Part shown: piece by piece, positions 1 to 39,462 of the stretch
How positions within the stretch are numbered: position 1 is the first letter of the stretch
Layout: every line of letters starts with the position of its first letter
Source of the DNA: Gammaproteobacteria bacterium
GTDB lineage: Bacteria > Pseudomonadota > Gammaproteobacteria > Pseudomonadales > Azotimanducaceae
Assembly (NCBI GenBank): GCA_002725285.1
Contig: PBRC01000013.1
Coordinates: 62,024-101,485 of the forward strand
DNA: 39,462 bases
Reading direction: 5' to 3'
Notes under the pieces: generated by a model
Databases searched by the model: none
What the model saw: only the letters and a program-made list of their open reading frames with translations
What the model was told of the DNA's origin: nothing
Made by a program: the position numbers and the translations under genes

Positions 1-48
1 CACTTTCTTGTTCCTACACTTTCTTGTTCATACACTTTCTTGTTCATA
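1..48. repeat. 16-bp tandem repeat, 3 copies (cactttcttgttc[ca]ta), running off the left edge
   Basis: Units at 1-16, 17-32 and 33-48, differing at one position (ccta vs cata). Confidence 0.9.
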
Positions 49-211
49 GATGAAGAATTAACACGCAATATTCATGGGCCAGAATGGACAACCAGCGACA
101 CTGAGGGGCCGGAACCCCGTGCCTTGGCGATTGCCGGATTGAACATCGGTTTTTGGTGATCTTTCGTAGTATTCTTGATCCTGTGATTGTAGTTGTCAGT
201 GAACCAGGAGG

Positions 212-1060
212 TTGGAAATGAGCGATGCCGGAAAGAGTGAAGAACCCACCATTGGCAAGAGACTGCCTGACAAGAAATTTGTTGTAACTGACAGGCTTCT
301 TGAAGACTATTTTGAAGGACTTGATCTCGACAGGGGCCCTTATGATCGTGGTGAGGTGCCAGTGCCGTCAATGATCGCAACCGATGCGGACAATTATTTT
401 GCAGAAGCTGCTTTTTCGCAGCAGCGCGGGCATCTGTGGATGCGGCAGGCGTGGGCTTTTATGAAGCCCATGCAAGAGGGTGCAACATACACTACCAGAG
501 GATCTATCGAGGACATCTATCGGAAGCGTGACCGCACAGTGGTCAATACGGCGATTACGATGTTGGATTCAAGTGGCGCTGATGTCCTGACAGCTAATCA
601 TCATCAGTCATTTCTTCTGGATGCGCCTGTCGAAGAGGTCGAATTTCGTGATCCTGGTAAAAAGTCTGGTGCTCGAAAGTTCATCGTACCAGAGGGCGAA
701 CCTCTCGACGGATTCGAACGAAAGATAAGCCTTGAGATGTGCGGGCAGTATTTCCACGGCAGCAAGAGCTATCACACGGACAAGGACGCATCTCTTGCAC
801 TTGGTTTTCATGAGGTAGTGGTTGGCGGCAGGATGACGATGGCGTATATAGGGCACTTACTCGACACTCACTTCGGTGAGTCATGGTTTCAATCTGGCAA
901 GCTTGATGTGAAGTTTACCAACCCCTGCTGGCCTGATGACCATATCAGTATCAAGGGTGTATCAACTAAGCCTGATGAGGATGAGTCGACTGAAAGTGTT
1001 TTCGCATGGATAGAGAAAGAAGACGGAACTATTATCCTGATTGCTAACGCCAGCATTTGA
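212..1060 (+). CDS. MaoC/FAS1-like hot-dog dehydratase family protein
   Basis: ORF of 282 aa; two hot-dog-like halves typical of acyl dehydratases; family call by eye. Start may be internal ATG at 218. Confidence 0.6.
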   Translation: MEMSDAGKSEEPTIGKRLPDKKFVVTDRLLEDYFEGLDLDRGPYDRGEVPVPSMIATDADNYFAEAAFSQQRGHLWMRQAWAFMKPMQEGATYTTRGSIEDIYRKRDRTVVNTAITMLDSSGADVLTANHHQSFLLDAPVEEVEFRDPGKKSGARKFIVPEGEPLDGFERKISLEMCGQYFHGSKSYHTDKDASLALGFHEVVVGGRMTMAYIGHLLDTHFGESWFQSGKLDVKFTNPCWPDDHISIKGVSTKPDEDESTESVFAWIEKEDGTIILIANASI

Positions 1061-1134
1061 CTAATGCCAGGTGATTCCATGAAACGCATTAGCCAGTTAC
1101 CCCGGATTGCTTCGAAGGAAGCAAAAACGACTAG

Positions 1135-1785
1135 CTAGCGAAAACCAATCCCCGTGCCGTCAGTGCCACAATATCCATTAGGCACTTTTGCGAGATACTG
1201 TTGATGATAGTGTTCGGCGAAATAGAACTCACCAGCTGGCAGGATTTCTGTCGTAATCCCGCCATAACCTGATGCCAGCAGTTTTTTTTGAAAGGCTGTT
1301 TTGCTTTGCATTGCTTCAGCGAGTTGCTTTTCGCTGAACGTGTAGATGCCAGATCGATATTGCGTTCCCATATCATTTCCCTGACGCATACCCTGGGTGG
1401 GATCGTGGCATTCCCAAAACAGGATCAGCAATTCCCTGTAAGTCACGGTCATTGGGTCGAATACGATCTGAACAACCTCGCTGTGACCCGTCAAACCCGA
1501 GCAAATCTCTTCGTAAGTGGGATTTGGCGTGAGTCCGGCTGTATAGCCCACCGCGGTTGTATAGACACCTTGCTGCTCCCAGAATTTTCTCTCAGGACCC
1601 CAAAAGCAACCCATACCAAAAATTGCTGTTTGCATTGTAGGGGGAAAGGGTGGATGCAGTGGATTGCCAATGACAAAATGATTTTCGAGAACTGGCATTC
1701 TTTCCTTTCGCCCTGGAAGGGCCGAATCAGTGGTTGGCATTTCAACGCTGTAGTGTGAGAAACTCATAGCAGCACTCGATCTCAA
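1135..1785 (-). CDS. msrA: Peptide-methionine (S)-S-oxide reductase MsrA
   Basis: GCFWGPE active-site motif, [59 protein letters not shown]. Confidence 0.95.
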
Positions 1786-1998
1786 GGTGAGTCCAAGTAT
1801 ACGTCAATAAACTCGGCGACGTAATGTTTTGGCGTGACATCAAGGCAGTTGATGTGGATGTTCGAGAGGTAGTCTGTCAATGCAGTCTTGGGCAGGCGTG
1901 GATATAAAAGCTGTAGACAATATTCTGTCTCGCCATTGGCTGGTAGCGAGTTACTTGAGTCTGGCTATACTAAGTTTGTGCACAAGGATTTGATCGTG

Positions 1999-3369
1999 AT
2001 GAGGACTCTGTTAGCTCTACTTGGCCTGGTCCTACCTGGGCTGGTGTGGGCAAGTGCTGATTCTGGCCAAGGTATGTCAATTAATCAAACGTCATCTGCA
2101 GGGGGCATTCTCGCAGTATCGATTTTTTGCCTTGCGTATGTGTTCGTGATGTTAGAAGAGTTCATACATCTTCGAAAATCCAAACCAGTGATGCTCGGTG
2201 CGGGAATTATCTGGGTCATCGTTGTATATCTCTCAACCAGTAGTGGTCATGATGAAGCCGCGCTGCAGGCAACGCTGGACCACAATCTTCTGGAGTATGC
2301 TGAATTATTCCTGTTTTTGTTGGTAGCGATGACTTATGTAAACGCCATGACGGAGCGTAATGTATTTGAAGTACTGCGGGTCTGGCTTATTGGTAAAGGA
2401 TACAGTTTTCGAAAACTATTCTGGATAACAGGCATAATTTCGTTTTTTCTTTCGCCCATTGCTGACAATTTAACCACAGCGCTTCTGATGGGTGCGGTTG
2501 TACTCTCAGTCGGTGCATCCAGTCCCAGATTTGTCAGTATAGCCTGTGTCAATATCGTAGTTGCGGCTAATGCCGGGGGCGCGTTCAGTCCGTTTGGTGA
2601 CATTACAACCCTGATGGTTTGGCAGAGCGGTCATTCGAGTTTTCTTGACTTCTTCTCGTTGTTTGTACCTTCTGTTGTGAATTTTGTGGTTCCAGCAGCG
2701 ATAATGAACTTTGCGGTGCCTGACGAAACGCCAGAGCCTCACACTGAGGAAATAACCCTGAAACGGGGTGCCTTCTTCATCTGTTTCCTTTTTATGGTGA
2801 CTATCACAACAGCGGTGTGCTTCAAACAGTTCCTCCACCTGCCACCTTTTATGGGCATGATGACAGGGATGTCGTTCCTCTTCTTGTTTGCCTATTACAT
2901 CAAGATGACAGCACCAGACGATCAGGCGGATTTTGGAACCTTTAACATATTTAACAAGGTTGCGGCTGCAGAATGGGACACCCTGTTCTTCTTCTTTGGT
3001 GTCATTTTCTGTGTAGGTGGTCTGGGTTACATTGGATATCTGGAAATACTGTCAGGCTATTTCTATGACGGTTGGGGAGCAACAAACGCAAATATTGTGA
3101 TGGGTATTCTGTCAGCTATTGTGGATAACATTCCGGTAATGTTCGCTATTCTGACAATGAACCCGGACATGGATAGCTACCAATGGCTGCTCATTACACT
3201 GACTTGCGGTGTAGGTGGAAGCCTGCTTTCAATTGGATCAGCAGCGGGTGTGGCCTTGATGGGACAAGTGCGAGGGCTGTACACTTTCTTTGGGCACCTG
3301 AAATGGTCCTGGGCGATTGCACTGGGATACGCTGCCAGTATATTCACTCACTATCTGGTCAATGGCTAG
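1999..3369 (+). CDS. nhaD: NhaD-type Na+/H+ antiporter
   Basis: Multi-TM ORF (track ORF opens at 1888); motifs SPIADNLTTALLMGAV, NAGGAFSPFGDITTLMVWQ, AIVDNIPVMFAIL, GGSLLSIGSAAGVALMG; ATG at 1999 preceded by AAGGA and followed by a signal/TM-like start. Confidence 0.85.
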   Translation: MRTLLALLGLVLPGLVWASADSGQGMSINQTSSAGGILAVSIFCLAYVFVMLEEFIHLRKSKPVMLGAGIIWVIVVYLSTSSGHDEAALQATLDHNLLEYAELFLFLLVAMTYVNAMTERNVFEVLRVWLIGKGYSFRKLFWITGIISFFLSPIADNLTTALLMGAVVLSVGASSPRFVSIACVNIVVAANAGGAFSPFGDITTLMVWQSGHSSFLDFFSLFVPSVVNFVVPAAIMNFAVPDETPEPHTEEITLKRGAFFICFLFMVTITTAVCFKQFLHLPPFMGMMTGMSFLFLFAYYIKMTAPDDQADFGTFNIFNKVAAAEWDTLFFFFGVIFCVGGLGYIGYLEILSGYFYDGWGATNANIVMGILSAIVDNIPVMFAILTMNPDMDSYQWLLITLTCGVGGSLLSIGSAAGVALMGQVRGLYTFFGHLKWSWAIALGYAASIFTHYLVNG

Positions 3370-3498
3370 CTGGTACAGAAAAGACCAACAGAATTTATTT
3401 CAACTAAAGCCATGCCGGGGCTTGCCAATCGAGCCCAGTAATTTAACATTGCGCTTCCAATTCGACGAATAGAAGATCCGCTTCAGGAGATAGTAGTA

Positions 3499-4005
3499 AT
3501 GGACGATCCTTTACAGATTGCCGTTTTGACGGTATCAGACACACGAACCTATGAAAACGATACCTCGGGACAGTATCTGTGCGACGCGCTTGGCGAAGCA
3601 GGGCACCATCTGCAGGATCGCCAGATTGAAATCGATGATATATATAAACTGAGAGCCAGGATATCGAGCTGGATTGCAGATAGCGATGTCGAGGTTGTTC
3701 TGGTCACAGGTGGGACGGGATTTACCACAAGGGACTCAACCCCAGAAGCTGTTACACCGTTATTTGATACGGAGATAAACGGATTTGGTGAATTGTTCAG
3801 GCAAATCTCCTTTGATGAGATTGGTACTTCCACCGTGCAGTCAAGAGCAGTTGCAGGCATTGCCAACAATACGCTGATATTTTGTGTGCCAGGTTCGACC
3901 GGTGCCTGCAAGACCGCGTGGACGGGAATATTGCTGCAACAACTTGATATCAGTAATCGTCCCTGCAATTTTGCTGAACTTATTAGGAAAGGGGGTTCTC
4001 ATTAG
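3499..4005 (+). CDS. moaB: Molybdenum cofactor biosynthesis protein MoaB
   Basis: AVLTVSDTRTYENDTSGQYL, VVLVTGGTGFTTRDSTPEA, FCVPGSTGACKTAW. Confidence 0.93.
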   Translation: MDDPLQIAVLTVSDTRTYENDTSGQYLCDALGEAGHHLQDRQIEIDDIYKLRARISSWIADSDVEVVLVTGGTGFTTRDSTPEAVTPLFDTEINGFGELFRQISFDEIGTSTVQSRAVAGIANNTLIFCVPGSTGACKTAWTGILLQQLDISNRPCNFAELIRKGGSH

Positions 4006-5211
4006 ATGGGAGCGCCACTTACGCCGGTCGATGAAGTCCTTGATTACCTGATTTCCAAAGCAGATTGCGTGGTTGAAAAAGAATGGGTAGAACTTCAGTA
4101 CGCCAGGGACCGGGTTCTGGCTAGCGATGTGGTGTCAGCGATAAACGTACCTTTGATGGATAACAGCGCGATGGATGGTTACGCCATCAATACCAACGAT
4201 ATTTCGGTTGGTGATGAACTGGTGGTAAGCGATCGGATACCTGCTGGCAAGACGGGACAGGATTTGGTCAGCGGAACAGTTGCCAGGATTTTCACCGGGG
4301 CACCAGTTCCCCGCGGTGCCAATGCGGTTGTCATGCAGGAACTAACAGAGAAGGTCGGTGACAAAGTACGGATAAGTGAAATGCCTGGTGAGGGTGTGAA
4401 TATTCGTCGTGCCGGGCAGGATATCGATCAGGGGACCACTATCTTGCAGGTGGGTCGAAGGCTGAGAGCCCAGGACCTCGGTCTGATCGCGTCGGTTGGA
4501 TGTGATCGCGTTCAGGTTTTTAGGCGATTGAAAATCGCGGTCATGTCAACCGGAGATGAACTTATTGAACCACCTGTACCATTGCAACCTGGTCAGATCT
4601 ACAATTCCAATCACCCTACATTAATCGCCATGATTCATCAGTTGGGAATGGAACCTGTCGATATAGGGCTGGTAGAGGATTCAGCAGAGGCGACCGAGAA
4701 AGCCCTCAAGGATGCGGCAGGGAAAGCGGATTGCATCGTGAGTACAGGAGGCGTTTCTGTCGGTGAAGAAGACTATGTTAAATCGACCGTTGAAAGATTG
4801 GGAAGACTGGAACTTTGGCGAATTGCCATGAAACCAGGGAAACCGCTTGCATTTGGGTATATTGATGAGACACCTTTTTTCGGATTGCCAGGCAATCCTG
4901 TCTCCAGTTTTGTTACTTTTCTCATTGTTGCAAGGCCGTTCTTTTTGAAGCTGCAGGGTTGCTATGAGCTACGTCTGCCAAGTATGACTGCGCCCGCTGA
5001 ATTTGCGATGAAACCGGGACTCCGAAGGGAGTATTGCCGTGTTAGAGTTGAATACGATGGGTCCGGCAAAGAGGTTGTCACCAATTTTGATAATCAGGGG
5101 TCAGGTGTCTTGTCCTCTGTCAGTTGGGCTAATGGTTTAGCTGAGATTGAGATGGGTCGGGAGATCAATCCTGGAGATCTGATTAAAGTGTATCTGCTGC
5201 CTGACGCTTGA
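4006..5211 (+). CDS. moeA: Molybdopterin molybdotransferase MoeA
   Basis: MDNSAMDGYAI, RIFTGAPVPRGANAVVMQE, MSTGDEL, GQIYNSNHPTL, IVSTGGVSVGEEDYVK, FGLPGNPVSSFVTF; immediately follows the moaB stop. Confidence 0.95.
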   Translation: MGAPLTPVDEVLDYLISKADCVVEKEWVELQYARDRVLASDVVSAINVPLMDNSAMDGYAINTNDISVGDELVVSDRIPAGKTGQDLVSGTVARIFTGAPVPRGANAVVMQELTEKVGDKVRISEMPGEGVNIRRAGQDIDQGTTILQVGRRLRAQDLGLIASVGCDRVQVFRRLKIAVMSTGDELIEPPVPLQPGQIYNSNHPTLIAMIHQLGMEPVDIGLVEDSAEATEKALKDAAGKADCIVSTGGVSVGEEDYVKSTVERLGRLELWRIAMKPGKPLAFGYIDETPFFGLPGNPVSSFVTFLIVARPFFLKLQGCYELRLPSMTAPAEFAMKPGLRREYCRVRVEYDGSGKEVVTNFDNQGSGVLSSVSWANGLAEIEMGREINPGDLIKVYLLPDA

Positions 5212-5355
5212 TCAGGATCTGATTCAGGCAAGTCCTGCTTTTTTGTTCAGACTTATTTGATTAAGGGGTCCTGTTGTCAAAAGGTGCCTTGTTTCAATTT
5301 CCAATGTGTATTAACGCGTATTGATGTTGGCTGCGTTGTTCTTCTGGAACGTGAC

Positions 5356-5535
5356 TCAGCAGTATTTTTGTATTTCCTCTGTCTCAGAGTCGAGGACGTA
5401 TCGGCAGGTGTTGCTAAAGTTTCCGTGGCCATCATACATCATAAGCAGAATTCTGTTGGCCTGTTCAGTATTGTCGGTCCTCTGGTATATCTGTTGCCTG
5501 TTGGTAAATTCTTCCTGGTTAACCCACAAACACAT
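5356..5535 (-). CDS. Candidate small protein of 59 aa, not in the supplied ORF track
   Basis: Manual translation: MCLWVNQEEFTNRQQIYQRTDNTEQANRILLMMYDGHGNFSNTCRYVLDSETEEIQKYC*. Frame stays open upstream to about 5601. Composition is protein-like but no clear SD. Confidence 0.35.
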   Translation of the reverse strand: MCLWVNQEEFTNRQQIYQRTDNTEQANRILLMMYDGHGNFSNTCRYVLDSETEEIQKYC

Positions 5536-5742
5536 TGAGGAATTTACGACTGTGATATGATGTTCCGTGGTAACGAGGTAGCGCCATAGGTCATAATTCT
5601 CTCATTCGATTAATTGGTGACTGGATTGTTTTTTGTTCTGAATTAGGCATTTAATTAGTTGGACAGACTCTTGGCTCATGTTTGTCGACTCGTGTTGTAA
5701 GGACATTTCGGGAATATTGGATCGATTACTAATAGTCCATTG

Positions 5743-5763
5743 GGTGACGATATTTGTGTCACC
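5743..5763. promoter_or_regulatory. Perfect inverted repeat GGTGAC-N9-GTCACC in AT-rich intergenic DNA, possible operator
   Basis: GGTGAC 5743-5748 and GTCACC 5758-5763, about 63 bp upstream of the small ORF at 5827. Confidence 0.3.
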
Positions 5764-5826
5764 TAAATCTAAAAAATAATCGAATTTAGCGATTTAATTG
5801 ACTGAACGGAGTAGTTAATACCAAAA

Positions 5827-6006
5827 ATGGCGATTCTTATTCTCAGTCTGGTATTTTCGATGGCGCTTGGTTGCGCAGTCTGGTTGGTGATTGGTAACCA
5901 ATTTCCCGTTAAGCAAGAAGTGAAATTCACTCCCCTTAATAATATAGTTATCTATGTGCTGCTGCTGGTGTTGCCTGTCTATCTATTGATGTTTAATTTT
6001 TTCTGA
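5827..6006 (+). CDS. Small two-TM membrane protein (59 aa), below the ORF-track cutoff
   Basis: Manual translation: MAILILSLVFSMALGCAVWLVIGNQFPVKQEVKFTPLNNIVIYVLLLVLPVYLLMFNFF*; ends 7 nt before the ATG of the next gene. Confidence 0.6.
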   Translation: MAILILSLVFSMALGCAVWLVIGNQFPVKQEVKFTPLNNIVIYVLLLVLPVYLLMFNFF

Positions 6007-6013
6007 GTCAGAA

Positions 6014-6631
6014 ATGAAGTTACCGATTGATGTGGATTCGATCAAAGGGTTCCTCGATCCTGTGGAGGGAACTGCACTTTTTGAATACTGTCTCCGGGGG
6101 GCGAGTATTGGTGCATGTCTTGAAATAGGCAGTTACTGTGGAAAATCAACAATCTACCTGGGTGCAGCCTGCAAACAGGCAGATCGTACTCTGTTTGCCG
6201 TTGATCATCATCGTGGATCTGAAGAACATCAGCTCGGAGAAGAGTTTCACGACCATGATCTTTTTGATGATTCTGTGGGACTGATGGACAGTTTCAAGGA
6301 ATTTCGATCAGCACTTCGCCGCTCGAATCTCGAAGACCATGTTGTACCAATAGTTGCATCGTCTGAAGTTGCCGCAAGAGATTGGCAGACGCCGCTGGGC
6401 ATGGTATTCATCGATGGTGGACATAGCCTGGAAGCCGCGTTAACTGACTATGATTGTTGGACCAGGTTCATTGAAGTGGGCGGAATCCTTGCGATACATG
6501 ACATTTTCCCTGACCCTGCTGATGGTGGCCAGGCACCTTATATAATTTGGCGAAGGGCGATTGATTCCGGACTATTCGAGGATCTCGGCATAATTCGCAC
6601 GTTGGGCATCCTGCGTCGTAAGCACGGTTGA
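6014..6631 (+). CDS. Class I SAM-dependent methyltransferase (Methyltransf_24-like)
   Basis: CLEIGSYCGKSTIYLGAA, LFAVDHHRGSEEHQ, MVFIDGGHSLEAALTDYDCW. Confidence 0.8.
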   Translation: MKLPIDVDSIKGFLDPVEGTALFEYCLRGASIGACLEIGSYCGKSTIYLGAACKQADRTLFAVDHHRGSEEHQLGEEFHDHDLFDDSVGLMDSFKEFRSALRRSNLEDHVVPIVASSEVAARDWQTPLGMVFIDGGHSLEAALTDYDCWTRFIEVGGILAIHDIFPDPADGGQAPYIIWRRAIDSGLFEDLGIIRTLGILRRKHG

Positions 6632-7654
6632 CTCCTGCCGGAACAGATGTGCTGCCGAAGTTCTGCCTGAGAGTGCATCGGCAGCCAGCAGGACCGCGCC
6701 TGCTGTCCAGGTAGGTTTCTCCAGAGGCCACAAAGCCTCGTCCCGGTAAACATAACCTGTCCAGTAGGAACCATCCTCGTCTCGAAACTCGTGCAGCCAA
6801 CCGAATAACTGAACGGCTTTTTGGTATTCACCCACAGACAGAAGTGCCATGACCAGTTCGCAGGATTCAGCCACAGTAACCCATGGCTCGTCGCTGACGC
6901 ATAGACAACCCAACTGGTTCTTTACAAAGAGATCCCAACGAGAAGCGAGATGATGTCTGCCCTGTCCGCCTTTGATAACGCCTGTGAGGACCGGGTAAAA
7001 CCAGTCCATCGCAAAGCGGCTCTTGCTGTCCCAGGTCCTGTCAAAACATTCAGGGTGGTTACGAAGTGCGTTGCCCAGTTTTGTCCGCGCCAGAGCCCAG
7101 TCGGGAACCTTGTTTTCGAGAGTCGTCGCAATGTTGAGTGCACACTCCAGACTCTTGTAGATACTACTGCAACCGGTGATGAGGGAGTCTTCTCTAATAC
7201 CTTTTGTCGTATCTTCTGCCCAGAATATCTGTCCCTTGTCCCCTTGCAGACGTAAAACGAACTCGATGGCACGCTCGACCACTGGCCAGAGTCGTTCGAG
7301 AAACTGAATATCTTGGGTGACGAGATAGTAGTGCCAGACACCTGTTGCAACATATGCAACGAAATTGGATTCGGCTCTAGTGCCGTCTTCAACCTTGCCG
7401 TCCTTGTAAGCAGCGAGCCAGCTGCCGTTGGCAAGTTGATTATTCTGCAACCAGTAATAGGCCTGTTCGGCTTCGTCAAAACGGCCCCCAATGGTCAGAC
7501 CCATTGATGACTCAATGTGGTCCCAGGGATCTAGGCTGCCACCGTCGTACCATGGAATAGCGCCGTCGCTTGTCTGCACTCCGGCGATATATTCGACGGT
7601 ATCATTAAGATACTTTTCAGGATAAAAACCTTTTGATACATATAAACGGGTCAT
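6572..7654 (-). CDS. Prenyltransferase-like / six-hairpin (alpha/alpha barrel) protein
   Basis: Repeated alpha-hairpin motifs: TSDGAIPWYDGGSLDPWDHIESSMGL, YYWLQNNQLANGSW, DEDGSYWTGYVYRDEALWPLEKPTWTAGAVLLAADAL. Confidence 0.6.
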   Translation of the reverse strand: MTRLYVSKGFYPEKYLNDTVEYIAGVQTSDGAIPWYDGGSLDPWDHIESSMGLTIGGRFDEAEQAYYWLQNNQLANGSWLAAYKDGKVEDGTRAESNFVAYVATGVWHYYLVTQDIQFLERLWPVVERAIEFVLRLQGDKGQIFWAEDTTKGIREDSLITGCSSIYKSLECALNIATTLENKVPDWALARTKLGNALRNHPECFDRTWDSKSRFAMDWFYPVLTGVIKGGQGRHHLASRWDLFVKNQLGCLCVSDEPWVTVAESCELVMALLSVGEYQKAVQLFGWLHEFRDEDGSYWTGYVYRDEALWPLEKPTWTAGAVLLAADALSGRTSAAHLFRQESTVLTTQDAQRANYAEILE

Positions 7655-7695
7655 GGAGCCTAAGCCTTATCTAGTCCTGCGTTTGTTGCTTGTGG

Positions 7696-8439
7696 TTAGT
7701 CGGGGTCAAGAGTATCAGGTAGTGTCTTAACAAAATACATCACAACACTCTTGCCCATAACGGGATTTAACACTTTATCCAGGGTTTTTGTGATTTTTGG
7801 TTGTTTCATAAGGTCCCAAACCAGAAAACGGTGATATGCGCTAACAATGCTTGCCTCGTCTTCGTCCTCCTCCTGCCAGAAGAAACACTTCAGCCACCAG
7901 TAGGGAACGTGTAGAGAATGTGCATGGTGCTTTTTGAAGAATACGAAACCACAATTCTGTATGTCCTCTCGGAGATGGTTAGCGTTGAATATTCTGATGT
8001 GACCGCCTTCAACCTCATGATATTCATCAGATAATTGCCAGCAAATCCATTCCGGGAAGAATCTTGGGACGCTGGCGGCAAATATCCCACCTGTCTTCAG
8101 TACCCGGGCAATCTCGGTCAGTACCGAGTGATAGTCCGGTATATGCTCCAATACCTCGGAACATATCACCTTATCGAAACTGTTGTCGGAAAATGGGAGT
8201 TTTTGTCCGCTGGCGACAGAAATAGTCAGTGACTTCTGGTCATTGTCCTGATCTTTAAACTCATCGAACCGATCCCGGGTTGTTTTCAGATCATTCAGGT
8301 TGAGATCAATGCCAACAGATTCGACATCTGCCAGCATATAAGCTGTGATGGCATGGCGTCCTTCGCCGCACCCCAAATCCAGGATGCGTTCATTGGCCTT
8401 AAGCTGCAGATCATCAAAATTGACGGTTTCCATCGACAT
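7696..8439 (-). CDS. Class I SAM-dependent methyltransferase (Methyltransf_11)
   Basis: ILDLGCGEGRHAI, VESVGIDLNLNDL, LPFSDNSFDKVICSEVLEHIPD. Confidence 0.9.
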   Translation of the reverse strand: MSMETVNFDDLQLKANERILDLGCGEGRHAITAYMLADVESVGIDLNLNDLKTTRDRFDEFKDQDNDQKSLTISVASGQKLPFSDNSFDKVICSEVLEHIPDYHSVLTEIARVLKTGGIFAASVPRFFPEWICWQLSDEYHEVEGGHIRIFNANHLREDIQNCGFVFFKKHHAHSLHVPYWWLKCFFWQEEDEDEASIVSAYHRFLVWDLMKQPKITKTLDKVLNPVMGKSVVMYFVKTLPDTLDPD

Positions 8440-8443
8440 TACT

Positions 8444-9772
8444 CTACACCCGAGATCCCTTTAAAACCTGCTCATACAGAGACACCATGTTGCTTGCGGT
8501 AACCTTCCAGCTAAACGAGTTTACGATTCGTTCACGACCTGATTTCGATAGCTGCCTGCGTCTCGATGAATCGTTGAATAAAGTGTCGAGAGCATCTGCG
8601 ATGGCGCCATGATCGCACACAGGCACGATCAAGCCGCTGTCACCGACGACTTCTGGTAAGGCGCCACCGTTTGTGGAAATGACAGGAACGGCACAGGCCA
8701 TTGCTTCTCCGGCCGGTAGCCCAAATCCTTCATAGACCGATGGCACAACGACAATGCTTGCCTGTGCATAGAGTCTGACAAGTTCCTCCGTTTCAATACC
8801 CGACACAAAAGTAAGGTGGGAGTGGATATTGAGTTCATTCATCAGTTTCTCTGTGTCACCGTCTTCTTTCAGTTTGCCCAGAATGACCAGATGGATGTCA
8901 GGGTAGTTGGGAATAAGTTCTGCCATGGCACGCAGTAGATACTGCAGTCCTTTCAATGGCTGATCGGCACTCGCGGTAACCATAACCCGGTATGGGATTC
9001 GCTCAACATCCGGCAGCGGTCTAAAGGTCTGAGTGTCAATACCGTTGTGCACCACGTTCAGATCGTCGACTGCCAGGTCAAAAGCCTTGGCAATGTCGCG
9101 TTGAGAAGCCTGGGAGACTGTCACGATATGGTTTAGTTTTGCCACTACCTTTTTCTGCATGCGAATAAACGAATGCCAACGACGGATCAGGAGTCGTGAT
9201 TTCCAGGTGGTTGCACTCCTGAGCGCGATCTCGAAATCACTTGTGATGGGATGATGAATCGTTGTGATGAGGGGGACTGACTGTTGCTGCAGATGCAGGG
9301 TTCCGAAACACAAAGATTGGTTGTCATGCACTATGTCGTAGTTGGGCTGGTGCTTATCGAAATATTGTTTAAGCCTTCGTCCGAAGGTGTAGGGCTCTGG
9401 AAATCCTCCAGTGAGCATGCTGAACCATTCGAATAAATCTGTGTAGGAAAGAAGGTGACGGGGTCTCAAAGCCGTCACATGGTTATCTACTTCATACAGG
9501 TTCAGGGAAGGAAGCTTGATGAGCTTTACCGAGGCATCCAGTTGTGGATACGGAGGACCGGAAATGACGTCCACCTGGTGTCCCGCGTCAGTCAGGGCCT
9601 TGCTCAAATAGCGTATATAGATACCCTGACCGCCGCTGTATGGATTACTCCGATACCCCAGGAGGCAGATTTTTAAAGGACGACAGCTATTTTCAGTGAT
9701 CTCGCTGTCTTGACTGTCAATAGCGTTATTGAGCATGCAGATTGGTAAAAAGCCGAGATTGTACGGGGTCAA
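8444..9772 (-). CDS. Glycosyltransferase family 4 (GT-B)
   Basis: NPYSGGQGIYIRYLSKALTDAGHQVDVI, HNGIDTQTFRPL, VVPSVYEGFGLPAGEAMACAVPVISTNGGALPEVVGDSGLIV; listed ORF begins at TTG, ATG at 9736 is an alternative start. Confidence 0.92.
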   Translation of the reverse strand: MTPYNLGFLPICMLNNAIDSQDSEITENSCRPLKICLLGYRSNPYSGGQGIYIRYLSKALTDAGHQVDVISGPPYPQLDASVKLIKLPSLNLYEVDNHVTALRPRHLLSYTDLFEWFSMLTGGFPEPYTFGRRLKQYFDKHQPNYDIVHDNQSLCFGTLHLQQQSVPLITTIHHPITSDFEIALRSATTWKSRLLIRRWHSFIRMQKKVVAKLNHIVTVSQASQRDIAKAFDLAVDDLNVVHNGIDTQTFRPLPDVERIPYRVMVTASADQPLKGLQYLLRAMAELIPNYPDIHLVILGKLKEDGDTEKLMNELNIHSHLTFVSGIETEELVRLYAQASIVVVPSVYEGFGLPAGEAMACAVPVISTNGGALPEVVGDSGLIVPVCDHGAIADALDTLFNDSSRRRQLSKSGRERIVNSFSWKVTASNMVSLYEQVLKGSRV

Positions 9773-10458
9773 GGCCCCAATGCCAAACGCTTGCCGTACT
9801 TTGCTGACCTACCAGCGAGCGCCGTCAATTGAAATGAAATCTGATACTCGGCGGGAATCTGAACGTTTGTCGTTGTTGGATACTTCAGTGGCCTGGAACA
9901 GGTTTTTTGTTTCAACCCGTCAATCATCACTGTTGCATCGTTCTGGTCCGTAAGCTGGTGCTTCATGTTCTTCAGTGAATACATTGGATGTTCTTCAGTG
10001 AATACATTGGCATATAGATTGGCGACCCAGGTCTGTCCTTCCTGGGTTTTTCGCAGATAGCGGCTACCCTTGGAGATATAGGGAGAAACCAGCGTCCAGA
10101 AGAATTTGGGGCAGCCAGCCTGGAGGTCTGCAGCATTGGTGTATCCCATCTTCGCTGCCTGGTCAGTTTCTTTAAATTCTGTAAACAGCAATGAGATCTT
10201 TGAAAAATACTGGGGATCCGCCAGTTCTCCAATGAGATCTGCCGCGCGCAACAGACCAGGCAGATCAGCACCTGCCTTGTGGTCTTCTTCGCTGGAAACT
10301 GGAAATCTTGTCCTTTCGATATTGGCGCATACCACGTCTGTATCGAGGTATTCATCGCCCGCAAAGCGCTCTTTGATGTAAATCTTGGCGCGATCCACGT
10401 AATAGGGGGTGAGAAAGGCATCAGGGCTCCCGGCAGGGGGTGAAGTTGGATTAAACAT
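9769..10458 (-). CDS. HD-domain metal-dependent phosphohydrolase-like protein with C-terminal frame altered by a tandem duplication
   Basis: LLRAADLIGELADPQYFSKISLLFTEF...QEGQTWVANLYANVFTEEH resembles the conserved C-terminal part of HD-like phosphohydrolases; last ~68 residues are read in the frame set by the 23-bp duplication. Confidence 0.55.
   Translation of the reverse strand: MFNPTSPPAGSPDAFLTPYYVDRAKIYIKERFAGDEYLDTDVVCANIERTRFPVSSEEDHKAGADLPGLLRAADLIGELADPQYFSKISLLFTEFKETDQAAKMGYTNAADLQAGCPKFFWTLVSPYISKGSRYLRKTQEGQTWVANLYANVFTEEHPMYSLKNMKHQLTDQNDATVMIDGLKQKTCSRPLKYPTTTNVQIPAEYQISFQLTALAGRSAKYGKRLALGP
9965..10010. repeat. 23-bp perfect tandem duplication (atgttcttcagtgaatacattgg x2) inside a CDS
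   Basis: Copies 9965-9987 and 9988-10010 are identical; length is not a multiple of 3. Confidence 0.95.
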
Positions 10459-10625
10459 TCTGTTCTCGATGCCCGGACAAGGTGCATAATCCGGGAGTGC
10501 CCATTGTGTAGTATCCGGCCCCGGAGTCAGGCACGAACAGGTCTGAAGGATAGTTATATCAGGATAATAGGGTGTTTTTTAAACCGTGTTAAGATGAACA
10601 GGTTTGATTCAACTCTCTCAGATTT

Positions 10626-10638
10626 TGAATGTGATTCA
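10626..10638. promoter_or_regulatory. MetR-box-like palindrome TGAA-TGTGA-TTCA
   Basis: Exact match to TGAANN(T/A)NNTTCA, ending 18 bp upstream of the probable TTG start of the metR-like gene. Confidence 0.55.
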
Positions 10639-10656
10639 TTTAGCGGGGGATTAATT

Positions 10657-11589
10657 TTGATAGAACTACGACATCTGAAAACACTTGTTGCTCTGAGGGA
10701 TACTGGCAGCCTTGTAGAAGCAGCAGACAGGCTGTTCCTGACACAATCAGCCTTGTCCCATCAGTTAAAGGATCTTGAAGATCGACTGGACTGCTCCCTG
10801 TTTGTACGAAAGACCAAGCCCCCGAGTTTCACCAGTGCTGGTCGGCGTCTTTTGAATCTTGCCGATGAGGTCATACCCATGTTCAAGCTGGCTGAAAGAG
10901 ATATTGCCCGTCTGGCGGGCGGGGAAGCCGGTCGCCTGCACATCTGTATAGAATGTCACAGTTGCTTCCAGTGGTTGGTACCCTGCATTGACAGATATCG
11001 CGGTAACTGGCCGGAAGTTGAATTGGATCTGACTGGAGGTTTCAACTTCGCCCCCTTACCCGCGTTGGTTCGTGGTGATCTGGATCTTGTGATCACATCT
11101 GATCCGGTTGAATTACCAGGTATCAAGTACGTGCCGCTGTTTCGGTATGAGGCAATGCTGGCCGTGGATCCGCGACACAGACTGGCTGCAAAATCCTTTA
11201 TTGAACCCTCTGATCTGACTGACCAGGTACTCATTATGTATCCCGTTGATCGTGATCGGCTGGATATATTCAGCCGATTTCTCGATCCTGTTAACATTGA
11301 GCCCGCGTCTGTCAGGACTGCTGAACTTACCCCCATGATGGTGCAGTTGGTTGCCAGTGGCAGGGGCGTCGCCAGTCTGCCAAATTGGTCACTGGTCGAG
11401 TACATACCAAATAACACGATAGTGGCGAAGAAACTGGGAGAAAATGGCTTGTGGGCTACGCTTTACGCGGCTGTGCGCGAGGACCAGTACGCCGCACCTT
11501 TCATGGCAGACTTTCTTGCTACAGCGAATGAAACCTGTTTTGCCAATCTGGAAGGTATCAAAAGTGTGCAGGAGAAACCTGAAGCGTAA
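10657..11589 (+). CDS. metR: LysR-family regulator, MetR-like
   Basis: Track ORF opens at 10504; likely TTG start at 10657 after GCGGGGGA. IELRHLKTLVALRDTGSLVEAADRLFLTQSALSHQLKDLEDRL, ICIECHSCFQWLVPCIDRYRGNWPEVELDL, LWATLYAAVRE match MetR as recalled. Confidence 0.85.
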   Translation: MIELRHLKTLVALRDTGSLVEAADRLFLTQSALSHQLKDLEDRLDCSLFVRKTKPPSFTSAGRRLLNLADEVIPMFKLAERDIARLAGGEAGRLHICIECHSCFQWLVPCIDRYRGNWPEVELDLTGGFNFAPLPALVRGDLDLVITSDPVELPGIKYVPLFRYEAMLAVDPRHRLAAKSFIEPSDLTDQVLIMYPVDRDRLDIFSRFLDPVNIEPASVRTAELTPMMVQLVASGRGVASLPNWSLVEYIPNNTIVAKKLGENGLWATLYAAVREDQYAAPFMADFLATANETCFANLEGIKSVQEKPEA

Positions 11590-11599
11590 TCCGTTGCCG

Positions 11600-11644
11600 A
11601 AAACGAAAAAGCCCCGGCAGAATCGAATAGAAACGCCGGGGCTT
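11600..11644 (-). terminator. Rho-independent terminator (AAGCCCCGGC / GCCGGGGCTT stem, then TTTTTCGTTTT)
   Basis: 10-bp GC-rich stem 11609-11618 with 11635-11644; U-tract on the minus strand only. Confidence 0.85.
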
Positions 11645-11729
11645 CGTCAACGTATGGGGAGCAAGCTCCGAATCAATCCTGGTATATCAGGTTAACTCGG
11701 AGGCTCCCCGCATAGACTTACTGTCGATG

Positions 11730-11743
11730 GGATCACCTCCTTA
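11730..11743 (-). other. Perfect 14-nt complement of the 16S rRNA 3' end (TAAGGAGGTGATCC), i.e. full-length Shine-Dalgarno
   Basis: + strand reads GGATCACCTCCTTA, identical to the canonical 16S rRNA 3' terminus. Confidence 0.85.
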
Positions 11744-11848
11744 TACGATCAGGGTGCCTATCGGCGCGCTTGACGCCCCCCCTGGATAGGGCAACCAGCA
11801 CGATAGATTCATTTTTTTATATGAAACGAACCGAGAAAAGACGAGCGA

Positions 11849-11877
11849 AATTTAGCCTAGTATTTTCACCATGTCAA
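11849..11877 (-). promoter_or_regulatory. Sigma-70 type promoter TTGACA-N17-TAAATT
   Basis: Perfect -35, optimal 17-bp spacer, 4/6 match at -10. Confidence 0.65.
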
Positions 11878-11948
11878 AGTTGGGTTGATTTCCCTACCTG
11901 GCTTCGTCACCAGAGGATTAATGAAGTTGAAATCTCACAGGATTATCG

Positions 11949-12548
11949 TTAGGGAACCATCACCTGCACCTGCCACTTCTGATCGTTAGAATTTGACTCT
12001 CTAGTAAACAATCGTCGGTCGTGTAATCTGTCCTGACGATTAAGATCAAGCATGTCAATTCTGTTGGCCAGTAACTCTATTCCAGTAACTCCGTTTGGGG
12101 GTGCCATATCGTTCTCTGGCTGCAATTCCCCGATGCGAGCGACCTCGTTTTCAAGGCTCTGCCGTGAACCGATAACACTGCTCTGGGCAGCCACAGCAGA
12201 GTATAGATAGTCCAGAAGTTTCGCGCCATGGGGTCTTCTATACCAGTTGGTTTCAACCTCGTCCTGGTCCATGATCTGGTGCTCACCGCTGATACGATAT
12301 TGTCTCTGCTGACTCGGATACCAGAGCAATAGCTCATATCCGGCCTTGTCAGAGAGCAGTTGCCACTTGGGACTGGACTGGTTCATGAATATGGAAAATC
12401 GATTGTCGACGATGTCCCTCAGAACCAGCGTTCGAATCGAGGCGCTGCCTTGCTGGCTGGCAAGTGCCAGGAAACAGGTATCTGCGTTTGGATCATGTAC
12501 CTTACGCGCCTCGGTTCTATCGTTTTGGATTGATTCTATCGGGTCCAT
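11949..12548 (-). CDS. Pyridoxamine 5'-phosphate oxidase family flavoprotein
   Basis: FLALASQQGSASIRTLVLRDIVDNRFSIFMNQSSPKWQLL...YELLLWYPSQQRQYRISG; track ORF to 12677, likely ATG at 12548. Confidence 0.75.
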   Translation of the reverse strand: MDPIESIQNDRTEARKVHDPNADTCFLALASQQGSASIRTLVLRDIVDNRFSIFMNQSSPKWQLLSDKAGYELLLWYPSQQRQYRISGEHQIMDQDEVETNWYRRPHGAKLLDYLYSAVAAQSSVIGSRQSLENEVARIGELQPENDMAPPNGVTGIELLANRIDMLDLNRQDRLHDRRLFTRESNSNDQKWQVQVMVP

Positions 12549-12558
12549 GGGATCTGTT

Positions 12559-13413
12559 TTAGTTCTTATAGCTTGAGTACAGGGTTTGTATCCAGCTCTC
12601 TTCATTGATAAAACCCTGTCCCCAGGTATCCCATTGACTGCCCAGGCCGTTCTCAAGAATGGCCTCCAGGCTGTCACCCTTGCGGATTGCTGACTTTATC
12701 TGAGCGCTGGTTGTGTTGAGCATAGCCAGGTAGCGTTTCAGGTCGTCTTTGTTGGCCAGTGGTCCATGACCCGGAATCACCTGAGTATCGTCTTTGATGA
12801 GCGCCAATGCTGTTGCTATATTGTCAGCCATGCCATCAACAGAACCACCTGCGCCCAGATCAACGTATGGAAATCGATCTTTAAAGTAGTGATCACCCAT
12901 ATGCACGACGTTCGAGGTTGTAAAATAAACGATACTGTCACCATCTGTATGGCCATTAGGCATGTGTATTAGCTGAATTTCTTCATTGTTGAAATGGATT
13001 CGCGCTTGCTTTTCGAAGGTAATGACCGGCAGGGCGATTTTCTCAGCTGATGGTGTACCAGATACCATTCGGAGTCGAACATTGTCATGAGCGATAATGA
13101 GACTGTCTGCACCAAATGCCGCGTTACCGCCCGTGTGATCACCGTGGTGATGAGTATTCAAAAGGTATGCAGGTAATTCAGTACCAAGTTTACTGAGCGC
13201 TTGCTTGATCTTTGGCGCGAGGGGGGCAAACTGATCGTCGATCATCAGCAGACCGTCACTTCCTTTTGAAACACCAATGTTTCCACCAGCACCTATGAGC
13301 ATGTAAATCTTGTCGGTTAGTTGTTGTGTCTTGATCTCTACCGCAGCGAACCTGTCTTCTGCGAAACTCATATTTGCCAGGCTGAGTATCAATATCCCTA
13401 CAATTTTTCTCAT
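12559..13413 (-). CDS. MBL-fold metallo-hydrolase with signal peptide
   Basis: LLNTHHHGDHTGGNAAF, HMPNGHTDGDSIVYF, VVHMGDHYF, VIPGHGPL. Confidence 0.9.
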   Translation of the reverse strand: MRKIVGILILSLANMSFAEDRFAAVEIKTQQLTDKIYMLIGAGGNIGVSKGSDGLLMIDDQFAPLAPKIKQALSKLGTELPAYLLNTHHHGDHTGGNAAFGADSLIIAHDNVRLRMVSGTPSAEKIALPVITFEKQARIHFNNEEIQLIHMPNGHTDGDSIVYFTTSNVVHMGDHYFKDRFPYVDLGAGGSVDGMADNIATALALIKDDTQVIPGHGPLANKDDLKRYLAMLNTTSAQIKSAIRKGDSLEAILENGLGSQWDTWGQGFINEESWIQTLYSSYKN

Positions 13414-13472
13414 GGCTGATCCCTCCGGGGTTGTTTGGTTTTGTTGTGTGATATCTATCGGTACTGTTTTTC

Positions 13473-13649
13473 CTAATCTATGTTATCAGGGTCAGAGTCG
13501 TATACGCCGTGAACAAATCGGTCAGCAGGATTATCACGGAATCGAATCATTCTGTCATAAATATGGCCATATGCACTGCCTTTGATGTCATCGCGAATCA
13601 TATTGTTGGCATCACACTCCTGGGTTGCTTCAAGAAGTCGTTCAAGCAT
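13473..13649 (-). CDS. Candidate small protein of 58 aa, not in the ORF track
   Basis: Manual translation: MLERLLEATQECDANNMIRDDIKGSAYGHIYDRMIRFRDNPADRFVHGVYDSDPDNID*; same strand and about 60 bp downstream of 13710-14006. Confidence 0.45.
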   Translation of the reverse strand: MLERLLEATQECDANNMIRDDIKGSAYGHIYDRMIRFRDNPADRFVHGVYDSDPDNID

Positions 13650-13709
13650 GAATATGGGCCGCTCTGCGTGCCTGGTTTTTATCGGTGTAGCGAATATCAG
13701 TTTGTAAGC

Positions 13710-14006
13710 CTAACGTTGACCGTGAAGGAAAGACATCTCTAATATCTGCCTGCAGAAGATTTCCGGGTCACTCTGCCCCATCTCGTGCCAGAGACTGGAT
13801 ATTTTCTCAGGAGGAACATTGTCGTTTGAAGTTTCACCCTGACTTGAGATAAAGAGAAATTCCATAATACCACCGAGTTGAATCTTCACGGGGTCGGCAA
13901 CCCGCAGGAATGATTCACACCTGGCATGAAGCTCTGGTCCTATGCCCTCGTATAGACGAATCTTCTGATCGCTGGCCCGTGGTGCTTGATTCTCGTCACT
14001 GCTCAT
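13710..14006 (-). CDS. Hypothetical protein, 98 aa
   Basis: 4-bp overlap with the upstream VOC gene (14003-14006), consistent with translational coupling. Confidence 0.65.
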   Translation of the reverse strand: MSSDENQAPRASDQKIRLYEGIGPELHARCESFLRVADPVKIQLGGIMEFLFISSQGETSNDNVPPEKISSLWHEMGQSDPEIFCRQILEMSFLHGQR

Positions 14007-14686
14007 GAGGGTGACAGATCTCCTGTCAGTGAAGCCCGTTGTGAAACCTCAATCCAGTTCTCATCCGGATCCTTAATAAACGATATCCTTGCGGTTGTCC
14101 CAAGGGTTCTGGGTGCTGAGGCTTCTGTGCCACCACGTGCAAGAAAATTGGCGTGCTCTTCGTCAACTTTCCACACCTGAACCGTAATATATCGGTAACC
14201 CAGACCTCGCATTTCTGAGGGTGGTTTGTGATCAGGATCCTCTGTAAGAAGAAAAATGGTTGTTGCCCATTTGAAAGTTGTATCATCAATCTGCTCTATT
14301 TGCAGCATATCGTTGTAGAAGTTTTGAAAGCGGGTCAGGTTGCTGACTGTCATTCGAATACCGATTTTGGTTATGCCAGCGTAGCCTTCCGGTACAAGGG
14401 TCACTTTGCTACCGTCCGGATCAATCATGGAGGCAGGATCATCAATCTCTGGGCGAGCAATTAGCAGTTCCGTGTAACCGCTGGGACTGGTATCAGGAAT
14501 ATCGTTGCGGCTGTGATTGAGTTTGAATATCGAACCATTGAGACTATGGCGAAGTTGATGACTGCCACCTCCTACTTTTAACAACTCTTCAAAGGGTAAT
14601 CCTACTTTATTCTGCCAGAAGGCAAGTTGTTCTTCTCTTTGATTGGTGTAAATGCCAATGTCGATACATTCTTTGGCCAGTTTCAT
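14003..14686 (-). CDS. VOC (glyoxalase/bleomycin-resistance) superfamily protein
   Basis: DIGIYTNQREEQLAFWQNKVGLPFEE...ISFIKDPDENWIEVSQRA; two VOC-like halves. Confidence 0.8.
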   Translation of the reverse strand: MKLAKECIDIGIYTNQREEQLAFWQNKVGLPFEELLKVGGGSHQLRHSLNGSIFKLNHSRNDIPDTSPSGYTELLIARPEIDDPASMIDPDGSKVTLVPEGYAGITKIGIRMTVSNLTRFQNFYNDMLQIEQIDDTTFKWATTIFLLTEDPDHKPPSEMRGLGYRYITVQVWKVDEEHANFLARGGTEASAPRTLGTTARISFIKDPDENWIEVSQRASLTGDLSPS

Positions 14687-14964
14687 TTGTTTGTCCTTGC
14701 TACTGACCTGGTTGTCAGTTGTTGATTGTTTGCATGAATCGAAGCTTCGATAGTATCAGCCTCATAGGCAATAATGGCTTCAATAAATTCATGCCATTCA
14801 TAATCAGTCTGAACCGTCGAACTTAGTTTTAAGGTAACAACGGATGCTTCGCTGGAAACTGAGTCTCGTTCAATGCCGTTTATTGTGAGTGCAGCACTGG
14901 CACCGGGCTGAAAATCCAGTCGAAGCTCCGCGCCACGATAGTGTGTTGTTAATTGATACATCAT
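14683..14964 (-). CDS. Hypothetical protein, 93 aa
   Basis: 4-bp overlap with the following VOC gene (14683-14686). Confidence 0.6.
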   Translation of the reverse strand: MMYQLTTHYRGAELRLDFQPGASAALTINGIERDSVSSEASVVTLKLSSTVQTDYEWHEFIEAIIAYEADTIEASIHANNQQLTTRSVARTNK

Positions 14965-15110
14965 GTCTGCTAGGGGTGTCTCCCTGATTGGTGAATCCTT
15001 CAGATCTTTGTTCGAAGGGACCCTTTACGAGGGATTATATGCCAAGAAACCCTTCTGGAGCATTTGGAAGAGCGGATGCTGAATCTGTCTGGTTTTTAGC
15101 CGCGGGTCAC

Positions 15111-15614
15111 CTAGCCAGGTGACAACACCTCCTCGTAGACAGCCCGAACCTCGTCATCAAAACATACAAACATCACCTGAATCTTTGTGTGTTCAAGCTG
15201 ATTCATTATGGTGTCAACTGCAATCCTGGTTGCTAACGCTAAAGGATAGCCGTATACACCAGTGCTTATTGCCGGAAATGCGATTGATTTCAGGGCAAGA
15301 GATGCTGCTTCGGCCATGCAGGTTCTGTAGCAACTCGCCAGAAGTCGATCTTCGCCAAGATCACCGCCGTGCCAGACTGGTCCGACCGTGTGAATGATGT
15401 ATCTCGCCGGAAGTCTGTACCCCAGCGTGACTTTGGCCTGGCCTGTACTACAACCATTTAGCTGGCGGCATTCCGAGAGAAGTTCAGGGCCAGCAGCCCT
15501 GTGAATCGCGCCGTCTACACCGCCGCCACCGAGTAAACTGCTGTTTGCGGCGTTGACGATGGCATCAACATTGAGAGAGACGATATTTGCGGTTATCGCT
15601 TCTGGATTGACCAT
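15111..15614 (-). CDS. Macrodomain protein (YmdB-like, O-acetyl-ADP-ribose deacetylase family)
   Basis: VDAIVNAANSSLLGGGGVDGAIHRAAG, AFPAISTGVYGYPLALATRIA; track ORF to 15665, likely start MVNPEAIT. Confidence 0.92.
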   Translation of the reverse strand: MVNPEAITANIVSLNVDAIVNAANSSLLGGGGVDGAIHRAAGPELLSECRQLNGCSTGQAKVTLGYRLPARYIIHTVGPVWHGGDLGEDRLLASCYRTCMAEAASLALKSIAFPAISTGVYGYPLALATRIAVDTIMNQLEHTKIQVMFVCFDDEVRAVYEEVLSPG

Positions 15615-15663
15615 GTTGTCAATTAGTGTGTAGATTACCTTGATTTTCGCATGCAGGATTTCC

Positions 15664-16488
15664 ATGTTACAACTAGAACCTTACGCTGGTGCACTCGGCG
15701 CCTTAGTGACAGGCATTGATCTGACTGTGCCTGTTAATGATGTGTTGTTCCAGGAGCTCAATAACGCCTTACTCCAATACGAGGTCTTGTTCTTTCGTCA
15801 TCAGCCTATTTCACCGCAGAATCATGCAGACCTGGCCGGGTTGTTTGGTCCACCTCAGTTACATCAGGCCTACCCGCATGTTGAGAACTTTCCCCAGATA
15901 ACGATTCTGGAAAATGATGAGGCCACGCCTTCAAAAATCGAGATGTGGCACACGGATATGACGTTCAGAAAATACCCGCCCCAGGGAGCGATTTTGCATG
16001 GCGTGGTAATCCCTGAAAAGGGAGGCGATACCTTGTTTGCGAGTATGTCCGCCGCCTATGAGGGTCTGTCGGGCAAGATGCAGGAATTTCTGTGTGGCCT
16101 GACAGCGATTCATGATTTTACCTTCGGGTTCAGGGAAAGCCTGGATGAACCTGGCGGAAGAGATCGTCTGGCGCAGATGGTTATCGACAATCCACCGGTT
16201 GAACATCCAGTCATCAGAACGCATCCGCTGTCTGGTAAAAAGGGCTTGTTTGTGAATTCCCTGTTTACTTCGAGAATAAAAGACATGACCGAGAAGGAAA
16301 GTCGGATGTTACTGGATTTTCTTTTCGATCATGCGCAGAAATCGGAGTACCCCTGCCGTTTCAGGTGGCAGCCTGATTCGGTGGCATTTTGGGACAATAG
16401 AATAACCCAACATAAACCCGTGAATGATTACTGGCCCCAACATCGTCGAATGCAGCGGATTACTATTGATGGTGATGAACCCTATTAG
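15664..16488 (+). CDS. TauD/TfdA family Fe(II)/2-oxoglutarate dioxygenase
   Basis: MWHTDMTFRKYPPQGAILHG (HxD), GGDTLFASMSAAYEGLSG, VAFWDNRITQHKPVNDYWPQHRRMQRITIDGD. Confidence 0.92.
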   Translation: MLQLEPYAGALGALVTGIDLTVPVNDVLFQELNNALLQYEVLFFRHQPISPQNHADLAGLFGPPQLHQAYPHVENFPQITILENDEATPSKIEMWHTDMTFRKYPPQGAILHGVVIPEKGGDTLFASMSAAYEGLSGKMQEFLCGLTAIHDFTFGFRESLDEPGGRDRLAQMVIDNPPVEHPVIRTHPLSGKKGLFVNSLFTSRIKDMTEKESRMLLDFLFDHAQKSEYPCRFRWQPDSVAFWDNRITQHKPVNDYWPQHRRMQRITIDGDEPY

Positions 16489-16494
16489 AATTAC

Positions 16495-17367
16495 CTAGGA
16501 GCGTTTTACAGGAAGGGTAGTCAGGATTTCCTTCAGGGCGCCAATAAACAAGGTCGGCTGATCCAGAAATACATGGTGGTGCGCGTTTGGGATCTTCCTG
16601 ATCTCTGACCCAAACAGAGATGTGAGAAATGACCTACTGGCAGGCGGAAAGAACCGACTCTGTTCGCCATAAATGAATGCCTTCGGCAGCCTGAGGTTGC
16701 GGATCATCGTCGCGGCATCCGGCAGTTGGATAGTCGTTTCTTCAATCATTTTGGCGAACAGTGCCTGATCGAGCTTAAACAGAAATCCCTGATCAGTTTC
16801 TTTCAATGAATGTCTTGCGATGTGTTGCAGTAAGTATTCATTCAGGCAAGGTTGCGGTGGCCGCAAACGTACTCGCTTCATACCAGATTCCAGGTTCTGG
16901 TAGTAACGATTGTTGAGTCGAGGCATTTTCAGTGGTTTTCGGGAACCGGCTGTCTCTGATATGACCGAGTCAACCAGTACAATTCCACCTAATCGTTCAG
17001 CGTGAAAGTGTGCGGCAATCCTTGTCATTGCACCGCCAAAGCTGTGACCAATAATGACCGTGCGATTACTTAATGTCTCTGCGACCTGCAGAATCTCGCT
17101 GGCAAACAGGGTCGCGCTGTATTGAGGCCGGTGGCCGCTGTCACCGCAGCCGCTCATATCAATAGCGGCAACTTGATAACTGTCGGTAAAGGCTGGTGCG
17201 ATAAAGTCCCACCAGTGGCTGTGGGCAGCATGGCCGTGTACGAACAACAGGCCTGGTTTCGAATCTTCACCCCAGATTTGATAGTGAATTTCTGTGCCGT
17301 CGACTGTAATGAAACGATCTGTATATGGAACGCTGATGTATTCCGTGTACCAGTCTGGATACTGCAA
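16495..17367 (-). CDS. Alpha/beta hydrolase
   Basis: LLFVHGHAAHSHWWDFIAP, VIIGHSFGGAMTRIA nucleophile elbow. Confidence 0.88.
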   Translation of the reverse strand: MQYPDWYTEYISVPYTDRFITVDGTEIHYQIWGEDSKPGLLFVHGHAAHSHWWDFIAPAFTDSYQVAAIDMSGCGDSGHRPQYSATLFASEILQVAETLSNRTVIIGHSFGGAMTRIAAHFHAERLGGIVLVDSVISETAGSRKPLKMPRLNNRYYQNLESGMKRVRLRPPQPCLNEYLLQHIARHSLKETDQGFLFKLDQALFAKMIEETTIQLPDAATMIRNLRLPKAFIYGEQSRFFPPASRSFLTSLFGSEIRKIPNAHHHVFLDQPTLFIGALKEILTTLPVKRS

Positions 17368-17457
17368 TTGATGTGCCGTACTAAAAGAATAAATGGATTA
17401 TAGCCCAGTGGGTTCTCCAGACGTTATGATGTAAGTGAATTAGAACAAGAGACTCAT

Positions 17458-18576
17458 ATGGTGCCAAAAAACCCATGGAATAATAGAACAGCCGCATTTG
17501 CCATCGCGGTTGCATTTCTGGTTGGGCTGGTTGGTTCCTTAGCACTCAGATCCTATAGCTCGAAGACAACAGCAAGCACTGTAACGGTGACTGAGAGAGC
17601 CAGAATCCATTGGCGGGTACCCGTTGCTTTCAGCACCAATCTGCCAGCGCTGGGTGACAACATTCTCTATGTGTCGGACAAGCTAAATCGAGCGACTAAC
17701 GGCCGTGTTGAACTCGAAGTATTTGAGCCTGGTATGCTGATCCCTGCATTCAGCATCACCGAAGGTGTGCGCGATAAGAAAATCGAGGCTGGCTACACCT
17801 GGCTTGGCTATGATCAGGGGAGAATTCCTGCAACGCCACTGATATCAGCAGTACCTTTTGGCATGGAACCCTGGGAATTCACTGCCTGGTATTTTGAAGA
17901 TGAGGGGCGCTTGCTGACGGAGGAGTTGTACCGTAAACACAATGTTCATCCTGTCCTCTGCGGTGTGATTGGACCGGAAACCGCTGGATGGTTTCGAGAT
18001 CGCATTGAATCGCTGGAGGATTTTGATGGGCTGAAGATCCGTTTTGCGGGACTTGGCGGGCGTGTCCTGCAGAAACTGGGCGCTTCGGTGACAATGATTC
18101 CTGGCGGTGAAATATTTCAGGCATTAGAGAAAGGGGCGATTGACGCAACCGAGTTCTCACTACCTGCTGTCGATGAGATGCTGGGTTTTGATCGGGTTGC
18201 AAAATTCAACTATTTTCCAGGTTGGCATCAGACGTTTACTGCAGAACATCTGGTTGTAAACCTTCAGACCTGGCAAGGTCTGGCTGATTCTGATCAGGAA
18301 CTCATCGAGATGGCCTGTACCGCTGGCATAATACGGAATCTATCTCGCGGTGAAGGGATTCAAGGCGAGGTGATGAAAGGATTTCCGGCCAAAGACGTGA
18401 CGCCCGTCAGATTCTCGGATGAGATCCTGAGGCAGTTGGAAGCACTGACCAACGAGGTCTTGGCTGAAGAAGCGGCGAAGGATCAGGACTTTGCACGCAT
18501 CTGGGAATCCCAGAAGAAATTCATAAAGACTTACCAGAATTGGAAAAGTCATGCCTATCTCCCCAGAGATTTCTGA
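17458..18576 (+). CDS. TRAP transporter substrate-binding protein (DctP family)
   Basis: N-terminal signal; FDGLKIRFAGLGGRVLQKLGASVTMIPGGEIFQALEKGAIDATEFSLPAVDEMLGFD. Confidence 0.92.
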   Translation: MVPKNPWNNRTAAFAIAVAFLVGLVGSLALRSYSSKTTASTVTVTERARIHWRVPVAFSTNLPALGDNILYVSDKLNRATNGRVELEVFEPGMLIPAFSITEGVRDKKIEAGYTWLGYDQGRIPATPLISAVPFGMEPWEFTAWYFEDEGRLLTEELYRKHNVHPVLCGVIGPETAGWFRDRIESLEDFDGLKIRFAGLGGRVLQKLGASVTMIPGGEIFQALEKGAIDATEFSLPAVDEMLGFDRVAKFNYFPGWHQTFTAEHLVVNLQTWQGLADSDQELIEMACTAGIIRNLSRGEGIQGEVMKGFPAKDVTPVRFSDEILRQLEALTNEVLAEEAAKDQDFARIWESQKKFIKTYQNWKSHAYLPRDF

Positions 18577-18606
18577 ATCCCAGGTACTTAAGCAGAGTAG
18601 AAGAAC

Positions 18607-19158
18607 TTGCAGTTACCACATACCAACGTTTCACTTTGGGTAGAAAAACAAGTCACTCGGCTGGGTGACCTGGTCTCGTGGATCTGGCTGGTGCTGTTGG
18701 CAACTATTGTAGTCAATGTGGTCATGCGTTATCTGTTTGGTCAGGGGAGAATTGAGTTTGAAGAAATCCAATGGCATCTTTATGCCATTGGATTCTTGTT
18801 GGGTCTGTCCTACGCATACGTATCGGATATCCATATTCGAGTTGACGTGGTGCGGGAGAAACTTTCTGAACAGGCACAGGCATGGATCGAACTTTACGGT
18901 ATCGTTCTGCTTCTCCTCCCGTTTGTTATTCTGGTTTTATATGGTGTGATTCCATTCATAAGTTACTCTCTTGAAACTAACGAGGTGTCAGAGGCGCCAG
19001 CAGGCTTGCCTTTTCGTTGGATCATCAAGAGTTTTCTTGCAATAGGATTCCTCTTGTTGCTGGTTGCGACGATTGCTCGACTGAGCCGTATCTGGTGTTT
19101 CCTGTTTGGTTGGCCTCATGTATCGGCTGTGCAGGAACCTCATGAGGAGTCAAATTAG
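18607..19158 (+). CDS. TRAP transporter small permease (DctQ family)
   Basis: Four-TM pattern; RYLFGQGRIEFEEIQWHLYAIGFLLGLSYAYVSDIHIRVDVV. Confidence 0.9.
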   Translation: MQLPHTNVSLWVEKQVTRLGDLVSWIWLVLLATIVVNVVMRYLFGQGRIEFEEIQWHLYAIGFLLGLSYAYVSDIHIRVDVVREKLSEQAQAWIELYGIVLLLLPFVILVLYGVIPFISYSLETNEVSEAPAGLPFRWIIKSFLAIGFLLLLVATIARLSRIWCFLFGWPHVSAVQEPHEESN

Positions 19159-20507
19159 TGTCAAGTGGAGATATTCTTTCGTTGTTGATGTTCGGATCAT
19201 TCATCCTGCTTATATTTTCTGGTTTTCCCGTTGCCTGGGTATTGGGCGGGCTGGCGGTTATCTTTACGGCAATCGGCATTGTGCTGCGGGTAGATTTTCA
19301 TCTGCCGATAGCCATGGATTGGGATTACAGCCTGTTGGTGGTTGATCGTATCTGGAATGTGATGAACAACTGGGTGCTGGTGGCGCTGCCGATGTTCATA
19401 TTTATGGGTTTGATGTTGGACAGATCAGGGGTAGCCCAGCGTCTGATGACCAATTTTGTCAGATTATTCGGTGGTGTTCGAGGTGGCATGGCGGTTACCG
19501 TCGCTTTGATCGGTATTCTGCTCGCTGCTTCAACCGGAATTATTGGTGCCTCGGTTGTTCTGCTGGCTCTGCTCGGACTACCACAGATGCTCGATAAGGG
19601 TTACAAACCAGAGTTGGCTGCAGGTACTGTTTGTGCGGTTGGGACTCTGGGTATATTAATTCCACCGAGTATCATGTTGGTCCTGATGGCCGACCGATTG
19701 GCCATGCCAGTGGGTGATCTGTTTTTGGGTGCATTGTTCCCGGGGTTGCTGCTGGGCAGTTTGTTTATCCTCTATATATTGGCTATAGCCTATTTTGATC
19801 CGGATGCTGCACCCGTGCCCGCTGGGCATGAGAAGGTAACCGTTAGATTGATACTCGAAGTTTTTCTGTCAATTATCGCGCCAGCGGGTCTAATCCTTGC
19901 CGTGTTGGGTTCCATATTCTTTGGAGTTGCAACGCCCACCGAAGCAGCCGGGGTCGGCGCATTTGGTGCGACATTGTTAGCATGGTGGAACAGTCAACTC
20001 AATCTAGATGTATTCAGAAGCGTGTTACAAGAAACCACCAAAACAACCGCCTATATATTTGCAATTTTCCTGGGCGCGACTGCTTACTCGCTGGTGCTGA
20101 GAGGATTGGGTGGAGACCAATTGATTGAAGGTATGCTGAAAAGTATGCCATTTGGACCTACAGGAATAGTGATATCGATTTTAGTGTTTACATTCCTGCT
20201 TGGTTTTTTTCTGGATTGGATTGAGATTACCTTGATTGTACTGCCTCTTATCAGCCCCGTAGTCGTCGATCTGGGATTCGATCTGGTTTGGTTTACCGTG
20301 TTGTTTGCTGTCTGCCTGCAAACTTCGTTTCTGACGCCACCTGTTGGTTTTGCGATCTTTTATTTGAAAGGTGTTGCCCCGGCAGGAATGCCGGTGTCGA
20401 CAATCTACCGTGGTGTTGTTCCCTTTATTGTTATGCAATTGATCGGGTTGGTGGTGATATTCCTGTGGCAGGACATTGTCACCTGGTTACCGGCACAGGC
20501 GTATTGA
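19158..20507 (+). CDS. TRAP transporter large permease (DctM family)
   Basis: FSGFPVAWVLGGLA, STGIIGASVVLLALLGLPQML, GTLGILIPPSIMLVLM, ATPTEAAGVGAFGA; 1-nt overlap with DctQ. Confidence 0.94.
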   Translation: MSSGDILSLLMFGSFILLIFSGFPVAWVLGGLAVIFTAIGIVLRVDFHLPIAMDWDYSLLVVDRIWNVMNNWVLVALPMFIFMGLMLDRSGVAQRLMTNFVRLFGGVRGGMAVTVALIGILLAASTGIIGASVVLLALLGLPQMLDKGYKPELAAGTVCAVGTLGILIPPSIMLVLMADRLAMPVGDLFLGALFPGLLLGSLFILYILAIAYFDPDAAPVPAGHEKVTVRLILEVFLSIIAPAGLILAVLGSIFFGVATPTEAAGVGAFGATLLAWWNSQLNLDVFRSVLQETTKTTAYIFAIFLGATAYSLVLRGLGGDQLIEGMLKSMPFGPTGIVISILVFTFLLGFFLDWIEITLIVLPLISPVVVDLGFDLVWFTVLFAVCLQTSFLTPPVGFAIFYLKGVAPAGMPVSTIYRGVVPFIVMQLIGLVVIFLWQDIVTWLPAQAY

Positions 20508-20887
20508 TATTAGACATAGATGCCGATTCAGTCCACAAACCCTTTACATTAAACGTCTTGGCGGGTACCTGGCGATCTGCTAGATTCTGAGTCACAAGTG
20601 ATATAAGTGAACTGACAGCTGCTTTTTTGCTGGTTGTACGCCTCAAATAGTGTCGATTCAATTATAAAGATAGGCTATTTTTTTTATCTTGATATTGAGA
20701 CTGAACCAGATGTATTACTGTCTTAGTCAATATGTAACCGAATCCAATATCTTCTGACTTTCAGTGGAGTACCGGTCTACAAAGCGTATACCAATATCGA
20801 TGGATACAGAATTACCGAACAGGTCGACGTATAGATCGATCAGTGTGGAGTGACTGTGAGACCGAAGCGAGGCAGTGCTGCGCTGCT

Positions 20888-21694
20888 ATGAACAGTAACA
20901 ATTTCGTCGTATTGTTGTATGTCCTGTTGTTATCGAGCTGCGCTTCTCCAGGGGGGAATTGGGGGGCAAACGTCACTCTTTCGCCAGGTTGGGAAAAAGT
21001 TAAGTTATCGGCACGCAGAGCGGTAAAAGATCCTCACACCTGGGTTCCTCTGGTGAGTGCTGCGGCCTTCGGTATCGATGACTTTGATCAGCAGGCTGCG
21101 GATTGGGCAACCCGCCGAACCCCGGTCTTTGGTGATCGTGAGGATGCTGAGGATGCCAGTCATCTGCTCCAGGATCTGTCAAAAATAAACTACCTGATTA
21201 CCGCTGTTGCTGCGCCCTCAGGTAGGGGTAGATCCGGGCTGAAGAACAAGGTTCGTGGGCTGGTGTCTGGCATTGCAGTGATAGGAATAAATGACGGCAT
21301 CACCAATTCAATCAAGTCGGTTACCGACAGAAAAAGGCCTGATGAGGATAGTGATGCTGATGAAGACAACAGCTTTCCTTCATGGCACATGTCCAGTGCT
21401 TCAATTTCTGCGCGACTGGCGTCCAGGAATATTGAATACATGAACCTGACGCCAAATCAGAAAAAGTTCTGGCGGATTTCATCTCATACAGTGGCTGGTT
21501 TTACAGGCTGGGCGAGAATAGAAGGGGGTCGACACTACCCATCGGATGTTCTCGCTGGTTATGCACTCGGAAACTTTCTCGGCAGGTTTCTGAATGACGC
21601 GTTTATTGATCCAGGTTTTCAGAATCGACTCAGTATTGGTGTCAACGTCAATGGTCGAAACGAAGGATTATTAACGGTTGCATATCGCTGGTGA
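20888..21694 (+). CDS. PAP2-family phosphatase, predicted lipoprotein
   Basis: LLLSSCASPGG lipobox; KSVTDRKRPDEDSDADEDNSFPSWHMSSAS...GRHYPSDVLAGYALGNF. Confidence 0.85.
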   Translation: MNSNNFVVLLYVLLLSSCASPGGNWGANVTLSPGWEKVKLSARRAVKDPHTWVPLVSAAAFGIDDFDQQAADWATRRTPVFGDREDAEDASHLLQDLSKINYLITAVAAPSGRGRSGLKNKVRGLVSGIAVIGINDGITNSIKSVTDRKRPDEDSDADEDNSFPSWHMSSASISARLASRNIEYMNLTPNQKKFWRISSHTVAGFTGWARIEGGRHYPSDVLAGYALGNFLGRFLNDAFIDPGFQNRLSIGVNVNGRNEGLLTVAYRW

Positions 21695-21782
21695 CGGTTG
21701 CGATTGATTTTTTGCAGAATTTGATGTTATCTAATTACAGGTTAAGTAGTTAATTTCACCTTATCCTTTTCAGAGGAGAATA

Positions 21783-22844
21783 GTGATGAAGAATCGAATC
21801 CAGTTGTTGATAGCAGTAATTACACTGCCAGTGCTGAGCAGTAACGCGGATATTCCACGCACGTCCGATGGCAAACCCGATTTCACGGGGACTTATAACG
21901 TCGCGACGGTTACACCGATCGAACGTCCGGTAGCGCTCGGCAACACCCTGACACTGTCAAAAGAAAGAGCTGAACAGATTGCCGCGGGAGTCGCCGCGAT
22001 GAAGGCTGCTGGCGTGCAGAACAGTGATCCTGAACGAGGAGCGCCGCCTGCGGGGGGTGACGGCTCTGGCGGACCAGCTGGTAATGTTGGTGGCTATAAT
22101 AGCTTCTGGATCGACTTTGGTGATACTGCATTCAAGGTGAATGGCGAGTATCGAACGTCCATAATTACTGATCCTCCGAACGGTCGTTACCCGCAGATGA
22201 CGATGGCAGGTGGAATGAAGCTGGCAAAGTTATTTTCCGATGTCCTGCATGAGAACAAGGGGGATGCCTGGTGGCTGAATCAGATTGAACCAGGTCCTTA
22301 CGATGACCCGGAACGCATGACATTGAGTGATCGCTGCCTTATAGGTTTTGGTTCTACGGGCGGGCCGCCGATGCTGCCAACCTTGTATAACAATCTGAAG
22401 CGGATTGTGCAGACACCGGATCATGTTTTGATCCTGATTGAAATGGTGCACGACTCGCGGATTATTCGTCTTAACAGCGAACACGCAGACCCATCGGTTC
22501 GCAAATGGTTGGGAGATTCCATCGGCTGGTGGGAAGGAGATACACTGGTCGTGGACACGACCAATTTCAAAGACGAGCCATCACTCTATGGTGCAAGTCG
22601 TGATCTTCATGTGGTGGAGAAATTCAAACGGACGGATGGCGACACGCTGCTGTATAGTTTTACGGTTGACGATCCTGGCGCCTGGGCTGCCCCCTGGAGC
22701 GGTGAATATCCCTGGCCAGCGTCGGATGAACCCGTATACGAATATGCCTGTCATGAAGGTAACTACGCCATGGAAGGAATATTGCGGGGTGCCAGGCTGC
22801 TTGAGGAGGAGACACTCAGGGCGGGGGATCCCGGATCTGAGTAG
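21783..22844 (+). CDS. Secreted protein of unknown function
   Basis: Signal peptide; PRTSDGKPDFTGTYNVATVTPIERP, YRTSIITDPPNGRYPQMT, WWEGDTLVVDTTNFKDEP. Confidence 0.7.
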   Translation: MMKNRIQLLIAVITLPVLSSNADIPRTSDGKPDFTGTYNVATVTPIERPVALGNTLTLSKERAEQIAAGVAAMKAAGVQNSDPERGAPPAGGDGSGGPAGNVGGYNSFWIDFGDTAFKVNGEYRTSIITDPPNGRYPQMTMAGGMKLAKLFSDVLHENKGDAWWLNQIEPGPYDDPERMTLSDRCLIGFGSTGGPPMLPTLYNNLKRIVQTPDHVLILIEMVHDSRIIRLNSEHADPSVRKWLGDSIGWWEGDTLVVDTTNFKDEPSLYGASRDLHVVEKFKRTDGDTLLYSFTVDDPGAWAAPWSGEYPWPASDEPVYEYACHEGNYAMEGILRGARLLEEETLRAGDPGSE

Positions 22845-22914
22845 CCCATCGACGCATCCTCTATGATTGCGAATAAACGTGCCGACCGGAACGGTTGGCA
22901 CTCGTTTGAGCAGG

Positions 22915-23325
22915 CTAGTCATCAAAGAGGTCGTCAAGGGGATTATCGTTATCAGGGTCAATATCGAACCCTACACCCTCTTCAGACTCTTTATTATCGC
23001 TTTCATTATCGCTTTCATTATCGGTAAAGAGTAAATCAAAATCCGAAGCCGCGGCTTCTTGCTTATGTCCGTCTTTGGTTTTGAACGCACCATGGACAGG
23101 TCTGAAATAGTCGCAGAAGTTCGCGCTCTCTTTGATTGCAGGTGGCTCAGCGCGCTCATGCTCACAGTCACCTGGTCTGCCTGGAGCATAAAGGCGACAT
23201 AAACGGCAGCAGTGTAAGACCTCGAAGCAGTTCGGGCAGTTGTTGTGGCGACTGATGGGAAGTGGAATCTCGGTAAGGGATGTACCGCAGTTCCAACATT
23301 GCAATTCTTTTGCCATCATCTTCAT
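22915..23325 (-). CDS. Zinc-ribbon-like protein with Cys-rich N-terminus and acidic C-terminal tail
   Basis: CWNCG, CPNCFEVLHCCRLCRLY; tail TDNESDNESDNKESEEGVGFDIDPDNDNPLDDLFDD. Confidence 0.7.
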   Translation of the reverse strand: MKMMAKELQCWNCGTSLTEIPLPISRHNNCPNCFEVLHCCRLCRLYAPGRPGDCEHERAEPPAIKESANFCDYFRPVHGAFKTKDGHKQEAAASDFDLLFTDNESDNESDNKESEEGVGFDIDPDNDNPLDDLFDD

Positions 23326-23363
23326 CCCGGAACCCAGCCGGGCTGTATTCTAAACCCAAATGA

Positions 23364-24347
23364 TTATTTGGCAAATGTCTCGATGATGGCATCGAGATTT
23401 TCCTGGACTCGAGCTGATGGCATCCCGATGCTTGGCGTATAGAGAATTGAATGGTCTGAAAAATCGTGCCATTGCGTGACCTGGTCGCGAACTTCATCAG
23501 CAGTTCCGGCGATGGCGATTTCATCAATCATCTCGTCAGTCACTGCCTCAGCCATCGCTTTGAAGTCCTGTGCTCTAAATGCACTGGCTATTTTCTCGCC
23601 TGCCGCCTGCCAACCGTTTGGTTCCAGTACGGAGTGGTAAAGCCGAGTTGTGTAATAAAATCCAATTTGGCCTCGAACCTCGTTACGTGCCTGCTCAGTG
23701 CTGTCTGCAATTGAGGTGATGATGTAGGGATAGGCTTTGCAGGCAGTACCCTCGAGCTTTGGCATCACACGTTCACGAATATAGGTGCGCGTGAAGATCG
23801 GATGACAGATGAGACCATCCGCAACCGCAGCGGCAGCCGAAATCATACCCTTGTTAACGGCTGCCAGACATATTGGAATTGTCTCACGGGCAGTACCTCG
23901 TCGAACGTAGGCGGGAATGTTGATATTGTAGTACTTGCCTTCGAACTTTAGACCACCACCATTCCCGGCAGCAAATGCGGCACGAATAAGCGCGATCGCT
24001 TCTTTGACTCTTGGTGCCGGTGGGGCATCAAACGGCATGGAATACCAATCCTCATTCATGCGTTTCGTCCCTGTGCCCAGTCCCAGAATAAATCGCCCTC
24101 CAGAGATTTCGTCAATATCCATCGCGCCTGTTGCTGCGAGCATCGGTGTTCGCATGAAAGCGTAGGCGATTGCGCTGCCTATCTGGATTGAGCTGGTCTG
24201 AGAAGCAACCGCCGCGAGTCGCACCAGACCGTTGGCATTAAAGAACTCAGTTCCCCATACCGATTCAAAACCAGCCTGTTCAGCCTTGATCGCAGTATCG
24301 ATCTGTCCCTGGATACTTGCTGAACCCAGAATCAATCCATATTTCAT
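23364..24347 (-). CDS. LLM-class flavin/F420-dependent oxidoreductase
   Basis: AEQAGFESVWGTEFF, RTPMLAATGAMDIDEISGGRFILGLGTGTK. Confidence 0.88.
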   Translation of the reverse strand: MKYGLILGSASIQGQIDTAIKAEQAGFESVWGTEFFNANGLVRLAAVASQTSSIQIGSAIAYAFMRTPMLAATGAMDIDEISGGRFILGLGTGTKRMNEDWYSMPFDAPPAPRVKEAIALIRAAFAAGNGGGLKFEGKYYNINIPAYVRRGTARETIPICLAAVNKGMISAAAAVADGLICHPIFTRTYIRERVMPKLEGTACKAYPYIITSIADSTEQARNEVRGQIGFYYTTRLYHSVLEPNGWQAAGEKIASAFRAQDFKAMAEAVTDEMIDEIAIAGTADEVRDQVTQWHDFSDHSILYTPSIGMPSARVQENLDAIIETFAK

Positions 24348-24363
24348 TTGTCATCTCCTTTTT

Positions 24364-25476
24364 TTAATCGAGTAACAAGGGTGCCAGAAGTTGCCGGTGA
24401 TATTTCTCATCACCAAACTGATACTGACACCAGAGTGCGCGACGAAGAAACAGCTGGGCGTCGCACTCATACGTGAATCCAAAACCACCATGGAATTGTA
24501 CTGCCCTGTCTCCAGCATGGGCGAACGATTCGCTTGCATGAGCCTTAGCCATGCGCAGCGCGATCTCCAGTTCATCTTCCGTTGCCGTATTCCAAATAGT
24601 CGCAGCGTGATAGAGGTGAGAACGAGACGCTTCCATATCAATTAGAATCTGAACGGTAGGATGCTTTAGTGCCTGATAGCTACCGATATATCTGTCGAAT
24701 TGCTTTCGCGTATTCAAATATTCAACGATCACGTTAAGTACCGCAGCATGACCACCTGCCATTTCAGCACACAGAAGTAACAGCGTTGCGTATTCAATCT
24801 GTTTCAAACAGCAGCTTGCAAGCAACATGCTTTCATCAATGATGATTCCATCCAGATCAAGCTGATAGGCGCGTCGTGTCTCGTCGATGATGATTTCGCG
24901 AGTCAGTGCCCCATCCGGTATTAGTGATTTTTCAATCAGCGCCAGGACGGGTTCACCTTCAAGATTGATTGAGATGAGTATTACGTCAGCCGCTGCCGCG
25001 TTCTCAACCAGATTCTTGGACCCGCTTAGCTGAACTTTGCCGTTAGTTCTGGTCCCGAAACTGGTCAGCTGTTTAAGGTTCCAGCTACCCTCTGCCTCTG
25101 CCAGCGCAATTGTTGCGATCGCACCCTGTGCGATTCTTGGCAACCAGGTGTTTTTTTGCTCTTCGCTGCCTCCCTCAATTAACGCATGCGCCGCAAGAGT
25201 TGAGGAAACAAGAGGCGTCGTCATCAGGTTTCGACCCATGGATTCGACGATGGGGACCAGGTCTGTCATTGATAAACCCAGCCCGGCATAGGACTCGGGA
25301 ATGATGATGGCAGTCCATCCCAGGTCGATGACCTGTCGCCAGAGGTCATCACTGAAATCAGATTCTTCTTCGATCCTGGTTCTGACGCTGGTTACCGGAG
25401 AGTGCGTTGAACAAAAGTCCATGGCGGTGTCCAGCAGCATGGCTTGTTCCTCAGAAAAACTTATTGCGTTGCTCAT
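24364..25476 (-). CDS. Acyl-CoA dehydrogenase
   Basis: PESYAGLGLSMTDLVPIVESMG, QALKHPTVQILIDMEASRSHLYHAA, RAVQFHGGFGFTYECDAQLFLRRA. Confidence 0.9.
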   Translation of the reverse strand: MSNAISFSEEQAMLLDTAMDFCSTHSPVTSVRTRIEEESDFSDDLWRQVIDLGWTAIIIPESYAGLGLSMTDLVPIVESMGRNLMTTPLVSSTLAAHALIEGGSEEQKNTWLPRIAQGAIATIALAEAEGSWNLKQLTSFGTRTNGKVQLSGSKNLVENAAAADVILISINLEGEPVLALIEKSLIPDGALTREIIIDETRRAYQLDLDGIIIDESMLLASCCLKQIEYATLLLLCAEMAGGHAAVLNVIVEYLNTRKQFDRYIGSYQALKHPTVQILIDMEASRSHLYHAATIWNTATEDELEIALRMAKAHASESFAHAGDRAVQFHGGFGFTYECDAQLFLRRALWCQYQFGDEKYHRQLLAPLLLD

Positions 25477-25488
25477 GCTTCTCGACCC

Positions 25489-26691
25489 CTAGCTTTTTGG
25501 TAGACCGAGCACTCGCTCGCCAACAATGTTGCGCTGTACCTGACTCGTCCCGCCGCCTATGGTGGCAGAGAAAGAGTTAAAGTAGGAGCGTTGCCATTTT
25601 CCTCCGTCGATGGCCTGTGGGCCGACGAAACGACCGCCATTCGCAGCCTGGAGAGATAATGCAAACTGACAGAATCGTCGCTTCAATTCCGTACCGCGCA
25701 GCTTCCCGGACATGGCAACAGCCATTGGACGTTCTGAGTTGAGTGCCGTTATTCTTGTGCGGGGTATCATCAGCGCGTTGCCTTTTGCTTCGATTAGAAA
25801 CTGCACCATCCGATCACGAATGAGTGGATCCTCGAGGGCAGGTTTGCCATTTCGAGTTGATCTCTTCGCCAGTTCCAGTACGTCGTTGATGTTCAGGTCC
25901 ATCGCCGCAAGACCACCGGCCTGGCCACCCGTTGCACCTCTCTCATACATCAAGGTCTCCATGGCTATCTGCCATCCTTCACCTTCTTTGCCCATGATGC
26001 AGGTACCTGGTATCCGGGCGTCATTAAAATAGGTCTGGCAGAATCCGTATTCACTGGTGAGTTTCTTGATCGGTACAGGATCAACACCTTCGACCTTCAT
26101 TGGCGAGAGGAAAAAACTCAATCCGGCGTATTTGTTGGGTCCATCGGTACTGGTTCGAGCCAGCAGGATCATATACCTGGCATAGGTTCCGAGGCTGGTC
26201 CAGATTTTGGATCCGCTGATGATGTAATCATCTCCGTCTCTCACGGCACGGGTTTGTGCGTTACCTAAATCCGAGCCATGATCCGGTTCTGAGAATCCCT
26301 GGCACCAGATATCTTCTGCCGAGAGGATTCCCTTGATGTATTTCTTCTTCTCGTCCTCGGTACCACGAGACAGAATGAGTGGTCCAGCCCAGTTCAGACC
26401 AATGGTGTTGGTCATAAATGGTACGCGCTGGCGGGCCATTTCCTGAGTCACAATATCCTGAAAAACCTGCGGTTTACCACCGCCGCCATACTCTGCCGGC
26501 CAGGCCATCCCCAGGTACCCGGCGTGATACACCTTGCTCTGCCAGTCCCGAAGATATTCGAACTGCTCATCAGTACCGACTTCCATGAAAGACTCTGGAA
26601 GTAAAAATCCCGGGTCACCAGGATTGTTTTCCTTCAGCCAGGCTGAAACCTCTTCTCTGAACTCTTTGAGTTCCTGCTCGCTCACACTCAC
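25489..26691 (-). CDS. Acyl-CoA dehydrogenase
   Basis: WCQGFSEPDHGSDLGNAQTRA, ISGSKIWTSLGTYARYMILLART, FSATIGGGTSQVQRNIVGERVLGLP. Confidence 0.95.
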   Translation of the reverse strand: MSVSEQELKEFREEVSAWLKENNPGDPGFLLPESFMEVGTDEQFEYLRDWQSKVYHAGYLGMAWPAEYGGGGKPQVFQDIVTQEMARQRVPFMTNTIGLNWAGPLILSRGTEDEKKKYIKGILSAEDIWCQGFSEPDHGSDLGNAQTRAVRDGDDYIISGSKIWTSLGTYARYMILLARTSTDGPNKYAGLSFFLSPMKVEGVDPVPIKKLTSEYGFCQTYFNDARIPGTCIMGKEGEGWQIAMETLMYERGATGGQAGGLAAMDLNINDVLELAKRSTRNGKPALEDPLIRDRMVQFLIEAKGNALMIPRTRITALNSERPMAVAMSGKLRGTELKRRFCQFALSLQAANGGRFVGPQAIDGGKWQRSYFNSFSATIGGGTSQVQRNIVGERVLGLPKS

Positions 26692-26706
26692 TTCTTATCC
26701 TCGTTG

Positions 26707-27486
26707 TTAGTTCTCTGTAACCCAGGACGGTTTACGTTTCTCCCTGAAGGCTGCCATGCCTTCGCCACCTTCTTCAGACTGGAACATGCGACCGCTCCAC
26801 CCTTGTGTTTCGGCGAACCCCTCTTCACGGGACAGTAGCGGTACACGACGGACCAGCTTCTTACATTCGATTACAGCGTTTGGGCCGCCCAGATTAATCA
26901 TATCGATCTCTTCCTGTACCGCATCGACGAGTTGATCCTTCGGTACAGCTCGATGAGCGAATCCCATGTCAACGGCTTGTTTTCCGGTAAAGCGTTCACC
27001 AGTCAGGAAGAGTTTCATACCATGATGAGTACCCAGCTTCGGCAGACAGACGACAGAAATCACAGCAGGAATCACACCGATACGAACTTCTGAGAAACTG
27101 AACTGGACATCTTCTGCTGTAATGACGATATCTGCTGCACCCACCAGTCCCAGACCGCCAGCGAATGCTGCACCATTAACAGCCACGATGACCGGCTTGC
27201 CGCTATCCTGGATCGTGGTCAGTACTTCAGGATAGGCAACGGCTCTGCCGCCACCACTCACAGAAGCTCCCGGTGGACTTTTCAGATCTGCACCGGCGCA
27301 AAAAGCCGGCCCGGTACCCGTGATTACTATGGATCTGACTTTGGGATCTTCGTTTGCCTCCAGGAGATGCTGGTAGAGTTCGTTCACCAGGATAGCGGAG
27401 AGGGCGTTACGATTTTCCGGCCGGTTAAGCGTAATCCATGCAGCACCGCTCTTAATCTCGTATAGGGTTGCTTCTTTGTCAGCCAT
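26707..27486 (-). CDS. Enoyl-CoA hydratase/isomerase (crotonase) family
   Basis: ITLNRPENRNALS, ITGTGPAFCAGADLK, AVNGAAFAGGLGLVGAADIVIT. Confidence 0.93.
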   Translation of the reverse strand: MADKEATLYEIKSGAAWITLNRPENRNALSAILVNELYQHLLEANEDPKVRSIVITGTGPAFCAGADLKSPPGASVSGGGRAVAYPEVLTTIQDSGKPVIVAVNGAAFAGGLGLVGAADIVITAEDVQFSFSEVRIGVIPAVISVVCLPKLGTHHGMKLFLTGERFTGKQAVDMGFAHRAVPKDQLVDAVQEEIDMINLGGPNAVIECKKLVRRVPLLSREEGFAETQGWSGRMFQSEEGGEGMAAFREKRKPSWVTEN

Positions 27487-27676
27487 ACTGACCTCCTTAG
27501 GTTTGTAGCGTTTGATTCACGACGACGGGAATGTTGCCAATGAGGCTACCATAAAACCGACACTGGTTATAAATCTGAATTGGGCGCTATTTGCAGAACT
27601 GATCGATTTCGTCTGGACCAGTAAGTGTTTAGTCCGGATCGAGTAAGATTGTATTGTCTTTTTAGTTGAGTCGAGT

Positions 27677-28231
27677 TCAGGGTTGGGGTTTATTGGCTTT
27701 CGGCCAGGGTTGGGTAAGTTCACCCGTGACCTCCTCTTCGATATCCTCCTCCTTGAATACCGTCAAACCACGAGACAGGTAGTTGGGCAGTGCCTGGGGT
27801 GCATCCAATGTGCAGGTGTGCAGCCAGACACGTTGTCCACTTAAACGCCAGGCATGATAAATAGCATCCTCCAGCAGACTCCTGCCATACCCCTGTCCAA
27901 TGAATTCCGGCAACACACCAAAATAACTTATCTCGGTGGAGCCGTCTGCCTGTTTCTCCAGCTCGAAGTACCCGACTGGTGTGCCGTTTCGATAGGCTAC
28001 CCAGGTCTCGGTGTCTTGCTTGTCCAGAAATGTGAGCCAGTCATCATAGGTCCAGTTCAGTCGCATGTTCCATTCCCACGCTGATCCCACGGCAACGTAG
28101 AGGAATCGGTTGAGTTCTGGAAGAACGGTATCGACTTTCCTCAAATCATAGCCAGGGTTTGATTGCCGTTGCTCCGGGATTTTCTCAGGATCAGTCATTT
28201 CGACGTACCAGACATGTACCTCTTTCTTCAC
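27677..28231 (-). CDS. GNAT-family N-acetyltransferase
   Basis: PVGYFELEKQADGSTEISYFGVLPEFIGQGYGRSLLEDAIYHAW. Confidence 0.9.
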   Translation of the reverse strand: MKKEVHVWYVEMTDPEKIPEQRQSNPGYDLRKVDTVLPELNRFLYVAVGSAWEWNMRLNWTYDDWLTFLDKQDTETWVAYRNGTPVGYFELEKQADGSTEISYFGVLPEFIGQGYGRSLLEDAIYHAWRLSGQRVWLHTCTLDAPQALPNYLSRGLTVFKEEDIEEEVTGELTQPWPKANKPQP

Positions 28232-28252
28232 AAGGATTCCTTCTTGAATGAC

Positions 28253-28936
28253 TCAGACATTAGTCGCCCATCCACCAGAGAAGGGCACTACCTGGCCGAC
28301 GATAAAATCGCTTTTGTCAGAAGCCAGAAATAGCGCAAGTTCTGCTGACTCATCTGGCCTGGCGACTCGACCTATGGGTACGTTTCTTTGCAAGTGTTTC
28401 TGAAAGCGTTCTGACTTGACCAGATTTTCCGGAAAGTAGGCCGGATTGCTGACATAGTTTTGTGCTACTGCATTTACATTGACGTTGGCAGCAGCTAACT
28501 CGAGGCCTGCTGCTTTGATAAACGCGTTTTGCGAACCACGAGCCGCGCAGTAAGAGGTTGATCCTGGAATACCTCGTAGTGGTGCGGCGCTGGTAACAGC
28601 AACGATCTTACCCCCGCCGCGATTTGCCATCAGTGTCCCAAAATGACGAACGAGTTTCATCAGCGGGTGAACCATCACGTTGAACATGCCGAGCCAGTCT
28701 TCATCCCTGATGTCGGAAACGGGCATATTGCAGGGATCATGTGCAAGATTAGCAATAACCACATCCAGATCATCCAGTCCTTTAACGTAGTCGTCAAAAC
28801 TTTCATCACAAGGCACTGAACCCGGGATCGCATTAACTGATGCACCTTCCGCCGTAAACAACTCGTTGATAGCGGGTCCCATGTAATCGGTACATTGAGT
28901 GAGAAGCACCTTTTTGGCTTCTAATCTTGCTGACAT
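28253..28936 (-). CDS. SDR-superfamily protein with halohydrin dehalogenase-like catalytic signature
   Basis: TSAAPLRGIPGSTSYCAARGSQ (S-X12-Y-X3-R, no YxxxK), TQCTDYMG in place of TGxxxGxG. Confidence 0.8.
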   Translation of the reverse strand: MSARLEAKKVLLTQCTDYMGPAINELFTAEGASVNAIPGSVPCDESFDDYVKGLDDLDVVIANLAHDPCNMPVSDIRDEDWLGMFNVMVHPLMKLVRHFGTLMANRGGGKIVAVTSAAPLRGIPGSTSYCAARGSQNAFIKAAGLELAAANVNVNAVAQNYVSNPAYFPENLVKSERFQKHLQRNVPIGRVARPDESAELALFLASDKSDFIVGQVVPFSGGWATNV

Positions 28937-29090
28937 ATCTGATCCTTCTGCCTGATTGTTACCACGAATAAGTCTCGGTCAGGGGAAACAGCTCTCTGGT
29001 CAATTTGCTGGATTAACCTGATTCAGTGCCGTTCCTGTCTGACTGTTTTTCTGAATAGTGCGGTAAGTTGACGGGCGAATCAATTCCCCA

Positions 29091-30263
29091 TCAGATTCGT
29101 CCCGGGCCTCGACCACCGATACCGAGTCTTCGATAATTATTCCGCACCGAATCCGCGGTCTCTTTACCGGCAATATTCTCAATTTCTTGAAAGGACTCTT
29201 CCTGAATCTCATTTGCTCTGTCGTGACGTTCCTCAGGACTGAGTCCTTCATTACCTCGCAGATCGCTGATATCGGTTTTAGCCTGGGTCGTTACTTCATA
29301 AACCGCGATGATCTCATTGTCGGTAATGCCGTAACGATCACCGATTGACTGAATCGATCGAAAGGTTGGATCTAGAGAGCGGGTGTACTCGGCGTAGCGT
29401 TCAGTCGTGAGATAGTCCTTGATCTGAGCGTTGCTGACTTCCCTTTGATCACGTTGTGCTTGTCTGTCTGCATACTGGTTAAATTCACTACCCTCATTTT
29501 GCAGGCGGATTTCAAAAAGGTCTCGAAACTCCTGTTCTGTGTAATCAAATGTACTCATCGAATACTGCATTACTCGAGCGAGTCGTGATTCGCGCAGTTG
29601 ATATTCAAAATACTCCTCGCTGCTGAGGGTGTCCCGAATCTGATCCTGCAACTCCTGTCGAATCCTGTTTCGATCATCTCTTGACTCGGAGATATAACCC
29701 ACGGTGCTCAACGCTACCGTTTTGGCCTGGTTCAGTCGCTGTAGTTCATAGATTTCAATCTGTTTATCTGATGAAAGGAATGGCAGTGAATTGTTCAGAG
29801 GTTTGAACAACGATTCAAAAAGGGAATCATCAACAATTTCATCACCAAAGATATCTCTTAGTTGCTGGCGTTTCAGATTGAGCCAGGTCAGTTCTAACTG
29901 GGTGTCTTCCTCCGGCTCAGTATCTGATCTCAGCCAATAGGTGTCAGGACCTTTGTTTGGCTGGGAGAGAAAGTGATCACGTTCAATCGTCGCCAGTACA
30001 ATACCTCTGACAACATCTTCATCATATCCGGCTGATCGAAGTTGACTGACCAGGTCAGCGTGATCACCACTGAGTGATTCTGTCAGGTCGATGCCTGTCT
30101 GATAACTGCTCGCGCTTATTTCACGTGGTATTGCTGATTCAGGAGGGATCTCCGGCTGGTTCTGAGATGTTGCGACGACTGCAGAATCTGGCCGGTTTAA
30201 GAGGTACCAGGCAAAACTGACGTTGAGGGTTATCAGCGAGACTATTACAAGGTTTTTGATCAT
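29091..30263 (-). CDS. Membrane-anchored Glu/Arg-rich helical protein of unknown function
   Basis: 390 aa, one N-terminal TM (MIKNLVIVSLITLNVSFAWYLL), then long charged helical region. Confidence 0.7.
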   Translation of the reverse strand: MIKNLVIVSLITLNVSFAWYLLNRPDSAVVATSQNQPEIPPESAIPREISASSYQTGIDLTESLSGDHADLVSQLRSAGYDEDVVRGIVLATIERDHFLSQPNKGPDTYWLRSDTEPEEDTQLELTWLNLKRQQLRDIFGDEIVDDSLFESLFKPLNNSLPFLSSDKQIEIYELQRLNQAKTVALSTVGYISESRDDRNRIRQELQDQIRDTLSSEEYFEYQLRESRLARVMQYSMSTFDYTEQEFRDLFEIRLQNEGSEFNQYADRQAQRDQREVSNAQIKDYLTTERYAEYTRSLDPTFRSIQSIGDRYGITDNEIIAVYEVTTQAKTDISDLRGNEGLSPEERHDRANEIQEESFQEIENIAGKETADSVRNNYRRLGIGGRGPGRI

Positions 30264-30371
30264 GTTCGTACCTCCGCCTTATTTGCTGCTGAGATAGAAA
30301 CTCGTTTGCGTCTACTTTAACTTAGTTAGTGGCAAGAAAATAAGCGTGGCGTTTTCACACCGGCTATATTG

Positions 30372-31145
30372 TCAGATGTCATCAAAGTCACCATGGCGAC
30401 CCTTTCCAGATGCAAATCGTTGAGCACCCGCTTGTGTTTCTCCAGATTGAATGACCTCCCTGCCGATGAACGTTTCATTACGCAGCGCCTCGGGGATTGA
30501 CATGTTCCATTGCTGGTAGGAGGAAAGACGGTCATTTCGCAGGCAGAGTTGAGGAAACTTACATAGTTCTTTAGCCAGGGTCACTGCGGCATTCAGTGCT
30601 TCACCCTTTGCGGTCAGCCGGTTTGCAAGGCCCATCTGCTTCGCTTCATCGCCTGAAACGCCTCTGCCAGTCAAAATTAGATCCAAAGCGTGACTCTGAC
30701 CGAGGAGCCTGGTTAACCTGACTGTGCCCCCGTCTACCAAAGGTACACCCCAGCGTCGGCAATAAACTCCGAAAACGGCATCGGTTGCGGCAACTCGAAG
30801 ATCACACCAGACAGCAAGTTCCAGTCCACCAGCTACAGCATGTCCTTCTACCGCAGCAATAACTGGTTTGTTGAGCAGCATTCGGGTAGGTCCCATTGGA
30901 CCATCACCCTCAATTCCGACTCGATTGCCTTTACTTGTCGACACTGCCGTCAAGTCCGCACCTGCGCAAAATGTGCCGTCAGCACCCGTTAAGATGGCGA
31001 CCTTTTGCTCGTCATTGCCGTTAAATTGCCGGAAAGCATCAGCAAGCAGCTTAGCGGTAGGTCTGTCGACGGCATTTCTCTTTTCCGGACGGTTGAGAGT
31101 GATGATCGTTATCTCATCGAGTTGTTCAATCAAAATGCTGCTCAT
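30372..31145 (-). CDS. Enoyl-CoA hydratase (crotonase) family
   Basis: ITLNRPEKRNAVD, LTGADGTFCAGADL, AAVEGHAVAGGLELAVWCDLRVA. Confidence 0.93.
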   Translation of the reverse strand: MSSILIEQLDEITIITLNRPEKRNAVDRPTAKLLADAFRQFNGNDEQKVAILTGADGTFCAGADLTAVSTSKGNRVGIEGDGPMGPTRMLLNKPVIAAVEGHAVAGGLELAVWCDLRVAATDAVFGVYCRRWGVPLVDGGTVRLTRLLGQSHALDLILTGRGVSGDEAKQMGLANRLTAKGEALNAAVTLAKELCKFPQLCLRNDRLSSYQQWNMSIPEALRNETFIGREVIQSGETQAGAQRFASGKGRHGDFDDI

Positions 31146-31382
31146 GATGATTCTCCATTCGTTATTTACTACCAGTAACTAGAAGATTTAGATAGAAGTA
31201 ACTGCCCGCGCTTCGTCAATGTTTTTTCGGATCCAGTCATATTCTGGGTGATTGTGGCGCGAAATTGCCGATCACCGTTGTGCCGTGATGATTCTCAGAG
31301 ATACAGACTGATCCGTGGTCATTGTCAATATCCAATCCCGGCCCTTCAATTCAATGCACCTGCAAGAACAAGAATTTGAGTG

Positions 31383-31916
31383 CTAACCAGGTTTTTGTTT
31401 AACGTCATGCAGATTCTCAAGATCCACGTACTGTTTATTGCCGTTAATGCGATACATTCTGCGATTTATCCTGGGATAATCGCAAATATCAAGCTCGCTT
31501 CGGTTCCCACCCATAAGGTAAACAAGGTCTTCGTCAAATGGATTACGCAGAGTATGGGGTTGTGAGCCCTGGCCAAATGCCATGAAATCTCCTGGTCCCA
31601 CCTCGTGCTGCTGGTCACCAATTTCAGCGATGCCTTTGCCATCAATTATGTAGAGAAATTCTTCATCGCAGTGATGGAAGTGAAACTGAGTAGACTCACT
31701 GCCGGACTCGAGTCTGGCGAGATGTACACCAATATGCTTTAAACCCAGTGAATCACTGAGAGCACGAACATGGCGTACAGCTTTGTCATTGAACTGATGG
31801 ATGTTAACTGTCTCTGCCATCGCAGCAATCTCTTCTGCTTTCAACAAGGAAGAATTCTTATCTGCCACGATATCTCCCTCCGGGGCGGTTCCTTGATTCC
31901 TGGAATCTCCGCTCAC
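31383..31916 (-). CDS. Cupin-domain protein
   Basis: FHFHHCDEEFLYIIDGKGIAEIGDQQHEVGPGDFMAFGQGSQPHTLRNP; start uncertain (31916 overlaps helicase end, ATG 31820 alternative). Confidence 0.85.
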   Translation of the reverse strand: MSGDSRNQGTAPEGDIVADKNSSLLKAEEIAAMAETVNIHQFNDKAVRHVRALSDSLGLKHIGVHLARLESGSESTQFHFHHCDEEFLYIIDGKGIAEIGDQQHEVGPGDFMAFGQGSQPHTLRNPFDEDLVYLMGGNRSELDICDYPRINRRMYRINGNKQYVDLENLHDVKQKPG

Positions 31917-33204
31917 GAGCTTTGCGTACTGGCGGTGGAATCTTGGCTAATAGGGCTAAAGGAGGTTGCTCGCAGGTAAATGATTCACCTAACAGTGATT
32001 CGATGCTGGGGAGCATAAACGAATCGTTTTCGCAGGCAAGGCTGATTGAGATTCCACTTGCTCCAGCGCGACCCGTTCGACCTATTCTATGTACATAGTC
32101 TTCAGAATCTTCAGGCAGGTTGTAATTAATGACATGTGTGATTCCTTCTACATGAATTCCACGACCAGCGACATCTGTCGCTACCAATACCTTGATCTTG
32201 CCTTCTTTAAAATCATCCAGGGTTCTGATTCTTTTCTTTTGTGCGACTTCTCCTGTCAGTAGTCCGCAATCAACACCGTGTTGAAACAGCCTGCTTTCGA
32301 TTTCGCGAGTTTGGTCGCGTCGATTGATAAATACGAGTACTCGGTCTACACCTGGGCTGTTAATCAGGTTATAGAGTACATTGAATTTGTGATCTTCACT
32401 GGTCAGGTAAACGAGTTGTTTGACACTGTCTATTGCTAGTTTGGCTGGTTCAATCTCGATCTCGACAGGATCCAGTGTCCAACTGGCAGCTAGACGTCTG
32501 ATGTCTTCGTTGATGGTTGCGCTGAATAACTGGGTTTGACGATTCTCCTTTCGTGGTGTTCTTCTGATAATGGATTTCACGTCCGGAATAAAGCCCATAC
32601 TCAGCATTCGGTCAGCTTCGTCAATGACCAGCGTCTCAACCAGAGACAGATCAATGATGTTGGATTGGAGGAAATCCAGCAAACGACCAGGGGTAGCGAC
32701 AACGATATCGATGTGTTGCTTGAGTTGTTTTTTTTGTTTTTCGTAGTCCATACCGCCTACAACCGCCAGAACCCTGAGGTCCGTGAACTCCGACAGCTGT
32801 TTCGCATCATTTGTGATCTGCAGCACAAGCTCTCGAGTTGGTGCAATGATCAGTGCGAATGGCGCACCAGTCTGGCGTGATTCGAATTCCGGATTTTCCA
32901 TGTGATAGGTGATAATGGAAATAAGAAAAGCGGCAGTCTTCCCGGTTCCGGTCTGGGCCTGGGCTATAATGTCTTTACCATCGAGTGAGTGAGGCAGGAC
33001 TTCATTCTGTACTGGCGTGCAGCCAGCGAACCCAAGTTTCATCACCACCAGGTTCAGAGCCTCAGGCAGTTCGAGAACGGCAAAATCCTCCGGCAGGTTT
33101 TTTAGTTGATCCCCGTTAACACCAGATAATTCTGCATCAGTAGTATTGTCTTCTTCAATATTAGCGGGTGTTTCAGAATTGAACAGGTTTTTTAGACGTT
33201 TCAT
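31858..33204 (-). CDS. rhlB: DEAD-box ATP-dependent RNA helicase, RhlB-like
   Basis: AQTGTGKTAAFL, APTRELVLQI, VIDEADRMLSMGF, FSATI, HRIGRTGRAG; RhlB assignment by eye. Confidence 0.85.
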   Translation of the reverse strand: MKRLKNLFNSETPANIEEDNTTDAELSGVNGDQLKNLPEDFAVLELPEALNLVVMKLGFAGCTPVQNEVLPHSLDGKDIIAQAQTGTGKTAAFLISIITYHMENPEFESRQTGAPFALIIAPTRELVLQITNDAKQLSEFTDLRVLAVVGGMDYEKQKKQLKQHIDIVVATPGRLLDFLQSNIIDLSLVETLVIDEADRMLSMGFIPDVKSIIRRTPRKENRQTQLFSATINEDIRRLAASWTLDPVEIEIEPAKLAIDSVKQLVYLTSEDHKFNVLYNLINSPGVDRVLVFINRRDQTREIESRLFQHGVDCGLLTGEVAQKKRIRTLDDFKEGKIKVLVATDVAGRGIHVEGITHVINYNLPEDSEDYVHRIGRTGRAGASGISISLACENDSFMLPSIESLLGESFTCEQPPLALLAKIPPPVRKARERRFQESRNRPGGRYRGR

Positions 33205-33254
33205 GGTGGATTCACTTGCCTGTTACTGACTGCTGAGCAAGTGCCAAATTGCAA

Positions 33255-34532
33255 TCAAACATTCTGATTAATGAGTTGCTGTACCGTTGCCAGTTGTAAA
33301 CATACCACAAATACTTCAAGAGCCTGCTTTAATGAGTCGAGTGAGGGATATGTTGGCGCTATCCTGATATTACTATCTTCCGGGTCTTTTCCATAAGGGA
33401 AGGTTGCACCGGCCGGTGTCAGTTTTACGCCAATTTCACCAGCCAGCTCGATGACTGTTGTTGCCAGTCCAGGCTGAGTATCAAGTGAAACAAAGTAACC
33501 GCCGCTTGGGTGAGTCCAGGATGCAATATCTTTGCCCGCCAGATGCTCGGTAAGGGTTCTTTCGACCAGCTCAAATTTTGGTTGAATGATTGCTCTGTGT
33601 TTCTTCATATGTTCTTGTATGTCGTTCGGGTTCTGAAGAAATCGAGCATGTCTCAGCTGATTGACCTTGTCAGAACCTATTGTCGAAGCAGACAGAAATT
33701 TCTCCAGCCTCGAAAGACCGGAATCTGACATTCCGATAAAAGAGATACCGGAACCGGCAAATGTTATTTTTGAGGTAGATGCGACCATTATCACATTGTC
33801 AGTAGTGTCTTCCTGCAGCGATAGATCTGCCAGACTGAGAAGGCGGTCTGGGTCGTCGGACAAGTGGTGGACAGCGTATGCGTTGTCCCACATGATTCGA
33901 AATTCTTCACCGGCAAGTCTAGGCAGTCGAGCCATTCGTTGTACGGTTTCGTCGTTATAGGTCACACCCGTCGGATTTGAGTATTTGGGGACGCACCAGA
34001 TCCCCTTGATCATTGGATCCTGTTTGATGAGGGATTCAATATGATCCATATCCGGACCAGTACTGGTCATTTCAATATTGATCATCTCGATATTGAAGTG
34101 CTCGCAGATAGTAAAATGTCGATCGTATCCAGGTACCGGACAGAGGAATTTGACTTCACTATTGCTTTCGTTTGCTTCCTGTAACCAGCATTCCTGCATC
34201 ATCGAAGCAACATACATATACATGAGAGTCAGGCTGCTGTTTCCACCTACCAGGATGTGATCGGCAGGTATGCCAAGGATTTCTCCACCCAACGCTCTTG
34301 CTTCCGGAATACCCAGCAGACCTCCATAGTTTCGAACATCGGTTCCATCCTGCAGTATATATAATCCATTCAGGATGCCATCAAGATCATTTGCCAGATC
34401 TAGCTGTTCCGGCGCAGGTTTGCCGCGGGTTAGATCCAGATTAAGCCTGGCTTCTGCATACTGCTGGTATTGTTTGCTCAGTGATTCGTTTTGCTCGTTG
34501 AGTGCCTCAACTGAAAGATCCGAAAATTTCAT
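33255..34532 (-). CDS. PLP-dependent class I/II aminotransferase (Aminotran_MocR-like)
   Basis: LDLTRGKPAPEQLDLA, RNYGGLLGIPEARALGGEILGIP, GIWCVPKYSNPTGVTY, VASTSKITFAGSGISFIG. Confidence 0.88.
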   Translation of the reverse strand: MKFSDLSVEALNEQNESLSKQYQQYAEARLNLDLTRGKPAPEQLDLANDLDGILNGLYILQDGTDVRNYGGLLGIPEARALGGEILGIPADHILVGGNSSLTLMYMYVASMMQECWLQEANESNSEVKFLCPVPGYDRHFTICEHFNIEMINIEMTSTGPDMDHIESLIKQDPMIKGIWCVPKYSNPTGVTYNDETVQRMARLPRLAGEEFRIMWDNAYAVHHLSDDPDRLLSLADLSLQEDTTDNVIMVASTSKITFAGSGISFIGMSDSGLSRLEKFLSASTIGSDKVNQLRHARFLQNPNDIQEHMKKHRAIIQPKFELVERTLTEHLAGKDIASWTHPSGGYFVSLDTQPGLATTVIELAGEIGVKLTPAGATFPYGKDPEDSNIRIAPTYPSLDSLKQALEVFVVCLQLATVQQLINQNV

Positions 34533-34550
34533 CTTGTTTCCCACGTGGCT

Positions 34551-35504
34551 TTACACCTTTAAACCGGTTAGTTCATCTGCGCCAAGCATCAGATTCATAT
34601 TTTGAACGGCAGCACCTGCTGCGCCTTTGCCCAAATTATCCAGCTGCGATATCACTAACATTTGATCATCTGAGCCGAAGATATGGATGTCATTTCGGTT
34701 GGTACCATTATTTGTCTGTGGATCAAGAAAGCCGTTCTGACGTGTTTCATCAGTATTAGGCTGATGGACGTTAACGCACTCGTTATCACTGTAGTGAGTT
34801 TCAAGACAGGTGTAAATGTCATCAAGACTGGTTTTCTTGTTGAAATATTCTTTTGCAAGGGGTGTACTGACTAGCATCCCCTGGGGGTAGTGACCAACGG
34901 AAGGCAGGAACAGGGGCGCATATGTTAATGATGCGTAATGCTGCATCTCTGGAACATGCTTGTGTCCGAAATTCAGCGCGTAGGGGCGTGAATTCCACAG
35001 ATCTGTTGGAGACTGCTGTTGACGCAATTCGTATTGCTCAATCATCTTATGGCCACCACCTGAGTACCCGGATACTGCACTGATACTGAGTCTTATATCT
35101 TTACGTAACAAGCCGCTATTGACCAAGGGTGCAATTGAAAGTAGAAAACCGGTTGGATAACAACCGGGATTTGACACTCTCGTTGCCTCGCTTATTTTTT
35201 GTCTCTGATTTTTCGTGAGTTCAGGTAAGCCATATACCCAGTCAGGGAGTATTCGATGCGCAGTGCTGGCATCCAGGATACGGGCACTGGTGTCTGAAGC
35301 CAGACTGGCTGTTTCTCTTGCAGCGTCGTCAGGCAGACAGAGGATCACAATATCAGCCTCGCAGATAATTGCGTGTTTAACAGTGGGATCTTTTCTGTTT
35401 TTATCACTGATCGACAAGATCTCAATATCCTGCCTGTCACTCAAGCGCTCATGAATTTGCAGACCGGTCGTGCCTACCTGGCCGTCGATGAATATCTTGT
35501 TCAT
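34551..35504 (-). CDS. argC: N-acetyl-gamma-glutamyl-phosphate reductase, short type
   Basis: IFIDGQVGTTGLQIHERL, RVSNPGCYPTGFLLSIAPLV, SAVSGYSGGGHKMIEQYE, DNLGKGAAGAAVQNMNLMLG. Confidence 0.94.
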   Translation of the reverse strand: MNKIFIDGQVGTTGLQIHERLSDRQDIEILSISDKNRKDPTVKHAIICEADIVILCLPDDAARETASLASDTSARILDASTAHRILPDWVYGLPELTKNQRQKISEATRVSNPGCYPTGFLLSIAPLVNSGLLRKDIRLSISAVSGYSGGGHKMIEQYELRQQQSPTDLWNSRPYALNFGHKHVPEMQHYASLTYAPLFLPSVGHYPQGMLVSTPLAKEYFNKKTSLDDIYTCLETHYSDNECVNVHQPNTDETRQNGFLDPQTNNGTNRNDIHIFGSDDQMLVISQLDNLGKGAAGAAVQNMNLMLGADELTGLKV

Positions 35505-36655
35505 ATTGGTTGTCTGAATGTTCGAAAAAACTGCCTTAAGTCGTTCGCCAACAAATCCGGTTGTTCCAGCGCAGCGAAGTGTCCACCTTTTGGCTGCTTT
35601 GTCCAGTGCTGAATGTTAAACATCTCTTCTGCCCATTTGCGTGGTGGTTGAAACAGTTCACCAGGAAACATGGTGCAGCCGGTTGGGGTCGCGATTCTAC
35701 CATGTTCATGGAGGTTGTTTTGCACATGATTTGATTCGTAATAGAGCCGGGTCGAAGAAGTGATACTACCGGTTATCCAGTAGATCATGATATTGGTTAA
35801 CAGTTCATCTTTACTTATCGCGTTTTCAATGTTTCCATCGCAGTCTGTCCAGCTATGAAACTTCTCGGTTATCCAGGCTGCCAGTCCAACAGGTGAGTCG
35901 TTGAGCCCATATCCCAGGGTTTGTGGTTTGGTCCCCTGGATTGATTGATATCCGGTCCCTTCGGACATATGTTGTCGACGTTCTTCAAGGCGTGTCTTTT
36001 CTTCTTCTGTAACTCCCTCAAATGGATCAGATTTACGCTTTGGAATACCTGCGAAAACCAGAGTTAAATGCAGTGCGGAAACCTGCTCGGGAGCCAGTTT
36101 TGCAGTCCAGCTGCTGATAGCAGACCCCCAATCACCTCCTTGTACGGCATATTTTTTGTAGCCTAGTTGATTCATTAGTTCAATATGTCCCTCTGCGACG
36201 CGCTTCTGATCGAATCCGGGTTCAGTGGCAGGATCTGAAAATCCATAACCAGGAATTGAAGGGCAGATCATATGAAATGCATCTTGAGGATCAGCGCCGT
36301 AATTCTCCGGTTGTGTCATCATTGGGATGATTTTTGTAAATTCTGCGATTGATCCTGGCCATCCATGGGTCATCAGCAACGGAATGGCTGTTTCATGGGT
36401 TGATCGTTGGTGAATAAAGTGCAGCTTGCGATCTTCGATAATCGTCTGATACTGATCCAGCTGATTCAGCTGAGCTTCCTGGGCGCGCCAGTCATATTCT
36501 GTTAGCCAATAGCCTACCAGCGATTTCAGGTAATTCAGATCGGTGCCATATTTCCAGCTGTCGCCGACTTCATCCGGCCAGCGAGTCAACTGTAATCGAT
36601 GTTTGAGATCGTCAATGACTTTATCAGAAACGCTGATTTTAAACGGTGAGATCAC
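35501..36655 (-). CDS. Epoxide hydrolase family (N-terminal EHN domain plus alpha/beta hydrolase)
   Basis: FKISVSDKVIDDLKHRLQLTRWPDEV, LLMTHGWPGSIAEFTKIIPMM, VQGGDWGSAISSWTA; 4-bp overlap with argC. Confidence 0.92.
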   Translation of the reverse strand: MISPFKISVSDKVIDDLKHRLQLTRWPDEVGDSWKYGTDLNYLKSLVGYWLTEYDWRAQEAQLNQLDQYQTIIEDRKLHFIHQRSTHETAIPLLMTHGWPGSIAEFTKIIPMMTQPENYGADPQDAFHMICPSIPGYGFSDPATEPGFDQKRVAEGHIELMNQLGYKKYAVQGGDWGSAISSWTAKLAPEQVSALHLTLVFAGIPKRKSDPFEGVTEEEKTRLEERRQHMSEGTGYQSIQGTKPQTLGYGLNDSPVGLAAWITEKFHSWTDCDGNIENAISKDELLTNIMIYWITGSITSSTRLYYESNHVQNNLHEHGRIATPTGCTMFPGELFQPPRKWAEEMFNIQHWTKQPKGGHFAALEQPDLLANDLRQFFRTFRQPI

Positions 36656-36744
36656 TGGGTTCTTCCCCTAATGTTGTTTCAGTTATCGAATCAATGCAGG
36701 TATTAAGAGTTAGTTCCAGGATAATACGAAACTACCCCCAATTA

Positions 36745-37989
36745 TTATCCGCTGTCCCTGGTTGTATGCAAAATGTGGTGTTGCAGTCTGCTCCGAGTTT
36801 CGCCTAGATTTTCAAGTACAGGCTGAGGCAGGAACTTTGCCTGCAGCGCGTCTTCCCAGGGTATCGAGTCGTAATAGTGGTCCCTCAGGAAATGAATAAA
36901 CTTCAGGGTTCGAAATCCGTCCATCCAATCATCGATAAATTTATCGAAAACCTCTCGTCTCTGATTTTGTTTGGAGCGGATAAGTTCGATTAGTCCCATC
37001 TTTTTACACCAGTGATCTATCTCCGGCACGACAAAGTGACGGTTTAGATCGCTGGCTTGCTGACAATTATTGAGATCAACCAGCAACCGCTTTAGCTGGT
37101 CGAATACCCTGGGATTGTATAAACAAAAATCGGTAGTAGATTGTGCCAGAATTTTTTTTATACCGAGGCCGGTACCAAAAGGTACGCGCTCCGAAAGACG
37201 TCCGGAGATTTTGATATTAGGCCCGGACAGTTGTTGTATCAGTCCCGTCTTGGCGAGCTTGTTGAGCAGGTAGAAGTCTTCTGCCGCATTCTTAACAGGG
37301 AAGCCCCTGACTGCCGCGTAGTGGTCTGCGTTAACCGCGATGGTACTGGCCACGGTAAAAAATGCATAAGGTGATCGAGCGTGATGTAATCCTGCGACAT
37401 AGTAAAGGAGAGATATCTCGTAAAGGTAGCAGGCTGTATGATGCGTGTCAGGTTCGTGCTCAAAAGGGTACAGAAGAGCAGCTGCGGTATTCTGTACTTG
37501 TTTCAAGCGATCAAAATAGTCTGGTGGGAGGATCACGTCAGCATCGGTATTAAAGATCCAGGGTGTGTGAATCAGCCTTGAGTCAATCAGTCGTAGTGCG
37601 ATATCCGCACCAATTTTCCTTGCCAGACCAACTCCCTGACGAACAGGAATGGATTCGGAACATCGATCAACAAGCAGAATTGAAATACTGTCCGAAATCT
37701 TCAGGTAGGTAATGGAAGAATCTGAATTGAGAGCGTGGCCGCGAGATTTCACGTCGGCGATCATTCGCATGGTCTGAGGCTCCAGATCAACTGGAGAGTT
37801 GGCTACCAGGATAACAAGAACATTCTCATCAAGGCTCCGCCAGACTTTCTCGAGGGTTGACCATTCTTCCTGGAATGCTGGAATGACAATACAGTAGTCG
37901 AATGAGCTCTTCTGCAGAATGGCTGTCGCGTTGCGACTCTCGGGTTCTGCGTAAAGTCGAAGATATTTTGTCACTACCTGCTTATTCAT
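36745..37989 (-). CDS. Glycosyltransferase (GT2/GT-A-like)
   Basis: YCIVIPAFQEEWSTLEKVWRSL, PWIFNTDADVILPPDYFDRL. Confidence 0.75.
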   Translation of the reverse strand: MNKQVVTKYLRLYAEPESRNATAILQKSSFDYCIVIPAFQEEWSTLEKVWRSLDENVLVILVANSPVDLEPQTMRMIADVKSRGHALNSDSSITYLKISDSISILLVDRCSESIPVRQGVGLARKIGADIALRLIDSRLIHTPWIFNTDADVILPPDYFDRLKQVQNTAAALLYPFEHEPDTHHTACYLYEISLLYYVAGLHHARSPYAFFTVASTIAVNADHYAAVRGFPVKNAAEDFYLLNKLAKTGLIQQLSGPNIKISGRLSERVPFGTGLGIKKILAQSTTDFCLYNPRVFDQLKRLLVDLNNCQQASDLNRHFVVPEIDHWCKKMGLIELIRSKQNQRREVFDKFIDDWMDGFRTLKFIHFLRDHYYDSIPWEDALQAKFLPQPVLENLGETRSRLQHHILHTTRDSG

Positions 37990-38023
37990 GGGGTGTATAT
38001 CCTGAATCTGAGGCCGTTAGAGA

Positions 38024-38599
38024 CTAGTGAAGTCGAGGACGTATGGCCAGCCCGTTCATTATTGTAACTTCGATATCGAGCCATTCCTGCCAGCGAGATG
38101 TGACTTCTGATTCAGGGAAGTAGTGATTGGCAAGGTGGATAAACAAATGGTAATGGTTTTGCTCCGATTGAGAGAGCGTTCGGTAGAAAGTCGCAAGTTC
38201 CGGATCTTCAAGATTTTCTGAAATGAGTTCAAAGCGTTCTGCTCCCCTTGCCTCAATCAACGCTGCGGTGAGCAGACGATCAAGAAAATACTGCTCAGGA
38301 CCGCGATTAAAATGTCCAAGAATGGCATTAACATAAGGGTCTTTTTCATCGGCAGAAGGGATTAGTCCGCGCTTCAGCATCAGTTTTATCACCTGACGAT
38401 AGTGGTTTAGTTCCTCAAGCGCGAGATCTGTCATTTCTTCGACCAGCTTTATCCGGTCAGGATAGTGAGCCACGATCGACAGAGCGACAGCAGAAGCTTT
38501 TCGCTCAGCAGAGGCATGATCAATCAGAAACTCATCGAAATTTCCAATAACTGCTTCGAGCCAGGCCTTTGGCGAAGGTGCGTTTAGTACGTTGAACAA
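38024..38599 (-). CDS. miaE: tRNA-(ms[2]io[6]A)-hydroxylase MiaE
   Basis: FLIDHASAERKASAVALSIVAHYPD, EMTDLALEELNHYRQV, LIEARGAERFELIS, SEQNHYHLFI di-iron ligands. Confidence 0.9.
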   Translation of the reverse strand: MFNVLNAPSPKAWLEAVIGNFDEFLIDHASAERKASAVALSIVAHYPDRIKLVEEMTDLALEELNHYRQVIKLMLKRGLIPSADEKDPYVNAILGHFNRGPEQYFLDRLLTAALIEARGAERFELISENLEDPELATFYRTLSQSEQNHYHLFIHLANHYFPESEVTSRWQEWLDIEVTIMNGLAIRPRLH

Positions 38600-39255
38600 A
38601 GCAATTCCTGAAAGAATCTTGAGATTTCTTCAACCTCTTCCATGCAGACCTGGTGGCCCATGGGATAGTCGAACCATCTGACGTCATAACCCAGACGAAT
38701 TAGATTCTCACGGGAAGTTGCGGCGCGCATAATCGGGATCATTGGATCGCCGGTGCCGTGGGCCATCATTACTGGAATGGCCAGATTCTCATCGGTCCTC
38801 TCTCTTTCTGTTCGTGCAAGGTCATACAAGTAGGTTGAAAGGGCCAGTACACCTGCGAGTCGTACTCGAGATCTTAGCGCTGTTTGCAGGGCGATGACGC
38901 CACCCTGGGAAAATCCAGCAAGGAGTATTTGCTGGTTATCAATACCTCTGTCCATTTCACGCTCGATAAAGGCTTCAATCTGCTTGGCAGACATGTCGAT
39001 ATCATCGCCACCCTCGGTTTCCGAATGAGGGATAAAGTCGTACCAGGCTCGCATTTCTTCACCCTCGTTAATCGTGATAGAGCGTTTTGGCGCGTGAGGA
39101 AAGATGAAGCGGATAGCATGAGACTCCGGCAGTTTTAATTCTGGAACGATCGGCTCAAAATCGTGCCCGTCTGCTCCAAGCCCGTGCAGCCAGATGACTG
39201 TCGCGTTTGCAGCTTGATCAGGTTCAATTTGTATGTGATCAAGGACTTCACTCAT
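38584..39255 (-). CDS. Carboxylesterase/phospholipase family alpha/beta hydrolase
   Basis: VIWLHGLGADGHDFEPIVPEL, ILLAGFSQGGVIALQTAL, HGTGDPMIPI, MGHQVCMEEVEEI; track ORF to 39267. Confidence 0.92.
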   Translation of the reverse strand: MSEVLDHIQIEPDQAANATVIWLHGLGADGHDFEPIVPELKLPESHAIRFIFPHAPKRSITINEGEEMRAWYDFIPHSETEGGDDIDMSAKQIEAFIEREMDRGIDNQQILLAGFSQGGVIALQTALRSRVRLAGVLALSTYLYDLARTERERTDENLAIPVMMAHGTGDPMIPIMRAATSRENLIRLGYDVRWFDYPMGHQVCMEEVEEISRFFQELLCSTY

Positions 39256-39462
39256 GAATGCTCTCATAATCTGATTTGCTGATCAGAATCATATCGGCAC
39301 CACGATTGATTTCAACTAGTTAATTCGTGTCCATAAAGTCACTTCGTGCCAAGCATTCTTGTCCTTGCCATGTAGTAACCGATTGATTTTATTGACTAAC
39401 AATTTGCCCCTATAGTCTCGGCCGCACAAATTCGGTACTTTACGGACAAGAACTAGTTAGTT

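Follow-up and report, generated by a model that had tools for sequence, protein, structure and literature searches.

A conserved small RNA gene of Gammaproteobacteria with a full-length complement of the 16S rRNA 3′ tail and a non-AUG micro-ORF

The 39,462-nt stretch of DNA analysed here (the window) contains, on its minus strand, a small RNA gene that is real, conserved and previously uncatalogued in Gammaproteobacteria. Its main feature, overlooked in an earlier sequence-only reading of the same DNA, is the segment UAAGGAGGUGAUCC, which complements the entire single-stranded 3′ tail of 16S rRNA (GGAUCACCUCCUUA) over 13–14 nt and is followed by a tiny ORF with a non-AUG start. Because of this match and this ORF, the RNA probably works through ribosome docking instead of ordinary protein production. 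On balance, it is best read as a free-standing 30S-docking micro-mRNA with IF3-sensitive initiation. The coordinates of all features are collected in Table 1.

Table 1. Features of the small RNA gene and its neighbours (window positions), with the mini-mRNAs of relatives discussed in the text.
Feature	Position	Strand	Support or remark
Small RNA gene, predicted transcript of about 243 nt	11600–11842	−	Promoter and terminator positions; fold z = −5.45; homologs in 62/201 family genomes
−35 box TTGACA	11872–11877	−	Sequence; kept in homologs with a 16–18 nt spacer
−10 box TAAATT	11849–11854	−	Sequence; homologs read TATAAA/TAAATT
5′ pseudoknot domain, outer helix CGUGC/GCGCG and inner helix GCCC/GGGC	11763–11802	−	Both helices covary; 8/8 counted pairs with double changes (63 distinct rows)
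Pseudoknot 5′ arm CAGGG(G), in the inner-helix loop	11779–11784	−	Complements CCCUG at 11754–11750
Pseudoknot 3′ arm CCCUG	11750–11754	−	Complements CAGGG
UCGUAU, 5′ strand of the helix closing over SD, ORF and long hairpin	11743–11748	−	Pairs with AUACG at 11655–11651
UAAGGAGGUGAUCC, full-length Shine-Dalgarno (SD) that perfectly complements the 16S rRNA 3′ tail	11730–11743	−	13 nt unchanged in the first 12 homologs; 16S tails of relatives
Micro-ORF AUC GAC AGU AAG UCU AUG CGG GGA GCC UCC GAG UUA ACC UGA, 13 codons and stop	11687–11728	−	Start and stop positions conserved
Long hairpin GGGGAGC-CUCCGAG...UUCGGAG-GCUCCCC	11656–11709	−	95.9–96.7% of cells paired; covariation
Intrinsic terminator	11600–11644	−	Sequence; rule-based call in 55/64 homologs vs 12 shuffled
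PNPOx-like gene	11949–12677	−	Same strand as the RNA, upstream of it
LysR/metR-like gene	10504–11589	+	Sole convergent neighbour of the RNA
Candidate search motif for the RNA			GGAGGTGATCCNATY and CAGGG/CCCUG pseudoknot
L133 mini-mRNA			Peptide MSSRFAREGVN
L138 mini-mRNA			Peptide MSIRFAREGNQ
L135 mini-mRNA			Peptide VSSEKGCERVRALGMDVGAVEALRL
L108 mini-mRNA			Peptide VSMLLCLFLGPVN
L142–L146 mini-mRNAs, other families			MSSELCQILSGVGCRVGAQSNS and similar

The gene is bounded by a promoter of the sigma-70 type, whose two boxes are separated by a spacer of 17 bp, and by an intrinsic terminator; both, as well as the 54-nt hairpin between them, lie where the sequence-only reading had placed them. 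The segment from 11842 to 11600 folds at −100.1 kcal/mol versus −74.8 kcal/mol for shuffled sequences (sd 4.6), a value reached by 0 of 200 shuffles. The promoter hexamer pair by itself is within chance expectation for a window of this length. Across 65 loci, a TTGACA-type promoter is found upstream of the homologs at a fairly constant distance, with a mean best score of 9.8 out of 12 versus 7.9 in shuffles.

A DNA search of 58 relatives located the RNA in 12 genomes, the window's own counted among them. Wider genome scans with a covariance model built from these 12 sequences recovered it in 62 of 201 genomes of the family Azotimanducaceae, in single copy each, and in two genomes of a second family within the same order. 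Four further carrier genomes, belonging to three other gammaproteobacterial families, were retrieved with a broader model, and among 299 sampled genomes of the phylum only the window's own matched. The carriers from the named pattern scan are Pseudomonadales and Gammaproteobacteria MAGs, and this pattern matched the longer-spacing variant only. None of the 4227 families in Rfam 15 (including 6S, 4.5S, tmRNA, RNase P, RsmY/Z and CsrB) matched the window at or above its gathering threshold; the best sub-threshold scores were those of asX2 (15.6, cut-off 70) and RybB (14.3, cut-off 40). ARAGORN found no tmRNA in the window either, and an Rfam scan of the loci of 17 relatives returned tRNA and otherwise nothing. 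The earlier suspicion that the RNA is not 6S, 4.5S, tmRNA or RNase P RNA was thus borne out: the family is absent from Rfam 15, and no description of it was found in the literature searched.

Several matches at the margin of the family deserve mention. The structural pattern of the RNA had no match in viral contigs; 112 stretches in such contigs (e.g., L147–L226) carry GGAGGTGATC, then 1–5 nt and RTGTCTA. Two small gammaproteobacterial genomes of 1.2–1.3 Mb (L095 and L089) show CCCTG..GGAGGTG(A/G)TCC followed by ATT and a 14-codon ORF, and may be distant members with an AUU start. Other pattern matches (L091, L094, L097 and L099–L101) resemble chance matches in coding sequence and were set aside. 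In L085 and L086, the EVIRINSQS codons of a leuA-like gene overlap about 25 nt of the RNA core sequence. Homology to leuA was discarded: the shared GGAGGTGATCC..ATTAATAGTCAGTC lies inside the motif EVIRINSQSGKGG, which we take to be LeuA, the search pattern fits this codon string, and the match is attributed to chance.

Comparison among the homologs supports the helices CGUGC/GCGCG and GCCC/GGGC (or their type), the closing helix of the CGU/ACG type and the long hairpin. Strong covariation in relatives, which had been named in the sequence-only reading as a check on the gene, is found in both alignments that were examined. In that of 12 sequences, double changes occur at nine pairs, and every covariation measure lies above 500 of 500 shuffles with a single exception, which 7 of 500 reached. 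In that of 65 rows, 17 of 30 pairs show double changes (129 cells versus 26.8 in shuffled and at most 30 in slid controls); as these rows were fitted to the covariance model, the 12-sequence alignment is the cleaner covariation test. The closing helix, paired in 87.8% of cells, has double changes at all three counted pairs. The CAGGG/CCCUG pseudoknot pairs in 99.7% of cells and is near-invariant, and hence is supported by conservation without covariation. The 5′ arm and loop of the long hairpin contain the 3′ part of the ORF and its stop codon. A different first hairpin had been proposed earlier (TGCCcTATC/GATAGGCA); it is not a conserved fold, since many homologs do not have it, and it gave way to the CGUGC/GCGCG, GCCC/GGGC and CAGGG/CCCUG pairings that the comparison backs instead. 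Mimicry of 16S helix 45 by CCAGGGGGAACC was likewise abandoned, as the segment changes to other pairs in homologs.

The 16S-tail complement varies least of all segments of the RNA across the aligned matches. Its 13 nt (AAGGAGGTGATCC) are unchanged in the first 12 homologs, and the GGAGGTGATCC part is near-invariant in all aligned matches. The tail was read from family relatives, the window genome's own 16S gene being absent from the assembly: in the same family the 16S tail has the sequence GGATCACCTCCTT, and two relatives (G011 and G064) each carry both this RNA and a 16S gene bearing the matching tail. In the window's genome the 13-mer has a single occurrence. Its other matches in the family are mostly the 16S genes themselves, confirming the tail sequence, and a reversed control pattern gave one match over 91 family genomes. 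With the tail taken from these relatives, the pairing reaches far past the GGAGG core, as in an extended SD, and the duplex is predicted at −25.4 kcal/mol versus −13.6 kcal/mol for a shorter core SD. Full matching stops at the end of the single-stranded tail, where the A that would continue the complement is mostly replaced by C in the RNA. In thermodynamic folding of 53 homologs, with pseudoknots outside the model, the SD is partly open (mean unpaired 0.36–0.42). Docking of the predicted RNA on the ribosome is implied by this complementarity. In E. coli, bS21 would sterically hinder an extended SD helix (PMC13009471), and for this reason full-length pairing on the gammaproteobacterial 30S is not assured.

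The start codon of the micro-ORF, AUC or AUU, stands 1 nt after the 16S complement in nearly all homologs, so that a conserved start of the AUU/AUC/AUA kind, as in infC, characterizes nearly all distinct sequences; GUU occurs in one, and one subgroup has a slightly longer spacer. Three distant members from two other families (L087, L088 and L090) begin with AUG. The ORF spans 13–15 codons across homologs. Of 14 diverse representatives, 13 have their first in-frame stop 30–48 nt downstream, compared with 4 and 0 in the other frames, against a null of about 0.2 per representative that, the representatives being related, yields no strict probability. Among 45 distinct sequences, 44 have the stop at 33–45 nt, and a 3-nt insertion in one subgroup preserves the frame. 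The peptide follows the consensus INSQSIxGASELx over many genomes. Single-base differences are synonymous in 9 of 20 cases in the ORF frame versus 7 and 5 in the others, which is no clear excess, and the second half of the ORF mostly doubles as a helix arm. Thus, the start position and the ORF length are conserved, and selection on the peptide lacks a clear synonymous signal. The infC gene of this genome, encoding IF3, has no AUG, GUG or UUG in its start region and apparently begins AUU AAG AAA GGC (L259, G000:C63); therefore, this organism very probably uses AUU initiation. The E. coli infC likewise begins with AUU.

Genomes of the family that lack a model match to the RNA contain other mini-mRNAs, which end in a terminator and bear the identical full-length SD (GGAGGTGATCC). 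Besides this SD, they share Met/Val-Ser as first residues and a hairpin followed by a T-run further downstream, and they occur in unrelated gene neighbourhoods. Their ORFs comprise 11–26 codons, and the peptides are unrelated beyond Met-Ser.

From these elements, the following mechanism may be proposed. The sigma-70 promoter would drive a terminated RNA of about 240 nt, whose pseudoknotted 5′ domain and closing helix would present UAAGGAGGUGAUCC to the 16S tail. Pairing with the whole single-stranded tail (13–14 bp) would bring the first codon of the 13–15-codon ORF, AUC/AUU or, in some distant relatives, AUG, close to the P site; the ORF is predicted to terminate inside the next hairpin. IF3 discriminates against AUU and AUC start codons. 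Given a maximal SD and a start codon from the class that IF3 rejects, 30S subunits would be held in slow or IF3-dependent initiation, a proposal that draws on the infC AUU start, on IF3 discrimination and on the extended-SD precedent of S. aureus. The RNA would then act in trans by occupying ribosomes, either as a sink for free 30S or IF3 or as a sensor of them, and not via its peptide. Hindrance of the long SD helix by bS21 is a caveat to this scheme, or possibly part of the sensing.

The autonomy of the gene can be judged from its neighbourhood. In most carriers PNPOx is followed by the RNA and then by a convergent metR; it had earlier been supposed that the PNPOx gene was the convergent one, and it is in fact co-directional with the RNA. 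In the window, the PNPOx-like gene directly precedes the RNA on its own strand, which would suit a cis element, either a 3′ UTR belonging to that gene or a leader or attenuator of a downstream gene. However, the RNA has its own conserved promoter, the terminator follows right after the ORF, and the downstream gene is convergent, an arrangement that leaves a riboswitch or cis-leader no regulated gene in the same transcript. Moreover, the RNA is on the opposite strand relative to both neighbours in L023, L025, L032, L057 and L063 (genus g24) and in L040, where it follows metR and is convergent with the PNPOx-like gene, and carriers in other families have unrelated gene neighbours. Promoter and terminator stay with the RNA across these neighbourhoods. 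Because it is inverted with respect to both neighbours in one genus, the gene is an autonomous unit; the flipped orientation rules out cis-regulation of a neighbour gene, and the cis element as a whole is very improbable indeed. The earlier description as a stand-alone sRNA or tiny-peptide mRNA agrees with the lack of an Rfam match, the own promoter and terminator, the covariation, the single copy and the orientation flip, and its two halves seem to hold together in a structured RNA with a conserved non-AUG micro-ORF.

Two other readings may be considered. A micropeptide gene would have the 13-aa product, Met-(D/N)SxSxxGASELx, as its effector, the leader and the non-AUG start keeping synthesis low or conditional. 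The consensus INSQSI-x-GASEL-x in many genomes, the conserved stop position and the use of AUG by distant members are in its favour, but the synonymous differences show no clear bias, much of the ORF also serves as a helix arm, and the distant and parallel mini-mRNAs encode peptides that show no relation past Met-Ser, so that we regard it as unlikely. Quite unlikely in our judgement is a conventional trans-acting sRNA, base-pairing or protein-binding, in which the SD-like stretch would contact a partner other than 16S rRNA, for example CsrA or C-rich sites in mRNAs, while the ORF would be incidental. Such an RNA could well have the strong structure, the own promoter and terminator, the GGA-rich single strands and the short unpaired conserved linker AUCAAUAGUCAGUCUAU seen here; against it, the full 16S matching ends where the single-stranded tail ends, and this reading accounts neither for the conserved ORF stop nor for the AUG variants.

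The 30S-docking micro-mRNA, the reading preferred here, would have wider implications. It is conceivable, and we put it forward only tentatively, that the family represents a new class of regulatory RNA, a 30S trap or sensor in which an IF3-rejected start codon times the hold on the subunit, with the mini-mRNAs of sister genera as its replacements. The occurrence of such an RNA suggests that, in some lineages, an RNA serves to titrate free 30S subunits or to sense them. No description of free-standing bacterial RNAs that act on the ribosome via 16S-tail pairing was found in the literature searched. A natural, conserved RNA that unites the maximal possible SD with an unfavourable start codon and hardly any coding content is, furthermore, a clean construct for studying what limits initiation: SD strength, IF3 proofreading and bS21 hindrance.

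Compared with known systems, the RNA works like a free-standing translation-initiation region. In S. aureus, infC (AUA), cvfC1 (AUU) and ccpN (AUA) combine an extended SD with a conserved AUU/AUA start, and AUU/AUA starts with an extended SD give about 10% of the output of AUG (PMC13009471). The RNA described here shares with these mRNAs and with infC AUU regions, the infC of its own genome included, the very long SD and the AUU/AUA-type start associated with low, conditional initiation. Unlike those normal protein-coding mRNAs, it is free-standing and consists of a 13–15-codon ORF that ends in a hairpin, with a terminator immediately behind. Dual-function sRNAs are likewise short, structured and equipped with their own promoter, terminator and small ORF, whereas the present RNA matches no known family, has a full 16S-tail complement as its core and starts with AUC/AUU. 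The mRNA-like domain of tmRNA also consists of a pseudoknot, a short reading frame and a stop codon in a hairpin; the likeness is one of layout only, since the present RNA has an SD and neither a tRNA-like domain nor a resume codon. Finally, archaeal Val-tRF, a ribosome-binding ncRNA, is a tRNA fragment located at the decoding site (PMC11009984) and resembles the RNA in its proposed action, occupancy of the small subunit. Neither SD pairing nor an ORF is described for Val-tRF, whereas the RNA described here has a 16S-tail complement and a micro-ORF.
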